NCBI GenBank assembly: GCA_900318175.1
Contig: ONJQ01000006.1
Location: forward strand, 1-64,000
DNA length: 64,000 nt
Origin: an uncultured Bacteroidales bacterium
Lineage (GTDB): Bacteria > Bacteroidota > Bacteroidia > Bacteroidales > P3
Direction: 5' to 3'
Shown here: piece after piece, positions 1-64,000 of the stretch
Numbering within the stretch: position 1 is the first letter of the stretch
How the letters are laid out: every line of letters starts with the position of its first letter
Notes under the pieces: model-generated
Database searches by the model: none
Told to the model about the DNA's origin: nothing
Seen by the model: the letters and a program-made list of their open reading frames with translations, nothing else
Position numbers and translations under genes: made by a program

Positions 1-1
1 G

Positions 2-91
2 GTGGACATCAGCAGTCTTGCTCCCGGCACCTACATCGCTGCCCTGCACACCTCCTACGGCATAGCCACCAAGAAACTCGTGGTGCAGTGA
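2..91 (+). CDS. C-terminal end of a T9SS type A cargo protein (partial)
   Basis: Only the last 29 codons are inside the window, in frame from base 2 to the TGA at 89-91. The peptide has the look of the end of a type A T9SS sorting domain: Leu-x-Pro-Gly-Thr-Tyr, a short beta strand, a Gly, then Thr-Lys-Lys-Leu-Val-Val-Gln at the terminus. In that family the domain carries the protein across the outer membrane and is then removed. The functional part of this protein lies upstream of the window, so its activity cannot be judged. A strong hairpin follows the stop codon, which fits this being the end of a transcription unit. Confidence 0.6.
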   Translation: MDISSLAPGTYIAALHTSYGIATKKLVVQ

Positions 92-118
92 GCGACATAT
101 ACAGCTTGAAAAAGCGTC

Positions 119-157
119 AGGGGCTGTACGGTTTTCGAGAGCTGTACAGCCCCTTTG
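119..157 (+). terminator. Intrinsic terminator after the first partial gene
   Basis: An 11-bp perfect inverted repeat pairs 119-129 with 144-154, with a 14-nt loop; the stem is GC-rich and is followed by a short T run. It lies 28 bases after the stop codon at 91 and upstream of the arcA promoter. The T tract is short, so the efficiency is uncertain. Confidence 0.6.
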
Positions 158-288
158 GCTTCTGTGCTGCTGTTGATTGTGTCGCTTGTTTGCATGGTTT
201 GCAAGGCCGCGGCGGCTGGTGTAGAATGGGATGGCACGGAGGTCGGCTGTTGATAAATTGTATAAAAAATCTATTAAATAAGTCGGTG

Positions 289-313
289 TTTCAGAAAAAA
301 ATCGTATATTTGC
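289..313 (+). promoter_or_regulatory. Predicted promoter for arcA and the genes after it
   Basis: TATATTTGC at 305-313 matches the Bacteroidota -7 box TAnnTTTG. TTTC at 289-292 lies 12 nt upstream across an A-rich spacer, a weak version of the TTTG element seen at the same distance in several other promoters here. The arcA start codon is 70 nt downstream. Confidence 0.55.
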
Positions 314-383
314 AGAATCTGCTAAGTATGGTATTGCAGTTAGAAGATGCTGCAATACAACGTGTAACAACTAATTATGATAT

Positions 384-1637
384 ATGACAGAAAAAACGGA
401 CAGTACTAAAACGGCGATAAACGTTTCGAGTGAATACGGACGGCTCAATGCTGTGCTGTTGCATCGGCCAGGGATTGAGATAGAGCGAATGACCCCAGAG
501 AATGCCAACGAGGCCCTCTATAGCGACATCCTGAGCAAGCATATTGTAGACAGGGAGTATGCATCATTCTGCGGAGTGTTCGAGAAATGGACCAAGGTGT
601 ATTATGTCGAGGACATATTGAGGGACTTGATGGACAACGACGATGTGCGGCAACTGATAGTCAGCAAGAGTTGCAAGCTGGACGGCTGCGAGCATATTAT
701 TGACGAGTTGATGCGCCATCCCAGCCAGCAGTTGGCCAAGGAGTTGATAGAAGGCGTGCCGTATCACGACGACACCGACCCGTTGTCATTCAAGGATGAA
801 CGGTACACGCTGAAGCCGTTGTATAACCTATTCTTCACCCGCGACGCATCGTCGTCGGTGTATAACGAGGTGCTGATAAACTCGATGTCGTTCAGGGTGC
901 GCCAGCGTGAGACGCTTATCTATAAGAGCATCTTTGAGGACTATTTCCGCACGAAGACTTTCTGCGCAATGGACCACAACCGCAATGCCAGAACGGAGGG
1001 CGGCGATGTGCAGATAGCCTCGCCGGACCTGCTCTGCATCGGCATGGGCATCCGCACCAACTATAAGGGCATCAAGTATCTGGCCGACAAGTTCGGACAG
1101 GAGCGCGAGCATTTCCGTATCCTGGTGCAGGAGCTGCCACACAAGCCGGATTCGTTCATTCATCTGGACATGGTCTTCACGTTTTTGGGCAGCCATCAGT
1201 GCATGGCTTACCAACCCATGCTGGACAAGACAGGCAATTTCGCCGACAAGTCCACAACGCTGATAGAGATGGACCACGGGAAGATGAAGGTGACGGAATG
1301 CGCCAACCTGCTGGAAGGCCTGAAGGCTTGCGGCATGGAGATGGAGCCGGTGTACTGCGGAGGCCCCGACTCGTGGTATCAGGACCGTGAACAGTGGCAC
1401 AGCGGTGCCAACTTCTTTGCCCTGGGCGACGGGAAGGTGATAGGCTATGAGCGCAATGTGAACACGATAGAGAGTCTCAACAAGGCGGGATTCAGTGTGC
1501 TGGATGCCGACGAGGTGTGCAGCGGCAAGACCGATCTGCACGACTACGACAAGTTTGTTGTCACCTTCAAGGCCAGCGAGCTGCCCCGTGCCGGTGGCGG
1601 CGCCCGCTGCATGACGATGCCTTTGAACAGAGACTAA
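384..1637 (+). CDS. arcA: Arginine deiminase
   Basis: Predicted to hydrolyse L-arginine to citrulline and ammonia in the cytoplasm, the first step of the arginine deiminase pathway (EC 3.5.3.6). At 417 residues it has normal family length. The family motifs are all present: FTRD at 151-154, EGGD at 205-208, HLDMVFT at 260-266 and the C-terminal Gly-rich segment with the catalytic Cys at about 409 (GGGARCM). No ornithine carbamoyltransferase or carbamate kinase gene is nearby, so only the first pathway step is encoded here. It is the first gene after a clear promoter and lies 36 bases before a membrane-protein gene on the same strand. The related agmatine deiminases lack this motif set, so the substrate call is fairly firm. 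Confidence 0.9.
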   Translation: MTEKTDSTKTAINVSSEYGRLNAVLLHRPGIEIERMTPENANEALYSDILSKHIVDREYASFCGVFEKWTKVYYVEDILRDLMDNDDVRQLIVSKSCKLDGCEHIIDELMRHPSQQLAKELIEGVPYHDDTDPLSFKDERYTLKPLYNLFFTRDASSSVYNEVLINSMSFRVRQRETLIYKSIFEDYFRTKTFCAMDHNRNARTEGGDVQIASPDLLCIGMGIRTNYKGIKYLADKFGQEREHFRILVQELPHKPDSFIHLDMVFTFLGSHQCMAYQPMLDKTGNFADKSTTLIEMDHGKMKVTECANLLEGLKACGMEMEPVYCGGPDSWYQDREQWHSGANFFALGDGKVIGYERNVNTIESLNKAGFSVLDADEVCSGKTDLHDYDKFVVTFKASELPRAGGGARCMTMPLNRD

Positions 1638-1673
1638 CATGAACATGAATTATTAATCATTCTACGTAATACT

Positions 1674-4600
1674 ATGAAAAAATACCATCTGATGAATAAC
1701 ATCATAGGCTGGGCAGTGTGCATCATAGCCTGTGTTGTTTACATCCTGACTGCCGAGGCCACCGCTTCGTGGTGGGATTGTGGCGAGTATATCGCCACGG
1801 CAAACAAACTTCAAGTGGGTCACCCTCCGGGAGCACCGTCGTTCCAGCTGATAGGCCGCTTGTTCTCTATGTTTTCCACCCCTGAGAATGTGGCCCATGC
1901 TGTCAATGTGATGTCGGCAGTTTGCAGTGGTTTTACTATCCTGTTTCTCTTCTGGAGCATCACCCTGCTGGCCAAGCATCTGCTTCCCGACCCCAAGAAC
2001 CCCGACATGAAGGATGCACGCACGTGGGCAGTGTTTGCTGCCGGCGTGGTGGGTGCATTGGCCTACACTTTTAGCGACACTTTCTGGTTCTCGGCTGTGG
2101 AGGGCGAGGTTTACGCCATGTCGTCATTCTTCACCTCTGTGGTGTTCTGGGCTATCCTGAAATGGGAAGAACAGGCCGACGACCCGCGGTCGTTGCGCTG
2201 GCTGGTGCTGGTGTGTCTGCTGGTGGGTATTGCCATCGGTGTCCACCTGCTGAACCTCCTTACGGTTCCCGCCATTGTGTATGTGGTCTATTTCCGCAAG
2301 TGGCCTCAAACCACAGTCAAGGGCTTTATCTGGAGCGGCGTCATATCCGTCGTGTTGCTGGCGTTGATATTGTGGGGCATCATCCCGGGCATTGTCAATG
2401 TCGACTCGGCTTTCGATGTCTTCTTTGTCAACACGCTGCATCTACCTTTCAACAGCGGCACCATCTTCTTCTTCCTGTTGATTGCCGCCTTGGTGGTTTG
2501 GGGATTGTGGTACACTTCCGCCAAAAAGAAGAACAAGCCCGTCATCAACACGGCTATTCTGGGCTTTTTGATGCTGGTGATTGGCTATTCGACCTTCTTC
2601 CTCTTGGTCATCCGTGCCAACACGAACACCCCGCTCAACGAGAACGCCCCCAAGGACGCTGTTGCCATGCGTGCCTACTTGGGACGCGAGCAATATGGCG
2701 ACACGCCTTTCCTTACGGGTCAGTACTACACCGCCGGCAAGCCCATCGATGCCAAGCAGGGCTACACCAAGTATGTGCGCGGCAAGGATGAGAAAGGCCG
2801 CGACCGCTACATCCCTGCTTCCTATCAGCAGAAATTTATCTACCGCCAGAATCACACGGGTGTCTTCCCGCGCATGTATAGCGACGACCAGTCCCGTCAC
2901 CATCCGCAGTTCTATGAGTATTGGGCTGGCAAGTGCCATGGCGACCATAAGCCCACGGCAGCCCAGAACCTCAAATACTTCCATGGATACCAGATGGGTT
3001 TCATGTATTGGCGCTACTTTATGTGGAACTTTGCTGGCCGTCAGAATGACATCCAAGGCCATTATTTCAACGACGACGGCACACGCGACTATGTGAACGG
3101 CAACTGGATTTGCGGCATCAAGGCCATTGACGAGGCCCGCCTCGGCCCGCAGGACAACCTGCCGGACAACATGAAGAACAACAAGGCTCGCAATGTATAC
3201 TACCTGCTGCCCCTGTTGCTTGGTCTGTGTGGCTTGGTCTATCATATCATGCGGAACAAGAAGGATGCTTTCATTGTGTTCATCATGTTCTTTATGACGG
3301 GTATTGCCATCGGCATCTACTTGAACATGCCTCCCCGCCAGCCGCGTGAGCGTGACTACGCCTTTGTGGGTTCATTCAGCTTCTTTGCCATCTGGATTGG
3401 CTTGGGTGTTATGGCCTTGGCCGACTGGATTACCCGTCTGCTCAAAAAGGAGCAGTTCTACAAGTTTGTCATGCCTGTCGTGTTCCTGCTCTGCCTGTTT
3501 GCCGCGCCGATTCTCATGGCTTCGGAGAACTGGGACGACCACGACCGCTCGCAGAAGTATGCCGCCCGCGACTTTGCCAAGAACTATCTTGCCTCCGTCG
3601 ATGAGAATGGCGTGCTGATAACCTTCGGCGACAACGACACCTTCCCCCTCTGGTACGCACAGGAGGTTGAAGGCTTCCGCACCGATGTCCGCATCCTGAA
3701 CTACACCCTTTCGGGCATGCACTGGTATGTCGAGCAGCTCTTCAACAAGCTGTACGAGTCCGACCCCATGCCCTTCACCCTCACCAAGGACTTCTATGGT
3801 CTGGGCAAGGATGTAGTCTACCTGCAGGACCGTGCCAACGACTATTTCGAGGTCACTGACGTGCTGGCTCTGCTGCGCGACCATCCCGAAAAGTTCGTCA
3901 CTCGCGACGCTCGCGGCGAGGAGGTGATTGTCCTCCCCACCTCACGTTTCAAGATAACCCTCGACATCCCTGCTTTGGTGCAGAAGGGCATCATCCCGGC
4001 TGCCATTGCCGAGAATGTCAACCCCGTCATCAAGTGGCAAATCAAAAAGGGAAGCCTCTTCCGCCACGAGCTCATGATTCTTGATATCATCGGCACCAAT
4101 AAGTTCATGCGCGACATCAACATCATGAACCCGAGCTATATCCAAGATGTGTTCACGCCCATTCGCAGCTACTGCGTGCAAGACGGCATGAACTATAAGC
4201 TCGTCCCGTTCGAGGCCCGTGTGTCGCAGCCTGTCCTCTTCGACAAGCGCGACAATCGCTATGCATTGCAGACCTTCACCGAGGAGTCCTACGACTTCTT
4301 CATCAACGGCTACAAGGGTGCCGACGGACAGATGCACCCCTTGCAGTGGGGCAACCTCAGCGCCGACATCTATGTCGATCCCGTCAGCATCAACATGGGT
4401 ACCGTCCAGCGTCAGACCTTCAGCATCGCCGCCCGCGAGCTGTTGGAGAAGGGCGACACTGTCCGTGCACGCAAGATGCTTGACCTCAGCGATGCCAACT
4501 TCCCAGAGAAGAACTTCCCGTACGACAAGTACAGTGTCATACTCATTGACCTCTACTATGATGACTATGGTGTTGAACGTGCCACTGCCGTCTGGGACAG

Positions 4601-4802
4601 CGTCTATAAGTTCTACACGCAAAACCTCAACTACTTCAACCAGTACACTGGCACCTCAAAAGCTCCCGGTGTGCGCCACAACATTGAGGAATGCTGCCAG
4701 CTTATCTTCACGCTTAACCAGATTGCCACCGATGTGCTGAATGACAAGGACCGTGCTGAGCAGACAAAGCTCATTCTTGCACAACAAGGCTATAAAATTT
4801 AA
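1674..4802 (+). CDS. DUF2723 multi-pass membrane protein, probable GT-C glycosyltransferase
   Basis: A 1042-residue inner-membrane protein of the DUF2723 family. The diagnostic N-terminal block is clear: a first membrane helix at about 9-27, then SWWDCGEYI at about 32-40 and the VGHPPGAPSF segment at about 48-57. About a dozen hydrophobic helices run to about residue 640, followed by a large soluble C-terminal region of about 400 residues. The family belongs to the GT-C fold, and the animal homologue TMEM260 is an O-mannosyltransferase. A role in protein O-glycosylation of exported proteins is therefore plausible but inferred. The acidic residues of the WDCGE loop are candidate catalytic positions. 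The next gene starts 8 bases after the stop, so co-transcription is likely. Confidence 0.85.
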   Translation: MKKYHLMNNIIGWAVCIIACVVYILTAEATASWWDCGEYIATANKLQVGHPPGAPSFQLIGRLFSMFSTPENVAHAVNVMSAVCSGFTILFLFWSITLLAKHLLPDPKNPDMKDARTWAVFAAGVVGALAYTFSDTFWFSAVEGEVYAMSSFFTSVVFWAILKWEEQADDPRSLRWLVLVCLLVGIAIGVHLLNLLTVPAIVYVVYFRKWPQTTVKGFIWSGVISVVLLALILWGIIPGIVNVDSAFDVFFVNTLHLPFNSGTIFFFLLIAALVVWGLWYTSAKKKNKPVINTAILGFLMLVIGYSTFFLLVIRANTNTPLNENAPKDAVAMRAYLGREQYGDTPFLTGQYYTAGKPIDAKQGYTKYVRGKDEKGRDRYIPASYQQKFIYRQNHTGVFPRMYSDDQSRHHPQFYEYWAGKCHGDHKPTAAQNLKYFHGYQMGFMYWRYFMWNFAGRQNDIQGHYFNDDGTRDYVNGNWICGIKAIDEARLGPQDNLPDNMKNNKARNVYYLLPLLLGLCGLVYHIMRNKKDAFIVFIMFFMTGIAIGIYLNMPPRQPRERDYAFVGSFSFFAIWIGLGVMALADWITRLLKKEQFYKFVMPVVFLLCLFAAPILMASENWDDHDRSQKYAARDFAKNYLASVDENGVLITFGDNDTFPLWYAQEVEGFRTDVRILNYTLSGMHWYVEQLFNKLYESDPMPFTLTKDFYGLGKDVVYLQDRANDYFEVTDVLALLRDHPEKFVTRDARGEEVIVLPTSRFKITLDIPALVQKGIIPAAIAENVNPVIKWQIKKGSLFRHELMILDIIGTNKFMRDINIMNPSYIQDVFTPIRSYCVQDGMNYKLVPFEARVSQPVLFDKRDNRYALQTFTEESYDFFINGYKGADGQMHPLQWGNLSADIYVDPVSINMGTVQRQTFSIAARELLEKGDTVRARKMLDLSDANFPEKNFPYDKYSVILIDLYYDDYGVERATAVWDSVYKFYTQNLNYFNQYTGTSKAPGVRHNIEECCQLIFTLNQIATDVLNDKDRAEQTKLILAQQGYKI

Positions 4803-4810
4803 TCCTTCCC

Positions 4811-5077
4811 ATGAGTTCCACCTCGCAGGTCAAAAAGGCCAAGACACGGAAAGCAAAGAAAATCAGCATCACCCTCCCCGAGAGGGAGGGTGAGATGCTG
4901 AAAATGTATGCCAAGGAGCTTGGCATCAGCCGTCCGGCAGCTGTTCGGCGCATCGTTCGCGATGCGCTGAAGCAGTACAAGGCCACCTCCCACAAGGATG
5001 AACCTCAAAACCAACTGGGCCTTTTCGACACCCTCCAGGTGGATATATTCAACAACAGAACCAAAACAGCTGATTAG
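4811..5077 (+). CDS. Small ribbon-helix-helix protein with clamp-motif-like tail
   Basis: An 88-residue basic protein. Residues 16-56 fit a ribbon-helix-helix DNA-binding domain: strand KKISITLPE, helix, a Gly turn, then a second helix with RRIVRDAL. The N-terminus (1-17) is Lys/Arg-rich. The tail (67-80) contains QLGLF at 68-72 and QVDIF at 76-80, both close to the QL(S/D)LF pentapeptide that bacterial proteins use to bind the DNA sliding clamp. That binding is inferred from the motif alone. The gene sits 8 bases after the DUF2723 gene and 24 bases before atpB. It could simply be an operon-linked transcription factor. No named family was recognised. Confidence 0.7.
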   Translation: MSSTSQVKKAKTRKAKKISITLPEREGEMLKMYAKELGISRPAAVRRIVRDALKQYKATSHKDEPQNQLGLFDTLQVDIFNNRTKTAD

Positions 5078-5101
5078 TCACAATCAAATACCCACAGAAC
5101 A

Positions 5102-6223
5102 ATGAAGAAGTTTTTTACGTTCCTCTTTTCCCTCACATTCCTCATCGGAATGCAGTTGTCAGCCCAGGAGGCCCCCAGTGCTGAGACAGAGGGCGGTGAG
5201 GCCTCGTTCAATCCTGGCTCCACCATTATTGGCCACGTTACCGATGCCCATTCCTGGCACATGTTCGACTATTTCGACAAGGCCGGCAATGAGCATGCCG
5301 TTGCCATCCCCCTGCCTGTCATACTTATTAATGACGGCCACCTGGATGTCTTTATGTCCTCCAAATTCCATCACGGCCATGCCGACTACAAGGGCTACCG
5401 TCTTGTGGGCGGTGGAATCGAGAAAGAGGAAATCATCTGTGTTGACGAGTCTGGCCAACCTCGTTTGGATCAGGCTGGCAACGTAGTCAAACCTCTCGAC
5501 TTCTCCATCACCAAGGTCTCGGCTGCCATTATGATTATTGTCATTCTGCTTATCGTCATAGTCATGGTTGCCAAGAATGGTTATAAAAAGCGCGAGAACC
5601 AGGCTCCAAAAGGCATTCAGTCTTTGGTCGAGATGCTTGTCGTCTTTGTTCGCGACAGCATTGTCCGTCCCATGATAGGCGAAGCACACTATCAGAAGTA
5701 CCTTCCCTACATGCTCACCCTCTTCTTTTTCATCTTCTTCAGCAACTGCATGGGCCTCATTCCCTTCTTCCCCGCTGGCGCCAATGTGACGGGCAATCTG
5801 GCCGTCACTGCCACACTGGCTGTCATCACCTTCCTTATCACCAATCTCAGTGGCAACAAACACTATTGGATTGACATCTTCAACACCCCTGGCGTTCCCG
5901 CTTGGTTGAAGATCTTCCCCCTTATGCCCGTTGTCGAGCTTGTAGGCGTGTTCACCAAGCCCATTGTGCTGATGATTCGTCTATTTGCCAACATGACTGC
6001 TGGACATATCGTCATCCTTGGTTTCGTTGTCATCATCTTCATCATCAGCAATACCCTCTCCATGGGTGTAGGTGCTGGTGTCTCCGTCATATCCGTTGTC
6101 TTCAGCGTCTTCATCAGTGTGCTTGAGTGTCTGGTTGCCTACATCCAGGCCTTTGTGTTCACCATGCTCTCTGCCCTTTACATCGGTATGGCTGTTCACG
6201 AGCCCACTCACGCCGAGGCCTAA
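5102..6223 (+). CDS. atpB: F-type ATP synthase subunit a
   Basis: A 373-residue membrane subunit that forms the proton half-channels against the c-ring of the F0 motor. It has a signal peptide (1-21, ending at AQ) and a periplasmic N-terminal extension of about 110 residues with a His-rich segment, both common in Bacteroidota subunit a. The first core helix is at about 140-157. The essential stator Arg is about residue 293 in the MIRLFANMTAGH block. The final helices (about 303-363) end in a short hydrophilic tail. No c, b, delta, alpha, gamma, beta or epsilon subunit gene is in the window: the next gene is pgk, only 41 bases downstream. That arrangement is unusual. Confidence 0.93.
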   Translation: MKKFFTFLFSLTFLIGMQLSAQEAPSAETEGGEASFNPGSTIIGHVTDAHSWHMFDYFDKAGNEHAVAIPLPVILINDGHLDVFMSSKFHHGHADYKGYRLVGGGIEKEEIICVDESGQPRLDQAGNVVKPLDFSITKVSAAIMIIVILLIVIVMVAKNGYKKRENQAPKGIQSLVEMLVVFVRDSIVRPMIGEAHYQKYLPYMLTLFFFIFFSNCMGLIPFFPAGANVTGNLAVTATLAVITFLITNLSGNKHYWIDIFNTPGVPAWLKIFPLMPVVELVGVFTKPIVLMIRLFANMTAGHIVILGFVVIIFIISNTLSMGVGAGVSVISVVFSVFISVLECLVAYIQAFVFTMLSALYIGMAVHEPTHAEA

Positions 6224-6264
6224 ACAAAACACTTGTAAGTTAGTAACCTAAAATATTATTGCTT

Positions 6265-7461
6265 ATGAAATCAATCAGAGATGTCAATTTCAAAGGACGT
6301 AAAGTCCTGCTTCGCGTGGATTTCAACGTACCCACCGATGACAACAAGAATATCACCGACGACACCCGCATGGTCGAAGCCCTGCCCACCATCAAAAAAC
6401 TCTTGTCCGATGGCGCTTCCATCATCATCATGGCTCACTTCGGCCGCCCCAAGAAGGGTGGATTCGAACCCGAGTTCACGCTCCAGCCTGTTGCCAAGCA
6501 CTTGGAGAAACTCATTGCCCGTCCCGTCAAGTTCACCCAGGAACTCCTCGGCACCGGTGTCCCCGAGCAGATGGCTCGCGACCTCAAAGAGGGCGAAGTG
6601 ATGCTGCTGGACAACATCCGCTTCTATCCCGAAGAGACCAAGGGTGGGGAAGAGCTTGCCCGCCAGTTGGCCGCCATGGGCGACTGCTACATCAACGATG
6701 CTTTCGGCGCTGCCCATCGCGAGCACAGCTCCACGGCTGTCATTGCCCGTTTCTTCCCCAACGACAAGTACTTCGGCTTCCTCATGGAAAATGAGGTCAG
6801 CAACCTCGAAAAGCTGATGCACAATCCCCCGCGTCCCTTCACTGCCATTATCGGCGGCAGCAAGGTGAGTAGCAAGATTGGCATCCTTGAAAACATGATT
6901 GACAAGGTTGACAACATGATCATCATTGGCGGCATGCGCTACACCTTCACCAAAGCCCTCGGCGGAAAGATTGGCAACAGCATCTGCGAAGACGACAAGC
7001 TTGACCTTGCCCGCGACCTCATGCGTCGTATGGACGAGAAGGGCGTCAAGTACTACCTCCCCGTCGACAGCGTCATTGGCGACAAGTTCAGCAACGATGC
7101 CAACACCCAGATTGTCCCCTCTGGTGCAGTGCCCGACGGTTGGGAGAGCATGGACTGCGGCCCCGAAAGCTGCAAGGCAATCCGCGATATTATTATGAAC
7201 AGCAAGACCATCCTCTGGAACGGCCCTGCCGGTGTCTTCGAACTCAGCACCTTTGCCAAAGGCACCCGCGAAATCGCCACCTATGTGGCCGAGGCTTGCA
7301 AACAGGGCGCTTTTGCCGCTGTGGGTGGTGGCGACTCTGTGGCCGCTGTCAAGCAGATGGGCATTGCCGACCAGATGAGCTATGTCTCCACCGGCGGTGG
7401 TGCCATGCTGGAATATCTCGAAGGCAAAGACCTTCCCGGCATCAAGGCCATCAAGGACTGA
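6265..7461 (+). CDS. pgk: Phosphoglycerate kinase
   Basis: Transfers the acyl phosphate of 1,3-bisphosphoglycerate to ADP in glycolysis. The protein has 398 residues, normal for the family. Motifs seen are DFNVP at 19-23, HFGRPK at 58-63, GGSKVSSK at about 195-202, WNGPAGVFE, the nucleotide-binding GGGDS near 354 and STGGGAMLEYLEGK near the C-terminus. The ATG at 6265 is preferred over an in-frame TTG at 6259 because the protein then begins with the usual short lead into the first strand. No promoter core is visible between atpB and this gene, so the two may be read together. A strong terminator follows at 7486. Confidence 0.95.
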   Translation: MKSIRDVNFKGRKVLLRVDFNVPTDDNKNITDDTRMVEALPTIKKLLSDGASIIIMAHFGRPKKGGFEPEFTLQPVAKHLEKLIARPVKFTQELLGTGVPEQMARDLKEGEVMLLDNIRFYPEETKGGEELARQLAAMGDCYINDAFGAAHREHSSTAVIARFFPNDKYFGFLMENEVSNLEKLMHNPPRPFTAIIGGSKVSSKIGILENMIDKVDNMIIIGGMRYTFTKALGGKIGNSICEDDKLDLARDLMRRMDEKGVKYYLPVDSVIGDKFSNDANTQIVPSGAVPDGWESMDCGPESCKAIRDIIMNSKTILWNGPAGVFELSTFAKGTREIATYVAEACKQGAFAAVGGGDSVAAVKQMGIADQMSYVSTGGGAMLEYLEGKDLPGIKAIKD

Positions 7462-7485
7462 TAGCCGTATAGTTTACTATTGAAT

Positions 7486-7542
7486 GATGGAAGTTGAGAA
7501 GAACGTTCCTGGTAGAATTCTTTTCAACTTCCATCTTTTTTT
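7486..7542 (+). terminator. Strong intrinsic terminator after pgk
   Basis: An 18-bp inverted repeat with one mismatch pairs 7486-7503 with 7518-7535, with a 14-nt loop, followed at once by seven T residues. It lies 24 bases after the pgk stop and defines the end of the arcA-pgk transcription unit. Confidence 0.8.
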
Positions 7543-7603
7543 GTACCCTTTCCAAATACCGAACCCACTGTTTATTTACACAAAACAAAATATTTATTCT
7601 ATT

Positions 7604-8326
7604 ATGTCTACACAAATACGCCTTAATCATTGTCGCCAGGGTCGCAAGCTCCTTCTGTTGCTTGCCTTCTGCGCTCTTTACAATGTCTCGATGGCTCAAT
7701 GGGCTGTTGGAGTAGGTGGCGGAGTTGCCTCCACCAGCATCACCCGTTCCCATACCGACCGCATTGACGAAGTCTACAAGTCCCGCCTTGGTTTCGACAT
7801 CGGTGTCAATGCCCGCTACACTGTCAACTCTTGGTTGGCCGTCCGTGCCGACCTCGCTCTCATGCAGCGCAACCATCGCATGCAGCGACAACTCAACTAC
7901 ATTTCACCCGTCTATACCGACCATATCAACACCTATCTTATGCTTCCCGTCATGGCTGATTTCTCTTTTGGTGGAACCCAGCTGCGCGGCCATCTTTACA
8001 CTGGTGCTTTCTGTGGCTACTGGCTTTCACACCACGTCAAAGGTATGACTTACTTCATGACGGACTATGAGGTCTTTTTCAATCCGCAGGATGAGAAACG
8101 CGCCTTCACCACTGAGGACCGCCGTTTCAATGCCGGTCTTGCCTGTGGTCTCGGCCTTAGCTACGGTCTCACCGGATGTCTTGACCTCAACCTCGACGCA
8201 CTTTATTATTACGACCTCCTCAGCCACCACAAAGGCTATCCCCATCTGGAGGACTATCGTTACTTGAACACCGCCTCCCTCACCTTTGGCGTTACTTACA
8301 AATTTAAAACCCACCCAGAACAATGA
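7604..8326 (+). CDS. Outer membrane beta-barrel protein (porin-like fold)
   Basis: A 240-residue exported protein of unknown function. The ATG at 7604 gives a basic N-terminus followed by a hydrophobic signal peptide ending at about MAQ (residues 30-32). An in-frame ATG further upstream at 7484 lies in the pgk terminator and is rejected. After the signal come alternating beta-strand patterns with aromatic belts (GFDIGVNARYTV, LNTYLMLPVMADFSF-type strands) and a terminal strand ending TYKF. This is the pattern of the small Bacteroidota beta-barrel families (outer membrane protein beta-barrel domain). Its stop overlaps the start of the next gene (ATGA), so the two are probably translationally coupled. 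Confidence 0.75.
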   Translation: MSTQIRLNHCRQGRKLLLLLAFCALYNVSMAQWAVGVGGGVASTSITRSHTDRIDEVYKSRLGFDIGVNARYTVNSWLAVRADLALMQRNHRMQRQLNYISPVYTDHINTYLMLPVMADFSFGGTQLRGHLYTGAFCGYWLSHHVKGMTYFMTDYEVFFNPQDEKRAFTTEDRRFNAGLACGLGLSYGLTGCLDLNLDALYYYDLLSHHKGYPHLEDYRYLNTASLTFGVTYKFKTHPEQ

Positions 8327-9627
8327 AAAAGATTACCCTTCTCACCCTCGCAGCGGCACTTCTCTTCTGTTCTTGCCGCAAAGAATCTGACTATGTACCC
8401 TATATCGGCGAGAGCCACAAGCTGGCTTACAACACATACGAGGAACAGTTTATCTTTCTTTGGAAGAGCATAAGCACCGGTTATGTGTTTTGGGATGTGG
8501 ACACCGTCGACTGGGATGCTGCTTACACCCGATTCCTGCCCCGTTTTCAGGCACTGGACCGTCAATACGCAAAGGATAGCAGTGTCACCACTACTGATTT
8601 ATACGGCATCTATTATGATCTTTTTGGTCATATGAAGGATCATCACATGAACGTGGTTGTTCAGAACATCCACCCAAACCCATTGGACGATATTGGACTG
8701 GTAGTGGTCCGTCCGGGTGCCATTGAGGTTGGTAACCGCGACTATTTCATTGAAGACCATAGGAATGAGAATGAGCACATCAGCAACTTCCTTGACAGCA
8801 TCGAGTACCGTGGCTACACCATTCTCACCCATGAGTCGGGCAGTTTCCCCTTCAGGGAAGAGGCCATCTCCTCCACAGTCTCATACCACTACATTCTTTT
8901 CCAGTTGCCTGACGGACGCCGCGTGCCCTATCTGAGACAGTCCATGGCCGCTTTCACACCGGTCATCCGTGCTCTCGGCGAATCTACGCAACTGGGTCGA
9001 GGGGCGCAGCTTTTGGACCACTGGCTCCATGCCATAACCGACACCCCGCGCGAACAGCTGGCAGGCATCATCCTTGACAACCGTGCCAACACAGGTGGCT
9101 ATCAGGACGACCTCGACTACCTCATCGGCGCTTTCCTCAACAAACCCACCGAGGTGATGAAAACCCGCTACAAAGAAGGTCCTGGTCGCTACGAACACTC
9201 GCAGTGGACTCCATACTTCATCTATCCTAACAAGCAGTACCACCGCGACATCACTGCCGAGAACATCCCCTACGTTATCATTTGCGACATCAATTCCATC
9301 AGCATGGGTGAGGTAGAACCCATGTGTGCCAAGACTGCACTTCCCACAGTCTTCACCATTGGCGAGCGCACATACGGTGCCAACTGCCCCCTGCAGCCCT
9401 ACACCGACATCAACCTCAACTATGGCGGTCCCTTTGGCGACGGCAGCCAGTACCGCGGTCACTACATCTACACCTCCACTTTTGAGGCTCTTCTGAACGG
9501 GAAGGTGACTGAAGGCGAGGGCCACACCCCAGACAGCATTGTGCTCCGCAAGGACTATGGTGGCGACTTTGCCCCTCAGCTCAACGCTGCTCTCAACTAC
9601 ATCAGTAGCTATTCCTCCACTCGTTAG
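8323..9627 (+). CDS. S41-family peptidase-like lipoprotein
   Basis: A 434-residue predicted lipoprotein: hydrophobic leader with Cys at 16 and 18 (FCSCRKE), then a mature domain. The C-terminal half resembles the catalytic core of S41 (C-terminal processing) peptidases: ILDNRANTGGY corresponds to the family's D-x-R-x-N-x-GG block, and INSISMGE sits where the catalytic Ser motif is found. The usual S-A-S-E sequence is altered, so activity needs testing. No clear PDZ domain was seen between them, whereas the second S41 protein in this window (39667) has one. It overlaps the barrel gene by 4 bases and may act on or with that protein at the cell envelope. Confidence 0.75.
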   Translation: MKKITLLTLAAALLFCSCRKESDYVPYIGESHKLAYNTYEEQFIFLWKSISTGYVFWDVDTVDWDAAYTRFLPRFQALDRQYAKDSSVTTTDLYGIYYDLFGHMKDHHMNVVVQNIHPNPLDDIGLVVVRPGAIEVGNRDYFIEDHRNENEHISNFLDSIEYRGYTILTHESGSFPFREEAISSTVSYHYILFQLPDGRRVPYLRQSMAAFTPVIRALGESTQLGRGAQLLDHWLHAITDTPREQLAGIILDNRANTGGYQDDLDYLIGAFLNKPTEVMKTRYKEGPGRYEHSQWTPYFIYPNKQYHRDITAENIPYVIICDINSISMGEVEPMCAKTALPTVFTIGERTYGANCPLQPYTDINLNYGGPFGDGSQYRGHYIYTSTFEALLNGKVTEGEGHTPDSIVLRKDYGGDFAPQLNAALNYISSYSSTR

Positions 9628-9711
9628 TTCATACTTTTGGGTCAAATATTCCTCTTTTATACCAATTACAATTGGAGAACAGAGGATTATATGACCAACC
9701 ATGTTTATAAG

Positions 9712-9755
9712 AAGCGAAGTCAGCCCCTAAACAAAGGTCTGACTTCGCTTTTATT
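9712..9755. terminator. Terminator hairpin between convergent genes
   Basis: A 12-bp perfect inverted repeat pairs 9712-9723 with 9739-9750, followed on the plus strand by T-rich sequence. It lies 84 bases after the S41 lipoprotein stop and 48 bases beyond the end of the minus-strand flavoprotein gene, so it could serve both. Confidence 0.65.
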
Positions 9756-9802
9756 AGTGGCGATGCTGGTCAGTTCGTGTTGATGAGCCCTGACGCTGGG
9801 TG

Positions 9803-10429
9803 TCAGCGGATGAAATTGGTGTAGATAGTCTCCTCCTGTTGGGGTAAGCCGTGCTGTGCGGCTTCGGCGGCGATGGCACGGATGAGGAAGGCCATATTGC
9901 GTGCCACGATGCGAATATTCTGCAGCCCCTCGGCATCCTGCATTACATCCTCTGCCGAGTTTCCATGCACCATGTTCCAGTACCGTCCGCTGGCAATGGG
10001 CATTTCGGAGATGGTGAAGTATTTGTTCAATTGGTCGAAAGTGGCCGTGGTGCCTGCACGGCGTGCGGAGCAGACCGCAGCGCCCACTTTGAGTCGTTTG
10101 CTGAAGGGAGTGCTGAAGAAGAGACGGTCCAAGAAGTTGGTGAGGGTTCCGTTGGCGGAAGCATAGTAGACGGGTGAACCCACCACCAAGCCGGCAGCTT
10201 CGGCAAACTTGGGAGCCACCTCGTTCACTGCGTCGTTGAAGACGCAGTGTCCCGTTTCGACACAGCGGCCACAGGCAATGCAGCCTCTGATGTCTTTGTT
10301 GCCGACGTGGATGATCTCGGTTTCAATGCCTTCTGCGTTGAGGGCGCTGGCCATCTCGGCCAAGGCGGTGTAAGTGCAGCCGTGCTGATTAGGGCTGCCG
10401 TTGATGAGGAGAACGTTCGGTTGTTTCAT
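9803..10429 (-). CDS. Iron-sulfur flavoprotein-like NAD(P)H-dependent oxidoreductase
   Basis: A 208-residue cytoplasmic flavodoxin-fold protein of the NADPH-dependent FMN reductase family. The phosphate-binding loop is NGSPNQHGCT near the N-terminus. Cysteines at 50, 53, 56 and 62 form the compact CX2CX2CX5C motif known from iron-sulfur flavoproteins, where it carries a 4Fe-4S cluster. A second conserved patch GSPVYYASANGTL binds the flavin ring in this fold. The start at 10429 is the first ATG; the longer reading to 10450 would need a TTG. It is the last gene of a minus-strand redox cluster and lies beyond a hairpin that ends the next gene upstream, so it may have its own promoter. Confidence 0.8.
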   Translation of the reverse strand: MKQPNVLLINGSPNQHGCTYTALAEMASALNAEGIETEIIHVGNKDIRGCIACGRCVETGHCVFNDAVNEVAPKFAEAAGLVVGSPVYYASANGTLTNFLDRLFFSTPFSKRLKVGAAVCSARRAGTTATFDQLNKYFTISEMPIASGRYWNMVHGNSAEDVMQDAEGLQNIRIVARNMAFLIRAIAAEAAQHGLPQQEETIYTNFIR

Positions 10430-10508
10430 TGTGTTTTTTCTGGTTTTCAAAAATGGGATAACTTCAATGTGGAAGGAGTGTAGATGTGCAATGTCCGTGA
10501 TAATAACG

Positions 10509-10540
10509 CAACGGCCTCACAAAATATTGTGTGGCCGTTG
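10509..10540 (-). terminator. Terminator hairpin after the flavodoxin gene
   Basis: A 14-bp inverted repeat with one mismatch pairs 10509-10522 with 10527-10540 around a 4-nt loop. It lies 26 bases beyond the flavodoxin stop codon on the minus strand. The downstream side is only moderately T-rich. Confidence 0.5.
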
Positions 10541-10565
10541 TCAAACACAAATGAATTAGAATAAT

Positions 10566-11171
10566 TCAAAGAGTACTGAGCCATTTTTCGACCTTGGCGC
10601 GACCGCTGCGGACCTCATGTCCGTAAATGTCGAAACCTTTTGTGACTTTAGCCTTGGGGAAAGCTTTCTTGACGTCGCTGACACACGATGCCAGTCCGCT
10701 ACCCTCGTGGGTGGTGAAGGGGATGACGGTTTTCCCGTCGAGGTTGATGTCTTTGAAGAGGGTGAACATTACCTGAGGGTAGGTGCCCCACCAGACGGGA
10801 CCGCCGATAAAGACGGTGTCGTAGGCTGTGAGGTCGAGAGCCGAGCCTTCGTAGGGAGGCAACTCGCCGTCGGCTGCCTCTTTCTTGGCCAGATCGATAA
10901 GGGGCATATAGGCCATGCCGTCATACTTGTGGGTGACGATTTCGTATTGGTCGGCCCCAGTGATTTCGCTGATGTAGTCAGCCACGATTTTGGTGTTGCC
11001 GACTTCAATGTTGCCGACGGAATAGTTGTCGCCGGCGTGGGAAAAGAAGATGACAATAGATTTGCTCATAGTGTTGCTTTTTTGAGTTTTAGGTTGATTA
11101 TTGTTCTGCCCGTTGCAGCCCACCGTAGTGAGGAGGGCAAGAAGGAGGGCAAGGAGTGTTCTGCTTTTCAT
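10566..11171 (-). CDS. Flavodoxin-like lipoprotein
   Basis: A 201-residue flavodoxin (Flavodoxin_4-type) with a lipoprotein signal peptide ending LLTTVGC, so the mature protein is predicted to be lipid-anchored outside the cytoplasm. The core begins at about residue 37 with IVIFFSHAGDNYSVG, the phosphate-binding region, and continues with the FIGGPVWWGTYP block that contacts the flavin ring. The second half carries TTHEGSGLASCV. Flavodoxins are normally cytoplasmic electron carriers; an anchored version implies electron transfer or quinone reduction in the periplasm, which is inference. It is 48 bases downstream of the DUF362 lipoprotein gene on the same strand. Confidence 0.85.
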   Translation of the reverse strand: MKSRTLLALLLALLTTVGCNGQNNNQPKTQKSNTMSKSIVIFFSHAGDNYSVGNIEVGNTKIVADYISEITGADQYEIVTHKYDGMAYMPLIDLAKKEAADGELPPYEGSALDLTAYDTVFIGGPVWWGTYPQVMFTLFKDINLDGKTVIPFTTHEGSGLASCVSDVKKAFPKAKVTKGFDIYGHEVRSGRAKVEKWLSTL

Positions 11172-11219
11172 GTTTCGAAGAATGGTTTGACGGTTCGTAC
11201 AGTTTTCGGGGTGTGGGAA

Positions 11220-12212
11220 TTATTTGTCAATGTTGACGATGTGGTATTTCCGGGTGCCAAGACCAATCTTTTCAGCATGTTCGATGATGTGGACACCGTG
11301 GCGGTCATTGATGCGCTGCTGGAGGGCAGTGGCGTCGTCGCCCGTGCTGTTTTGGTGACCAAAGACGAGGTCGAGGCAGGCCTGGTCCAAAGCCACGGGG
11401 TCGGTGGAGGCAAGGATTCCGATGTCTTTGAGTTCAGGGGCGGCGGGGTCGCTGTCGCAATCGCAGTCGACGGAGAGGTTGTTCATGATATTGATGTAGA
11501 TAATCTTGTCGCCGAAATGGTCTGCAACAGATGCTGCGGCAGTAGCCATGCACTCAAGGAATTTGTCTTGGTTTTCGGGCTGGATGAAGTCCCACAGTTT
11601 GTGGTAATCCTCGCTTTGACCATTGGTGTGGATGTAGGTCTTTCCGTTGCGGGAAGCCACGCCGATGCTCTGGTTTTTCAGCACACCGCCAAATCCGCCC
11701 ATGGCATGACCCTTGAAGTGGGCAAGGTTAATCATGAAATCGTAGTTCTGTAGATGGCTGCCCACGATGTTGTACTTCATATAGGTGGTGTCGCGGACGG
11801 GGAGTTTGATCTCGCCTTCAGCATCCATGATGTCCACACCGCCGATGGTGTTGAAGCCGTGGTCTTCGATAACGGCTAAGTGGTCGCGCGTATCCATGCG
11901 CTTGCCGGCGTAGGCAGTGTTACATTCCACAAGCTTGCCGTTCACCAACTGGACAAAGGGTCCAATAAGTTCGGGCTTCAGGTAGTGATGGCCGCCGGCC
12001 TCGCCGGTGCTAATCTTGACGGCTACACGTCCTTGGGCTTCGACACCGAGGGCTTTGTAAATGCTGATGAGAGCCTCGGGGGTAATCTGGGAGGTCATGT
12101 AGACGGCTGCCCCTTCGAGTTGCTCGGGTTGGGGGTCTTCCTTCTGATTGCTGTGGCAGCCACACAACAGCAGTGAGGTTGCAAGCATAAGCGTGATGCT
12201 CTTTCTCTTCAT
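11220..12212 (-). CDS. DUF362 domain lipoprotein
   Basis: A 330-residue DUF362 protein with a lipoprotein leader ending LLLCGC. Family hallmarks are visible: VAVKISTGEAGG near residue 63, NLAHFKGHAMGGFGG in the middle, an acidic and Cys-containing DCDCDSDP segment, then ILASTDPVALDQACLDLV. DUF362 proteins are often fused to or encoded near ferredoxins, and some act in redox metabolism. The exact reaction is unknown. Here it is exported and stands next to an exported flavodoxin, so the two may form an envelope redox pair (inference from gene order and shared lipoprotein signals). Confidence 0.85.
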   Translation of the reverse strand: MKRKSITLMLATSLLLCGCHSNQKEDPQPEQLEGAAVYMTSQITPEALISIYKALGVEAQGRVAVKISTGEAGGHHYLKPELIGPFVQLVNGKLVECNTAYAGKRMDTRDHLAVIEDHGFNTIGGVDIMDAEGEIKLPVRDTTYMKYNIVGSHLQNYDFMINLAHFKGHAMGGFGGVLKNQSIGVASRNGKTYIHTNGQSEDYHKLWDFIQPENQDKFLECMATAAASVADHFGDKIIYINIMNNLSVDCDCDSDPAAPELKDIGILASTDPVALDQACLDLVFGHQNSTGDDATALQQRINDRHGVHIIEHAEKIGLGTRKYHIVNIDK

Positions 12213-12284
12213 GATAATAAGATGGTTTGTTTGTTATTAATATGATTTATTAGTATTTTCGTTGAAGGGGTTGATGGGGTGGAG

Positions 12285-12716
12285 TCAGTAGGTGGAGGCG
12301 CGGCTGGAGGTGATGAGCCAATGACCATTTTGCCGTTTGAGGGTGAATTGGCAGCGCAGACGCCATGTGTGGCGCCCTCCCCCGAAGACGGCTGCTGCCA
12401 CGCGGCTGCGGGCATCGAGTGTTGCTTGGTCGCCGCTGACGGTGATGTCAAGTCTGTCATGCTCGGCGCTGTAGTAGTTGAGGGTGCCGTCGGCAATGGC
12501 GTCGATATATTCCTGTTTGGTCTGTTTCATGCCGGTCATGTGGTAAAGTACGTATTCGTCGGCGTGGATTGCGTTGAGCAATGCTGTGTCCTTGGCTATC
12601 ATGGCGCAGCACAGCTGGTTGTAAACTTGCTCTATCTGATGGCGGTCGTCGGGCTGTTGTTGCATAGGGCTGTGAAGGTTTAGCAAGATTGAGAGGAAGG
12701 TGATAAGGTTGAGCAT
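12285..12716 (-). CDS. NTF2-like (SnoaL/DUF4440-type) protein
   Basis: A 143-residue protein with a hydrophobic N-terminus (1-16) that could be a signal peptide, followed by a single NTF2-like cone domain. The helix RHQIEQVYNQLCCAMIAKD, the DTALLNAIHADEY turn and the paired strands near the end (RLRCQFTLKRQNGHWLITSS) are typical of the DUF4440/SnoaL group. These proteins are small-molecule binding or isomerase scaffolds and no substrate can be named. It is 72 bases upstream of the DUF362 gene on the same strand, with a promoter core and palindrome upstream. It may therefore be the first gene of this part of the cluster. Confidence 0.75.
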   Translation of the reverse strand: MLNLITFLSILLNLHSPMQQQPDDRHQIEQVYNQLCCAMIAKDTALLNAIHADEYVLYHMTGMKQTKQEYIDAIADGTLNYYSAEHDRLDITVSGDQATLDARSRVAAAVFGGGRHTWRLRCQFTLKRQNGHWLITSSRASTY

Positions 12717-12870
12717 TGTTGTTGCAGGGCTGTTAGTGATACTGTCGATTGCAATGAGGGTTGTCTTTTACCGATACTGAGGGGTGTGAGTGCTGTGCGG
12801 TTTCCCAAGGCTGGGATGGTTGATTTTCGGGTAGTAGACTGTATCGGTATCATGTTCATTTATATGCTAT

Positions 12871-12891
12871 TATACTATTGACAATAGTATA
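12871..12891. promoter_or_regulatory. 21-bp perfect palindrome, candidate operator
   Basis: TATACTATTG, one central A, then CAATAGTATA. It overlaps a second, shorter palindrome (acaata-gta-tattgt, 12881-12895). It lies just downstream of a -7 box for the minus-strand NTF2-like gene and 119 bases from the end of the AraC regulator gene. Binding by that regulator or another dimeric factor is inferred. Confidence 0.45.
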
Positions 12892-12902
12892 TTGTTCAAT
12901 TT

Positions 12903-12927
12903 GCAAAATTACAAAGAATCTCACAAA
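12903..12927 (-). promoter_or_regulatory. Predicted promoter for the NTF2-like gene
   Basis: Read on the minus strand, TTTG (12924-12927), 12 nt, then TAATTTTG (12904-12911) followed by C. The start codon at 12716 is nearly 190 nt downstream, so there is a long leader containing the 21-bp palindrome. Confidence 0.5.
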
Positions 12928-13009
12928 AGCATATTGCAGATTTTGCGGAAAAAATGACAGATTTTTCGGATATGGACAAAGTGGGGAGTAGGGTGGGGGA
13001 GCGGAGCGC

Positions 13010-13822
13010 TTATTGCCGGAAGTCGCTGGGCGAGGCTCCAAGGTTTTTCTGGACGTAGCGGACAAAATAGCTCAGGGAGGAGAAACCGAAAAGGTCGCTG
13101 ATCTCCTCAAAGGAAAGGTCTCTCTGGCGGAGCAGTCGGCTGATGTCGAGGGCAGTGTAGCGCGTAATCCAGTAGATGGCTGATTCTCCGCTGGCATTGT
13201 GGCACACCTCGCTGAGGTATTTGGGTGTGACGCAAAGTTCGGAGGCGTAGTAGGAGACGAGGCGGTGCTGGCGGTAGTCGCCACGGTCTAAAAGGGCAAG
13301 GAAGCGTTGCATGATGCTCGCTTGCTGGTTGCTGACGGCACGCTCGCCATAGAGCTCTACGTGGAAGTCGAAGAAGTCAATAATCATGCATTGGATGGCA
13401 TTGATCATGGCATCGCGGTGGAAGTGGTGATGAGGGAGCGTCAGCCGTCGGCGGATGTAGTCGAAATTGATGGAGCAGACTTCATACTGGGGTTTGTTTA
13501 GGTGCATGACGGGTTGCTCAAAGAGGGCCAGATGTCCCCTAACACCATAGTTGCTCTGCGGAGTGGAGAGGACAATAAACTCGATGGTGACGTTGATAAC
13601 CTCCAGCTGAAGGTCGTCGCTCTCATAGAGGTCGTGGAGCAGCAGACTCTGCTGCGAGATGATGAGGCAGTCGCCGGCGGAGAAACTATGCTTCTTGCTG
13701 CCCAGAAAGAAAGAGCCGCTGCCACGGTGGCAGAGAGCATGGACAACGTACCCTTGGCGTTGCATCTCGGCGGTGTCGGCAAGGGTGTCGGCAATGATTA
13801 TGTCTTCTCTTTCTGTTATCAT
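13010..13822 (-). CDS. AraC-family transcriptional regulator
   Basis: A 270-residue regulator with an N-terminal cupin-like sensing half (GSGSFFLGSKKHSFSAGDCLII at about 34-55) and a C-terminal double helix-turn-helix at about 175-270. The signature region VSYYASELCVTPKYLSEVCHNASGESA and the second helix pair SFEEISDLFGFSSLSYFVRYVQKNLG are standard for the family. The ligand is unknown. It lies inside the minus-strand redox cluster and is the most likely local regulator of the flavodoxin, DUF362, aldo/keto reductase and acetyltransferase genes. Comparable gene sets in other Bacteroidales are also AraC-linked as far as I recall, but that is not checked here. Confidence 0.9.
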   Translation of the reverse strand: MITEREDIIIADTLADTAEMQRQGYVVHALCHRGSGSFFLGSKKHSFSAGDCLIISQQSLLLHDLYESDDLQLEVINVTIEFIVLSTPQSNYGVRGHLALFEQPVMHLNKPQYEVCSINFDYIRRRLTLPHHHFHRDAMINAIQCMIIDFFDFHVELYGERAVSNQQASIMQRFLALLDRGDYRQHRLVSYYASELCVTPKYLSEVCHNASGESAIYWITRYTALDISRLLRQRDLSFEEISDLFGFSSLSYFVRYVQKNLGASPSDFRQ

Positions 13823-13883
13823 TTAACCCTTTAACGTTGGGGCAGGGGATATATTGTGTGCATTGTCCATGTTTTTTTTTCGA

Positions 13884-13918
13884 ACAAAGAAAGCGGCATA
13901 CCTGTTGAGGCATGCCGC
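13884..13918 (-). terminator. Terminator after the aldo/keto reductase gene
   Basis: On the minus strand, an 11-bp stem with one mismatch (13908-13918 with 13893-13903, 4-nt loop) is followed by TTTCTTTG. It lies 45 bases after the stop codon of the reductase and separates it from the AraC gene. Confidence 0.6.
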
Positions 13919-13963
13919 AGTGAAAAGAGTAATAGCAAAATGCCGTCTACCTTTTGGCTGCTT

Positions 13964-14917
13964 TCAATCGGTGGGGTTCCATTGCGAGAACCAGCGCACC
14001 TGGTCTTCATAGCTCATAACGAAGTAGCGCTTCTCTGCGTCGAGGGCACGGATGGCCGCCATTTCGACATTGGAAAGGGCAAAGTCCATCACTTCAATAT
14101 TTTCGCGTATATAGTCGGGGTTAGAGGCACCGGGAATGACGGAGAAACCTTCCTGCATGTGCCAACGGATAATGATTTGTGCGGGGCTTTTTCCGTGGGC
14201 TTTGGCAATGCGGTTGATGACCGGGTCGCGGAGTATCTCGCCTTTGCTGTCGCGTCCACCCAGCGGGAACCAGCACTCCAGCTGGATGCCCTCGGCGGCG
14301 CACCGTTCCTGCCAATGGCGGCGTTGAGCGTAGGGGTGGCACTCAATCTGCATGATTTGCGGTTTGATTTTGGCGTTCTTGATGAGTGAGTCGAAAATGC
14401 TGTCGCTGACATCGAAATTGCTGATGCCTATGGCGCGTACCTTTCCCGAGGCCATGGCCTGTTCCATCTCTTTCCATCCTCCTACATAGTCGCCTACGGG
14501 CTGGTGGAAATAGACGAGGTCTATGTATTCGAGGCCCAAGCGGTTCAGCATGCGGTCAATGGCTTGGAGGGTCTTGCCTTCGCCATACTCATTGGGCCAC
14601 AGTTTGCTGGTGACCCACACACTGTCGCGGGGCACACCGCTGTCCTTCAGTGCACGGCCTAAGCTGCGTTCGTTGCGATAGGCATGGGCGCAGTCGAAAT
14701 GACGGTAGCCGGCGTTGAGGGCTGTAAGAACGGCGTTGTAGGCCTCGTCGCCCTCTGCAATCATATACAATCCCAGTCCGAACTGAGGCATACGCACTCC
14801 GTTGTTGAGGGTGAGATAGGGCTGTTCGCTATGGTGTTTGAGTCCTTCGAAAGTTGTTTGGGCGTTCATGTTGAAAAAATTTAAGATGATAATTGTTGCG
14901 ATAATTATTTTCTTCAT
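13964..14917 (-). CDS. Exported aldo/keto reductase
   Basis: A 317-residue aldo/keto reductase with all four catalytic positions: Asp75 (HFDCAHAY), Tyr80, Lys105 (TSKLWP) and His138 (YFHQP). The NADPH-binding end is visible as IPGASNPDYIRENIEV. Unlike most of the family it begins with a basic and hydrophobic leader ending NMNAQ, a typical Bacteroidota signal peptide, so the enzyme is probably periplasmic. NADPH is not normally available there, which is odd. Two further in-frame ATGs lie 6 and 9 bases upstream; the MKK start is chosen because it gives a standard leader. The acetyltransferase stop is less than 20 bases upstream, so the two are an operon. Confidence 0.88.
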   Translation of the reverse strand: MKKIIIATIIILNFFNMNAQTTFEGLKHHSEQPYLTLNNGVRMPQFGLGLYMIAEGDEAYNAVLTALNAGYRHFDCAHAYRNERSLGRALKDSGVPRDSVWVTSKLWPNEYGEGKTLQAIDRMLNRLGLEYIDLVYFHQPVGDYVGGWKEMEQAMASGKVRAIGISNFDVSDSIFDSLIKNAKIKPQIMQIECHPYAQRRHWQERCAAEGIQLECWFPLGGRDSKGEILRDPVINRIAKAHGKSPAQIIIRWHMQEGFSVIPGASNPDYIRENIEVMDFALSNVEMAAIRALDAEKRYFVMSYEDQVRWFSQWNPTD

Positions 14918-14934
14918 GGCCATCATGGCTATTA

Positions 14935-15459
14935 TTATACATTCTTGATAAATTTGGCCGGGTTGCCGCCGACTATGGTGTTGGGGGCCACATCCTTTGT
15001 CACCACTGCTCCGGCGGCCACCACAGCGTTGTCTCCCACGGTGACGCCGGGCAGGATGGTGGCTCCTGCGCCCACCCAGGCGTTTTTGCCGATGTGAACA
15101 GGTTTGCAGGTGAGTATCTGGCGGTCGTGCAGGTCGTGGTTGTTGGAAATCAGCTGTGCGTTGGCTGCAATCATGGCACCGTCCTCAATGGTGATGCCAC
15201 CGCGCGCCATCATCAGGCAGTTGTTCATTATCATAACGTTGCGGCCAATCTTTACATGGTCGAAACAGACTCCCGTCAGTCCGGGCATTATCCAGCCGCC
15301 TTCGCCCAACCCTTCGCCAAACAACTCGCGCACAAGCGCGTTGTATTCATCCGTATAGGGCATAGTGTGGTTGAGGCGGAAAAGCACCTGTGCCTGACGT
15401 ACGCCTTCGGCGTGTTCTTCGGGAGTTGTGTTGCGTGGGTCTACTATTGTTTCTTGCAT
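14935..15459 (-). CDS. Left-handed beta-helix acetyltransferase (maltose/galactoside O-acetyltransferase type)
   Basis: A 174-residue hexapeptide-repeat acyltransferase. The N-terminal helix pair (about 10-50) corresponds to the maltose O-acetyltransferase cap, followed by isoleucine-patch repeats (VKIGRNVMIMNN, ITIEDGAMIAANAQLIS, VHIGKNAWVGAGATILPGVTVGDNAVVAAGAVVTKDV). The catalytic His is in the SNNHDLHD segment and the C-terminus has the standard IVGGNPAKFI. It transfers acetyl groups from acetyl-CoA to sugars or similar hydroxyl acceptors; the natural acceptor is unknown. It is the first gene after a good promoter and is followed by the exported aldo/keto reductase. Confidence 0.88.
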   Translation of the reverse strand: MQETIVDPRNTTPEEHAEGVRQAQVLFRLNHTMPYTDEYNALVRELFGEGLGEGGWIMPGLTGVCFDHVKIGRNVMIMNNCLMMARGGITIEDGAMIAANAQLISNNHDLHDRQILTCKPVHIGKNAWVGAGATILPGVTVGDNAVVAAGAVVTKDVAPNTIVGGNPAKFIKNV

Positions 15460-15513
15460 AAGTCGTTGATTTTGTTTGTTTAATAATAATGGCGGTGTGT
15501 CTTATTTGATTTT

Positions 15514-15538
15514 GCAAAATTACGAACCTTTTCCCAAA
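15514..15538 (-). promoter_or_regulatory. Predicted promoter of the acetyltransferase-reductase operon
   Basis: On the minus strand, TTTG (15535-15538), a 12-nt spacer, then TAATTTTG (15515-15522) followed by C. It lies 55 bases upstream of the acetyltransferase start codon. Confidence 0.6.
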
Positions 15539-15591
15539 GGCCTGTTACACACAATGCCACGATTTTTTCAAATTCTGCTGTTCTTTTAATA

Positions 15592-15616
15592 ATTGAAAAA
15601 AACTTCGTATATTTGC
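15592..15616 (+). promoter_or_regulatory. Predicted promoter for the outer-membrane-like lipoprotein gene
   Basis: ATTG (15592-15595), a 12-nt A-rich spacer, then TATATTTGC (15608-15616). The start codon at 15640 is 23 nt downstream, which excludes the upstream ATG at 15613 that lies inside the -7 box. Confidence 0.65.
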
Positions 15617-15639
15617 AACATAATTTAAATTGTCTTGCC

Positions 15640-16362
15640 ATGAAGAAATTAAATTCTATCCGTCTCGTTATGCCTTTTTTACTGGCATTTGGTTTTTCGT
15701 CGTGTGTGGTGTATAGTCCACATAATGCCGACATTCCGCTGCTGTATGAGCGCGGCCAGTTGCAGATTGATGCATCGGCCTCGTTGTCGGCCCCTCTGCT
15801 TGCCGTGCCGGCTGTCAACGCCTCGGTTGCCTACTCTCCCTTCAACCACGTGGCTGTGCAGGGAGCGGCCAGTCTTTCCGCCCTCAACTCCATCTATGCC
15901 CAAGGAGCTGTGGGCACCTATTTTCCTTTCGGCAATTTGGTGTTGGAGTGTTACGCCGGCTATGGCTATGGCTACACAAACATAGATAGTATTGCCTCTA
16001 CGACAGCCTCTTCCGGCTATCGCATCAACGGCAATTACAATCTTTATTATGGCCAGCTCAATCTGGGCTGGGCGCAGCTGTTGGACGGCTACCTCGACCT
16101 TGGTTTCGGTGTGAAAGGAGGCCTCCTTGCCCCCAATTGGTCACGCTATAAACTCTCCACCGATGCCTCAAACCAGGTTGTTGCCGCTCACACCGACAAC
16201 CACTTACTGATAGAGCCCCAATTCATGCTCCGTCTTGGTGGCCAGCATCTCAAATTCACCTTCAATCTCTCTTACGCCTACCTCCGTGGCTGGCCCAACT
16301 CAAATGTCTACTTAAACTACGAAAGAATCAGCGCAGCCCTCGGCATCCATTATAAATTCTAA
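15640..16362 (+). CDS. Lipoprotein with beta-barrel-like mature region
   Basis: A 240-residue protein of unknown function. The leader MKKLNSIRL then a hydrophobic run ends FSSC (Cys at about 22), a lipoprotein signal. The mature part is a series of alternating strands rich in Gly, Tyr and small residues (VAVQGAASLSALNSIYAQGAVGTYFPF, YAGYGYGYTNI, YGQLNLGWAQLLDGYLDLGFGVKGG) and ends in a Phe-terminated strand HYKF. A lipid anchor combined with a barrel-like pattern and a terminal Phe is seen in some Bacteroidota surface proteins. A short monocistronic unit is likely, since the next genes have different base composition. Confidence 0.7.
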   Translation: MKKLNSIRLVMPFLLAFGFSSCVVYSPHNADIPLLYERGQLQIDASASLSAPLLAVPAVNASVAYSPFNHVAVQGAASLSALNSIYAQGAVGTYFPFGNLVLECYAGYGYGYTNIDSIASTTASSGYRINGNYNLYYGQLNLGWAQLLDGYLDLGFGVKGGLLAPNWSRYKLSTDASNQVVAAHTDNHLLIEPQFMLRLGGQHLKFTFNLSYAYLRGWPNSNVYLNYERISAALGIHYKF

Positions 16363-16428
16363 GCCATAAGTCTTTGTTGGGCTTATGTTTGAGGTTTAGT
16401 ATTATTTATATAAAGTCATATTTCTTAT

Positions 16429-17619
16429 ATGCTTCATTATATACAAAAAATTCGAATAGATAACTTAGTTCATCTAAAAAATCTGGTTATCTCTATTCCT
16501 CACAGCGAATTTCCGCACCTTATCATTACTGGAAAGAATGGGAGTGGGAAAACTGTTCTTTTACAAACTCTGGCCGAGCTTTTACAATTAGTTATTAGTG
16601 ATAAGGATGATCAAGGCTCCAATATGAATTATTATTCCAAAATACCATTGAGTAATGTCGAAGACGAGATAAGTCTAACAACCAACTTAGGTACCATAAC
16701 ATGTAATTGTTTTGGAACAAAGGTTGTTCGTATTGGATTTAAACTAAATGCTTTTGTTCTGGCTTTTTATCAGGCAGACAGAAGTTTCAGAATGATTGAG
16801 CCAGACTCTCCCCAAAAACCTGTTGTTGTTACTGATGACATTCGCCACAACTCCTCTGGGCAGTTCATTAATTTCCTTGTTGATTTGAAGTTCCAAGAAC
16901 TTTTAGCAATTAGCAATAAGGATGTCCAAAGGGAGGCCGAAATCAATTCTTGGTTCGATACATTCGTGGGATTGCTCCGCAGGCTATTTGAAGACGAATC
17001 GCTTACACTTCAATTTTCGCAGCAGGATAGTTATTCTTTCAAAGTGTGTACGAAGGGACAAACGTTCGGATTCAATGAGATGTCTGATGGCTTTAAGGCA
17101 GCGTTGAATATCGTTGCTGACTTGATTCTCCGAATGCACAAAGGCGGCAAGTTATCTGATGTGTTTAATCAGGAAGGCATTGTTCTTATTGATGAAATCG
17201 AAACACATCTGCACTTGAGTCTTCAAAAAATGATTATGCCATTCTTGACAGGTGTATTTCCAAACATTCAGTTCATTGTCACCACTCATTCGCCATTCGT
17301 ACTAAGCTCCATGCCCAATGCTGTTGCATACGACCTTGAACATCAAGAAGTAATTTCCGACCTGACGGAATACTCATACGAGGCCTTAGCCGAGGGCTAT
17401 TTTGGCGTTAAGACCTCTTCCAGCTACACCGAAATGCGGCTTAACGATTTCCGCCTTCTTCTTGAAAAAGGTCAATGGTCAGAAGCCGATAAGATTAAGA
17501 TAAAGAATCTGAATGAAGACTTTAAGAAGATTCCGGAATTGGTGTCGCCCCTCATTGTAGGCGAGTATAAGAGGCTTGCCATTCAATATGCGGATAAACT
17601 AATGACTTTGCAAAAATGA
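16429..17619 (+). CDS. AAA ATPase, PtuA-like component of a Septu-type defence system
   Basis: A 396-residue ABC/SMC-type ATPase without a coiled coil of SMC length. Walker A is GKNGSGKT at 35-42, the signature-like motif is NEMSDG at 216-221, Walker B is IVLIDEIE at 251-258 and the switch His is in TTHSPF at 285-290. This AAA_15/AAA_21 type is used by PtuA of Septu, by OLD-like proteins and by the retron-linked ATPases. The next gene overlaps by 4 bases and is an HNH nuclease, which points to Septu. Codon use is AT-richer than in flanking genes, consistent with horizontal gain. No reverse transcriptase is present, so a retron version is unlikely. Confidence 0.85.
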   Translation: MLHYIQKIRIDNLVHLKNLVISIPHSEFPHLIITGKNGSGKTVLLQTLAELLQLVISDKDDQGSNMNYYSKIPLSNVEDEISLTTNLGTITCNCFGTKVVRIGFKLNAFVLAFYQADRSFRMIEPDSPQKPVVVTDDIRHNSSGQFINFLVDLKFQELLAISNKDVQREAEINSWFDTFVGLLRRLFEDESLTLQFSQQDSYSFKVCTKGQTFGFNEMSDGFKAALNIVADLILRMHKGGKLSDVFNQEGIVLIDEIETHLHLSLQKMIMPFLTGVFPNIQFIVTTHSPFVLSSMPNAVAYDLEHQEVISDLTEYSYEALAEGYFGVKTSSSYTEMRLNDFRLLLEKGQWSEADKIKIKNLNEDFKKIPELVSPLIVGEYKRLAIQYADKLMTLQK

Positions 17620-18275
17620 TCAGGGTTAGAAAAAGTGTCTCCCAACCTCATTCTTTATCCTCAACCAAGGCCTACGATGGTGAGGATGTGAAGCGTCAGT
17701 TGGACACTGATCAGTATAACAAGTGCTACCTTTGTGAACGAGTCTGTGGCACTGACTTTTTGGTTGAACACTTGCGAAGCCAAGAGAACTATCCTCGTTT
17801 AATTCAGTCATGGGATAACTTGCTTTTGGGTTGCAGCTATTGCAATGGCAAGAAATCTGATGCCTACGACAATATTCTGAACCCCTTAACTGTTAATGTC
17901 GAAGATGAAATAGAACAGCGTATAGACTTGTTGAACAAGCAGTCTCTGTTTGTCGCAGTCTCCGACGATGATGCCCACCGCAAGACCGTTGAGCTGTTGT
18001 CGCGTCTTCATAATGGCACAAAACATCTCCGAAACACCAAAGAAGAGCATTTTATTGAATATATAATAGCAGTTGTCAACGATTTCAGGACTGTCATTCA
18101 GACCTACCAGTCTCAACAGAATCCTCAAACGGAAAAGGCTGTAAGGGAGGAGTTGGGTGCTGATAAAGAACTTCTCGGTTTCAAGTATTGGATTATCAAA
18201 GATAACCCAGAGCTCTATGCCGTATTCGGTAACGATATGGTGTGGAACAAGCAGCAGCCCCCCCCTAACTCTTAA
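17616..18275 (+). CDS. HNH endonuclease, PtuB-like component of a Septu-type defence system
   Basis: A 219-residue protein with an HNH core at about 37-80: zinc-type Cys pairs C37-x2-C40 and C73-x2-C76, the general-base region VEHL (Glu51, His52), SWDNLLLGC (Trp66 to Cys73) and CNGKKS after the second pair. This spacing matches the PtuB / retron-associated HNH group. The remaining 135 residues are helical and of unknown role, probably for contact with the ATPase. The start overlaps the ATPase stop (ATGA), so the pair is translationally coupled. In characterised Septu systems the ATPase and nuclease form a complex that degrades DNA on phage infection; that activity is inferred here. Confidence 0.85.
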   Translation: MIRVRKSVSQPHSLSSTKAYDGEDVKRQLDTDQYNKCYLCERVCGTDFLVEHLRSQENYPRLIQSWDNLLLGCSYCNGKKSDAYDNILNPLTVNVEDEIEQRIDLLNKQSLFVAVSDDDAHRKTVELLSRLHNGTKHLRNTKEEHFIEYIIAVVNDFRTVIQTYQSQQNPQTEKAVREELGADKELLGFKYWIIKDNPELYAVFGNDMVWNKQQPPPNS

Positions 18276-18295
18276 TCTATTAAAACTGTAAGAAC

Positions 18296-20146
18296 GTGGC
18301 GCATTTTTTGCCTATCACTTTGGACGAGGTTCGGCGGCTGGGATGGGACGCCGTTGATGTGGTGCTTGTCACTGGCGATGCATATGTGGACCATCCGGCC
18401 TTTGGCACCGCTGTCATAGGGCGCACCCTTGAGGCTGCGGGCTATCGGGTGGCCATCATCCCTCAGCCCAACTGGCGCGACGACCTGCGCGACTTCCGCA
18501 AGTTCGGCGCACCGCGTCTCTTCTTTGGCGTCACCAGCGGAGCCATGGACAGCATGGTGAACCACTACACCGCTGCCCGCCGTCTGCGCCACGACGATGC
18601 CTACACCCCTGGCGGTCAGGCTGGTTTCCGTCCAGACCGCGCCACGTATGTCTACGCACGCATCCTCAAACAACTCTATCCCACGGTCCCCGTCATCCTT
18701 GCCGGCATCGAGGCCTCCATGCGCCGCCTTGCACACTACGATTATTGGGACGACCGTCTTTTCCCCAGCATCCTTGCCGACACCCCTGCCGACCTCCTCA
18801 ACTATGGCATGGGCGAGCGCACCACCCTTAAGATGGCCGCCCTGCTGGCCCAGGGGCAACCCATCGAAGCACTCTATAGCCTTCCGCAGGTGGCCTATAA
18901 GACCGACAAGGGTATTCAGTTTGTTCGGAATCAGAGTGCTTCGATAACTCAGAATCCTCCGATTATCGAGCTCCACTCCTTCGAGGAGTGCTGCCGCAGC
19001 AAGCGTGCCGAGGCGGAGAACTACCAAATTATCGAACGGGAAAGCAATAAGATAGAGTGCGCCACCCTGGTGCAACGCCATGCCGACAGCTGGGTTGTGG
19101 TCAATCCGCCTGAGCCACCCATGAGCACCGAGGAGATTGATGCCAGTTTCGACCTGCCCTACACCCGTCTGCCTCATCCCAAGTACAAAAAGCGGGGAGC
19201 CATACCTGCGTATGAGATGATTAAGAACTCCGTAAATATTCACCGCGGCTGTTTCGGGGGTTGCTCCTTCTGCACCATCTCCGCCCACCAAGGCAAGCAG
19301 ATAGCCAGCCGTTCCGAACGCTCCATTATCGAGGAGGTGAAAATCCTCACCCAGCGTGAGGACTTCAACGGAGTCATCACCGACCTTGGCGGCCCGTCGG
19401 CCAACATGTACCGCATGGCGGGCAAAAACAAGGAGCTGTGCCGCCGCTGCGCCCGCTACAGCTGCATCCAGCCCTCCATCTGCCCCAACCTCCACGCCGA
19501 CCATCGCCCTCTGGTGGCCCTCTACAAGAAAGTCCTGGCCATGCCCGGCATCAAGCATGTCTATATTGGCAGCGGAATCCGCTGCGACCTTTTCACCGAA
19601 CAAAACGGCGGCTGGGAATATTTCCGCCATGTGGTGCTCAACCACGTCAGCGGACGACTTAAAGTGGCACCTGAGCATACAAGTTCCAAAGTGCTGTCGT
19701 TGATGCGGAAACCATCTTTCGAACTCTTTCTTGAAACCAAGAGCCGCTTCGATGCCATCTGTCGGCAGGCAGGGCTCAAATATCAGCTCATTCCCTACTT
19801 CATCAGTTCGCACCCCGGTTGCCAGCTCAAGGACATGGCCGACCTAGCCGTCGAGATGAAGCGCCTCGGCTACCGCTTGGAGCAGATTCAGGATTTCACG
19901 CCTACCCCCATGACCCTCAGCACCGAGATGTACTATACCGGCATCAACCCCGAAACCATGCAGCCCGTCTACGTGGCCACCACACCGGACGAGAAGAAGG
20001 CTCAGAATCTCATGTTCTTCTATTATAAGAGGGAATGCCAACAGGCTATCCGTCAAGTGCTACACAGCCATCACCTCGACAATTACATTACGCGGCTGAT
20101 CGGCCCCGCCAAGCCCTATACCCCGCGTCGCGACCGCCGTTTGTGA
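18296..20146 (+). CDS. YgiQ-family radical SAM protein
   Basis: A 616-residue radical SAM enzyme of the YgiQ family. The N-terminal YgiQ domain (FLPITLDEVRRLGWDAVDVVLVTGDAYVDHPAFG) is diagnostic. The radical SAM cluster motif is CFGGCSFC in the segment after HRGC at about residues 317-325. The substrate of YgiQ is not established. Translation appears to start at GTG 18296, since the family begins two to five residues before FLP and no upstream in-frame ATG is available after the HNH stop. The gene is GC-rich like the core genome, so it marks the right border of the acquired Septu pair. A hairpin overlaps its stop codon. Confidence 0.9.
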   Translation: MAHFLPITLDEVRRLGWDAVDVVLVTGDAYVDHPAFGTAVIGRTLEAAGYRVAIIPQPNWRDDLRDFRKFGAPRLFFGVTSGAMDSMVNHYTAARRLRHDDAYTPGGQAGFRPDRATYVYARILKQLYPTVPVILAGIEASMRRLAHYDYWDDRLFPSILADTPADLLNYGMGERTTLKMAALLAQGQPIEALYSLPQVAYKTDKGIQFVRNQSASITQNPPIIELHSFEECCRSKRAEAENYQIIERESNKIECATLVQRHADSWVVVNPPEPPMSTEEIDASFDLPYTRLPHPKYKKRGAIPAYEMIKNSVNIHRGCFGGCSFCTISAHQGKQIASRSERSIIEEVKILTQREDFNGVITDLGGPSANMYRMAGKNKELCRRCARYSCIQPSICPNLHADHRPLVALYKKVLAMPGIKHVYIGSGIRCDLFTEQNGGWEYFRHVVLNHVSGRLKVAPEHTSSKVLSLMRKPSFELFLETKSRFDAICRQAGLKYQLIPYFISSHPGCQLKDMADLAVEMKRLGYRLEQIQDFTPTPMTLSTEMYYTGINPETMQPVYVATTPDEKKAQNLMFFYYKRECQQAIRQVLHSHHLDNYITRLIGPAKPYTPRRDRRL

Positions 20147-20154
20147 ACGGTGGT
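20133..20154 (+). terminator. Possible terminator overlapping the ygiQ-type stop codon
   Basis: A 9-bp stem with one G-U pair (20133-20141 with 20146-20154) has a TGTG loop and is followed by TTCGCT. The T tract is weak, so this is a tentative call. Confidence 0.35.
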
Positions 20155-20155
20155 T

Positions 20156-20270
20156 TCGCTCTTCCTTCGCTCCTTCTACCTCAGTTCTCTAACATTTCTC
20201 TAATATTTCTTCCTTTTTCATTGGATAAATGAACCCCGCTGTGAGGGAAAAATGTGTAAGAAGGAGTGGA
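20156..20270 (+). repeat. Dispersed repeat, copy A (full length)
   Basis: First copy of a repeat also found at 34373-34443 (minus strand) and 62121-62234. Order of parts: a left end reading TCGCTCTTCCTTCGCTCCTT; CCTCAG; three 11-bp units (TTCTCTAACAT, TTCTCTAATAT, TTCTTCCTTTT) starting at about 20184; a conserved ATAAATGAAC (20225-20234); 26 other bases; and a degenerate inverted copy of the left end, AAGGAGTGGA (20261-20270). No protein is encoded. It sits between the ygiQ-type gene and the parC promoter. Confidence 0.7.
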
Positions 20271-20413
20271 GCTGCTTTGGGAAAGCGCAAGCCTTGTTGA
20301 GCGCGAAGGATGAAGGGCCGAGGAGTGTTGTGCATGTGGGGGTTAGGGTTGGTTGTGTGAAAAAATGTTTATAATTTGTCGGCAAAGAGGGCAGCCATGT
20401 CAGAAATAATATG

Positions 20414-20422
20414 TATCTTTGC
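20414..20422 (+). promoter_or_regulatory. Predicted -7 box for parC
   Basis: TATCTTTGC ends 16 bases before the start codon at 20439. No clear TTTG element lies at the distance seen in other promoters of this window. Confidence 0.5.
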
Positions 20423-20438
20423 AATTTAAAAGTAAAGT

Positions 20439-23138
20439 ATGGACGAAGAGCATCTAACCCCCGAAGAACAGGAGAACACCCCCGAAATGGGTGACCCACA
20501 AGAGACTGAGCAGGACCAGCTGGCCTCCACCCCTGCGCCTGTGGCTGACGAGCCGACGGGCGAGGGCACCACGCTGTCGCTCAACGGCATGTTCCGCGAA
20601 TACTGGATTGACTATGCCTCCGACGTTATCCTTGACCGGTCGGTGCCGGACATTGACGACGGCTTGAAGCCGGTGCAACGCCGCATTCTCCACGCCATGA
20701 AAGAGACCGACGACGGACGCTTCACCAAGGTGGCTAACATTGTGGGTACAACGATGCTGTACCACCCCCACGGCGACGCCTCCATCAACGACGCGCTGGT
20801 AAACCTCGGGCAGAAGAATCTGCTGATAGACTGCCAGGGTAACTGGGGAAACATCCTGACGGGCGACGGTGCCGCCGCAGGCCGTTACATCGAGGCACGC
20901 CTCTCCAAGTTTGCCAAAGAGGTGGTGTTCAACCCCAAGACCACACAATGGAAGCCAAGCTATGACGGGCGCAAACAGGAGCCTGTGTCGCTGCCCATCA
21001 AGTTCCCCTTGCTGCTGGCCCAGGGCACCAAAGGCATTGCCGTCACCCTCACGTCGGTCATCATGCCCTACAACTTCTGCGAGTTGATAGAGGCCTCCAT
21101 CTGCGTGCTGCGAAACCAGCCTTTTGAGATATATCCCGACTTCCCGACAGGCGGACTGATTGATGTGTCAAAGTATAACGATGCCGCGCTGGGTGGTCGA
21201 CTGCGCATCAGGGCCAAGATGCACTATGACGAGAAACGCAAAGCCATAGTTATCACCGAGGTGCCATACACCGTAACCACGGATGTGCTGATTGACAGCA
21301 TACTGAAAGCCAATGAGAAGGGCGAGATAAAGATTAAGAAGGTGGATGACAACACCGCCGCCGAGGTGGAGATAGTGTGCTACCTGCCCGCAGGAATCTC
21401 GCCGGACCAGATGATTGATGCCCTATATGCCTTCACCAACTGCCAAATCAACTTCTCGCCGCAGACCTGCGTCATTGTGAACAACAAGCCCGTCTTCATG
21501 ACGGCAAGCGACATACTGCGCCACTCAACCATGCGCACCAAGGACCTGCTGAGGCAGGAGCTGGAAATACTGCTGTCCGAGTTGGAGGACAGGTGGCATT
21601 GGGTGTCGTTGGAGAAGATATTCTTCGAGAAAGGAATATATAAAGTGCTGGAACGGCACGACTTCGACACTTGGGACGACCAGGTGACGGGCATCGAACG
21701 GGCATTCGACCCGTACCGCCATCTGTTCCGCAAGGAGATTACGCGGGACCATGTGCTGAAGCTGTGCGAGAGACCTGTGCGCAAAATCTCCAAGTTCGAC
21801 ATCAAAAAGGCCGAGCAGGAAATTGCCAACATCGACATCGATATCGAGGAGACCAAAAACCACTTGGCTCACCTTACCGAATATGCGATCAACTACTTCC
21901 AACATATATTGGACACCTACGGCAAGGGCCGCGAGCGCAAGACGGAGATACGCAATTTCGAGGACATACAGGCTGCCAACGTGGCTGTGGCCAACGAGAA
22001 ACTGTACGCCAACATGGCCACAGGCTTTGTGGGTACGGCCATGAAGAAGGACGAAGGGGCTGAATGTCTGTTTGACTGCTCCATGATGGACGACATCATC
22101 GTGTTCCGCATGGACGGCACCATGCTGGTCACGAAGGTGCAGGACAAGGCCTTTGTGGGGTCGACACAGTGCAAGGAGTTGCTTTATGTGGGTCTGTTCC
22201 GCAAGCGCGACGACCGCACGGTCTACAACATGGTGTACCGCGACGGGGCGATGGGCTACGCCTTCGTAAAGCGCTTTGCGGTGGTGGGCATCACACGCGA
22301 CACGGAGTACAACCTCACTCAAGGCACCAAAGGCACCAAGATACTCTATTTCACCGCCAACCCCAACGGCGAGGCGGAGGTTATCACCATTCACCATGCC
22401 ACCAAGGCCAAATTGAAAAAGGTGAGTTTCGACTTCGACTTTGCCAAACTGGCCATCAAGGGACGTAAGGCCATGGGCAATATACTGACTCGCAATGCTG
22501 TGCGCAATATCACCAAGAAGGGCGAAGGGGTCTCCACCCTCGAAGCCCGCGAGATTTGGTACGACCCCACCATCCAACGGCTCAACGTCAACAATGCCGG
22601 AACCCTGCTTGGACGCTTTGCTGGCAAGGACCGCGTCTTCACCCTCACACAGTCTGGCTACATGCGGCTGACGGGACACGACTTGACAACTCATTTTGAC
22701 GATGACATGATAGAGATACGCAAGTACAATCCGCGTAACATCGTCACCGCCGTCTATCGTGAAGGGCAGACGGGCAGCTACTACCTGAAACGGTTCCAAG
22801 CCGAGGAGAGCGACAAAAAGCTTGCTTTTATTGACGAGGGCGACCAGCTGGTGAGCTACAGCATGGACACATTCCCGCATCTGCACGTCAGCTACGATGA
22901 GGCATCGGGCAAGAAGATACTTGAAGAGGACATCAACGTGGATGAATTCATAGCCGTGAAGGGCTACAAGGCCAAAGGCAAACGCATCACGACCAGCAAG
23001 GTGAAGGAGTTCACCTGGTTGGAGCCTGACCCTGAGCCGGAACCCGAGCCCATCACAGAGGAACCGACGGACGAACTGAACGAGGTGGAGGAAGAGCGAG
23101 AAGGCTTTGCCGAAGGCACTCAGACATCATTGTTTTAA
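20439..23138 (+). CDS. parC: Type IIA DNA topoisomerase subunit A (topoisomerase IV ParC type)
   Basis: An 899-residue DNA-breaking subunit. An acidic, Pro-rich N-terminal extension (1-45) precedes the breakage-reunion domain, with the quinolone-pocket region near 100-115 (TTMLYHPHGDASI) and the active-site Tyr150 in AAGRYIEARL. A coiled-coil arm lies near 440-490 and beta-pinwheel repeats run to about 840, followed by an acidic Pro/Glu tail. The Bacteroidota ParC proteins have this arrangement; true GyrA normally has a GyrA-box (QRRGGKG) in the pinwheel, which I do not see, so ParC is preferred. ParE is not in the window. The downstream glycosyltransferase starts 31 bases later. Confidence 0.85.
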   Translation: MDEEHLTPEEQENTPEMGDPQETEQDQLASTPAPVADEPTGEGTTLSLNGMFREYWIDYASDVILDRSVPDIDDGLKPVQRRILHAMKETDDGRFTKVANIVGTTMLYHPHGDASINDALVNLGQKNLLIDCQGNWGNILTGDGAAAGRYIEARLSKFAKEVVFNPKTTQWKPSYDGRKQEPVSLPIKFPLLLAQGTKGIAVTLTSVIMPYNFCELIEASICVLRNQPFEIYPDFPTGGLIDVSKYNDAALGGRLRIRAKMHYDEKRKAIVITEVPYTVTTDVLIDSILKANEKGEIKIKKVDDNTAAEVEIVCYLPAGISPDQMIDALYAFTNCQINFSPQTCVIVNNKPVFMTASDILRHSTMRTKDLLRQELEILLSELEDRWHWVSLEKIFFEKGIYKVLERHDFDTWDDQVTGIERAFDPYRHLFRKEITRDHVLKLCERPVRKISKFDIKKAEQEIANIDIDIEETKNHLAHLTEYAINYFQHILDTYGKGRERKTEIRNFEDIQAANVAVANEKLYANMATGFVGTAMKKDEGAECLFDCSMMDDIIVFRMDGTMLVTKVQDKAFVGSTQCKELLYVGLFRKRDDRTVYNMVYRDGAMGYAFVKRFAVVGITRDTEYNLTQGTKGTKILYFTANPNGEAEVITIHHATKAKLKKVSFDFDFAKLAIKGRKAMGNILTRNAVRNITKKGEGVSTLEAREIWYDPTIQRLNVNNAGTLLGRFAGKDRVFTLTQSGYMRLTGHDLTTHFDDDMIEIRKYNPRNIVTAVYREGQTGSYYLKRFQAEESDKKLAFIDEGDQLVSYSMDTFPHLHVSYDEASGKKILEEDINVDEFIAVKGYKAKGKRITTSKVKEFTWLEPDPEPEPEPITEEPTDELNEVEEEREGFAEGTQTSLF

Positions 23139-23169
23139 GTAATTATTCAAGAATAAACACATATACAAA

Positions 23170-24387
23170 ATGAAAATATTGGTCGTATTGCCGCGATTTC
23201 CTTATCCGCTTGAGAAAGGCGACAAACTACGCGCCTACTATCAGATAAAGGAACTGTCTAAACATAACGAAGTGTACCTTTTTTGTGTCTCGCACACCAA
23301 GGTGCTTCCTGAGCATATCGAGCAGTTGAAGCCCTTTTGCCGTGGCATCAAGGTGGTGCATTCTCCCCGGCTGGTAAATTACAAGAATGTGGTGCGCAAC
23401 TACATCAACACCAAGTCGCTGCAGATAGGTTACTGGGATTCGCACAAGGCCCGCCGCAATTACAAGAAGTTCGAACGGCAGGTGAAGCCCGATGTGATCT
23501 ACAGCCAGATGGTGCGGACAATGCCTTTGGTCAGCCGTTCCGTGGTGCCCAAAGTCATGGACTTCCAGGATGCCCTTTCGATGAATACGGAGCGTCGGAT
23601 GGACACGGCCCATGGTTTTTGGCGTTATATCCTGCATTTCGAATTCAAGATGCTGCGCTCCACCGAGTACAACGCATTCAAGATATTCGACGGTCTCACC
23701 ATCATCTCGGAGAACGACAGCGAGGCCATCCCTCACCGCAAGAATGGCGACATCCACGTCATTCCCAACGGAGTGGACTTTGACTACTTTAAGCCTATGG
23801 AGCATGAAAAGAAGTATGACATCGTCTTCTGTGGCAATATGCGCTATGAGCCCAATGTCCACGCATCGAACTACCTTGTGAAGCGGGTGATGCCCTTGGT
23901 GTGGGAAGAGTTTCCCAAGGCCACTTTGCTCTTGGCAGGTGCCTATCCCAAACACAAAGTCAGCCAGTTGGCCAACGACAGGGTGACGGTGACTGGTTTT
24001 GTGGACGACATACGTGAGTGCTATGCCTCCGCCCGCATCTTTGCAGCACCCATGCAGACGGGGTCGGGATTGCAGAACAAGCTGCTCGAAGCCATGGCCA
24101 TGGGGCTTCCCTGTGTCACCACTTCTATTGCCAATGATTCCCTACAGGCCATCCGCGACACCGAAATCCTTGTCGGCGACACCGCGCAGGAATTTGCGAC
24201 ACACATTATCAACCTGTTGCGCAACGATGAACAGCGCAACGAGTTGGCGGCCAACGGCACCGTCTTTGTCCACAAGAACTACAGCTGGGAGACGGCAGGA
24301 GAAAAGCTGGAGGAAGTGCTGAGGGGAGTGGTCATGTCAGGCAGTAGCAAAGTGGCTACGGAAAAGTATACCCGCAAAGGGGAATAG
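23170..24387 (+). CDS. GT4-type glycosyltransferase
   Basis: A 405-residue GT-B fold glycosyltransferase. The N-terminal acceptor domain opens with ILVVLPRFPYPLEKGDKLRAYY, a pattern shared by sugar-transfer enzymes of cell-surface polysaccharide pathways. The donor domain contains IPNGVDFDYF (about 200), FCGNMRYEPN (about 222), and the E-x7-E region near LQNKLLEAMAMGLPCVTT (about 300-317), typical of GT4. Sugar and acceptor are unknown. It is the only sugar-transfer gene in its neighbourhood and is placed between parC and hflX, so it is not part of a visible polysaccharide cluster. Confidence 0.88.
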   Translation: MKILVVLPRFPYPLEKGDKLRAYYQIKELSKHNEVYLFCVSHTKVLPEHIEQLKPFCRGIKVVHSPRLVNYKNVVRNYINTKSLQIGYWDSHKARRNYKKFERQVKPDVIYSQMVRTMPLVSRSVVPKVMDFQDALSMNTERRMDTAHGFWRYILHFEFKMLRSTEYNAFKIFDGLTIISENDSEAIPHRKNGDIHVIPNGVDFDYFKPMEHEKKYDIVFCGNMRYEPNVHASNYLVKRVMPLVWEEFPKATLLLAGAYPKHKVSQLANDRVTVTGFVDDIRECYASARIFAAPMQTGSGLQNKLLEAMAMGLPCVTTSIANDSLQAIRDTEILVGDTAQEFATHIINLLRNDEQRNELAANGTVFVHKNYSWETAGEKLEEVLRGVVMSGSSKVATEKYTRKGE

Positions 24388-24424
24388 TAGGCGTAAGTCG
24401 ATGTGCCAATTAACTGATTAGAAA

Positions 24425-25759
24425 ATGGGTTGGAAACCGAATAATCACGGCAAATGGAAGAGCCCTACGGGGGCGTGGGAGGCAGAGGGCTTCAAGCCCA
24501 AACGGCCAACCCCACAGGAACGCAACACCTTCAGTACGGCGGAGGTGCCGGAGAAAGCTATCTTGGTGAGCGTTTGTTCCAACGGCACCACGATGGAGCG
24601 GACGCAGGAGTGCTTGAATGAGTTGGCTTTCCTGCTCGACACCGCGGGTGGCATACCTGTGAAACAGGTGATTCAAAAGCTGGAACGCCCCGACACACGT
24701 ACCTACGTGGGCAGTGGAAAATTGGAGGAGATTAAGGAGTACAAGAATGCGCTCGATGCCGATTTCCTTGTCTTTGACGACGAGCTGTCGCCCGCACAGC
24801 TGCGCAACTTGGAGCGCGAGTTTGAGTGCCGTATATTGGACCGCACCACGTTGATTCTGGACATCTTTGCCAAGCGCGCCCGCACCAGTATCGCCAAGAC
24901 ACAGGTGGAACTGGCGCAGTTGCAGTATATGCTGCCTCGACTGACCCGCATGTGGACGCACCTTGAGCGGCAACGCGGCGGCATCGGTATGCGCGGCCCG
25001 GGCGAGACACAGATTGAGACCGACCGCCGACTGATTACCGAGAAGATTGCCCTGCTGAAAGAGAAACTGAAGGACATAGACAAACAGAAGGTGCAGCAAC
25101 GCAAGAACCGCGAGGCACTGGTGCGTGTGGCACTGGTGGGATATACCAATGTGGGTAAATCGACGCTGATGAACCTGCTGAGCAAGAGCGAGGTGTTTGC
25201 CGAGAACAAGCTGTTTGCCACGCTGGACACCACGGTGCGCAAGGTGGTGCTGGGCAATCTGCCCTTCCTGCTCACCGACACGGTGGGTTTTATCCGCAAG
25301 CTGCCCCATGGACTGGTGGAGTCGTTTAAGTCGACGCTGGACGAGGTGTGCGAGGCCGACCTGCTGATGCACGTGGTGGATATTTCGCATCCGGACTACG
25401 AGGAGCAGATTAATGCTGTGAACCGGACTCTGGAGGAGATAGGAGCCAACAACAAACCCACCATTCTTGTATTCAACAAGATTGACGCCTATACCTTTAT
25501 TGAGAAAGAAGAGGACGACCTGACGCCCATGACCAAGGCCAACTGGACGCTGGAGATGCTGCAAGACAGCTGGATGGCAAAAGTCCCCTCTTCAGAGGGG
25601 TACGGCGAAGCCGGGGGGTATGCTTTACCCGGGGTATGTTCCATCCTCTTCATCAGTGCCGCCAACCGCGAGAACATCGACGAACTGCGGAATGTGATGT
25701 ACGAGGAGGTGAAGAAAATCCACGCGGTGAGGTATCCTTACAATAACTTCTTGTATTAG
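24425..25759 (+). CDS. hflX: Ribosome-associated GTPase HflX, with a repeat-derived insertion
   Basis: A 444-residue HflX GTPase, which in other bacteria binds and splits stalled or idle ribosomes. The N-terminal HflX domain (about 40-170, DDELSPAQLRNLE) is followed by a helical linker with GGIGMRGPGETQIETDRR, and by the G domain with G1 GYTNVGKST (about 239), G3 DTVGFIRKLP and G4 FNKIDAY. Near residues 386-406 there is an extra segment of about 20 residues (VPSSEGYGEAGGYALPG) just before the last strand ILFISA. Its DNA forms two hairpins and looks like an inserted intergenic repeat that stayed in frame. The rest of the C-terminus is normal. Confidence 0.93.
   Translation: MGWKPNNHGKWKSPTGAWEAEGFKPKRPTPQERNTFSTAEVPEKAILVSVCSNGTTMERTQECLNELAFLLDTAGGIPVKQVIQKLERPDTRTYVGSGKLEEIKEYKNALDADFLVFDDELSPAQLRNLEREFECRILDRTTLILDIFAKRARTSIAKTQVELAQLQYMLPRLTRMWTHLERQRGGIGMRGPGETQIETDRRLITEKIALLKEKLKDIDKQKVQQRKNREALVRVALVGYTNVGKSTLMNLLSKSEVFAENKLFATLDTTVRKVVLGNLPFLLTDTVGFIRKLPHGLVESFKSTLDEVCEADLLMHVVDISHPDYEEQINAVNRTLEEIGANNKPTILVFNKIDAYTFIEKEEDDLTPMTKANWTLEMLQDSWMAKVPSSEGYGEAGGYALPGVCSILFISAANRENIDELRNVMYEEVKKIHAVRYPYNNFLY
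25579..25640 (+). repeat. Palindromic repeat inserted in frame in hflX
   Basis: The first hairpin pairs 25585-25591 (CCCCTCT) with 25594-25600 (AGAGGGG). A second one follows, with GGGGGGTA near 25613-25620 and TACCCGGGG near 25626-25634. This kind of short double-hairpin repeat is common between genes in Bacteroidales; here it sits inside a coding sequence. Confidence 0.5.
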
Positions 25760-25827
25760 TTAGGCAAACACTTTATTGTTCTTGTTTGTAGTTAGATAGG
25801 TTTGTTGAGGTGATTATAGTGTGGATA

Positions 25828-25852
25828 TTTGAAAAAAAAAATGTATCTTTGC
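25828..25852 (+). promoter_or_regulatory. Predicted promoter for the MNT-HEPN pair
   Basis: TTTG (25828-25831), a 12-nt spacer of mostly A, then TATCTTTGC (25844-25852). The antitoxin start codon is at 25860, so the leader is very short. Confidence 0.7.
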
Positions 25853-25859
25853 AGATGAA

Positions 25860-26156
25860 ATGGACAAGGAATTGACACAAAAGATAAGCGACTATTTTTC
25901 TACCCGACCGGTAATGAAGGCTTGGGTGTTCGGTTCCTATGCCCGTGGGGAACAACGCCCTGACAGCGATATAGACATTATGATTGTTCCCGACCGCGAT
26001 GCCCATGTGGGGCTGTTTATGCTCAGTGGGATGAGGCTGGATTTGCAGGATTTGCTTGGAGTAAAAGTGGATTTGGTGACCGAAAAAGGTCTTTTGCCCT
26101 TTGCCCGTCCCTCTGTAGAAAAAGACAGGGTTTTGATGTATGAGAGAGTTCAGTAA
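25860..26156 (+). CDS. MNT-domain nucleotidyltransferase (MntA-type antitoxin)
   Basis: A 98-residue minimal nucleotidyltransferase. The catalytic motif is GSYARGE followed by DSDIDIM (about 26-41), which supplies the two metal-binding Asp residues. A third acidic position is in KVDLVTE near residue 70. In characterised HEPN-MNT modules this protein adds AMP groups to a Tyr of the HepT toxin and so blocks its RNase activity. The stop overlaps the next gene by 17 bases, and the two are surely co-expressed from the promoter at 25828. The pairing makes the antitoxin role the best reading, although isolated MNT proteins with other roles exist. Confidence 0.88.
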   Translation: MDKELTQKISDYFSTRPVMKAWVFGSYARGEQRPDSDIDIMIVPDRDAHVGLFMLSGMRLDLQDLLGVKVDLVTEKGLLPFARPSVEKDRVLMYERVQ

Positions 26157-26511
26157 AGACAAGATGCGGATTGTCCATATCGCAGAGGCGATAGAGAGGC
26201 TGGAGACACATGCCGGCGGTCTTGCTGAATGTGAGTTGCACGAAGATGTCCTCCGTTATTATGGTATAGTGAAGAACATTGAAATAATCGGTGAGGCTGC
26301 CCGTATGTTGACTGACGAGTTTAAGGCGGCACATCCAGAAGTGGAATGGAGGAATATATCAGGAATGAGAAACTTCCTGATTCACGAATACTTCAATGTT
26401 GACGATGAAACGATTTTTGCTGTGCTGCATACGGAGATACCACAACTGAAAGAACAAATTGAACTATACATAAATACAATTGATTGGGAGGCATGGGAAT
26501 CCCAATCCTAA
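26140..26511 (+). CDS. HEPN-domain RNase toxin (HepT-type, DUF86)
   Basis: A 123-residue all-helical protein of the DUF86/HepT family. The RNase motif R-x4-H is seen as RNFLIH, followed by EYFNVD, where the Tyr of the family's HxYxxVD is the AMP-accepting residue in characterised systems. An earlier conserved helix is YYGIVKNIEIIGEAAR. The toxin cleaves RNA when released from its MNT partner. The gene starts inside the end of the MNT gene (17-base overlap), which keeps the two products balanced. It lies directly upstream of the DGR-like lipoprotein genes, so the stretch 25860-28250 has an accessory character. Confidence 0.88.
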   Translation: MREFSKDKMRIVHIAEAIERLETHAGGLAECELHEDVLRYYGIVKNIEIIGEAARMLTDEFKAAHPEVEWRNISGMRNFLIHEYFNVDDETIFAVLHTEIPQLKEQIELYINTIDWEAWESQS

Positions 26512-26534
26512 CTATATTCAAAAATAGTAAAAAT

Positions 26535-27392
26535 ATGAAGAGATTAAGCATATTAATAATGGTCTGTATTATGGCTGCCGTAATGGTGATGTCCGTAGGT
26601 TGTGATAAAGAATCTATTTCTCCTATTATCCCTGATTCTCCTATTATCCCTGATGGAGCGTTGCCTGGCCTATTTTCGGTGAGTGCAACGAAACAGGTAT
26701 ATTTCTCACAGGGCAATTTACAGTACCAAGCAAGCACCAAAACTTGGCGTTTTGCCGAACACCAGTATGACTATGTAGGGAGTGATAACCGCAGTATCAG
26801 CTCTACCTATAGTGGTTGGATAGACCTCTTTGGTTGGGGCACGGGCAGCAATCCAACCCTATCCTCCACCAGCTTTGAGGACTATGGCACCTTCGTGGAC
26901 TGGGGCTGCAACGCCATCAGCAACGGAGGAAATACCGCCAACCGATGGCGCACTTTGACAAAATCTGAGTGGTACTATCTTTTCAACAAGCGCACCGGTG
27001 CCTTATCCAAACGTGGTACTGGCAACATTAACGGTGTAGGCGGGCTGATTATACTTCCCGACAGTTGGACACTGCCTTCGGAGTGTTCTTTCACTTCAGG
27101 ATTCTGCTCTCCCAGTGGAGACAACTATCCTGACTGGACACACAACAGCTACACTCTCGCACAGTGGGCGCAGATGGAGGCAGCTGGTGCAGTCTTCCTG
27201 CCTGCGGCGGGTAGCCGCTTCGGCACGTATGTCGCCAATGTGGGCTACAGCGGCTACTATTGGTCGTCCACGTCCAGCAGGAACTTCGACGGCGACGCGT
27301 ACGGCATGAACTTCGACGGCGACAATCTCGACGCGATGTACTACCACCTTCGCGACGACGGATTCTCTGTACGCCCCGTTCAGGATAATTAA
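26535..27392 (+). CDS. FISUMP-type lipoprotein with DGR-like variable C-terminus
   Basis: A 285-residue lipoprotein. The leader ends VMSVGC (Cys at about 23), followed by a doubled six-residue unit SPIIPD encoded by an 18-bp direct repeat (26619-26636, 26637-26654). The mature part resembles the Fibrobacter succinogenes major paralogous domain: WGTGSNPTLSS, WRTLTKSEWYYLF, GAVFLPAAGSR, YYWSSTS and a final FSVRPV. This C-type-lectin-like fold is a known target of DGRs in gut Bacteroidota. The last 40 codons have a strikingly biased NNC composition, as expected of an adenine-mutagenised variable region. ATG 26535 is chosen because it starts the signal peptide; a longer reading from 26484 overlaps the HEPN gene. 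The next gene is a paralogue without the bias. Confidence 0.8.
   Translation: MKRLSILIMVCIMAAVMVMSVGCDKESISPIIPDSPIIPDGALPGLFSVSATKQVYFSQGNLQYQASTKTWRFAEHQYDYVGSDNRSISSTYSGWIDLFGWGTGSNPTLSSTSFEDYGTFVDWGCNAISNGGNTANRWRTLTKSEWYYLFNKRTGALSKRGTGNINGVGGLIILPDSWTLPSECSFTSGFCSPSGDNYPDWTHNSYTLAQWAQMEAAGAVFLPAAGSRFGTYVANVGYSGYYWSSTSSRNFDGDAYGMNFDGDNLDAMYYHLRDDGFSVRPVQDN
27240..27388 (+). other. Candidate DGR variable region with initiation-of-homing-like end
   Basis: In the 29 codons at 27273-27359, 22 end in C and the set is dominated by GAC, GGC, TAC, AAC, TTC, CAC, CGC and CTC, all of which can arise from AAC by changing A positions. The invariant-looking end GGATTCTCTGTACGCCCCGT starts at 27360. 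The same region of the tandem paralogue has only 9 of 29 codons ending in C. The boundaries are approximate, because the template repeat is not in the window. Confidence 0.5.
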
Positions 27393-27413
27393 TATATTAA
27401 AACGTTAAACCTT

Positions 27414-27441
27414 GTTGCGGGCAGTCTCCGCTGCCCGCAAC
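27414..27441 (+). other. Perfect 11-bp stem-loop downstream of the variable region
   Basis: GTTGCGGGCAG (27414-27424) pairs with CTGCCCGCAAC (27431-27441) around a 6-nt loop. There is no T run after it, so it is a poor intrinsic terminator. In characterised DGRs a stem-loop shortly after the variable region promotes retrohoming, and this one starts 21 bases after the stop codon. Confidence 0.55.
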
Positions 27442-27497
27442 TAAAATAAAGAGCCCTTGCCGTTGTGGCAGGTTATTAATTCAATAATAGTATAAAT

Positions 27498-28250
27498 ATG
27501 AAAAGATTAAGTGAATTAATGATGGTCTGTATTATGGCTGCCGTAATGATGATGTCCGTAGGCTGCCATAAAGATTCTCTTTCTCCTATTCTCCCTGAAG
27601 GAGTGTTGCCAGGCCTGTTTTCGGTGAGTCCAACGCAACAGGTACATTTCTCGAAGGGCAATCTACAGTACCAAGCAAGCACCAATACATGGCGTTTTGC
27701 TGAACAACAGTATTCATCCAATTCTAATGACTTGTTTGGTTGGGGAACGGGAAACAATCCCAGCCTGTCATCAGTAAACGACCTCGATTATGCCACCTTT
27801 ACCGATTGGGGCAGTAACCCCATCGTCAATGGAGGCAATGCTCCCAACCTGTGGCGAACATTGACCAAGGAAGAGTGGCAGTTTCTCATCTATAAACGCC
27901 CATTCAAACGTGGCTATGGACTTATCAATGGTTATTTCGAAGGATTGATACTCCTACCCGACACATGGTTACAGCCATCTGGTTGTCCCGTTTTTGTGAC
28001 AGGAGATGAGTTCAATCGGTATACCTTTTCCGAGTGGAAGGTGATGGAGTTGGCAGGTGCGGTATTCCTCCCTTTGACGAAATATAATTCTCAAAGTCAT
28101 ACCGCTAATATTGGACCTTATGGAGAATATTGGTCGTCTACCCCTTATGATGAGTACAGAGCCAATCGTATTTATTTATATGACAACAGCCACATGAGTG
28201 TGAGTTATACTTCTCGCCACAATAAATGTGCGGTACGACTTGTTCACTAA
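27498..28250 (+). CDS. FISUMP-type lipoprotein, tandem paralogue without variable-region bias
   Basis: A 250-residue paralogue of the preceding gene. The leaders are almost identical (MKRLSxLxMVCIMAAVM) and end in SVGC. The shared blocks PGLFSVS, VxFSxGNLQYQASTxTWRFAE, LFGWGTG, WRTLTKxEW, LILLPDxW, GAVFLP and EYWSST show a recent tandem duplication. The C-terminal 40 residues differ completely from the first copy and have ordinary, AT-richer codons (9 of 29 ending in C); the end reads AVRLVH. It is therefore either a former target that has decayed or a copy that was never mutagenised. Function is unknown; a surface binding role is likely from the fold and the lipid anchor. Confidence 0.78.
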   Translation: MKRLSELMMVCIMAAVMMMSVGCHKDSLSPILPEGVLPGLFSVSPTQQVHFSKGNLQYQASTNTWRFAEQQYSSNSNDLFGWGTGNNPSLSSVNDLDYATFTDWGSNPIVNGGNAPNLWRTLTKEEWQFLIYKRPFKRGYGLINGYFEGLILLPDTWLQPSGCPVFVTGDEFNRYTFSEWKVMELAGAVFLPLTKYNSQSHTANIGPYGEYWSSTPYDEYRANRIYLYDNSHMSVSYTSRHNKCAVRLVH

Positions 28251-28294
28251 TGCAACAGCTATGGCTTGCTTTTCTGGTACAGTAATTGGCACTG

Positions 28295-30115
28295 CTATTG
28301 CTGCGAGGCGAAGTAGGCGAGGATGGCTTTGGCCTTGGCGGGGCCGACGACCTTGGTGAGGTCGGCTTCGGTCTGTAGGCGTACTTCTTTCAGGCTGCCG
28401 AATTTCAGGAGCAGGTCGCGGGCTGTCTTCTCTCCGATGCCGGGAATGTCGGTGAGGGCGGTGCGGAAGGTGCCTTTGCTGCGCTTGTCTTTGTGGAAGG
28501 TGATTGCAAAGCGGTGCACCTCATTTTGAAGGTTCTCCAGCATGTGGAAGAGTGGGTCGGTGGGTTTGAGGCCCACCACTTGGGGCGGAAAGCCGTAGAG
28601 GAGTTCTGAGGTGTGGTGGCGGTCGTCCTTTGCAAGGCCGGCGATGGGGATTTCGAGGTGTAGCTGGTCTTGAATCACCTGACGGGCCACTTCCATCTGT
28701 CCTGCACCACCATCGACCACCAGCAATTGCGGCAGAGGTTGCCCCTCGTCCGACAGGCGTTTGTAGCGGCGGTAGATTACCTCCGCCATGGAGGCGTAAT
28801 CGTCTGGTCCTTCCACCGTCTTGATGTTATATTTGCGGTACTCCTTGCGGTTGGGTTTGCCGTTGGTGAAGCGTACCATTGCCGCCACAGGGTAGGCTCC
28901 TTGGATATTGGAGTTATCAAAACATTCGATGTTGACGGGGAGCATGGGCAGTGCAAGGGCTTTCTGGATGCGCTCCAAAAGGTGCTGGTTGCGGCGGGAG
29001 GGGTCGGCTTGGTCCGGGTCAACAAGGGCGCGTTGGTGTCGGCATTGCAGTTGGTAGGCCTTGACGTTGCGCATGGATAGTTCGAGCAACTGAAGGCGGT
29101 CGCCACGTGTTGGGACGGTCTGTTTGAGGTATTCCTCGGGCAGGTCGGCAACCTTCATAGGCAGCACCACCTCGCGGGCAGTACTTTCGGTGCGCTCGTG
29201 CAGGGTAGGAATAGCGGTGGAGAGAATCTCCTCGTCGGTCTCGTCCAGTTGTTTCTTCACCTCGTGCGAGAAACTGTAGATGATGCTGCCGTTCTTGATG
29301 CGCATCATGTGGACGTAGGCATATTTCTCGTCGGAGAGTATGCTGAACACATCCACGTCCCGCACATTGGTGTTGACCACCGTGGAGCGGCTCTGGTACT
29401 CCTCCAACCGCCGGATGCGGCGTTTCATGATTTCGGCCTCTTCAAACCGCAGTTGGTCAGCCAGTGAAAGCATTTCGCGTTTCATCTCCTCCACAATGTC
29501 GGCAAAGTCGCCTTTGAGGATGCTGCGGATATTGTTGATTTCTGCCATATAGTCCTCATGGCTCTGCAACCCCGCGCAGGGGGCTTTACACAGGCCTATC
29601 TGGTGCTTCATGCAGGGTCGTTTCTGCATGGTGTTGCACTTGCGGTAGGAGAAGAGTTGGTCAATGATGTCCTGCAACTCGCGCAGGATTCGCTGGTTGG
29701 GATAGGGCCCGAAATACTGGCCTTTGTGCTGACGGTTGCGGGTGAAGAGCAGGCGGGGATACTCCTCGTCGGTGATGCAGAGGTAGGGGTAGGACTTGTC
29801 GTCCTTCAGCATGCTGTTGTATCGGGGCTGGTAGCGTTTGATGAGGTTGTTCTCCAGCAGCAGGGCGTCGACCTCGGTGGCCACCACAGTGACGCGGATG
29901 TCGTAGATGTGCCGCACCAGCATCTTGATCTTGGCGCTCTTGTCCTCATAGTGCGAGAAGTAGGAGCTGACGCGCCGCTGCAGGTTCCGCGCCTTGCCCA
30001 CATAGATGACTGTCCCCGACTCGTCAAGGTGTTGATACACTCCTGGCGTCTCGGGGATGGTCTTCAGCCGCATGGCTATGCGGTCTATGTTTTTGTTGAT
30101 GCTGGCGTCTATCAT
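28295..30115 (-). CDS. uvrC: Excinuclease ABC subunit C
   Basis: A 606-residue nucleotide-excision repair nuclease that makes the incisions on both sides of a lesion bound by UvrB. Domains in order: GIY-YIG nuclease at about 20-100 (PGVYQHLDESGTVIYVGKA), a Cys-containing middle segment (CMKHQIGLCKAPCAG), a UVR motif for UvrB contact at about 205-240, the RNase H-like second nuclease (ECFDNSNIQG and LLVVDGGAGQ) and tandem helix-hairpin-helix motifs at the end (LTDIPGIGEKTARDLL, LTKVVGPAKAKAI). All expected parts are present. Its start codon overlaps the gldH stop (ATGA), an operon link between DNA repair and a gliding/T9SS gene. Confidence 0.95.
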   Translation of the reverse strand: MIDASINKNIDRIAMRLKTIPETPGVYQHLDESGTVIYVGKARNLQRRVSSYFSHYEDKSAKIKMLVRHIYDIRVTVVATEVDALLLENNLIKRYQPRYNSMLKDDKSYPYLCITDEEYPRLLFTRNRQHKGQYFGPYPNQRILRELQDIIDQLFSYRKCNTMQKRPCMKHQIGLCKAPCAGLQSHEDYMAEINNIRSILKGDFADIVEEMKREMLSLADQLRFEEAEIMKRRIRRLEEYQSRSTVVNTNVRDVDVFSILSDEKYAYVHMMRIKNGSIIYSFSHEVKKQLDETDEEILSTAIPTLHERTESTAREVVLPMKVADLPEEYLKQTVPTRGDRLQLLELSMRNVKAYQLQCRHQRALVDPDQADPSRRNQHLLERIQKALALPMLPVNIECFDNSNIQGAYPVAAMVRFTNGKPNRKEYRKYNIKTVEGPDDYASMAEVIYRRYKRLSDEGQPLPQLLVVDGGAGQMEVARQVIQDQLHLEIPIAGLAKDDRHHTSELLYGFPPQVVGLKPTDPLFHMLENLQNEVHRFAITFHKDKRSKGTFRTALTDIPGIGEKTARDLLLKFGSLKEVRLQTEADLTKVVGPAKAKAILAYFASQQ

Positions 30116-30600
30116 TCGGGGTATTCCAACTTTGCCTTTTGGATGGTGAAGTGGAGAGCCTTCATGCCGCGAATCTCGTATTTACTGGTGCGCTGCCCTA
30201 TGGTGATTTTGTGTTGGCCTGTGGTGTTGAAAAAATAGAACTGGCGCACATTCTGTGTTGCTGTCAAGGTGCCGTCGGGATTGGCCTGAGACACTGTTTT
30301 GCCTTCGGCGTTGCGGAATATCATTGTGCTGAACAGGGTGCGCTTTTCACCTTGGGGGCTTTCAATCTCCATAGTGATGGGGACTGCGGCCTCGCGGTAG
30401 CGGGTTGTGTCCACGGTCAGACTCACGGTGAAGTTGTAGCAGTCTTCAGTGTTGGGGGCTTCCACCTGATAGTTTTCGGGGGAGAAGCGCAGCCAGGTGT
30501 CGTTCTCAAACGTGCGGGTCTCGTCAATGAGAGTCTTTTTGCCGCATGAGCATAGGGCCATGGCACCGAGTATCAGGAGCAGAAATGTGTGTTTTTTCAT
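30112..30600 (-). CDS. gldH: Gliding motility lipoprotein GldH
   Basis: A 162-residue GldH lipoprotein. The signal peptide ends MALCSC, and the mature part follows the family pattern: TFENDTWLRFSPENYQVE, strands around VSLTVDTTRYREAAVPITMEIESPQGE, and the C-terminal FFNTTGQHKITIGQRTSKYEIRGMKALHFTI. In Flavobacterium, GldH is needed for gliding; many non-gliding Bacteroidales keep it, probably for cell-envelope or T9SS functions. Together with three proteins bearing T9SS sorting domains in the window, it supports an active T9SS. Its stop overlaps the uvrC start, and the asd gene ends 18 bases upstream of it on this strand. Confidence 0.85.
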   Translation of the reverse strand: MKKHTFLLLILGAMALCSCGKKTLIDETRTFENDTWLRFSPENYQVEAPNTEDCYNFTVSLTVDTTRYREAAVPITMEIESPQGEKRTLFSTMIFRNAEGKTVSQANPDGTLTATQNVRQFYFFNTTGQHKITIGQRTSKYEIRGMKALHFTIQKAKLEYPE

Positions 30601-30618
30601 CGGGTTGCTATTGGGGGA

Positions 30619-31671
30619 TTATTGATTGTTCTTGTTCTGTTCAAGCATTTGGAGTATTTGTACGGCATTGGTGGCTGCCCCTTTGCGCAGGTTGTCCGCC
30701 ACCACCCACAGGTTCAGCGTGCGGGGCTGGGAGGGATCGCGGCGCACGCGTCCCACAAACACCTCGTCACGATGATGAGCCATTATCGGGGTGGGGTAGA
30801 GATTGTGTGCAGGGTCGTCGCAGAGAATCACTCCCGGTGTCGAGGCCAGCAGCTGATGCACCTCCTCAATGTCGAATTCTTCGTGGAATTCCACATTCAC
30901 CGACTCGCTGTGTCCACCCACCACGGGCACCCGCGCCACGGTGGCGCTTACCATGATGTCCGGTGCACGCAGTATCTTGCGGGTCTCGTTGACCAGTTTC
31001 ACCTCCTCGGTGGTATATCCGTCGTCCAAGAAGTCGCCGCCGTGTGGGAACAGGTTGCGGAATATCTGGTTGGGGTAGGCGGGCTGATAGTCATCACCCA
31101 ACTCCTTTTCCATCTCCTGACGCAGGGTCGAGCTGTCGGGCTTGTTTTTGAAGTAGTAGTCCTCCTCCATCTCCAGCTGCCGCACGGCCTTCAGGCCTGT
31201 GCCGGTGATGCTCTGGTAGGTGCTCACCACCAATCGGTGGATGCGGTAGCGGCTGTGCAGACGTGACAGGGCCAGCACCATCTGAATGGTTGAGCAATTG
31301 GGGTTGGCAATGATGCGGTTGGTCGGTCCGACGGTGTCGATGTTAATCTCCGGCACCACCAGTGGAACATCCTCCTGCATGCGCCAGCACGAAGAGTTGT
31401 CAATCACCGTGCAGCCCACTTCGGCAAACCGTGGGGCATATTGGCGCGACGTGGATGCACCGGCGGAGAAGATGGCATAGTCTGGCCGCGCGGCAATGGT
31501 GTCGTCCACGCTCATCACCGTCAGTTTGCGTCCGGCAAAGTCTATCTCTTTGCCTACCGACTTGGCCGAGGCAGCTGCCAGCACCTCGCACCCGCCAAAG
31601 CCCCTCTCCTGCAACACTTGCAGCATCACTCTTCCCACCATTCCGGTGGCTCCAACAACAGCTATTTTCAT
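30619..31671 (-). CDS. asd: Aspartate-semialdehyde dehydrogenase
   Basis: A 350-residue enzyme that reduces aspartyl phosphate to aspartate semialdehyde, the branch point to lysine, diaminopimelate, threonine and methionine. The NADP-binding loop is VVGATGMVG at 5-13 and the catalytic Cys126 is in IANPNCSTIQM. The substrate-binding segment RIHRLVVSTYQSITGTG and a downstream GGHSESVNVEF follow the usual order. The start at 31671 gives the standard N-terminus MKIAVVGATG. It is the first gene of a short minus-strand unit asd-gldH-uvrC; no clear TAnnTTTG promoter core was found in the 127 bases upstream. Confidence 0.94.
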   Translation of the reverse strand: MKIAVVGATGMVGRVMLQVLQERGFGGCEVLAAASAKSVGKEIDFAGRKLTVMSVDDTIAARPDYAIFSAGASTSRQYAPRFAEVGCTVIDNSSCWRMQEDVPLVVPEINIDTVGPTNRIIANPNCSTIQMVLALSRLHSRYRIHRLVVSTYQSITGTGLKAVRQLEMEEDYYFKNKPDSSTLRQEMEKELGDDYQPAYPNQIFRNLFPHGGDFLDDGYTTEEVKLVNETRKILRAPDIMVSATVARVPVVGGHSESVNVEFHEEFDIEEVHQLLASTPGVILCDDPAHNLYPTPIMAHHRDEVFVGRVRRDPSQPRTLNLWVVADNLRKGAATNAVQILQMLEQNKNNQ

Positions 31672-31798
31672 GTCTGGGTATTAATTATTTATGATAATGT
31701 GCAAAATCTGAATTGTGTTAATTCGATAAACGATACAAACGCTAACACATTCAAGAAAAACACTTTTCAATTATCACTTTCCGTTTTTCACCTCAACG

Positions 31799-34147
31799 TT
31801 ATCTAATCAGGGTCACGGTGCCTTTCAGCTCCTGTGTCATCATCGGTTCCAGCGAGTTGCGGTAGCGCATGATGTATACGTATGTGCCCTGCTCGCAGGG
31901 GCGACCCTGCAAGTCGTTGCCGTCCCAAAAGCCTCCGGGGCATTCGAAGTAGGCCACCTGTTGCCCGCGGCGGTTATAAATCCAAACGTAGATGTCCGTC
32001 ACGTTGCCTTGTATGTAGGGCATGAAGCGGTTGTTCTCCTCCTTGCCGGGAGTGAACACGTTGGGCACAAACTCCGAAATGCGGTGCAGGGGTATGACGC
32101 TCTTTGCCGTGTCGTCGCAGCCATAGTCGTTATGAACCGCCAGGCGCACGTCGATGCTGTCCACGCCGCTCAAGGGGAAGATGACGCTGGTCTGTGCATC
32201 CGTACTTGTCTGGCCGTAGGGCAGCAGCCACATGCGGCTGTCGTGGCCGTAGCTCAGGTCGGTCAGGTCGATGGTCAGCTCGTCGATGGTGGCCACCTCG
32301 GGTGTGTGTCCGATGATGGCTTTCATGGGCACGAAGGTGAAATCGAGGGTCACGATGCTGTCGCAGCCCCATTCATTCTGCAACACCACCGTGTCGGCCT
32401 CGCGGGTCTCGTCGTTATCCTGGCTGTAGGTCTTCCCGTTCAGCCAAGTGTGGGGCTTGCAGTCGGTCACATAGTCCGTGCTGTAGCTCAGGTCCGACAC
32501 CACCAGATGCAGGTGGCGGGTGCTGTCGCACTCCGTGGTGGAGTAATAATGCTTGCTTGTGTCAACGGGGGTGCGGAAGGTCATGCCGTTCCAGGTGTAA
32601 GCATCGCCGCGGCAGATGCCCGCAGTGTCGTAATAGTCATAGTTCGGGTAGGTGGTGATCAGGATACTGTCGTAGTTGTTGCAGCCGTTGTGGAACGAAG
32701 CTGTGCAATAAATCCACGTGGAATCCACACGGTTTCGAGTCATTAAGCCTGTTTGGTCGTTGAGCATAGCGCTGGTGCCCATGGGGGTAATGGCATTTTC
32801 CGGCATAAAGGTGCGGACACCGTTAATCTCTTTCATGGCGCCCCAACCGCACGAGTCCAGCACCTGTCCTTGCGGGTACTGCAGGTACACCGTCGTCCGC
32901 TCGCCCTCGCAGAGGATGCTGTCCTCCGTCACAATGCTCATGCTCTTCGACGTGTCCATGCCCACCACTATGGTGTCGCGCATGCTGCGCCCGTCCATAC
33001 CGTACCAGTAGCCGTTAGCCCCCTGGTAGGCACATTTCACCAAATAGCGTGAAGTGCGGGTGGGCGTGACGCGCACAGATGTGTGTTCGGTGTTGAGGTA
33101 TGTGCCGTTGGTGTCGTTGGGGTTATTGGTGAACTCAACGGAGTCAATAATGTTGCCATTGCCATCCTCGATGAATCTCCACCAGCTGGTGTTGGAAGTT
33201 GTTTCGCCCTGGGGGGTGAAGCGCCAAGCCTCATACGAGACTGTGTCTGTCCAACCGCCCGCCTGGTTGCCGCGGTTGGGAGCCACAAAAGCACCCGGCG
33301 AGTTGGGCAGGATGTAATATGACGGCTCTCCGTAATGGTTCAGGTCGCGGTAATGGCTCTCCTGATCCAGTCCCGTTGCGTTTTGTATGCCGATAAGGCC
33401 TTTGCCTCCATTGGTGGAGGAACAGCAGCTGCGTCTTTTAACGTGCACCTCAATGATGTTTGTACCTTCGTAGCACACAATCTGGTAGGTGCAGCGGTTG
33501 TTTTGGTTGCTACCATAGGGGAAAAGGGGCACCTCGTTCACACTGGCGCACAGGTGGCGGCAGGGGTACTCGCCGCCCACATAGCGGAACATTCCCTGCT
33601 CGGTCGATAGTCCCTGAGGGTCGATGTCCTCATAAACTCCGTATATGGCGTTTTTTGAAGTATTGTAGGATGTGCTGAAGTTGCTCAATGGGATGGGGAT
33701 ATAATAAGTATAATCACAATACGTTCCAGCCTGTGCTGAGTTGAATGACACCAGTCCGTTGGAACCCACATTGGCTTGGGTGTAGGGGATTCCAAAAAAG
33801 AGGAAAGTGAAGGGGAAGGAAATCATGGTGCTCTCCCACTGGTCGTCCGACGAGATGTTCAGACGCGACCCTGCGTGGAATGTCGGATCCACAGGGTTGT
33901 AGGGTATTTGCTCCACAGTGTACTGCCCATTGAAGTGTTGTGTAGTGATAAATGAGGAACAGTTCAGCACCAGGCTCCCGTTGGTGCAGTCCACCACAGT
34001 GTCCCACCCATTGGCCGCACAGGTGGGCGATTGTTCGTGGTCATACTTTTGGTCGACAGTGATTTCCGGGCACTGGGCACGGCCGGTGTGCATCCCGGCA
34101 AGACTTAGCCCGGAGAGTAGCAGTAGACGGAATAAGGATTTACTCAT
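31799..34147 (-). CDS. T9SS type B cargo protein (gliding motility-associated C-terminal domain)
   Basis: A 782-residue exported protein. The signal peptide ends at about residue 24 (HTGRAQ). The mature part has a first beta domain with LNISSDDQWESTMISFPFTFLFFGIPY-type sequence (about 94-120), in which the protein fills a membrane-distal lectin-like fold, followed by repeated Ig-like segments with Cys pairs. The C-terminal 85 residues are the type B sorting domain: FVPNVFTPGKEENNRF, IYNRRGQQVAYFE, WDGNDLQGRPCEQGTYVYI and an end at LKGTVTLIR. Type B cargo is exported through T9SS by a route that differs from type A at the cell surface. Function outside the sorting domain is unknown; adhesion is a reasonable guess. 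Confidence 0.85.
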   Translation of the reverse strand: MSKSLFRLLLLSGLSLAGMHTGRAQCPEITVDQKYDHEQSPTCAANGWDTVVDCTNGSLVLNCSSFITTQHFNGQYTVEQIPYNPVDPTFHAGSRLNISSDDQWESTMISFPFTFLFFGIPYTQANVGSNGLVSFNSAQAGTYCDYTYYIPIPLSNFSTSYNTSKNAIYGVYEDIDPQGLSTEQGMFRYVGGEYPCRHLCASVNEVPLFPYGSNQNNRCTYQIVCYEGTNIIEVHVKRRSCCSSTNGGKGLIGIQNATGLDQESHYRDLNHYGEPSYYILPNSPGAFVAPNRGNQAGGWTDTVSYEAWRFTPQGETTSNTSWWRFIEDGNGNIIDSVEFTNNPNDTNGTYLNTEHTSVRVTPTRTSRYLVKCAYQGANGYWYGMDGRSMRDTIVVGMDTSKSMSIVTEDSILCEGERTTVYLQYPQGQVLDSCGWGAMKEINGVRTFMPENAITPMGTSAMLNDQTGLMTRNRVDSTWIYCTASFHNGCNNYDSILITTYPNYDYYDTAGICRGDAYTWNGMTFRTPVDTSKHYYSTTECDSTRHLHLVVSDLSYSTDYVTDCKPHTWLNGKTYSQDNDETREADTVVLQNEWGCDSIVTLDFTFVPMKAIIGHTPEVATIDELTIDLTDLSYGHDSRMWLLPYGQTSTDAQTSVIFPLSGVDSIDVRLAVHNDYGCDDTAKSVIPLHRISEFVPNVFTPGKEENNRFMPYIQGNVTDIYVWIYNRRGQQVAYFECPGGFWDGNDLQGRPCEQGTYVYIMRYRNSLEPMMTQELKGTVTLIR

Positions 34148-34372
34148 TATGTGTGTGTTTTTGTTTCTAATAGGTATATTATTTCCTATTTTCTTCTAAC
34201 GTGAAGAAACTATTTATATTGTGTCGCCAGCATAATAATGACGGAAAAAAGCCATTTTGTGACACTTTTTTAACCTTATTTAATGTTTTCCCCGGTGAAT
34301 TTGCCAAGTGCGCCATCAGACCGGGTCACCCCTTGGGTCGCTCGATGGTCCACATTTGTAGTTTGCTTGGAG

Positions 34373-34443
34373 GTTCATTTATCCAATGAAAAAGGAAGAA
34401 ATATTAGAGAAATATTAGAGAACTGAGGAAGAAGGAGCGAAGG
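34373..34443 (-). repeat. Dispersed repeat, copy B (truncated, minus strand)
   Basis: Read on the minus strand it matches copy A almost base for base from CCTTCGCTCCTTC through CCTCAG, three 11-bp units (TTCTCTAATAT twice, then TTCTTCCTTTT), to CATTGGATAAATGAAC. The outer end with the inverted arm is not recognisable beyond 34373. Confidence 0.7.
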
Positions 34444-34458
34444 TGGGGTGGGGGAGAG

Positions 34459-34501
34459 AAAAAAAAACGGCGGGTGCATCCTGTTGTGGATGCACCCGCC
34501 G
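34459..34501 (-). terminator. Very strong intrinsic terminator after hppA
   Basis: A 14-bp perfect stem pairs 34488-34501 with 34468-34481 around a 6-nt loop. On the minus strand it is followed by nine T residues (plus-strand A run 34459-34467). It lies 22 bases after the hppA stop. Confidence 0.85.
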
Positions 34502-34523
34502 GGCAATGTGGTACAAAACGTTG

Positions 34524-36923
34524 TTATTTGTCAATACGCATGCGGTAGAAGGAGCGATAGGCAAAGACGATGGCCACGGCCAGGAAGATGAGGCCTACCC
34601 AGGGGGCCATGTGGCGGAAGCCTTCGCTGATGGCTATCTCCATGGCCAGCACACCGAAGAGGGTGGTGAACTTGATGATGGGGTTGAGGGCTACTGAGGA
34701 GGTGTCCTTGAAGGGGTCGCCCACGGTGTCGCCCACCACGCTGGCATCGTGCAGGGGGGTGCCTTTGGCTTTCATGTCCACTTCGACCACTTTCTTGCCG
34801 TTGTCCCAGGCGCCGCCGGCGTTGGCCATGTAGACGGCTTGGAACAGGCCGAAGACGGCGATGCTGATAAGGTAGCTGATGAAGAGGCAGACAGCGTTCT
34901 GGCCGCCGATGCTCTCAGGCGAGGAGAAGCAGGCAAAGGCCAGCGCAAAGCAGAAGATGGCAATGAAGATGTTGATCATGCCCTTCTGGGCGTAGTGGGT
35001 GCAGATCTTCACCACTTCCTGGCTCTTCTCGGTGTCGGCCTTTTTGGGTGCGTCGGCGTCGAGCTTGATGTTCTGCTCAATATATTGGACGGCACGGTTG
35101 GCACCGGTGGTCACAGCCTGCATGGAGGCACCGGTGAACCAGTAGATGACGCATCCGCCAAGGATGAAGCCGATAATGGAATAGGGGTTGAGGAGGTTGA
35201 GGATGGAGGCGGGTTCGATGCCGAGGGTCTTCTGGATGAGCAGGATGAGGGAGAAGATCATGGTGGTGGCACCCACGACGGCAGTGCCTATGAGCACGGG
35301 TTTGGCCGTAGCCTTGAAGGTGTTGCCGGCGCCGTCGTTGGCTTCGAGGTAGTATTTGGCCTTCTCGAAGTCGGGGGTGAAACCGAACTGCTCCTTGATT
35401 TCGCGGGTGGCTTTCTCCTTGTCGTCCTCAATGAGCGAGAGCTCGTAGACGCTCTGTGCGTTGTCGGTTACGGGGCCGTAGCTGTCCACGGCAATGGTGA
35501 CGGGTCCCATGCCCAGCATGCCGAAGGCCACCAGGCCGAAGGCAAAGATGGAGTAGTAGTCGCCGAAGATGGGAGCCAGGTTGAAGGCGGAGGAGGTCAT
35601 GTAGGCAATAATCATGAGCACCACGAAGACGAGGCCCGTCCAGAAAGCGCCCATGTTGCCGGCCACGATGCCGGAGAGGATGTTGAGGGAGGCTCCGCCC
35701 TGTTCAGAAGCTCTGACCACTTCCTTCACGTGCTTGGAGGTGGGGGAGGTGAAGAACTTGGTGAACTCGGGGATGAGGGCGGCTCCGAGGGTGCCGCAGC
35801 TAATGATGATGGCAAGGGCAAGCCAATAGTTGTTGCCAAGAGGCTGAAGGATGTAGTAGCTGGCCAGGAAAGTGCCGGCGATACTGAGGATGGAGGTGAG
35901 CCAGACGAGGCTGGTGAGAGGCTTTTCGAAATCGAGGTCGTCGGCATTGTGGTATTTGGCCTTGGCCAGGGCACCGTTGAGGTAGTAGGCTAAGACGGAG
36001 GCAATGATGCCGAGGATGCGCATGACGAAGATCCAGACCAGAAGACGCACCTGGAAGTCGACGGGCACGGCCAGAAGGATGAAGCTGACGAGGGCCACAC
36101 CGGTGACGCCGTAGGTCTCGAAACCGTCGGCGGTGGGTCCGATGCTGTCGCCGGCATTGTCGCCTGTGCAGTCGGCAATGACGCCGGGGTTGCGGGGGTC
36201 GTCCTCGCCGATTTTGAAGACCACCTTCATAAGGTCGCTTCCGATGTCGGCAATCTTGGTGAAGATACCGCCGGCAATGCGGAGGGCACTGGCGCCCAGG
36301 CTCTCGCCGATGGCAAAGCCGATGAAGCAGCTGCCGGCAAGGTTCTCAGGCATGAAGAGGAGGATGATGAGCATGAGGACAAGCTCGATGCAGATGAGCA
36401 CGATGCCAATGCTCATGCCGGCACGCAGCGGTATGTTGAGGAGGTCGAGGGGTTTGCGTCGCAGAGAGGCAAAGGCCATGCGGCTGTTGGCATAGGTGTT
36501 CATGCGGACACCGAACCAAGCCACGCCGTAGGAGCCAAGGATGCCGATGACGGTCCAGGCCAGCACCAGGCAGACGGAGCCAAGGGGCATGTGGCTGAGC
36601 AGACCGAAGTAGAGGGCAATGGCAGCCCCGATGAAAGCGAACAATACAATGAGGAAGCGCCCCTGCTGTTTGAGGTAAGTGGAGCAGGTCTTAAAGATGA
36701 CATTGCCGATTTCGAGCATGGACTGGTGTGCTTTCAGGCGGCGCACTTTAAGGAATTGCCAAATGCCAAAGAGGAGTCCGAGCACAACGATAGCGAAACC
36801 CCAGTAGAGAATCTGGGCGTCGGGATGGTGCGCAAAACCGCCGGGCATTTCTAAATCTGCTTCGCTTGCAAATGCAAAAACTGGTAGGGCAAGGGAGGCG
36901 AGAGTAGTTGCTAATTTTTTCAT
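34524..36923 (-). CDS. hppA: Membrane-bound ion-translocating pyrophosphatase
   Basis: A 799-residue multi-pass pump that couples pyrophosphate hydrolysis to H+ and/or Na+ export. Landmarks are DIGSDLMKVVFKIGEDDPRNPGVIADCTGDNAGDS (substrate-site Asp residues, about 230-265), GGASLNILSGI, the GNTFKATAKPVLIG block and the terminal VVGDTVGDPFKDTSSVALNPIIK. The first residues MKKLATTLASLALPVFAFAS look like a cleavable or first-helix leader. ATG 36923 is chosen because a longer reading begins with TTG. The Lys in GNTFKA is at the position where Lys marks K+-independence in some pump subfamilies. Bacteroides-type enzymes are reported as Na+,H+ pumps, so ion use is uncertain. It shares a divergent promoter region with argS. 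Confidence 0.95.
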   Translation of the reverse strand: MKKLATTLASLALPVFAFASEADLEMPGGFAHHPDAQILYWGFAIVVLGLLFGIWQFLKVRRLKAHQSMLEIGNVIFKTCSTYLKQQGRFLIVLFAFIGAAIALYFGLLSHMPLGSVCLVLAWTVIGILGSYGVAWFGVRMNTYANSRMAFASLRRKPLDLLNIPLRAGMSIGIVLICIELVLMLIILLFMPENLAGSCFIGFAIGESLGASALRIAGGIFTKIADIGSDLMKVVFKIGEDDPRNPGVIADCTGDNAGDSIGPTADGFETYGVTGVALVSFILLAVPVDFQVRLLVWIFVMRILGIIASVLAYYLNGALAKAKYHNADDLDFEKPLTSLVWLTSILSIAGTFLASYYILQPLGNNYWLALAIIISCGTLGAALIPEFTKFFTSPTSKHVKEVVRASEQGGASLNILSGIVAGNMGAFWTGLVFVVLMIIAYMTSSAFNLAPIFGDYYSIFAFGLVAFGMLGMGPVTIAVDSYGPVTDNAQSVYELSLIEDDKEKATREIKEQFGFTPDFEKAKYYLEANDGAGNTFKATAKPVLIGTAVVGATTMIFSLILLIQKTLGIEPASILNLLNPYSIIGFILGGCVIYWFTGASMQAVTTGANRAVQYIEQNIKLDADAPKKADTEKSQEVVKICTHYAQKGMINIFIAIFCFALAFACFSSPESIGGQNAVCLFISYLISIAVFGLFQAVYMANAGGAWDNGKKVVEVDMKAKGTPLHDASVVGDTVGDPFKDTSSVALNPIIKFTTLFGVLAMEIAISEGFRHMAPWVGLIFLAVAIVFAYRSFYRMRIDK

Positions 36924-36965
36924 AGACAGATTTATCAATTAAATGTTGTTGTTTTGTTAGGAATA

Positions 36966-36987
36966 CAAAGATACTAATTTTCTCAAT
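36966..36987 (-). promoter_or_regulatory. Predicted promoter for hppA
   Basis: On the minus strand ATTG (36984-36987), a 10-nt spacer, then TATCTTTG (36966-36973). The start codon is 42 bases downstream. It is back-to-back with the argS promoter. Confidence 0.5.
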
Positions 36988-37004
36988 GATACAAAAAAAA
37001 ATTG

Positions 37005-37013
37005 TATTTTTGC
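37005..37013 (+). promoter_or_regulatory. Predicted -7 box for argS
   Basis: TATTTTTGC is preceded by a 12-nt A-rich stretch. No TTTG is found at the usual place. It excludes the longer reading that would start at 37002, so argS begins at ATG 37050. Confidence 0.5.
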
Positions 37014-37049
37014 AATTTGAATTTACATCAAGAAAACACAAAAATTGTT

Positions 37050-38840
37050 ATGATAGAGCAGAATCTTCAGCAGGCTGTGGCCGACGCCTTGAAACGGCTT
37101 TACGGAATGGAAGTGGCACCCGCAACAGTGGTGCTTCAGGCAACGAAGAAGGAGTTTGCGGGAGACTACACCGTGGTGGTGTTCCCCTATGTGAAACAGG
37201 CACGCAAGTCGCCGGAGCAGCTGGCCAACGAGCTGGGTGCAGCGGTGAAGGAGGCCGTGGCCGAGGTGGCAGACTACAACGTGATAAAGGGTTTCTTGAA
37301 CTTTGTGGTGGATGACAGCTACTGGGTGCGCTTTGTGACGGCGGAGGCTACGGACGCCAACTACGGCCTGAAGCAGGCCCAGCCCGACGAGAGCCCCGTG
37401 GTGGTGGAATACTCGTCGCCCAACACCAACAAGCCCTTGCATCTGGGACATATCCGCAACAACCTGTTGGGATGGTCGGTGAGCGAACTGCTGGCCGCTA
37501 ATGGCGCGAATGTGAAGAAGGTGAACTTGGTCAACGACCGCGGCATCCACATCTGCAAGTCCATGCTGGCATGGCTGCGTTTCGGCAACGGCGAAACGCC
37601 TGAGAGCAGCGGCATGAAGGGCGACCACCTGGTGGGCAAGTACTATGTGGAATTTGACAAACATTATAAAGAGGAAATCCATGAGCTGACCGCCAAGGGC
37701 ATGGATGAGGAAGAGGCCAAGAAGCAAGCCCCGCTGATGGTGGAGGCACAACAGATGCTGAAACGTTGGGAAGAGGGCGACAAGGAAATCCGCGACCTGT
37801 GGAGCAAGATGAACGGATGGGTGTATGCCGGATTCGACGAGACGTACCGCAAAATGGGCGTGGGATTCGACAAGGTGTACTATGAGTCCAACACCTATCT
37901 GCTCGGCAAGGAGCTGGTGCAGAAGGGTCTCGACATGGGCGTGCTGTTCCGCAAGGAGGACGGCTCGGTGTGGTGCGACCTCACGGCTGACGGCTTGGAC
38001 CAGAAGCTGCTGCTCCGCAAGGACGGCACCTCGGTCTATATGACGCAGGACCTCGGCACGGCACTGCTGCGCCACAACGATTTCGGCGCCGAAAGGCTCA
38101 TCTATGTGGTGGGCAACGAGCAGGACTATCATTTCAAGGTGCTGAAACTGATACTCGGCAAATTGGGCTTCGATTGGGCGGACAAGGTTTACCACTTGTC
38201 GTACGGAATGGTGGAGCTGCCCAACGGCAAGATGAAGAGCCGCGAAGGCACCGTTGTGGATGCCGACGACCTGATTGCCGAGATGGAGGTGACGGCTGAA
38301 GAGATGTGCCGCGACCACGGCAAGAATGACGACATGAGCCCCGAGCAGCTGAAGGAGCTGTACCACATGCTGGCATTGGGTGCCTTGAAGTATTTCATTC
38401 TGAAAGTGGACCCCACCAAGAACATGCTGTTCAACCCGGCTGAGAGCATCGACTTCAACGGCAACACGGGCCCCTTTATCCAGTACACGCATGCCCGCAT
38501 CCACAGCATTGTGCGCAAGGCCGCAGAGCAGGGTGTGGACCCCGCGCAGGAGCTGTCGGCACCCATCGAGCTGACCGACAAGGAACGCGCAGTGGTGAAA
38601 TGTCTGCACGACCTGCCATCGACAGTGGCTTCGGCAGCGGCAAACTACAGCCCCGCCATGGTGGCCAACTATGCCTTTGACCTTGCAAAGAGTTTCAACA
38701 GTTTCTATCAGGACACCCCCATTTTGAGGGAGAACGACCCGGTGTTGCGCCTGTTCAGGGTGAAATTGTGTGCGCTGGTGGCCCTGTCGCTGAAGAACAC
38801 GATGCACATTCTTGGCATCGAGGTGCCGGAGCGTATGTGA
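37050..38840 (+). CDS. argS: Arginyl-tRNA synthetase
   Basis: A 596-residue class I synthetase that charges tRNA-Arg. The N-terminal Arg-tRNA synthetase domain (about 1-85) is followed by the HIGH-type motif HLGH in NKPLHLGHIRNN at about 128-136. The KMSKS counterpart is GKMKSREG near 394. The C-terminal DALR anticodon-binding domain covers about 470-596 (FIQYTHARIHSIVR, SFNSFYQDTPIL). The start at 37050 (MIEQNL) replaces a longer in-frame reading whose first 16 codons overlap the promoter. Downstream, 68 bases with degenerate 8-bp repeats separate it from the thioesterase gene. Confidence 0.96.
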   Translation: MIEQNLQQAVADALKRLYGMEVAPATVVLQATKKEFAGDYTVVVFPYVKQARKSPEQLANELGAAVKEAVAEVADYNVIKGFLNFVVDDSYWVRFVTAEATDANYGLKQAQPDESPVVVEYSSPNTNKPLHLGHIRNNLLGWSVSELLAANGANVKKVNLVNDRGIHICKSMLAWLRFGNGETPESSGMKGDHLVGKYYVEFDKHYKEEIHELTAKGMDEEEAKKQAPLMVEAQQMLKRWEEGDKEIRDLWSKMNGWVYAGFDETYRKMGVGFDKVYYESNTYLLGKELVQKGLDMGVLFRKEDGSVWCDLTADGLDQKLLLRKDGTSVYMTQDLGTALLRHNDFGAERLIYVVGNEQDYHFKVLKLILGKLGFDWADKVYHLSYGMVELPNGKMKSREGTVVDADDLIAEMEVTAEEMCRDHGKNDDMSPEQLKELYHMLALGALKYFILKVDPTKNMLFNPAESIDFNGNTGPFIQYTHARIHSIVRKAAEQGVDPAQELSAPIELTDKERAVVKCLHDLPSTVASAAANYSPAMVANYAFDLAKSFNSFYQDTPILRENDPVLRLFRVKLCALVALSLKNTMHILGIEVPERM

Positions 38841-38842
38841 TG

Positions 38843-38887
38843 GTTGGAATGTGTTAATGCTTGAATGTGAAAATGTTTGAGTTGATT
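38843..38887 (+). repeat. Degenerate 8-bp periodic repeat, short array
   Basis: Units of eight bases such as GAATGTGT, TAATGCTT, GAATGTGA, AAATGTTT follow each other between argS and the thioesterase gene. The same type of array occurs at 47984-48106 (complementary strand) and 62242-62304. Confidence 0.5.
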
Positions 38888-38908
38888 GTCCGTTAAATAT
38901 TAAGGTTG

Positions 38909-39643
38909 ATGTATTATACAGATACTGTTACAATTCCTAATTATCTGTGCGACTGCCATGACAGGCTGACAATGTGGGGCATGGCACGGCTTATGCAGGA
39001 GTCGGCAGGGCACCATGCCGAGACCGCAGAGTTGGGTTTCCGCCAGCTGATAGAGAGGGGGAAGGCGTGGGTGCTGTGCCGCATGTATTTTGTGGTGAAC
39101 CGCATGCCGATGGAGAGCGAGACGGTGCAGGTGAAGACGTGGAGCCGTGGGACGGACGGATTGTTTGCTTTCCGCGATTTTGAGTTGATAGACTCGCAAG
39201 GGGTGGCAGTCACTTGCTCCACTTATTGGGTGATTATCGATTTCGAGAGCCGCAAGGCCATGCGTATACATGAGTTCTGGCGCAACATAGAGACGCATCC
39301 CGACTGCGCCACAGACCGCGACCATCTGGACCGGCTGCGCATACCGCGCGACGCGGGAGAACCCCTCACAGCAGCCCAGTTTGCCGTTAAGCCCTCCATG
39401 TTGGACCATACTTTCCATGTCAACAATGCGGAGTATATCAAATGGGTGTTTGACAATCTGCCCGCTACGGCACCGCAGGAGGCCCCTTTCCGTTTTGCCA
39501 TCGAGTTCCTCTCGGAGACCAAGCCGGACGAGACCATCGCGGTGCAGCTCTATGCCGCTAAAGACGAGCAGGGGACAAGCTACTACAAGATTACCAACCC
39601 CCGCACCACAGCCGTGGTGGCTGCATTGATGCCGCAATCATAA
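38909..39643 (+). CDS. Acyl-ACP thioesterase
   Basis: A 244-residue fatty acyl-ACP thioesterase made of two hotdog domains. The first (about 1-130) has WGMARLMQESAGHHAETAELGF and a long strand VLCRMYFVVNRMP. The second carries the DHTFHVNNAEYIKWVFD segment, with the conserved Asn/His pair and the W of the plant and bacterial enzymes. It releases free fatty acids from ACP and so sets acyl-chain length supply; the chain preference cannot be read from sequence. ATG 38909 is used instead of the TTG three bases before. The S41 protease gene starts 23 bases downstream. Confidence 0.88.
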   Translation: MYYTDTVTIPNYLCDCHDRLTMWGMARLMQESAGHHAETAELGFRQLIERGKAWVLCRMYFVVNRMPMESETVQVKTWSRGTDGLFAFRDFELIDSQGVAVTCSTYWVIIDFESRKAMRIHEFWRNIETHPDCATDRDHLDRLRIPRDAGEPLTAAQFAVKPSMLDHTFHVNNAEYIKWVFDNLPATAPQEAPFRFAIEFLSETKPDETIAVQLYAAKDEQGTSYYKITNPRTTAVVAALMPQS

Positions 39644-39666
39644 TTGATTCACACAATAACACATTC

Positions 39667-41316
39667 ATGAAACGATACATTGCATTGATACTCCTCTTCG
39701 CATTGGCTGCGCCTGTGCAGGGGCAGGGGTTGAAAGGGCTTTTCCACAAGAAAAAGGAGGTCGCCGCGGACACGGTGGCGGGCCTGAAAAGGATAGAGGA
39801 GGTGATGGGGCTGTTGAGCAAACAGTATGTCACCGACCCGAACACCGACAAACTGAGCGAGGATGTGGTGCGACACATGCTCCGCACCCTCGACCCCCAC
39901 AGCATCTATATCCCTGCCAAGGAGGTGGAGAGCACCAACGAGGCCTTGTTGGGCAGTTTTGAAGGGGTGGGAATCGCCTTTTCCATAGTGGACGACACGG
40001 CAAGGGTGCAGGAGGTTCTGCAGCAAGGGCCCTCTTATAAAGTAGGTGTGCTGCCGGGCGACAAGATTCTGCGTATTGACGGGTTGGCAGCCACGGGCGA
40101 CAGCGCTAAACGCTCGTTCATCTATCGCCATCTGCGCGGCAAGAAGGGCACTGAGGTGGTGACCGATATGCTGCGTGGCAAGGATACGATCACCTTCCAC
40201 ATCATTCGCGACGTGGTCCCTATCAATTCCATCGAGGTCTCCTTTATGGAGAAGGACTCGATAGGCTATATCGCCTTGCTGCGCTTTGCCCGCACCTCGG
40301 TGGCGGAATTCCGCAAGGCGGTTCGCGAACTGAAAAAGCAGGGCATGAAGTCGTTGGTGCTTGATTTGCGCGGCAACTCGGGTGGCTACCTCGACATTGC
40401 CTTCGGCCTGTCCAACGAGTTTATCAAGGCCGGTAACTTGGTGGTGTACCAGCAGGGACGCGCACGGAGCCGTCAGGATTTCAAGGCCAACAGGAGCGGC
40501 TCGTTCAAGGAAGGCAATCTGGTGGTGCTGATCGACGAGGGGAGTGCCTCGGCATCGGAGATTGTGAGCGGTGCGGTACAGGACTGGGACCGCGGCCTGT
40601 TGATAGGCCGCCGGAGCTATGGCAAGGGTCTGGTGCAGACCATGTACCGTTTGAGCGATGGCAGTCAGGTGCGCATCACCACGGCACGCTACTACACCCC
40701 TTCGGGTCGCTGCATCCAGCGCCCCTACGACAAGGGAGCGGATGCCTATAACCGCGAAACGCAGCGGCGCTACAACCACGGGGAACTCTTCTCGGCAGAC
40801 TCTATCCACCTGCCCGATTCATTGAAATATAAAACTGCCGGCGGACGCACGGTGTATGGCGGCGGCGGCATTATGCCGGATGTTTTTGTGCCGATAGACA
40901 CTACTCCTGCTACGAAGTACTATACCGAATGTCGGCGCAAAGGCATCCTCAACCAGTTCCCGCAGTATTGGGCTGACATCCATCGGGAGGACTCAGCGGT
41001 CAGCACTTTCGACACCTTCTTGGCCAGCTATGAACGGCTGGGAGTGGACACCCTCTTTGTGGCTTACGCCGCCGGCAAGGGAGTGGCGCTGGACAGCCTG
41101 GTGCCACAGGCCGACACTACGTTGCCTGCCGTGCCGGACAACCGCACGCTGGCCGAGCGCGACCCCTTCCTGCACATCCAAATCAAGGCCCTTCTGGCCG
41201 ATTGCCTCTTCGGCCGCGGCCATTATTACCAAATCATGAAGGACCGCGACCCCGTCTACCAGAAAGCTCTCTTCTACCTGAGGGAGCGCCCGGAGACCTT
41301 TGAGAAACTCCATTAA
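39667..41316 (+). CDS. S41-family C-terminal processing peptidase with PDZ domain
   Basis: A 549-residue exported protease. The signal peptide ends at about residue 20 (PVQGQG). A helical segment (about 38-80, RIEEVMGLLSKQYVTDP) leads to a PDZ domain (about 95-185, VGVLPGDKILRIDG) and the protease core: LVLDLRGNSGGY near 235, the Ser in GSASASEIVSG near 291-300 and the Lys in SYGKGLVQT near 317-325. A C-terminal region of about 180 residues after YTPSGRCIQRPY is typical of the longer Bacteroidota versions. It probably trims periplasmic or envelope proteins. A terminator-like hairpin follows, which also overlaps the leuS promoter. Confidence 0.93.
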   Translation: MKRYIALILLFALAAPVQGQGLKGLFHKKKEVAADTVAGLKRIEEVMGLLSKQYVTDPNTDKLSEDVVRHMLRTLDPHSIYIPAKEVESTNEALLGSFEGVGIAFSIVDDTARVQEVLQQGPSYKVGVLPGDKILRIDGLAATGDSAKRSFIYRHLRGKKGTEVVTDMLRGKDTITFHIIRDVVPINSIEVSFMEKDSIGYIALLRFARTSVAEFRKAVRELKKQGMKSLVLDLRGNSGGYLDIAFGLSNEFIKAGNLVVYQQGRARSRQDFKANRSGSFKEGNLVVLIDEGSASASEIVSGAVQDWDRGLLIGRRSYGKGLVQTMYRLSDGSQVRITTARYYTPSGRCIQRPYDKGADAYNRETQRRYNHGELFSADSIHLPDSLKYKTAGGRTVYGGGGIMPDVFVPIDTTPATKYYTECRRKGILNQFPQYWADIHREDSAVSTFDTFLASYERLGVDTLFVAYAAGKGVALDSLVPQADTTLPAVPDNRTLAERDPFLHIQIKALLADCLFGRGHYYQIMKDRDPVYQKALFYLRERPETFEKLH

Positions 41317-41348
41317 CCCTTATTCCGTAGCGGTGGACTGACCGACTC

Positions 41349-41404
41349 AAATCAAATCCGCAAACAAAGATTCAGAATAATTTGTTGCGGATTTGATTTT
41401 TTTT
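41349..41404 (+). terminator. Intrinsic terminator after the S41 protease gene
   Basis: A stem of about 19 bp with one bulged A pairs 41350-41368 with 41381-41399, followed by a run of T to 41404. The T tract runs directly into the leuS promoter, so terminator and promoter share bases. Confidence 0.75.
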
Positions 41405-41415
41405 CGTATATTTGC
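41392..41415 (+). promoter_or_regulatory. Predicted promoter for leuS
   Basis: TTTG (41392-41395), an 11-nt T-rich spacer, then TATATTTGC (41407-41415). The leuS start is 132 nt downstream, leaving a structured leader. Confidence 0.65.
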
Positions 41416-41420
41416 ACAAT

Positions 41421-41547
41421 GTCATATTTTACGGATAGTATTGTAAAATATTTTGGCACAACAAGTAATTGACGGAGAGGCTCCGTTGTTATTTATGAAA
41501 AAGAGTATTAGAGAGCGCGGCCAAGCACCGCAGGTATTATAAAAACT
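41421..41547 (+). promoter_or_regulatory. Structured 5' leader of leuS with possible leader peptide
   Basis: Two stem-loops: ATATTTTAC (41424-41432) with GTAAAATAT (41443-41451), and ACGGAG with CTCCGT around 41471-41485, extended by an outer AACAA/TTGTT pairing. They precede a 15-codon reading frame ATG 41495 to TAA 41542 ([15 protein letters not shown]), which ends 5 bases before the leuS start codon. Its last sense codon is TTA (Leu). A regulatory role is inference. Confidence 0.35.
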
Positions 41548-44394
41548 ATGGATTATAACTTCAACGAAATCGAGCCGAAGTGGCAGAATTATTGGCGAGA
41601 GCACCACACCTACCGGTGCCTCAACGAGTCCAGCAAACCCCATTATTATGTTCTTGACATGTTCCCTTACCCCTCGGGTGCTGGACTGCATGTGGGCCAT
41701 CCGCTGGGCTACATTGCCAGTGACATCTTTGCCCGCTACAAACGTCTGCGGGGCTTCAACGTACTGCATCCGATGGGCTATGATGCTTACGGTCTCCCTG
41801 CCGAGCAGTACGCCATCCAGACCGGCCAGCATCCCGCCATCACCACGGAGCGCAACATTGCGCGCTACCGTGAGCAGCTGGACAAACTGGGCTTCTGCTT
41901 TGATTGGGAGCGTGAAGTGCGCACCTGCGACCCGCAGTATTACAAATGGACACAGTGGACGTTTGTCCAGCTGTTCAACCATTACTACGACCAGAAACTG
42001 GACAAGGCACGCCCCATCAGCGAGCTTGTCAAGCAACTGGAGGACGGCACAATGCCCACCACCGTCGACAAGCCCTGGGCCGAGATGAACGACGACGAGC
42101 GTCAGGACTACCTGATGAACTTCCGCCTGGCCTACCTTGCCGACATCCCCGTCAACTGGTGTCCCGAGTTGGGAACGGTGCTGGCTAACGACGAGGTGGT
42201 GAACGGCCTCAGTGTGCGTGGCGGCTATCCCGTCGAGCGCAAGCTCATGCGCCAATGGAGCCTCCGCATCTCTGCCTACGCCCAACGCCTTGTCGACGGG
42301 CTGGAGGAGGTGGACTGGTCCGACTCTCTCAAAGAGATACAACGCAACTGGATTGGCCGCAGCGAGGGCGCCGCAGTGTGGTTCCCCCTCGACGTGAAGC
42401 CCAACGCCAACGTCCTGCCCGGTGCACAGGCCTACATCAGCCAGTGCGACCCGCAGCCTGTGCCCAGTTTCGAAATCTTCACCACCCGTCCCGACACCAT
42501 CTACGGCGTCACCTTCATGGTTCTCTGCCCGGAGCATGAGTTGATAGACCTCATCACCGCCCCCGAGCAAAAGGCCGAAGTCGAAGCCTACGTCACCTGG
42601 GCCAAGAACCGCTCCGAGCGTGAGCGTCAGGCAGAGGTGAAGAAGGTGAGCGGTGTCTTCACCGGGGCTTACGCCATCAACCCCCTCACCGAGGAGCGCA
42701 TCCCCATCTGGGTGTCCGACTACGTGCTGGCCGGTTACGGCACGGGTGCCATCATGGCCGTCCCCGCACACGACAGCCGCGACTTTGCCTTCGCACGCCA
42801 TTTCAACCTCCCCATCCGGCAGGTTGTCGCCACCGACCCGCACAACCTCACCGACCCCGCCTCCTGGACCGAGAGCCTCGACAGCAAGACGGGTTTCAGC
42901 GTCAACAGCGGTTTCGTCACCGGCATGAAAGTGAAGGATGCCATGGCCGCCGTGATTGACAAGATTGAAGAGATGGGCATTGGCCACCGCACCGTGAACT
43001 ACCGCCTCCGCGACGCTATCTTCAGCCGTCAGCGCTATTGGGGAGAACCCTTCCCCGTCTATTACAAGAATGGCCGACCCTGCACCCTCCCCGAGGAGTG
43101 CCTGCCCCTCTGTCTGCCCGAGGTGAGCGAGTTCAAGCCCACCGCCACAGGCGAGCCCCCGCTGGGCCACGCCACCCGCTGGGCTTGGGATGAGAAGAAC
43201 CGCTGCGTGGTGGAGAACAGCAAGATTGACAACATCACCGTCTTCCCGCTCGAACTGAGCACTATGCCCGGCTTTGCCGGCTCCAGCGGATACTACCTCC
43301 GCTATATGGACCCCCACAACGACAATGCCTACTTCAGCCCCCAGGCCGTCAACTATTGGCAGAACGTAGACCTCTACGTCGGCGGTGCCGAACACGGCAC
43401 GGGACACCTCATCTACGCCCGTTTTTGGAACAAGTTCCTCTTCGACATCGGACTCAGCATCAAGCAGGAGCCCTTCCGCAAGCTTGTCAACCAAGGCATG
43501 ATCCAGGGCCGCTCCAACTTCGTTTATCGCAGCAAGGAGGACAACAACCTCTTCCTCTCCAAAAATATCCCAGGACGCGAAGAAAAGACCGTCCCCATCC
43601 ATGTCGACATTAATATCGTCAACAACGACATTCTTGACATAGAAAAGTTCAAGGCCTGGCGCCCAGAGTTTGCCGATGCCCGCTTCGAACTGGAGGATGG
43701 CAAATACGTCTGCGGCTGGGAGATTGAGAAGATGTCCAAGTCCATGTTCAACGTCCAGAACCCCGACGACCTTGTGGCCCGTTACGGTGCCGACACCCTC
43801 CGCCTTTACGAGATGTTCCTCGGCCCCGTCGAGCAAGCCAAGCCCTGGGACACCAACGGCATCGAAGGTGTATTCCGTTTCCTCAAAAAATTCTGGAAAC
43901 TCTCCGAGACTTGCACCGACACCCCTGCCGACAAGGAGCAACTCAAGCTCATCCACCAGACCGTCAAGAAAATCACCGACGACATTGAACGCTTCTCCTT
44001 CAACACCTCCGTCAGCACCTTTATGATCACCGTCAACGACCTGTTGGCCAAAGGTTCTGTCTCCAAGGAAGTGATGGAAACCCTCGCCGTGCTCATGGCC
44101 CCCTTTGCTCCGCACATTGCCGAGGAGGTCTACCATCAGCTTGGCCACGACACCACCGTCTGCGATGCCGTTTGGCCATCCTACGACGAGAAGATGCTTG
44201 TCGAGGATTCCTTCACCTATCCCGTCTCCTTCAACGGCAAGATGCGTTTCACCCTCCAGCTCCCTAATGGCATTAGCCAGCAGGATGCTGTAGCCGCTGT
44301 CAAGGCCGATGGCCGAAGCCAGAAATGGATCGACGGCAAGGAACCCAAACGCATCGTCTTCGTCCCCAACAAGATTATCAACATAGTTGTCTAA
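41548..44394 (+). CDS. leuS: Leucyl-tRNA synthetase
   Basis: A 948-residue class I synthetase that charges tRNA-Leu. The HIGH motif is HVGH at 48-51 ([12 protein letters not shown]) and KMSKS is near 728 (EKMSKSMFN). The CP1 editing domain lies at about 225-430 and keeps the Thr-rich [14 protein letters not shown] and [19 protein letters not shown] segments, so proofreading is probably intact. The anticodon-binding domain (about 770-900) and a short C-terminal domain ending [15 protein letters not shown] complete the protein. The length is slightly above the E. coli enzyme, as usual in Bacteroidota. nusB starts 18 bases later. Confidence 0.97.
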
Positions 44395-44412
44395 CAATAA
44401 CTCCCCTTATAC

Positions 44413-45396
44413 ATGTTAAGTCGCCATTTCCTCCGTTCAAAAGTTCTCCAGACCGTCTACGCCGTCCATGCCGACCCCGTGGATAACGTTGTGGCTGAGA
44501 AAAACTTCAAGCATCACATCTCCCGCTTTAACGACCTTGGTGCCCTCCAGCTCTCCGCCTTGGTTCATTTTGTCGAGGTGGCTGGCACCATGATTGACGA
44601 AGCCCAGCACAAATATCTCCCCACCGAGGCCGAGCTTAACCCCAATCGGCGTCTGCCCAACAACATCTTTGTCTCCCGTCTTGCGGACAACTACGATTTC
44701 CGTCACCATTGCAAGGAGAGCAACGTCAACTGGGGTGGGGTGGAGTATGACGAGATGTTCCGCCAAGCCTATTCAGCCTTGGCCAAACTGCCCGACTATG
44801 CCGAATACCTTGCCTCCGAGCAGACCTTCGACACCGACCAGCAGTTTGCGCTCAAGCTCTTCAAATACATTATTAACTACGAGCAGCTGCGCGATAATCT
44901 TACCGCTCAGAGCCTGATGTGGGAAGACGACTTCGACCAGATAGCACAGTACAACTTTATGATGCTCAAAGCTCTCGACGACTCCTTAGACGAGTCCACC
45001 GTCATCCCCCTCATGAACGATTCGCGCTTTGAGAAGGATGTCGAAGCCTTCGACTTTGCCCGTCGTCTGCTCCTCGTCACGCTTCGTCATGGCAAGGAGG
45101 TGGAGGACATGATTCGCAGCCACCTCAAAGGGTGGGAGTTTGAGCGTGTGGCCGGCATGGATGTCCTGCTGCTCAATATGGCTGTGGCCGAACTCACCGA
45201 GTTCCCCTCCATCCCCGAGCGCGTCACCGTCGACGAGTATATCGAGCTTTCCAAGGAGTTCAGCACCGAGCGCAGCAAACTCTTCATCAACGGCATCCTC
45301 GACAAATTCATCATCGAGCTCCGTTCTGCCGGGCGCATCAACAAAACTGGCCGTGGTCTCATTGACCCCTCTATGGCCGCTGAGGAGGAGGAATGA
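44413..45396 (+). CDS. nusB: Transcription antitermination factor NusB
   Basis: A 327-residue NusB. The conserved NusB fold is in the C-terminal part (about 190-310): FARRLLLVTLRHGKEVEDMIRSHLKGWEFERVAGMDVLLLNMAVAEL and ERVTVDEYIELSKEFSTERSKLFINGILDKF. The first 190 residues form the long N-terminal extension typical of Bacteroidota NusB, starting MLSRHFLRSKVLQTVYA. NusB binds boxA RNA with NusE to keep rRNA transcription going. It lies between leuS and a DUF1573 lipoprotein gene, whose start overlaps its stop by 4 bases. Confidence 0.92.
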   Translation: MLSRHFLRSKVLQTVYAVHADPVDNVVAEKNFKHHISRFNDLGALQLSALVHFVEVAGTMIDEAQHKYLPTEAELNPNRRLPNNIFVSRLADNYDFRHHCKESNVNWGGVEYDEMFRQAYSALAKLPDYAEYLASEQTFDTDQQFALKLFKYIINYEQLRDNLTAQSLMWEDDFDQIAQYNFMMLKALDDSLDESTVIPLMNDSRFEKDVEAFDFARRLLLVTLRHGKEVEDMIRSHLKGWEFERVAGMDVLLLNMAVAELTEFPSIPERVTVDEYIELSKEFSTERSKLFINGILDKFIIELRSAGRINKTGRGLIDPSMAAEEEE

Positions 45397-45848
45397 TGAA
45401 AAAGACACTTCTGCTCATAGCCTTCCTGCCCCTGCTATGGCTCTCCTCATGTGGAGGCCAAGGCTCCTCTTCTGATATTGATGTGGACCTTATAGACAAC
45501 CCCAACAGCGCCTCCGGCTACGACAATTCAGCCCGCGTCCCGGTTCTCACTTTCGACTCCGACTTGCACGACTTTGGCCGCATCACCCAAGGCGAAAGCA
45601 TCTCCTACAGTTTCCATTTCCGCAACACGGGTAACTCCGACCTCGTCATCAGTGGCTGCTCTGCCACCTGTGGCTGCACCGTGGCCGACTATCCCCGTGG
45701 TCGTATTGCCCCGGGTGGTGAAGGCTACGTCACCGTCTCCTTCAACTCGCAGGGCAAAACCGGACAGCAGTACCAGGAAGTCACCGTCAACTCCAATGCC
45801 CAGCCAGGCCGAGCCGTCCTCAAAATTACTGCTCAAGTATCCTATTGA
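45393..45848 (+). CDS. DUF1573 lipoprotein
   Basis: A 151-residue protein with a lipoprotein leader ending WLSSCGG. The mature part is one DUF1573 Ig-like domain (about 50-150): FDSDLHDFGRITQGESISYSFHFRNTGNSDLVISGCSATCGCTVADYPRGRIAPGGEGYVTVSFNS, with the characteristic Cys cluster C-x3-C-x-C. Proteins of this kind are very common in Bacteroidota envelopes and no specific role is known. The gene overlaps nusB by 4 bases and is followed by yajC, an order that is often kept in the phylum. Confidence 0.88.
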   Translation: MMKKTLLLIAFLPLLWLSSCGGQGSSSDIDVDLIDNPNSASGYDNSARVPVLTFDSDLHDFGRITQGESISYSFHFRNTGNSDLVISGCSATCGCTVADYPRGRIAPGGEGYVTVSFNSQGKTGQQYQEVTVNSNAQPGRAVLKITAQVSY

Positions 45849-45923
45849 GAATAAAAAATAATCAAACAATTATAATGTAATTATCCGCGGAGGCACTCCG
45901 CAGCATTAACACATCAAAACAAC

Positions 45924-46235
45924 ATGAACACACTTTCTATTTTACTCCAAGCACAAGGTGGTGGTGGCGGCAGCATGCTCATTTGGCTCATCCTCATCTT
46001 TGTCGTCATGTGGCTCCTCATGGTCCGTCCCCAGCAGAAACAGGCCAAGAAAGAACGTGAATTCCGCGAAGGCCTCAAGAAAGGCGACCGTGTCAGTTTT
46101 AGTGGTGGCATCTATGGCAAAGTCCACGAGGTTGCCGAACACACCATCGATGTTGAAATCTCCAACGGCGTCATCGTCACCGTCGAGAAGAACATGGTGC
46201 AACCCATACCGGAACAACCCGCTGCTAAGAAATAA
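45924..46235 (+). CDS. yajC: Preprotein translocase subunit YajC
   Basis: A 103-residue single-pass membrane protein. The one membrane helix (about 15-33, SMLIWLILIFVVMWLLMVRP) is followed by the family motif RPQQKQAKKEREFREGLKKGDRV and a small beta domain (SFSGGIYGKVHEVAEHTIDVEISNGVIVTVEKN). YajC associates with SecDF and YidC and supports Sec export and membrane insertion. A short hairpin (CGGAG ... CTCCG, near 45890-45900) lies between the DUF1573 gene and this one. Confidence 0.95.
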   Translation: MNTLSILLQAQGGGGGSMLIWLILIFVVMWLLMVRPQQKQAKKEREFREGLKKGDRVSFSGGIYGKVHEVAEHTIDVEISNGVIVTVEKNMVQPIPEQPAAKK

Positions 46236-46335
46236 TGTGACAGTGTTGTATCGTGTACTCCTTATGCCCTTAGTGGGATAAGCGGTTCACGCATCCATAC
46301 ATAGGCACATTAATAATCTCAACCGTTAAGTCAGC

Positions 46336-47280
46336 ATGTTCCGGCACAAGTCGTTCTGGATCATTCTTGTCATCACAGCTTTTGCCTGGGTCATAGCCGC
46401 GATGTCTGAGCGCAGTGACCATTCTGTCACTCTGCGCCTCAGGTGGGCCGGGTACGACACGGCCCGCTACGTCGTCTCACGTGCCGACACAGTCCTGCCC
46501 GTCACCATCAAAGCCAACACCTTCCAGGCTGCTTCCTTCGTTCTTGCTGCGAAGGATAATCCTTTTGTCCTCAGCGTCTCTGGCGACACGGTGCTCAAGG
46601 TCAACTCCGTCCTACTCAACGAGGCGCTCAGGCAGTACCAGACTGCTGGCGTCAAAACCATCACGTCGCCAGTGGAGACCCTTCACATCAAACTCTCCGA
46701 GCGGGAGCGTCGTGGCTATATCCCCACGCTTAGGAACGTTGAGTTCCGTTTTGCCGACCGTTGTGGGCTTTGTGGCAATCCCGTCGTGGAGCCGGACACC
46801 GTTTGGCTCTATGGCGACCCCGTCTCCCTCGACAAGATTGTTTCCCTATCCGCTGCCCCTGCGGTCGTTAGCGACATTACTGACAGCGGTTGGTTCACCC
46901 TCGCCCTCGACCCTGTGTGGAGCAACTTTCGCGACGTCCACTCTTCTGCTGACAGCATCCGCGTCTTTATCCCCACGCTCCGCTATGTCGAGACCGCCCT
47001 CACGGTTCCCATCACGCCCGTCACTCCAACGGGATCGCCTGTCAATACCCCCGGCGGTTCGCTGCTGCGCACCATCCCCGAGCGGGTCAATGTCACCCTG
47101 TGGGTGCCGGACGATTATCCTGTAGCCCCTACGGCAGCACAGATTCAAGCTGTTGCCGTCTTCAGCCCCGACAATAACTCCGACCTCCTGCCAGTCCAAA
47201 TCACCCGCTTCCCTGCTGGTGTGCGCATCAAGAGCATCTTGCCCTCACAGGTGCAGTACGTCATCATCAAGAAAAACTGA
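46336..47280 (+). CDS. YbbR/CdaR-like membrane-anchored protein
   Basis: A 314-residue protein with one N-terminal membrane helix (FWIILVITAFAWVIAAMS, about 6-23) and an extracytoplasmic region built of YbbR-like beta repeats: a first around 30-100, a second with RNVEFRFADRCGLCGNPVVEPDTVWLYGDP near 135-165 and a third near 195-235. In Gram-positives YbbR domains regulate the diadenylate cyclase; in Bacteroidota the gene usually stands between yajC and coaE, as it does here, and its role is not settled. The next start codon follows 6 bases after the stop. Confidence 0.78.
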   Translation: MFRHKSFWIILVITAFAWVIAAMSERSDHSVTLRLRWAGYDTARYVVSRADTVLPVTIKANTFQAASFVLAAKDNPFVLSVSGDTVLKVNSVLLNEALRQYQTAGVKTITSPVETLHIKLSERERRGYIPTLRNVEFRFADRCGLCGNPVVEPDTVWLYGDPVSLDKIVSLSAAPAVVSDITDSGWFTLALDPVWSNFRDVHSSADSIRVFIPTLRYVETALTVPITPVTPTGSPVNTPGGSLLRTIPERVNVTLWVPDDYPVAPTAAQIQAVAVFSPDNNSDLLPVQITRFPAGVRIKSILPSQVQYVIIKKN

Positions 47281-47286
47281 CCCCTC

Positions 47287-47919
47287 ATGCCTAACGACTC
47301 TCTTCCCCTCCTTGTTGCCCTCACGGGGGGCATCGGTTGCGGCAAAACCACTGTTCTGGACCGATTCCGCTCCTTGGGTGTTCCCTGTTTCATTGCCGAC
47401 CAGGTTGCAGGAGCCTACTATCAAGACCCCACTTTCCTTGCCAGCATCCGCGACCTCTTCGGCAACAGTGTCTTCACCCCTGACGGCGTAGCCGACAAAG
47501 CCGCCATTGCCCGCATCGTCTTTGCCGACCCCGACAAACTCTCCCAACTCAACAGCCTCATCCATCCCCGCGTGTGGGACGACTTCCAACACTTTGCCGC
47601 CACCCATGCCGCTTCCCCATACGTCATTTTTGAAAGTGCCATCATCTATGAGGCCCACTTGGACCACCTTGTCGACAAGGTGGTCTGTGTCTACCTCGGC
47701 CTTGATGAACGCATTGCTCGTCTTATAGACCGTGACCATGCCACCCCTGAGCAGATACATTCCCGCATCCGCCGCCAGCTCCCTGCCGAAGAAGTCATGC
47801 AACGCGCCGACCACGTCATCCTCAACTACGAAGGCAACCCCCGTGCCCGCCAAGTGCAGCACATTCACAGCCAGCTTCTCGTAGCCGCAGAAAAAAAGGC
47901 TAAGCTAATGTGTCGGTAA
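47287..47919 (+). CDS. coaE: Dephospho-CoA kinase
   Basis: A 210-residue kinase for the last step of coenzyme A synthesis. The P-loop is GGIGCGKT at 14-21. The CoA-domain segment has FADPDKLSQLNSLIHPRVWDDF, with the conserved His-Pro, and ESAIIYEAHLDHLVDKVVCVYL follows, with RLIDRDHATPEQIHSRIRRQLPAEE as the lid. The length is standard. It ends a run nusB-DUF1573-yajC-ybbR-coaE that is probably one operon. No hairpin with a T run follows directly. Confidence 0.95.
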   Translation: MPNDSLPLLVALTGGIGCGKTTVLDRFRSLGVPCFIADQVAGAYYQDPTFLASIRDLFGNSVFTPDGVADKAAIARIVFADPDKLSQLNSLIHPRVWDDFQHFAATHAASPYVIFESAIIYEAHLDHLVDKVVCVYLGLDERIARLIDRDHATPEQIHSRIRRQLPAEEVMQRADHVILNYEGNPRARQVQHIHSQLLVAAEKKAKLMCR

Positions 47920-47983
47920 GTGAACTTGTCATTGGCTGAAGGTGTCAATAAAATAGTTCGTTAGCACCCATACCCTCCACCGA

Positions 47984-48106
47984 TTCCTCCATTCTCGAAT
48001 TCACATATTTCCCCATTAACGCATTCCCCCATTCCCGCATTCATTTATTCCGATATTCTACCGTTCCTGCATCGCAGCATTAACGCATTCCCGAATACCC
48101 GCATTT
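47984..48106 (-). repeat. Degenerate 8-bp periodic repeat, long array
   Basis: On the minus strand the sequence runs in 8-base steps such as GGAATGCG, TTAATGCT, GAATAAAT, GAATGCGG, GAATGGGG, GAATGCGT, TAATGGGG, AAATATGT, GAATTCGA and GAATGGAG. The core AAT stays in phase for more than 100 bases while the other positions vary. Confidence 0.55.
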
Positions 48107-48107
48107 C

Positions 48108-48151
48108 TTTCTATTTACTTTCTATTTATTTTCTATTTACTTTCTATTTTA
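48108..48151 (+). repeat. 11-bp tandem repeat, four units
   Basis: TTTCTATTTAC, TTTCTATTTAT, TTTCTATTTAC, TTTCTATTTTA at 48108, 48119, 48130 and 48141, directly joined and pyrimidine/AT-rich. The 11-base period is the same as the internal units of the dispersed repeat. Confidence 0.75.
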
Positions 48152-48154
48152 TTT

Positions 48155-48343
48155 CTGCAGGAAAAAAGAAAAAGAGGATATACAAAGGGTAAACCGAAAG
48201 GTTTAGGCGACGCTTCGGATAAGCAAATAGCAATAAATGGTGTCCGATTAGGACAATCTTTTTTTGTCGGCAATGGTCCAGTAGACCTTGACAAGCTTCT
48301 CTTTCCTATGCTGTTGAGAAAAAAAGTCGCCCTGAATTTGTGA
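48155..48343 (+). pseudogene. Possible 3' remnant of an unidentified gene
   Basis: An open frame of 62 codons ends at TGA 48341-48343 and has no suitable start codon upstream; in frame it continues into the tandem repeat. The middle reads GKPKGLGDASDKQIAINGVR and continues with GQSFFVGNGPVDLDKLL, which has the composition of a real soluble protein and AT-rich codons. It matches nothing I recognise. The opposite strand is also open over the same stretch, so chance is a real possibility. Confidence 0.25.
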
Positions 48344-48489
48344 AAAAAAATGTTGATGTCACTTTTTAGTCCCATTGTGGCTCTAAAGGGAGGAACAGAT
48401 TACAAATCCGTATTCTTCCCTAAGGGGTGAAGGGTGATTAGTAAAGTGTTAAAAAAAGGGTGGTTTGGTGATTAAATCAAAAAATAAAG

Positions 48490-48498
48490 TATTTTTGC
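48490..48498 (+). promoter_or_regulatory. Predicted -7 box for the giant T9SS gene
   Basis: TATTTTTGC, 45 bases before the start codon at 48544. The only TTTG upstream (48463-48466) is at 23 nt, so the upstream element is unclear. Confidence 0.5.
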
Positions 48499-48543
48499 AT
48501 AATAAAAAAACGATTATTGTTGAAATAATAAAATCAAAATAGA

Positions 48544-51500
48544 ATGAAAACGAGACGTTTATTGGTTGCAATAATGGCAATGATGGCTTTTTGCGTAGCA
48601 AAAGGGCAAGGCATCTGTCCCTCTGGTTACGGATGGGTGGACACGATAGTGTTGAACGGAGTCAGCAATTCGACTTACGTGCCGCTGGGGACGTTGTCGA
48701 ATTCGTCGCATTATTACCACACGTTGTGGACAGTGTATACACGCGACGAGATTGAGGGTGTGGGCATATACCCCGGAAGTAAGATAAAAGAGGTGGGTTG
48801 GCAGTACATGTCGTCCACTGCGTATGGTGCGCCTGAGTTGAGTATTTATATGAAAGAGGTGCCGGCTCGGTCGGTTGAGGCCGTGACGGACAGCATACCG
48901 TTGGACAGCATGACGCTGGTGTATACCAGCAAGGGTTCCGGTTCTGTGACGTTCCTGCAAGGATGGAATTACATCCAGCTTGACACTGTATTTGAGTACA
49001 GCGGGCATGGACATTTGATGATTGCCATGCAGCGCAATGGAGGGGCTGGAGGCATTGCGGGCCGCACATTCCGTGCTGCAAGTGGCAAATCGGTGTCGCG
49101 CTACAAGGCTCAGTATTATGGTACTACATATTTCAGCGAAATGCGGACAGGAAACGGCCGGGCAGCATTGGCATTGAGGGCCTGCGCTGGTCCGGATGTG
49201 TGCCCCCGCCCTGAGGTGCAGTTCACGGCTACGGAAAACAGCATTACCGTCCATCTGGGCGAGCACGACAGCCTGTACCATGTGGTGTTGGGCAGTGTCG
49301 GATTCCAGCCGGATACGGTGGGAATGTTCTCGCCACATAGCTGGCTGTCGTGGGACGACACGGTGCGGTGCGACATGCTGAACTCTCACACGAAATATGA
49401 TATCTACGTGCGTCAGCGGTGTGGCGACTACTACTCGTTGTGGTCGGGGCCGCACACCGTCAGCACGTTTTGCGGTGTGCAGGCGCTACCGTATATACTC
49501 TCGACCACCCAGTCGACGACAGCCACTGCGCTCGACTCGTGCTGGGTATTGCACGATGCGGTGTTGAACGGAGTGAATCTCCTGCCCCGTGCTGCCACGC
49601 AGGATGAGGTGGACAGCGGCGTGGTGGTGAAGGCGGTGGCAGTGCTGCCCGAGTTCGACGCACCGCTGAATAGGCTGCATTTCTCATATAGTGGACAGGC
49701 TTTGTTGTTGAGGGAGATAGGTGTGGTGACCGACGCGGATGATCCGTCCACTTTCATTCCCTATGACACGCTGGATTTGGCCGACTTTGGAACGGAGACA
49801 GACTTTTCGCGCTACACTGGTCCCACCGGGCGTGTGGCGATAAGGTGGGAGCAGGGCAGGGCTTTTGGCAATTTGACGGTGGACACCATCATCGGCTGCT
49901 ATGCACCCTATCAACCTTCTGTGAGCATAGTGGACACTACTGCGTATGTGTCGTGGCACAGCCGTACTCAGCGGGCTGTTCAATGGAGGGTGAGCTACTC
50001 TACCCATCCCACTGATTACACTCAAAACACAAACGTGTGGACGGATACTACCGCACTGCAGATAGACAGTTTGCTGCCCCGCCGGTATTATTATTTGCGC
50101 ATAAGGACGATGTGCGACGACTCGGCAATGAGCGGCTACAACAACACGGTAAAATTCCTGACGGGATGCCGACCGATAGACCAGCTGCCCTACCGTATGG
50201 ATGCCACCATGAAGAAGTACACATCTGGCGAGATGCCGTGCTGGACAGAGGTGACGGACACGGCGACGAACCTGAAGTATTTTATCTCACCACGGTTTGA
50301 CACAACGGCAGTGAGGATGGACCAGTTGAAGCTGACGGTGGACTATGGCTACACCCATGCCGCGATGTTGAGGGTAGGGCTGATGGACGATGCCTCGGAT
50401 TTGACAACCTTTGTCCCCTTCGACTCATTGGAGACAGTGGCGTGGCGCAATGTCTTCTATAATAATGTGCGGTATGGTTGCCATATAGCATTCTGTGTGG
50501 CAAATAATGCGGTGTTCAGATTGGACACGCTGATTGTGGAGCGCAATGCGGTACACCCCGTGGCAGATTTGCACAGGACGGCTTGCACCCCCACCTCTAT
50601 AACGATGGACTGGACTGAGCAGGGTCAAGCAACAGAATGGTTGGTGCGCTGCTACAGCGAGGATGACAGTGGGGACACGGCTTTTGTCGCCACATCGAAA
50701 CCGGCAACCATCAGTGGCCTGCAGCCCTACTCGGCATTGGATTTAAAAGCATATACTATTTCTGTAAGTGCCATACATGACGGCGACACCAGTCTGCCCG
50801 TGCAGGGCAGATTCAGCACTGCCCCCGACGAGCATCACACAGCGTTGAGAATTGAGACGGATACTTTGGGCAGTGCAGCCAGCACCTATCAGCCTTTCAA
50901 CAGGACAAACAAACACACCTGGACACAGATACTTTACTCTATGACGGAATATGGCACTGCAGGCTGGATAGACACCGTGTGGTTCCACTCCAGCAGCCGG
51001 ATTAACTTGAATGTGGATCAAGACACTTCGGTGACTCTGTATATGGGTATCAGCGATTTTGACCATGCCGAGGGTCCCTTTGACTGGGTGCCGGAGGAGC
51101 GTCTGCACCGGGTTTGGCACGGACGTACCGTAACGGCGGATTCCAACAATATGTGGGTGCCGATAGTGCTTGACACGGCATTCTATTATGACGGTATGGG
51201 GACGCTGGCCTTGGTGTTCAGCCGGAGTTTCTTCCAGCAATACTATAGTTTCGACGCGTTCAACTATACTTATAGACAGCCGGGGGTGGTGCTGTACCGA
51301 GCGGGAGGAGATACGACCTTTGCCCAGTATCCCAGCACCATAGGAAGCCGGAACGGTACGCTCTACTCCAACCAGCCTGTGGCACGTTTCTCATTCTACA
51401 CAACGAGCTGCCGCAATGTGGACAGTTTGCGGGTGGTGAATACGCACTTTGACAGTGTGACACTGGCTTGGAAAAACCAGAGTGGGGCGCAGAGATGGCA

Positions 51501-54042
51501 AGTGGTGTATGACAATGAGAATGGCAATAGCGACTCTGTGGTGGTCACTGGCATAGCGCAGGCTACGCTGACCGGATTGCATGGCGATGGCATGTACCGC
51601 TTCAGGGTGCGGCCGGTGTGCGACACGGCTGATACAGGTCTGTTCTATGGCGAGACGATGTGCCGAGTCACCTCATGCCCTGCACCGGAAGGGTTGAATG
51701 TGGCGGAGGTGAGCGACAGTTCGGCAACGCTTGAATGGAATGACGATGCACCGTCGCAGCTTTATCAAGTGGTGATTTGGGCACTGGAAGGCTCATTTGT
51801 TGACTCCATGATGGTAAGCGGGGGTGTAGCGGCCTTTTCGGGCTTGATGCCGCGCAGCTACTACATTGCCAAAGTGCGTGCCATTTGTGCGCCGGGCGAC
51901 ACAGGGAACTACACGCGGCCCCTGACGTTCAGAACAGCGGGTGAGGGCATGGAATATTACGATGTTTGGTTAGGCGAGCCCGAAGGCCCTCACACCAACG
52001 GGTCGGCTCCGTTCCAATGCCTCTTCAAGCATGCCTGGACGCAAACCATTTATCCTGCCGACGAGATAGAGACGTATGGCTACATTGACACCCTCTGGTA
52101 TTATGCCACGGAAGTGGGCACCGCGAAGCCGGACACGAGCGTCACCATATACATGGGACATGTGGACTCGGACTATCATACATCCGACACTGCATGGCTG
52201 CCTGAGAGTGAACTGACGATGGTTTACAAAAGCCCTACCGTGTTGCCCACAGACACAGGGTGGTTCCCGATTGCGTTGAATTATCCCTTCCTATACAACG
52301 GGCGCGACAATCTGGCCGTGGTTATATCTTACCATGGGTCCAATTGGACCAACCAGTGGAAATTCTTTTCCCGGAACGATGAGCCGGCCTCCTACCTCGA
52401 CAGACGAAGTGACGACGATGAGAGCTATGGTCGGCATCCCGGCATGAATCATGGCAACCTCGCCAATGCAAGACCCATAGCAAGGCTTTCGATGGCTGTG
52501 GATACCCTTGCACCGCCATTCTGTATGCCAACACACAATGTGCGTATCGTTAGGGACACAACGGGTGCGGCCACCCTTGCCTGGAGTCCATATCCAGCCG
52601 ACTCGTTGTACATTTGCAACTATCGGGCATTTGATGGAACTGACAGCGGCCTGTATGTCACCAATATGACCACAATGTCTCTGGAACGGCTGCTGCCTCG
52701 GAAAGTCTACATATTAAAGGTGCAGACGCTGTGCCGCACAGGTGAACTGACCGAGGCTGTGGAGGAGTTGTACTCCACACCTTGCAGCAAGATTGATGTG
52801 CTGCCGTTTACTGACGGGTTTGAAAACATCGAGTTCGGTGAGGGTTATTCGCCTCGTTGCTGGAGGTTGTTCAATGTTGGACGTGTTTGGTCCGGCCAGT
52901 CGCAAACAAATCCACATTCGGGCTACTATTGTTTGAGAATGGTTGCTGACTCAGTGAGCAATCCCATCGCTGTGCTGCCCGAGGTGGACACAACACAAAT
53001 CGAACTGGGGTCTGTGCTGCTCTCTTTCTGGGCAAAAAGCACAGAGGGGGATGATGGAGTACTGGTCGTCGGCACCTTGCTTTTGGACGGCGGATCTCCC
53101 ATTTTCACCCCATTGGATACAGTGGCTGTGGCTGACGAGTACACCCGCTACATGTTCCCCTTCTCACACTACGAGATTCCAGCCGAAGGCCATAGTCTCA
53201 TCGCCGTGAAGGCACTTGGCACTTCAGGCTGCCAGCTTCGCATTGACGATGTAGAGCTGACCACCATCCTTGCACCGGAGTCCGTGGTCGTGGATTCGGT
53301 GGGGAGCCACCGGGCTGTGTTGAGTATTGTGGACGGCAGTGTGACGTTGGGCTATAGCGTGTTGGTGAGTACTGAAGGCTTGGACGATTCACTTTTCTTT
53401 GTGAATGATGTTGGGCAGTTCACGTTGCAGGGATTGCAGCCCACAACAACCTATTGTGTGAAGGTGCGTAGTGAATATGAAGGCTACCACAGCCGTTGGA
53501 CGGTCCCCGCCTGCCTGACCACACTGGATGAGGTCCACTATTACACTGCTCGTGGTGTCAGCGGCAACCCGCAGTGGGGTGAGGTAGTGTGGCAGTGTTT
53601 GGAAGGCTGCGACAGCTTGGCTCAGCAAGGGCTTTATGCCGAAGGCAGTGTGATAGAATTTGAGGCTCGACCCCTCGGCGACCGTGTGCGGTTTGCCAAT
53701 TGGAATGATGGCAATGGCGATAATCCGCGCCGCGTGGTCCTCACACAGGACACCCTCCTGACAGCACACTTCGAGGAGGTGATTGGCATAGATGCAGTTG
53801 CCGACGCGGGTGTGATCTGCTGGCCCAATCCCGCCTCGGGGATGGCCGTGCTGAGTAGCCGTTCTTTGATGAAGATTATTGAATGCCGAGATGCAGCCGG
53901 TCGTTGCATGGCACAATTCACACCCTACAGCATGGAATACAAGATTGACGTGAGCGACTGGCAGACTGGTGTGTACTTTATCAAGACGATTACCGAAGAG
54001 GGATGCTCAATCCTGAAAATACTTGTGAGAGCTTCAAGATAA
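48544..54042 (+). CDS. Giant T9SS type A cargo protein with repeated jelly-roll-like and Fn3-like domains
   Basis: An 1832-residue secreted protein. The signal peptide is 1-22 (ending VAKGQG). Three related modules of about 120-150 residues occur near 46-195, 777-900 and 1152-1270; each has a H-T/A-W-T-like opening, a strand pair around SIYMKE, TLYMGI or TIYMGH, and a closing F-x-Y-x-G/N-G/M block. They alternate with Fn3-like domains that repeat the pattern W...YSTHPTDYTQ and LLPRRYYYLRIRTMC. A Cys-poor lectin-like segment lies near 1410-1570, and the C-terminal 75 residues are the type A sorting domain (WPNPASG ... DVSDWQTGVYFIKT ... ILVR). Surface adhesion is likely but inferred. A bidirectional terminator follows. 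Confidence 0.88.
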   Translation: MKTRRLLVAIMAMMAFCVAKGQGICPSGYGWVDTIVLNGVSNSTYVPLGTLSNSSHYYHTLWTVYTRDEIEGVGIYPGSKIKEVGWQYMSSTAYGAPELSIYMKEVPARSVEAVTDSIPLDSMTLVYTSKGSGSVTFLQGWNYIQLDTVFEYSGHGHLMIAMQRNGGAGGIAGRTFRAASGKSVSRYKAQYYGTTYFSEMRTGNGRAALALRACAGPDVCPRPEVQFTATENSITVHLGEHDSLYHVVLGSVGFQPDTVGMFSPHSWLSWDDTVRCDMLNSHTKYDIYVRQRCGDYYSLWSGPHTVSTFCGVQALPYILSTTQSTTATALDSCWVLHDAVLNGVNLLPRAATQDEVDSGVVVKAVAVLPEFDAPLNRLHFSYSGQALLLREIGVVTDADDPSTFIPYDTLDLADFGTETDFSRYTGPTGRVAIRWEQGRAFGNLTVDTIIGCYAPYQPSVSIVDTTAYVSWHSRTQRAVQWRVSYSTHPTDYTQNTNVWTDTTALQIDSLLPRRYYYLRIRTMCDDSAMSGYNNTVKFLTGCRPIDQLPYRMDATMKKYTSGEMPCWTEVTDTATNLKYFISPRFDTTAVRMDQLKLTVDYGYTHAAMLRVGLMDDASDLTTFVPFDSLETVAWRNVFYNNVRYGCHIAFCVANNAVFRLDTLIVERNAVHPVADLHRTACTPTSITMDWTEQGQATEWLVRCYSEDDSGDTAFVATSKPATISGLQPYSALDLKAYTISVSAIHDGDTSLPVQGRFSTAPDEHHTALRIETDTLGSAASTYQPFNRTNKHTWTQILYSMTEYGTAGWIDTVWFHSSSRINLNVDQDTSVTLYMGISDFDHAEGPFDWVPEERLHRVWHGRTVTADSNNMWVPIVLDTAFYYDGMGTLALVFSRSFFQQYYSFDAFNYTYRQPGVVLYRAGGDTTFAQYPSTIGSRNGTLYSNQPVARFSFYTTSCRNVDSLRVVNTHFDSVTLAWKNQSGAQRWQVVYDNENGNSDSVVVTGIAQATLTGLHGDGMYRFRVRPVCDTADTGLFYGETMCRVTSCPAPEGLNVAEVSDSSATLEWNDDAPSQLYQVVIWALEGSFVDSMMVSGGVAAFSGLMPRSYYIAKVRAICAPGDTGNYTRPLTFRTAGEGMEYYDVWLGEPEGPHTNGSAPFQCLFKHAWTQTIYPADEIETYGYIDTLWYYATEVGTAKPDTSVTIYMGHVDSDYHTSDTAWLPESELTMVYKSPTVLPTDTGWFPIALNYPFLYNGRDNLAVVISYHGSNWTNQWKFFSRNDEPASYLDRRSDDDESYGRHPGMNHGNLANARPIARLSMAVDTLAPPFCMPTHNVRIVRDTTGAATLAWSPYPADSLYICNYRAFDGTDSGLYVTNMTTMSLERLLPRKVYILKVQTLCRTGELTEAVEELYSTPCSKIDVLPFTDGFENIEFGEGYSPRCWRLFNVGRVWSGQSQTNPHSGYYCLRMVADSVSNPIAVLPEVDTTQIELGSVLLSFWAKSTEGDDGVLVVGTLLLDGGSPIFTPLDTVAVADEYTRYMFPFSHYEIPAEGHSLIAVKALGTSGCQLRIDDVELTTILAPESVVVDSVGSHRAVLSIVDGSVTLGYSVLVSTEGLDDSLFFVNDVGQFTLQGLQPTTTYCVKVRSEYEGYHSRWTVPACLTTLDEVHYYTARGVSGNPQWGEVVWQCLEGCDSLAQQGLYAEGSVIEFEARPLGDRVRFANWNDGNGDNPRRVVLTQDTLLTAHFEEVIGIDAVADAGVICWPNPASGMAVLSSRSLMKIIECRDAAGRCMAQFTPYSMEYKIDVSDWQTGVYFIKTITEEGCSILKILVRASR

Positions 54043-54083
54043 GAATTGGGTAGAACCAGTTTTGACACTACTGGTATCACAAA

Positions 54084-54125
54084 AAAAGCATCGGGCTGAG
54101 CCATACGGCAAAGCCCGATGCTTTT
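54084..54125. terminator. Bidirectional intrinsic terminator
   Basis: A 14-bp perfect inverted repeat pairs 54084-54097 with 54112-54125, with A runs on the left and T runs on the right. It can end both the giant T9SS gene (stop at 54042) and the converging glucan synthase gene (stop at 54141). Confidence 0.85.
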
Positions 54126-54140
54126 GTATATACAGTTGGG

Positions 54141-57100
54141 TTAGTGGATGACCACCTCGTGCGTCTGCCCGTCGTCCACAAGGTTGATGACATTGGGCGT
54201 GGCATAGGGTGTTCCAGTGCGTTGGTAGCGGATGATGTACAGCGCACTGCCGAAACGGTAGCGGATGGTGAACTCCTGCCACTCGGTGGGTACGCGCGGT
54301 TCGAGCGTGAGCTGGTTGCCCTGCTTGCGGAAGCCGAGGATGTTCTCGATGCCAGTTTTGTAGGCCCAAGAGGCGGAGCCGGTGTACCATGTCCAGCCGC
54401 CACGACCCGGATGCTGCGGGTTGCTGTAGATGTCCGCTGCAATGCTGAATGGCTCGACCTTGTATTTGAGCACATCGGCAAGGGTCTGCGTGCGGTGGAT
54501 GGGGTTGATGAGTGAGTAGAGGAAATAGGCCATGTCGTAGCGCCCCTCCTTCAGCTGGGCCATGATGTACCACATGGCACCATGTGTGTACTGGCCGCCG
54601 TTTTCGCGCACACCCACGGGGTAGTTCATGATGTAGCCCGGCGAAGGTTGCGAGTGTTGGAAGGGCGGTGTGAGCAGCTGGATGATCTCGTGCTCGCGGT
54701 TCACCAGGCGGTTGTCCGTCTCGCGCATGATGGTCTCCTTCTGTGCCGGTGTGGCCACGTCGGTCAGGATGCTCCACGCTTGGGTGATGAGGTCTATTTG
54801 GCATTCCGTGTTGTTGCGGCTGCCCATCGGGTCGCCGTTGTCGTAGTAGGCGCGCAGGAACCAGGCACCGTCCCACGCATTGTCCTGAATGGACTGGACA
54901 AGCTGCGTGTGGAAACGGCTCAGTTCTTCGCAGTAGCTGAGGTCCGCACCCGGTGTGCGCTGCGTCAGCTCCTCCATCTTCGGCAGCAGGTCGGCAAGGA
55001 ACAGCGCCACCCAGACGCTCTCGCCCTTGCCCTCAACGCCTACATGGCTCATGCCGTCGTTCCAGTCGCCGCAGCCCATCAGCGGCAACCCATGGATTCC
55101 GATACGGTGCATGGCGCGGTTCATGGCGCGGCGCAGATGCTCGTAGAGCGAGGCATACTCGAAGTTGGAGTTGTCTGGGCTGTCGGGAAGGGCGTAGTTT
55201 ATGCAGCGTTCGGCCTCGCCGGGTCCCAGCTGGTCCGACTGGCAGAATGCCACGCGCTGGTTCAGGATGCTCTCGTCACCCGTCACTCGCAGATACTGGT
55301 AGGTGACAAACACAAGCCACAGGTAGTCGTCGCTGAACGTGGTGCGTGTACCCAGGTGCATGCTCTCATGCCACCAGTGCAGCACGTCGCCCTCGGCAAA
55401 CTGGTGTGCTGCATGGTCCAGTATTTGGCGGCGGGCAGCCTCCGGATCGCTGTAGAGGATGCTCATGACATCCTGCAGCTGGTCGCGGAACCCAGTGGCA
55501 CCGCCCACCTGATAGAACCCCGCGCGGGCAAAGAGGCGCGCCGCGTACACCTGGTAGAGGTACCAGTGGTTCAGCATGTGGTTCAGTGCGCGGTCCGGTG
55601 TCTCCACCTGTATGGTGCCGAGCTTTTCGTCCCAGTGGTTCCTGACGCGGCGGAACTCATCATTGATGCCCTCAATGGTGAAACCCTGGGTCGGTGCCTC
55701 ACCGCGGCTGTGGACGGAGATGATGAATGCCACCTCGCTTTCCCCTTCGGCGGGGACCGTCAGCCGGATGCCCAACCGCTTGCGGTTCGGGTAGTCGAGG
55801 CTGTAGTCGAGCCTGCCCGCGGTTCTGCCGTCCGTGATGGCATTCAGCTGAAGAACCTGGTCACTGTAGATGGGGTGGTAGACGTTGCGCGTCAGTATGC
55901 TGCCCGAGGCCTCGTCCCACACCGAGTACAGATAGCGTGCTGTCTGCTCCTCGCACACGCCCAGCACCAGTTTGTACACCATGTCCATTTGCAGGTCGAG
56001 GGGTTCAGCCGTCTTGTTGCTGACGCGAATCTGGTAGTAACGCTCCATGCGTTCAAGGGCTACGAAGGTGCGCACCTTGACCTCCATCTGGTCGTAGTCC
56101 GCGTCGAAGGCGGAGTAGCCCTGGCTGTGGCGCGCCGTGGCGGGGACGAACTGCTGCCGGTTGATCAGCAGCATCTCGCTGGCGTTGTCGCGCACCATGT
56201 CGTTGCTCCAGCCCGTCAACTTGAACTGCTGGGCGTTGTGGGCAAAAGTGAAGCCCGCCATCGTCGAGCTCACCACACAACCGAAGTGCGGATTGGCTAT
56301 CACATTCACCCAGGGCATTGGCGTGTTCGTGTTCGTCACCACATAGTCGCGCCCATTGTTGTCGAACCCACCGTATTGGTTGTAGAATTCAAGGCTGCTC
56401 CACACGCGGAACTGCCGTCCGGTCTGAAGCACAGGGTATTCGATTTTGTCCTGATAGTGGAGGTTTACGGCTTCGAGGTTGTGGAGCTGCTGCTCAATGG
56501 TGAGGCCCTCGCGGGTGTTGAAGCCGAGGCGTGCCACGGTGCGGAGCAGGGTGCGCTCGGCATCGGAAATCTCGTCACCGTTGAGGACGTAGACATGACC
56601 GGCTTCGGGGTGTGAGGCCCACAGGTGTTCGGTGTTGGCCATGTTGCGGATGAAGTGGGTGAGGCCGTCGCGGTCCTTGTTGCTCTCGTTGGCACCGGCA
56701 TTCTGGCTGCTCTTCACGTCGTTGATGATGACGAGGTCGAGCAATAGGCCGTGGACCTTGAAGTATTCGAAGGCACGGAGCAACTCCTTGGCAAAGCCAG
56801 AACGGTCGGCACGGTCTATTTCGAGCAGCAGGATGGCAAGGTCGCCACTGATTCCGAAACGCCATAGGCTGCTTTGCGAGAGGGTGTTCTCAGCCAAGAT
56901 GGCCTGGCGGTTGTTGCCAAGCGTGGCTGTTTGGGCCATGTATTTGGAGATGTTGTTGTAGAGCCTCATCTGTGCCCCCTTGAGCAGCGACATGCTGTTG
57001 CGCATGTTGTTGAATACCGAGGAGGTCTTGAAGGCATGCTCTATATCCACAGGGCTTTGATACTGCTCGGTGAGTTGCAGCAGATGCTCGCGGGCTTTGG

Positions 57101-60100
57101 CAAAGCCAGTGATGATGAAGGCGAAACTCTGTTTGCCGGCAGCGACGTGTATTCTGCGGCGCATGCTCATGATGGGGTCAAGCGTTGTGCCGACGGTACC
57201 CGTCAGGGTGCGGTGACTCTCAATGATTTCGGCGTGGTGCAGACTGCCTCCACGTCCCAAGAACTTGAGTCGTGAAGTCTCGTATTCAATAAGTGACGAC
57301 CAGTCGCTCTTTTCCGAGGCATCGGCGTTCTCAATGGCCCATAGTTTGTGGAGCATGAATTGCTGGCTCTCGTTTGAGGATGGACGGCTGAATATTAGGG
57401 CTTCATGCTCTTGGTCGTATTCGCTGTGAATCTTCATGCCGTTGAAGACACGGTGATTCTCGTCCTCGATGCTGGGTGCAAGTACCACCTCTCCGTATGT
57501 TGTAATCTCAAGGTCTATGTCGGCATCCGTGTTGTTGGTGAAGGTGAATCTCCTAATCTCCGCCGAGCGGTCTTTCAACACCGTGACTTCTGTCTTGGTC
57601 TCGATGCCATCGTCAATGCGGGTGTAGCTAATCTTGTCGCTGGCAAAACTGACGTGGTAGTTCTCCGGCATGGTGTCGAGCGGGGAGTAAGTGGCACTCC
57701 ACAACTTGTCGTTTTTTAGGTTGCGGATATAGAGATAGGTGCCGTAATGGTCGGCACTGATTTTGCGGTAGCGGTTGAGCATGATGTCGCGGTAGCGCGA
57801 GAATCCGGAACCGCGGTCGTTCAGCAATACGGTATACTGCCCATTGCTGATGACCCCGATTTCAGGCACGTTGGCAATGGTGTCGTAGTCGCGGGCATCG
57901 CTCTCTGTTTGCACCTTCGAGTACTGGTAGCGTTTGTACTGCGTCACCTTCAGATCTATGTATGGCTTCACTTGTGCCTTCTCCTTCAGCAGGGTCTCCA
58001 TGCTGCGCATCGTCGGTTCATGCATGAAATAGTGTTGCAGACAGTGGTCGGACAGATAGTTTGTCAGGCTGGCCAGAATCATACCTTGGTGGTGGGCGTA
58101 GTGAGCCTGCACCGCCACATGGTCCTCTTCGTCATAGCTTTCGAAAAGGCCGAAACTGCCCAGGGCGCCCTCCACGCGGTGAGGCGAGGAGTACATGCCC
58201 AGAGCCTTGAACCGTTGCAGGTTATCATACACAGCTCGGTCGTCTATTCCTATTGTCATCAGCGAGCTGTAAGGAGAGATGACTATGCGGTCGGGAGTGG
58301 TGTTCTGGAACTTGAGGTAGGGTACACCAAAGGCGTGATATTTATAGTTTTGTGCGTCATCCAGCTCGTTGTAGGCCGTCTCCGAAATACCCCAAGGCAG
58401 CTCTACTTTGCCCCGTTTCACCTGTTCGGCAAATGCCTTCTGTGCACGTATGGCAAAACTGTAGGTCTCGTCCATAAGGGTGTGCTTGTATGTGGGCAGG
58501 AAGATGAGAGGCATGAAGTATTCAAACAATGTGCCGTACCACGAGGCGACGCCCTTGTAGCCCTTGTATTGCACAAGAGTCTTGTCAAGGCAGAACCAGT
58601 GCTTGTATGGGGCATCGCCCTCTGCAATGGTCATGAAGCTGGTCAGTCGTGCTTCGGAAGCAAAGTTGTTGTAGTGGTAGGGTAGCAGCGTGTATGTGCT
58701 GTGGTCATAGCCAATGCTGAACACATCCAGATCGTGGTTATAGAGTTTGGAGAAGTCCGTCTGTGTGATGAGGTGTTGTACCTTGTTCTTCAAGTTCTTG
58801 ATGGTGTTGGCAGTGCGGGTCTCCATGTCGGGAGCAGTTTCAATCTCGGTTAGGAATCCTTTCACCACATACAGGCAAGCCACAAAGTTGCCGCTGTCGC
58901 AAGTGGAGATGAAGTAGTTGGGCAAGGCTATCAGTTTCTTAACATGATACCAGTTGAACAGGTGTCCATTCCACTTCTCCAACCGCGACACGGTGTCTAT
59001 CACGTGTTCCAACCTGTCCACGGCCTCCTTGTCGGTGATAAATCCCAGCTTGGCGGCGCTGACAATGGCCGTCAGGGAGTAGCCGATATTGGTCGGCGAA
59101 GTCTTGTAGTCTGTCTTCACCTCGCGGTTCAGCTGGTAGTTGTCCGGCATCAGCCAATTGTTCTCCTGGTTCATCAGGCTGTCGAAGAAGTTCCATGTAT
59201 CCTTAGCCAGTTGGCGTATCTCGTCAGTCTCTTTCTCGGTGAGGGTTTGCTTGTTTTGGGGGAATTTCTTGCCCAGCCAGAACATCAGGAAGGGAGCTCC
59301 ACACCATGCCACCACGCAGAAGAGGGTGGCAATAAGGTCAATGGTTGAGTCGCCTACCAGAATGAAGAGAAGCACCATGACGGCAGACATCACATAGTTG
59401 AACCAGAATTTGTTAATATAGTCACCCAAAGTGCCCTTTGTGCTCTTGGCGGCCTCGTCGCTGGTCACCCAGTTCAGCAGGTTCTTGTGCGAGAACCACA
59501 TGCGGTAGCAGGCGCGCACTGCCGCGTCGGTGTACATCCACGCCTCTTTGGGCAGCAGTGCAAACTGCACCAGCGAGCGGTATACAATGACGGTGAATCC
59601 CCGCATCAATGTGGCGTAATAATGGTAGCGTTTGCCGAACCTGGGCAGCTTGGTGACTTGTCCCAGAATGAAATAAACAATGGGGCTTGCCACGGTCACC
59701 AGAGCCAACAGCAGGAACCATGCCGAGTGTACCGGTACGCATCCGCTGAATCCAATTAGCAATGTCACTATCAGCGCAAGGCTCAGCATCGAGCGGCGCA
59801 GGTTGTCGAATATCTTCCACCGTCCAATGGTGTTCACCTGGTTCTTCACCTCGTCCCCACGTTCATTGCGCACCTTGTTGCGCAGCCAGCCTATGATTTG
59901 CCAGTCGCCTCGGGTCCAGCGGTGGTGTCGCTTGGCGTCGTCGATATAGTTTGAGGGATTGTCGTCAAACAGTTCCAAGTCGTTAATCAAGCCGCAGCGT
60001 ATATGGCAGCCTTCAATCAAGTCGTGGCTCAGAATCAAGTTCTCAGGGAAAGTGCCTTTGAGCACTTGCTGGAACACCTTTAGGTCATAGATGCCCTTTC

Positions 60101-61850
60101 CGCAGAACGAGCCCTCGTTGAAGATGTCTTGATACAGCTCAAATGACGCGGTCGTGTACACATCCAAGCCGCCCAATCCTGCAAACAGCTGTGCATAGCG
60201 GCTTTTGTTCGTCACTTCCACATCCACGTTCACGCGGGGCTGCATAATGCCGTAACCGGCATCCACTCTCCGCCCGTCGGCACTCAGTCGGGCACGGTTC
60301 AGCGGGTGAGCCATGGCTCCGATGAGCTTCTGTGCCGAATAGAGCACCAACTCAGTGTCCGTGTCGAGGGTGATGATAAATTGGATAGGGGGCACAGGGC
60401 CTTCCAGCCACTCGCTGATAGTCTCGCAACGGAACCGCTTGGCCTTCTCGGCATCACTGGTCTGTCCCAGCACCAAGTCGTTAAAGTGCAGGATGGCTCC
60501 ACGCTTGCGCTCGTGGCCCAGCCAGCAGTTCTCTCCATCGCTCCAGGCGCGGCGGCGATAGACGAAGTTGAAGATATGGGCACCGTATTTCTCGTTCAGT
60601 TCCTTTACCTTCTCCAATCCGGCTTCTACCACTTCGTTGTCCCACGGCATGTCCTCGGAAGGTCCTGCTGCGGCATCGCCTATCAGGGTGTAGTACAGGT
60701 TCTGAGGGCGGCTCTCCAACCGTTGGCCATCGCTGGCGCGGTTGATATTGGACAGGTAGTACACCTCCAACTGCTCCAGCAACTCGATGGTCTTGGCTCT
60801 GTTCTTCAGGATGGTGGGCATGATGACCATCGTGGCGTACTCCTCCGGTATCAGACCGTCCTTGAACTTTATCTTAAACGTGTTCTGCGGGCGGTGAATG
60901 CGGTACAGCAGTTGGTTGAAAAGGTCTATTATCACTTGGCTTGCAGGTATCCATATCAGCACAGTGAGCAACACCGTCAGCCACATAGACCCGCTGTAGT
61001 TAGCCCAGGCGGCAAACAGGAAACTGATGCCCAGTGTCAGAAACACCACAATCCACACATACAGGTGGGCGCGTAAGTCCCACTTTTTGGGCGGGAACAA
61101 CTGCCAACCCACATGCTCGCCACGTTCGTCGGCCTGCTCCACCAGTTCCTTCACCAAGTCGTACTCCTTCATCTTCCGTTTGCGGGACAGGCGGACTATC
61201 TTGGCGCGGTAGTCATCCTTAGTACGGTCGTACATCTCGTCGTACATCCCCGCCTTCTCACCTTTCAACATCTTTTCGGAAAAACTCACGCTGTCTATCA
61301 CTTCGGCCACGGGCAGTTTTGTCATCTTTTTCAGCGAGTTGAAGATGTTCATAATCAGCAGGTTCTCCTGTGCAGCTTCGTCCAGCCGCTCCATATCGGC
61401 CTGCGACTTGTCCGTCAGCGAGTAGTGGTAGGCATGCTTCGCCTCCATCTTCCGGCACAGGTCCGCCAGCTCCTTTATCAGCAGGGTTTTCACCATGGGC
61501 AGCATTGCGCACACTTCGGGGTAGGTGAGGTAGTCCTTCTGTTTTGATTGCAGCTGCGCCATGAAGCGGAACAGCAGCCCTTTGTCTATCTGGAAATGGC
61601 TTCGGCTCAAGCAGTCGTAGATGGCTTCCGACAGCTGCTGCAGCCTTTTCCCTTCCAATCGGCGGAAATCACGGCTTTTCAGATCCACTTTCAGCACTTT
61701 CTCCTGCTCACTGATCATGTAGAAATTGTCCAGCACCCACTCGTTGGTGCTGCCCACAAGCCGCTGCGACTTGGTTTCGTCCACCAGCAGCAGATAGTAG
61801 TGCGTTATCTCCTTTACGCTCTCTTTGAAAGTATTATACATATTTTTCAT
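54141..61850 (-). CDS. Cyclic beta-1,2-glucan synthase-like protein (GT84 + GH94)
   Basis: A 2569-residue membrane enzyme, slightly shorter than the rhizobial and Brucella cyclic glucan synthases (about 2800). Order of parts: a helical N-terminal domain (1-240); membrane helices near 257-307; the GT84 glycosyltransferase core with DTDTEL near 495, SHDLIEG near 595-600 and the QxxRW-like RHHRWTRGDWQ near 640-650; further membrane helices near 683-733 and 813-860; a glucoamylase-like region (about 880-1330); and beta-sandwich and GH94 phosphorylase domains, with the catalytic Asp in CGDWNDGMS near 2260. In the known enzymes GT84 extends a linear beta-1,2-glucan, and the C-terminal GH94 controls chain length before cyclisation. 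No export gene is adjacent. The product could instead be linear beta-1,2-glucan. Confidence 0.88.
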   Translation of the reverse strand: MKNMYNTFKESVKEITHYYLLLVDETKSQRLVGSTNEWVLDNFYMISEQEKVLKVDLKSRDFRRLEGKRLQQLSEAIYDCLSRSHFQIDKGLLFRFMAQLQSKQKDYLTYPEVCAMLPMVKTLLIKELADLCRKMEAKHAYHYSLTDKSQADMERLDEAAQENLLIMNIFNSLKKMTKLPVAEVIDSVSFSEKMLKGEKAGMYDEMYDRTKDDYRAKIVRLSRKRKMKEYDLVKELVEQADERGEHVGWQLFPPKKWDLRAHLYVWIVVFLTLGISFLFAAWANYSGSMWLTVLLTVLIWIPASQVIIDLFNQLLYRIHRPQNTFKIKFKDGLIPEEYATMVIMPTILKNRAKTIELLEQLEVYYLSNINRASDGQRLESRPQNLYYTLIGDAAAGPSEDMPWDNEVVEAGLEKVKELNEKYGAHIFNFVYRRRAWSDGENCWLGHERKRGAILHFNDLVLGQTSDAEKAKRFRCETISEWLEGPVPPIQFIITLDTDTELVLYSAQKLIGAMAHPLNRARLSADGRRVDAGYGIMQPRVNVDVEVTNKSRYAQLFAGLGGLDVYTTASFELYQDIFNEGSFCGKGIYDLKVFQQVLKGTFPENLILSHDLIEGCHIRCGLINDLELFDDNPSNYIDDAKRHHRWTRGDWQIIGWLRNKVRNERGDEVKNQVNTIGRWKIFDNLRRSMLSLALIVTLLIGFSGCVPVHSAWFLLLALVTVASPIVYFILGQVTKLPRFGKRYHYYATLMRGFTVIVYRSLVQFALLPKEAWMYTDAAVRACYRMWFSHKNLLNWVTSDEAAKSTKGTLGDYINKFWFNYVMSAVMVLLFILVGDSTIDLIATLFCVVAWCGAPFLMFWLGKKFPQNKQTLTEKETDEIRQLAKDTWNFFDSLMNQENNWLMPDNYQLNREVKTDYKTSPTNIGYSLTAIVSAAKLGFITDKEAVDRLEHVIDTVSRLEKWNGHLFNWYHVKKLIALPNYFISTCDSGNFVACLYVVKGFLTEIETAPDMETRTANTIKNLKNKVQHLITQTDFSKLYNHDLDVFSIGYDHSTYTLLPYHYNNFASEARLTSFMTIAEGDAPYKHWFCLDKTLVQYKGYKGVASWYGTLFEYFMPLIFLPTYKHTLMDETYSFAIRAQKAFAEQVKRGKVELPWGISETAYNELDDAQNYKYHAFGVPYLKFQNTTPDRIVISPYSSLMTIGIDDRAVYDNLQRFKALGMYSSPHRVEGALGSFGLFESYDEEDHVAVQAHYAHHQGMILASLTNYLSDHCLQHYFMHEPTMRSMETLLKEKAQVKPYIDLKVTQYKRYQYSKVQTESDARDYDTIANVPEIGVISNGQYTVLLNDRGSGFSRYRDIMLNRYRKISADHYGTYLYIRNLKNDKLWSATYSPLDTMPENYHVSFASDKISYTRIDDGIETKTEVTVLKDRSAEIRRFTFTNNTDADIDLEITTYGEVVLAPSIEDENHRVFNGMKIHSEYDQEHEALIFSRPSSNESQQFMLHKLWAIENADASEKSDWSSLIEYETSRLKFLGRGGSLHHAEIIESHRTLTGTVGTTLDPIMSMRRRIHVAAGKQSFAFIITGFAKAREHLLQLTEQYQSPVDIEHAFKTSSVFNNMRNSMSLLKGAQMRLYNNISKYMAQTATLGNNRQAILAENTLSQSSLWRFGISGDLAILLLEIDRADRSGFAKELLRAFEYFKVHGLLLDLVIINDVKSSQNAGANESNKDRDGLTHFIRNMANTEHLWASHPEAGHVYVLNGDEISDAERTLLRTVARLGFNTREGLTIEQQLHNLEAVNLHYQDKIEYPVLQTGRQFRVWSSLEFYNQYGGFDNNGRDYVVTNTNTPMPWVNVIANPHFGCVVSSTMAGFTFAHNAQQFKLTGWSNDMVRDNASEMLLINRQQFVPATARHSQGYSAFDADYDQMEVKVRTFVALERMERYYQIRVSNKTAEPLDLQMDMVYKLVLGVCEEQTARYLYSVWDEASGSILTRNVYHPIYSDQVLQLNAITDGRTAGRLDYSLDYPNRKRLGIRLTVPAEGESEVAFIISVHSRGEAPTQGFTIEGINDEFRRVRNHWDEKLGTIQVETPDRALNHMLNHWYLYQVYAARLFARAGFYQVGGATGFRDQLQDVMSILYSDPEAARRQILDHAAHQFAEGDVLHWWHESMHLGTRTTFSDDYLWLVFVTYQYLRVTGDESILNQRVAFCQSDQLGPGEAERCINYALPDSPDNSNFEYASLYEHLRRAMNRAMHRIGIHGLPLMGCGDWNDGMSHVGVEGKGESVWVALFLADLLPKMEELTQRTPGADLSYCEELSRFHTQLVQSIQDNAWDGAWFLRAYYDNGDPMGSRNNTECQIDLITQAWSILTDVATPAQKETIMRETDNRLVNREHEIIQLLTPPFQHSQPSPGYIMNYPVGVRENGGQYTHGAMWYIMAQLKEGRYDMAYFLYSLINPIHRTQTLADVLKYKVEPFSIAADIYSNPQHPGRGGWTWYTGSASWAYKTGIENILGFRKQGNQLTLEPRVPTEWQEFTIRYRFGSALYIIRYQRTGTPYATPNVINLVDDGQTHEVVIH

Positions 61851-61876
61851 GCGCAGAATAGTGTTAGTTCATTCTA

Positions 61877-61899
61877 CAAAAATACGAAATAAAATCAAA
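61877..61899 (-). promoter_or_regulatory. Predicted promoter for the glucan synthase gene
   Basis: On the minus strand TTTG (61896-61899), an 11-nt spacer, then TATTTTTG (61877-61884), 26 bases before the start codon at 61850. Confidence 0.6.
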
Positions 61900-62120
61900 A
61901 CGGCAATAATTATTTTAAGATTCTTTATGAATAATACACTTTCTTCGCCTCACCCTGAGCGCTTTTCCCCCACGCTGATGAACACAAAAGTATGATTATA
62001 TGCCTTTTAATACACCCCTGTCAAGCGATTCAGTATGGCACCAGATAATTTGACAAGCTAATCAGTTTAACCTGCAAAAATCTGTCATGCGATTTCAGGA
62101 AAACACAGTTCTGTCTTCCC

Positions 62121-62234
62121 TCGCTCTTCCTTCGCTCCTTGTCCCTCAGTTGTTCCTCATTTGTTCCTCATTTGTTCCTCTTTCCTTAGATAAATGAACG
62201 ATAACTGTATTTCGCCATAGGGAGAAGGAGCGAA
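62121..62234 (+). repeat. Dispersed repeat, copy C (full length, variant units)
   Basis: It has the same ends as copy A (TCGCTCTTCCTTCGCTCCTT at 62121-62140, AAGGAGCGAA at 62225-62234) and the same ATAAATGAAC near 62190-62199. Its three internal 11-bp units are different: TTGTTCCTCAT twice, then TTGTTCCTCTT. The overall length is within one base of copy A. Confidence 0.7.
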
Positions 62235-62241
62235 GCGAGTC

Positions 62242-62304
62242 CGAATGAGCGAATTCTTGAATGTGTGAATGCTTGAATTTTTTAATGCGTTAAGGCGTGA
62301 ATCA
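62242..62304 (+). repeat. Degenerate 8-bp periodic repeat, medium array
   Basis: Units CGAATGAG, CGAATTCT, TGAATGTG, TGAATGCT, TGAATTTT, TTAATGCG, TTAAGGCG and TGAATCAA run in phase directly after the dispersed repeat copy. Confidence 0.55.
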
Positions 62305-62350
62305 ATTTTCACTGTCTCCCTTTTCACTTTTCAAAAATGTATTTTCGCTT

Positions 62351-62375
62351 ATTGAAAAAAAATGTGTATCTTTGC
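62351..62375 (+). promoter_or_regulatory. Predicted promoter for dnaX
   Basis: ATTG (62351-62354), a 12-nt A-rich spacer, then TATCTTTGC (62367-62375). The dnaX start at 62399 is 23 nt downstream; a longer in-frame reading from 62297 would run through this promoter and is rejected. Confidence 0.65.
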
Positions 62376-62398
62376 ATCGGATTATAGTATCTAAGAAA

Positions 62399-63499
62399 AT
62401 GGAAAACTTCATAGTATCAGCGCGAAAGTATCGTCCGGCCACGTTTGACAGTGTTGTCGGGCAGCAGCATATCACCACTACCCTGAAGAATGCCATCCGC
62501 ACGGGGCAGCTGGCACAGGCGTTCCTGTTTTGCGGACCCCGCGGGGTGGGCAAGACCACCTGCGCCCGCATCCTTGCCAAGACCATCAACTGCACCAACC
62601 TCACGGCGGAAACGGAGGCGTGCGGCGAGTGCGAGAGCTGCCGCAGCTTTGCCGACGGCGGGTCGATGAACATCTTTGAGCTCGACGCGGCCTCGCACAA
62701 CAGCGTCGAGGATATCCGCGAGCTGGTGCGCCAGGTGGGCATCCCGCCGCAGACGGGTCGCTACAAGGTCTACATCATTGATGAGGTTCACATGCTGTCG
62801 CAAGCGGCATTCAACGCTTTTCTGAAGACTCTTGAGGAGCCGCCGGCCTATGCCAAGTTTATCCTTGCCACCACTGAGAAGCACAAAATCCTGCCCACCA
62901 TCCTGTCCCGTTGCCAGGTGTTCGACTTCAAGCGCATACAGACCGAGGACATTGTGGCTCACTTGAGGGGCATTGCCGAGAAGGAGGGCGTGAGCTATGA
63001 GGAGGAGTCGCTCCACATCATTGCCCGCAAGGCAGAGGGCGGTCTGCGCGACGCGCTCTCGACGTTCGACCAGTTGGTGAGTTTCACCCGCGGCAACCTG
63101 ACGCGGCAGCTATGCAACGAGAATCTGAACCTGCTGGATGCCGACTACTATTTCCGTTTGGTGGACTATTTCCGCGCGGGCGACCTGAGCAACACCCTGC
63201 TACTTTACCAGGAGGTGATAGAAAAGGGCTACGAGGGACAGCACTTCATAACGGGGCTGAGCGAGCACCTGCGCAACCTGATGGTGAGCATTGACCCCGC
63301 AACTCACAAGCTTATGGAGGTGAGCGACGCCCTGCGCGCCCGCTACGGCCAGCAGTCCGCAGCTTGCGGGCTGGCGTTGCTGTTGCGCTGGCTGGACATA
63401 TCAAGCGACTATGAATACCGCTACAAGGAGGCCGGAAACAAGCGCCTGTTTATTGAGGTGGCATTGATGAAACTGGCCACAGCGGTGACCAACCCATAG
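62399..63499 (+). CDS. dnaX: DNA polymerase III clamp-loader subunit (gamma-length DnaX), ends at an amber codon
   Basis: A 366-residue reading frame with a complete clamp-loader ATPase. The P-loop is GPRGVGKTT (about 45-53), the zinc-binding Cys set is CGECESC plus an upstream Cys (about 64-82), Walker B is IIDEVH (about 125), the sensor segment is ATTEKHKILPTILSRCQ, and the sensor-2 Arg is in GGLRDALSTFDQ. Domain III ends at ALMKLATAVTNP, immediately before the TAG at 63497-63499. The same frame stays open after the TAG, with the expected tau linker and C-terminal domain. The short product would equal a gamma subunit. Whether the TAG is natural, read through, a mutation or an error cannot be told from sequence alone. 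Confidence 0.92.
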   Translation: MENFIVSARKYRPATFDSVVGQQHITTTLKNAIRTGQLAQAFLFCGPRGVGKTTCARILAKTINCTNLTAETEACGECESCRSFADGGSMNIFELDAASHNSVEDIRELVRQVGIPPQTGRYKVYIIDEVHMLSQAAFNAFLKTLEEPPAYAKFILATTEKHKILPTILSRCQVFDFKRIQTEDIVAHLRGIAEKEGVSYEEESLHIIARKAEGGLRDALSTFDQLVSFTRGNLTRQLCNENLNLLDADYYFRLVDYFRAGDLSNTLLLYQEVIEKGYEGQHFITGLSEHLRNLMVSIDPATHKLMEVSDALRARYGQQSAACGLALLLRWLDISSDYEYRYKEAGNKRLFIEVALMKLATAVTNP

Positions 63500-64000
63500 A
63501 TAGCAAGATCGCCTCAGGCGGAGCACGGGCAGCAGAGAACTGCAGATGTGAAAGGACCGGCCCCAACGGTTGATGCCGGGCGTGGGGAGCAGCCACAGGC
63601 TGCTGCCGCCGACGCCTACGGCAGCACTGTGTCGGCACCAGTTGCCCAGAAGGCAGAGGCAAAGCCCCCCGAGCCCGAACAGTCGGCGACCATAGGGAGG
63701 GTGCGCCGCGTGGGAGGCATCAGCATCAAACCCAACGAGCCCGTGGCACCGGCCACAGTGGCTGCAATGGTGGGCGCGGAAAAGCAGAAAGACCTGCCAC
63801 CGCTGACCACGGAAATGCTGGAGCCCTACTGGGAAAAGGCTTTGCAGCAGCTGCGCACTGCGAGGTCCAGGCTGGCCGACACGCTGGCGGGCCGCGAAGT
63901 GCGCATCGACGGCGAAGACCACTTCCTGATAGTGGTCAACAACTCGTACACCGAGTCGGAGATAAAGCCTCACCTGGTGGGGCTGCTGAGCATGCTGCGA
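63500..64000 (+). CDS. In-frame continuation of dnaX after the amber codon (tau C-terminal part, cut by window end)
   Basis: The 167 codons after the TAG are open in the same frame to the end of the window. The first 70 or so are Pro/Ala/Gln/Glu-rich, as in the linker that follows domain III in longer DnaX proteins. Then come IGRVRRVGGISIKPNEP and a folded segment with LEPYWEKALQQLR, LADTLAGREVRIDG and FLIVVNNSYTESEIKPHLVGLLSML, which has the pattern of the Bacteroidota DnaX C-terminal domain that binds the polymerase. The segment has no promoter core or good start codon of its own, so it should be viewed as part of dnaX. Confidence 0.65.
   Translation, partial: MARSPQAEHGQQRTADVKGPAPTVDAGRGEQPQAAAADAYGSTVSAPVAQKAEAKPPEPEQSATIGRVRRVGGISIKPNEPVAPATVAAMVGAEKQKDLPPLTTEMLEPYWEKALQQLRTARSRLADTLAGREVRIDGEDHFLIVVNNSYTESEIKPHLVGLLSMLR

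Follow-up and report, generated by a model that had tools for sequence, protein, structure and literature searches.

A lipoprotein gene with a probable retroelement variable region and a recurring downstream hairpin in an uncultured Bacteroidales bacterium

The locus and its lipoprotein

The window analysed here, a stretch of 64,000 nt, is a section of contig C26 in the assembly of an uncultured Bacteroidales bacterium (G000; 2.9 Mb, 70 contigs, 91.8% complete). Its features of interest follow one another on the plus strand.

26535..27392, plus strand: lipoprotein gene bearing the candidate variable region (VR), 285 aa; the lipoprotein signal is predicted, as read by eye from MKRLSILIMVCIMAAVMVMSVGC
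27213..27359, plus strand: candidate VR, with codon positions 1 and 2 hypervariable and position 3 restrained in codon alignments of relatives
27360..27389, plus strand: constant coding end GFSVRPVQDN, placed where known diversity-generating retroelements (DGRs) have the initiation-of-homing sequence, a role it may share
27393..27413, plus strand: untranslated spacer, 21 nt, the same at 9 of the 10 sites compared, the window being the odd one with one base different
27414..27441, plus strand: DNA hairpin with an 11-bp stem and the 6-nt loop TCTCCG, putatively involved in homing
27498..28250, plus strand: tandem paralogue, lacking signs of a VR, which served as negative control

Directly upstream of the lipoprotein gene, with a gap of 23 nt, lies a pair of genes for a nucleotidyltransferase (PF01909, E 9e-17) and a HepT-like protein (PF01934, E 3e-24) at 25860-26511. 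The lipoprotein is one of 23 matches to its family in a protein search of its own genome, and its named relatives come from uncultured Bacteroidales, Paludibacteraceae and similar metagenome-assembled genomes (MAGs), many of them labelled as rumen or other ruminant gut.

A C-type-lectin-like fold is a plausible candidate for this protein. AlphaFold2 modelled residues 41-285 from 60 sequences with a pLDDT of 95.5, and Foldseek matched the model to two predicted phage FISUMP proteins (E 1.7e-4 and 7e-4, TM-score 0.36); an earlier model (pLDDT 72.4) had given no fold match. Among solved structures Foldseek returned nothing significant, with the C-terminal domain of Legionella Lcl ranking first (E 0.79), and a sequence profile returned a single match of unrelated name (E 0.09). 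Pfam gave Lcl_C alone, below cut-off (E 0.068). At E<=0.01, TIGR02145 FISUMP was found in 14 and PF09603 in 1 of 32 aligned family members, and neither was found in the window protein itself. A partial literature search, from which we claim no priority, found no paper pairing DGRs with FISUMP, and among the papers listed on DGRs and the rumen none dealt with these genes, judging by title.

Codon positions and the hairpin across the genus

The initial annotation had described a lipoprotein gene, a stretch rich in NNC codons, an unbiased end and a hairpin, and these positions hold apart from the start of the VR. A recount agreed with its figure of 22 C-ending codons among the 29 at 27273-27359, and the tandem paralogue is, as it had claimed, free of the bias, with C-ending codons making up 12 of its last 60 compared with 37 of the last 60 in the lipoprotein gene. 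Within the gene the bias is local, being matched by 29 of 20,000 codon shuffles, but equally rich stretches are common in the window: at least 22 NNC codons occur in 118 of 18,345 29-codon windows drawn from 37 ORFs, and at least 8 of these 37 ORFs reach that number at some point. With the background this high, we rejected NNC bias as proof of a DGR target; it is weak evidence by itself, and the claim therefore needed a comparative test.

For this comparison we aligned by codon the gene copies at 11 of the 13 hairpin sites described below, which belong to 10 genus genomes, leaving out the G000 copy on contig C39, which has a different tail, and G062, which has a different gene; two aligned copies, G123 and G021, have short open frames. 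The genome collections hold one genome per species, and the variation measured is that between species. In the VR, differences among the 11 copies amount to 41.7, 32.9 and 11.0% at codon positions 1, 2 and 3, whereas the upstream coding sequence (26850-27209) keeps the usual order (14.9, 12.9 and 23.6%); the figures for the constant end are 3.6, 7.8 and 3.6%. In a first set of four copies, the VR had differed at 40.8, 27.3 and 5.3% and the upstream part at 12.1, 10.7 and 18.7%. Counted by codon position, columns with at least three bases number 28, 21 and 3 for the VR, compared with 10, 11 and 16 for the upstream part (positions 1 and 2 versus 3, Fisher p 3.4e-5), the alignment cells not being independent because the copies are related. 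At third positions, non-C cells in NNC-majority columns are 18 of 338 in the VR versus 65 of 427 upstream, and third-position columns with at least two deviating copies are 5 of 47 versus 40 of 118. The three-base columns contain A in 50 of 52 cases in the VR and 31 of 37 upstream, which hardly discriminates with 11 sequences, so the weight rests on codon positions. Their comparison moves the start of the VR to near 27213, upstream of both 27240 and 27273, where it had been placed before. The codon-position pattern found in the VR is the one to be expected if rewriting were directed at the adenines of AAC codons.

The hairpin had been described as perfect over 11 bp and as lying 21 nt past the stop codon. 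Both statements are correct, the arms at 27414-27424 and 27431-27441 being complementary at 11 of 11 positions about a 6-nt loop. Folded as DNA, 27385-27460 has a z of -4.9, and none of 200 shuffles folds as well. A terminator scan left this hairpin unlisted and listed a separate one at 27456-27472; Rfam returned nothing at E<=1 for 26000-28500. Allowing up to three mismatches, we found the hairpin in 11 of 120 genus genomes, at 13 places in all, and the reversed pattern, used as control, in none of the 120. At all 13 places it stands behind a VR or VR-like end, and 12 of these follow members of the lipoprotein family. Two are in G000, the window site and C39, and they differ at one stem pair, A-T in the former and G-C in the latter. 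The thirteenth, in G062 (L247, contig C18, minus strand, about 1511-1773), lies behind an ORF of 77 aa, possibly a mini-target, whose signal-like start is fused directly to a VR-like tail YWSSTYGNEDDAWNLDSGDGDADMNYGIRYGGRS; the hairpin follows 10 nt on.

By manual count, 9 of the 13 copies have a perfect stem; those of G021 and G028 C8 carry one G-T each, that of G062 one mismatch and one G-T, and that of G027 A-C at 2 of 11 pairs. In the G021 copy (L249, contig C39, minus strand) the loop is inverted and reads CGGAGA instead of TCTCCG, which looks like a flip of the palindrome; the stem is intact apart from its G-T. The spacer was compared at 10 of the 13 hairpin sites, leaving out G000 C39, G131 and G062. 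At the G131 site (L248, contig C91) a MITE-like insert about 196 bp long, its ends inverted CCCAAATCGGTCATTAGG, separates the stop codon of the VR gene from the hairpin. Past the hairpin, the sites can be sorted into a handful of unlike sequence types. A contig end falls within 2 kb for 6 of the 12 family hairpins (1.8 expected, p 0.002). This excess fits within-population variation that breaks assemblies; as paralogues also break assemblies, we did not count it as evidence.

Retroelements of congeners and the search for a core

In 16 genus genomes, eight found first and eight more later, reverse transcriptases (RTs) adjoin template/VR pairs, a pair being one with no non-adenine mismatch in its best 60-nt window. 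Whole pairs at six of the seven scanned loci show 13-28 adenine changes versus 1-2 others; at the seventh, in G003, a template was found and, with the thresholds applied, its contig of 3.6 kb yielded no pair. Several of these RTs carry the motif IGNxTSQ, which we take to be that of DGR-type enzymes. Past the stops of six congeners, inverted repeats have perfect arms of 9-11 bp in four; in the other two the arms reach only 7 bp, which is unremarkable when compared with shuffles. In a red-deer MAG (L153, 2236-4201), VR, bAvd (PF22296, E 8e-25), template and RT stand in a row, with a relative of the window gene a few hundred bases away.

The DGR of G063, of the same genus and with the same VR layout as the window gene, has target, template and RT on one contig (C50). 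Its target is 47.7% identical to the window protein over 279 aa (E 4.6e-61), its template/VR pair shows 24 adenine changes versus 1 other in 186 nt, and its template reads FLPAAGNRNGTSVNNVGSNGNYWSSSYYNSNNAWNVNFNSGNLNTENANNRNNGRSVRLV, an Asn-rich form of the window protein's tail. Unlike in the window, the core adjoins the target and a different inverted repeat (10-bp arms, 15-nt loop) follows the stop, and the template is not cognate to the window VR. Remote VRs of G063 were rejected as partners of its template, as 6 of 6 fetched regions differ from it at 7-11 non-adenine sites over the best 90 nt.

Set against five congeneric templates, the window VR has 23-29 of its 56-70 mismatches at template adenines, the share of A in these templates being 26-30% (p 4e-5 to 0.03), whereas the tandem paralogue shows no such lean (p 0.62-0.97). 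None of the five is cognate to the window VR, at most 50% of its mismatches facing a template adenine; in real pairs 75% or more is typical, according to the available sections of PMC8144416. Other VR-like tails in G000 were compared with congeneric templates as well, and those on C39 and C47 lean to adenines, that on C64 weakly and that on C11 not. From these leanings, G000 probably holds three or more orphan VRs. The C47 tail YRNCDGSVSYVGSNGDYWSSTPLDSDYAWYLYF... belongs to another G000 protein (L270, 86500-89000, minus strand) and is near the template type of G112.

The initial annotation had noted that no RT, Avd-type protein or template lies nearby, and none was found across the G000 assembly either. 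Neither RVT_1 nor a ten-sequence profile of genus RTs matched G000. A search with bAvd also gave no match there, a weak test given that 56 of 120 genus genomes match and only 2 do so above cut-off. A script scan of the window found no template, and no template-like DNA was found in G000, where nothing besides the VR itself matches its DNA at more than 67%. The near-identical VR copy beside a DGR RT that had been expected elsewhere in the genome was thus not found, and that this target is served from a distance stays a suggestion. Lack of RT and template makes up one half of the refuting condition set in the initial annotation; it is no proof here, as the assembly is a 70-contig MAG of 91.8% completeness. 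On the other half, strain variation, the comparison between species gave the pattern that rewriting at adenines would leave.

By blastn with an inferred template, no cognate template was found in G000 or the 119 other genus genomes; among 393 genomes of the order, G000 included, the best other match was 79% over query positions 1-143; plasmids and phages gave no match. IMG/VR held neither the exact constant-end pattern nor the exact hairpin pattern, and a protein search of it found no relative of the window protein. A strong RT match was found in just one of the 11 hairpin genomes, G125, a share that does not differ from the 22 of 120 genus-wide (Fisher p 0.69). The match in G125 (L234, contig C42) lies on a contig that looks phage-like by reading of its ORFs, with the RT and an AAC-rich stretch ASNAYNINAGSGAVNNNNNKNNS in the same frame. 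As a core for hairpin targets this contig was rejected, since no pairing was found with three fetched G125 regions; G021 was likewise rejected as a carrier, its RT match being weak (E 1.2e-6) and its ORF having the motif QGAPTSP instead of IGNxTSQ.

Origin and present state of the variable region

The original reading of this locus as a DGR target, with variable region, unbiased end and stem-loop, is strongly supported by the comparison across species and by the DGRs of the genus, one of which targets a relative. On these sequence comparisons, the 3' end of the lipoprotein gene is very probably the variable region of a DGR. In the model we propose, a DGR reverse transcriptase would copy a template RNA rich in AAC codons, making errors at its adenines, and the resulting cDNA would replace 27213-27359, turning AAC (Asn) codons into NNC codons while restoring all bases other than adenine to the template state. 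The constant end at 27360-27389 would start homing and the hairpin at 27414-27441 would mark the site. The product would be a surface-anchored protein with a randomised C-terminal part, presumably a binding face.

Phage DGRs offer a likeness and a difference on the hairpin. As in Bordetella phage BPP-1, a GC-rich inverted repeat stands shortly past the VR, at a distance of 4-34 bp in phage DGRs, whose stems are of 7-10 bp with 4-nt GRNA loops, compared with the 11-bp stem and 6-nt TCTCCG loop of the window (available portions of PMC3240598). The departure of TCTCCG from the GRNA consensus, as read from the sequence, counts against the DGR reading, as do the imperfect stems in the genus, with the two A-C pairs of G027, and the failure to find a core in G000 or a cognate template.

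Two explanations dispense with reverse transcription, and we consider both highly improbable. In one, the tail would be an ordinary surface domain subject to diversifying selection, its codon usage GC-rich and the hairpin unconnected with it. This would agree with the equally strong NNC bias elsewhere in the window, but selection at the protein level does not hold third positions below the upstream level, would not keep an untranslated hairpin limited to VR-like ends and would not yield a lean to the adenines of real templates. Tail swapping among the 23 family members, by recombination with silent copies, would draw on a large family in G000, and in G103 several copies do lie side by side; against it stand the lack of any near-identical donor (the 67% match being the best other in G000) and differences that fall at codon positions 1 and 2 and form no mosaic blocks, as judged by eye.

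A relic, which overlaps with a DGR origin, is a more serious alternative, and we regard it as possible without favouring it. A DGR would have made the VR and its RT and template would then have been lost, leaving the VR to evolve as an ordinary gene. G000 has no core, a strong RT match is confined to G125 among the 11 hairpin genomes, and Treponema denticola strains without a core retain VR genes that are likely leftovers according to their authors, in the sections available of PMC4891356. Yet third positions in the VR are still restrained (non-C cells 18 of 338 versus 65 of 427 upstream), and the untranslated spacer and hairpin are kept in many species. Because of this restraint and the conserved untranslated hairpin, we read the VR as suggesting renewal until recently, though a different constraint, or interspecies exchange, would leave the same picture. 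Given a DGR origin, we incline to a core that lies elsewhere in the cell or population, on an unassembled contig or a mobile element, and has acted recently; its recent loss is a credible alternative. By comparison the window gene is a DGR target orphaned in the available assembly, a state that agrees equally with a core that is unassembled or mobile and with a leftover of recent date.

Orphan targets have been described before. The VR genes of core-less T. denticola strains resemble the G000 case in being lipoprotein-type targets in a genome without RT or template; however, their cognate template is known from other strains, whereas none was found for the window VR, and in G000 and its congeners the orphan state recurs across species with one common hairpin (comparison limited to the available text of PMC4891356). 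In Thiohalocapsa PB-PSB1, targets also lie away from RT and template, and service in trans occurs alongside locus variants with an intact core, some loci being intact only in part of the population; that service is backed by templates matching at non-adenine sites, of which none was found here (from the accessible part of PMC10907252).

The kind of system is already known, and the part worth following is the recurring orphan state with one conserved hairpin across the genus. It is tempting to speculate that a DGR is distributed in this rumen-type genus, ten or more species keeping chromosomal targets with a shared homing hairpin while a core on a separate mobile or rare element re-diversifies them in trans, although we hold this to be rather unlikely. 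The conserved 28-nt hairpin, which in the genus follows a VR or VR-like end at 13 of 13 places, provides a simple tag for orphan VRs without a template. If the core does act from an unbinned or mobile element, many gut species would have one mutator in common for their surface proteins, and targets of this kind would escape surveys that take the reverse transcriptase as their starting point.
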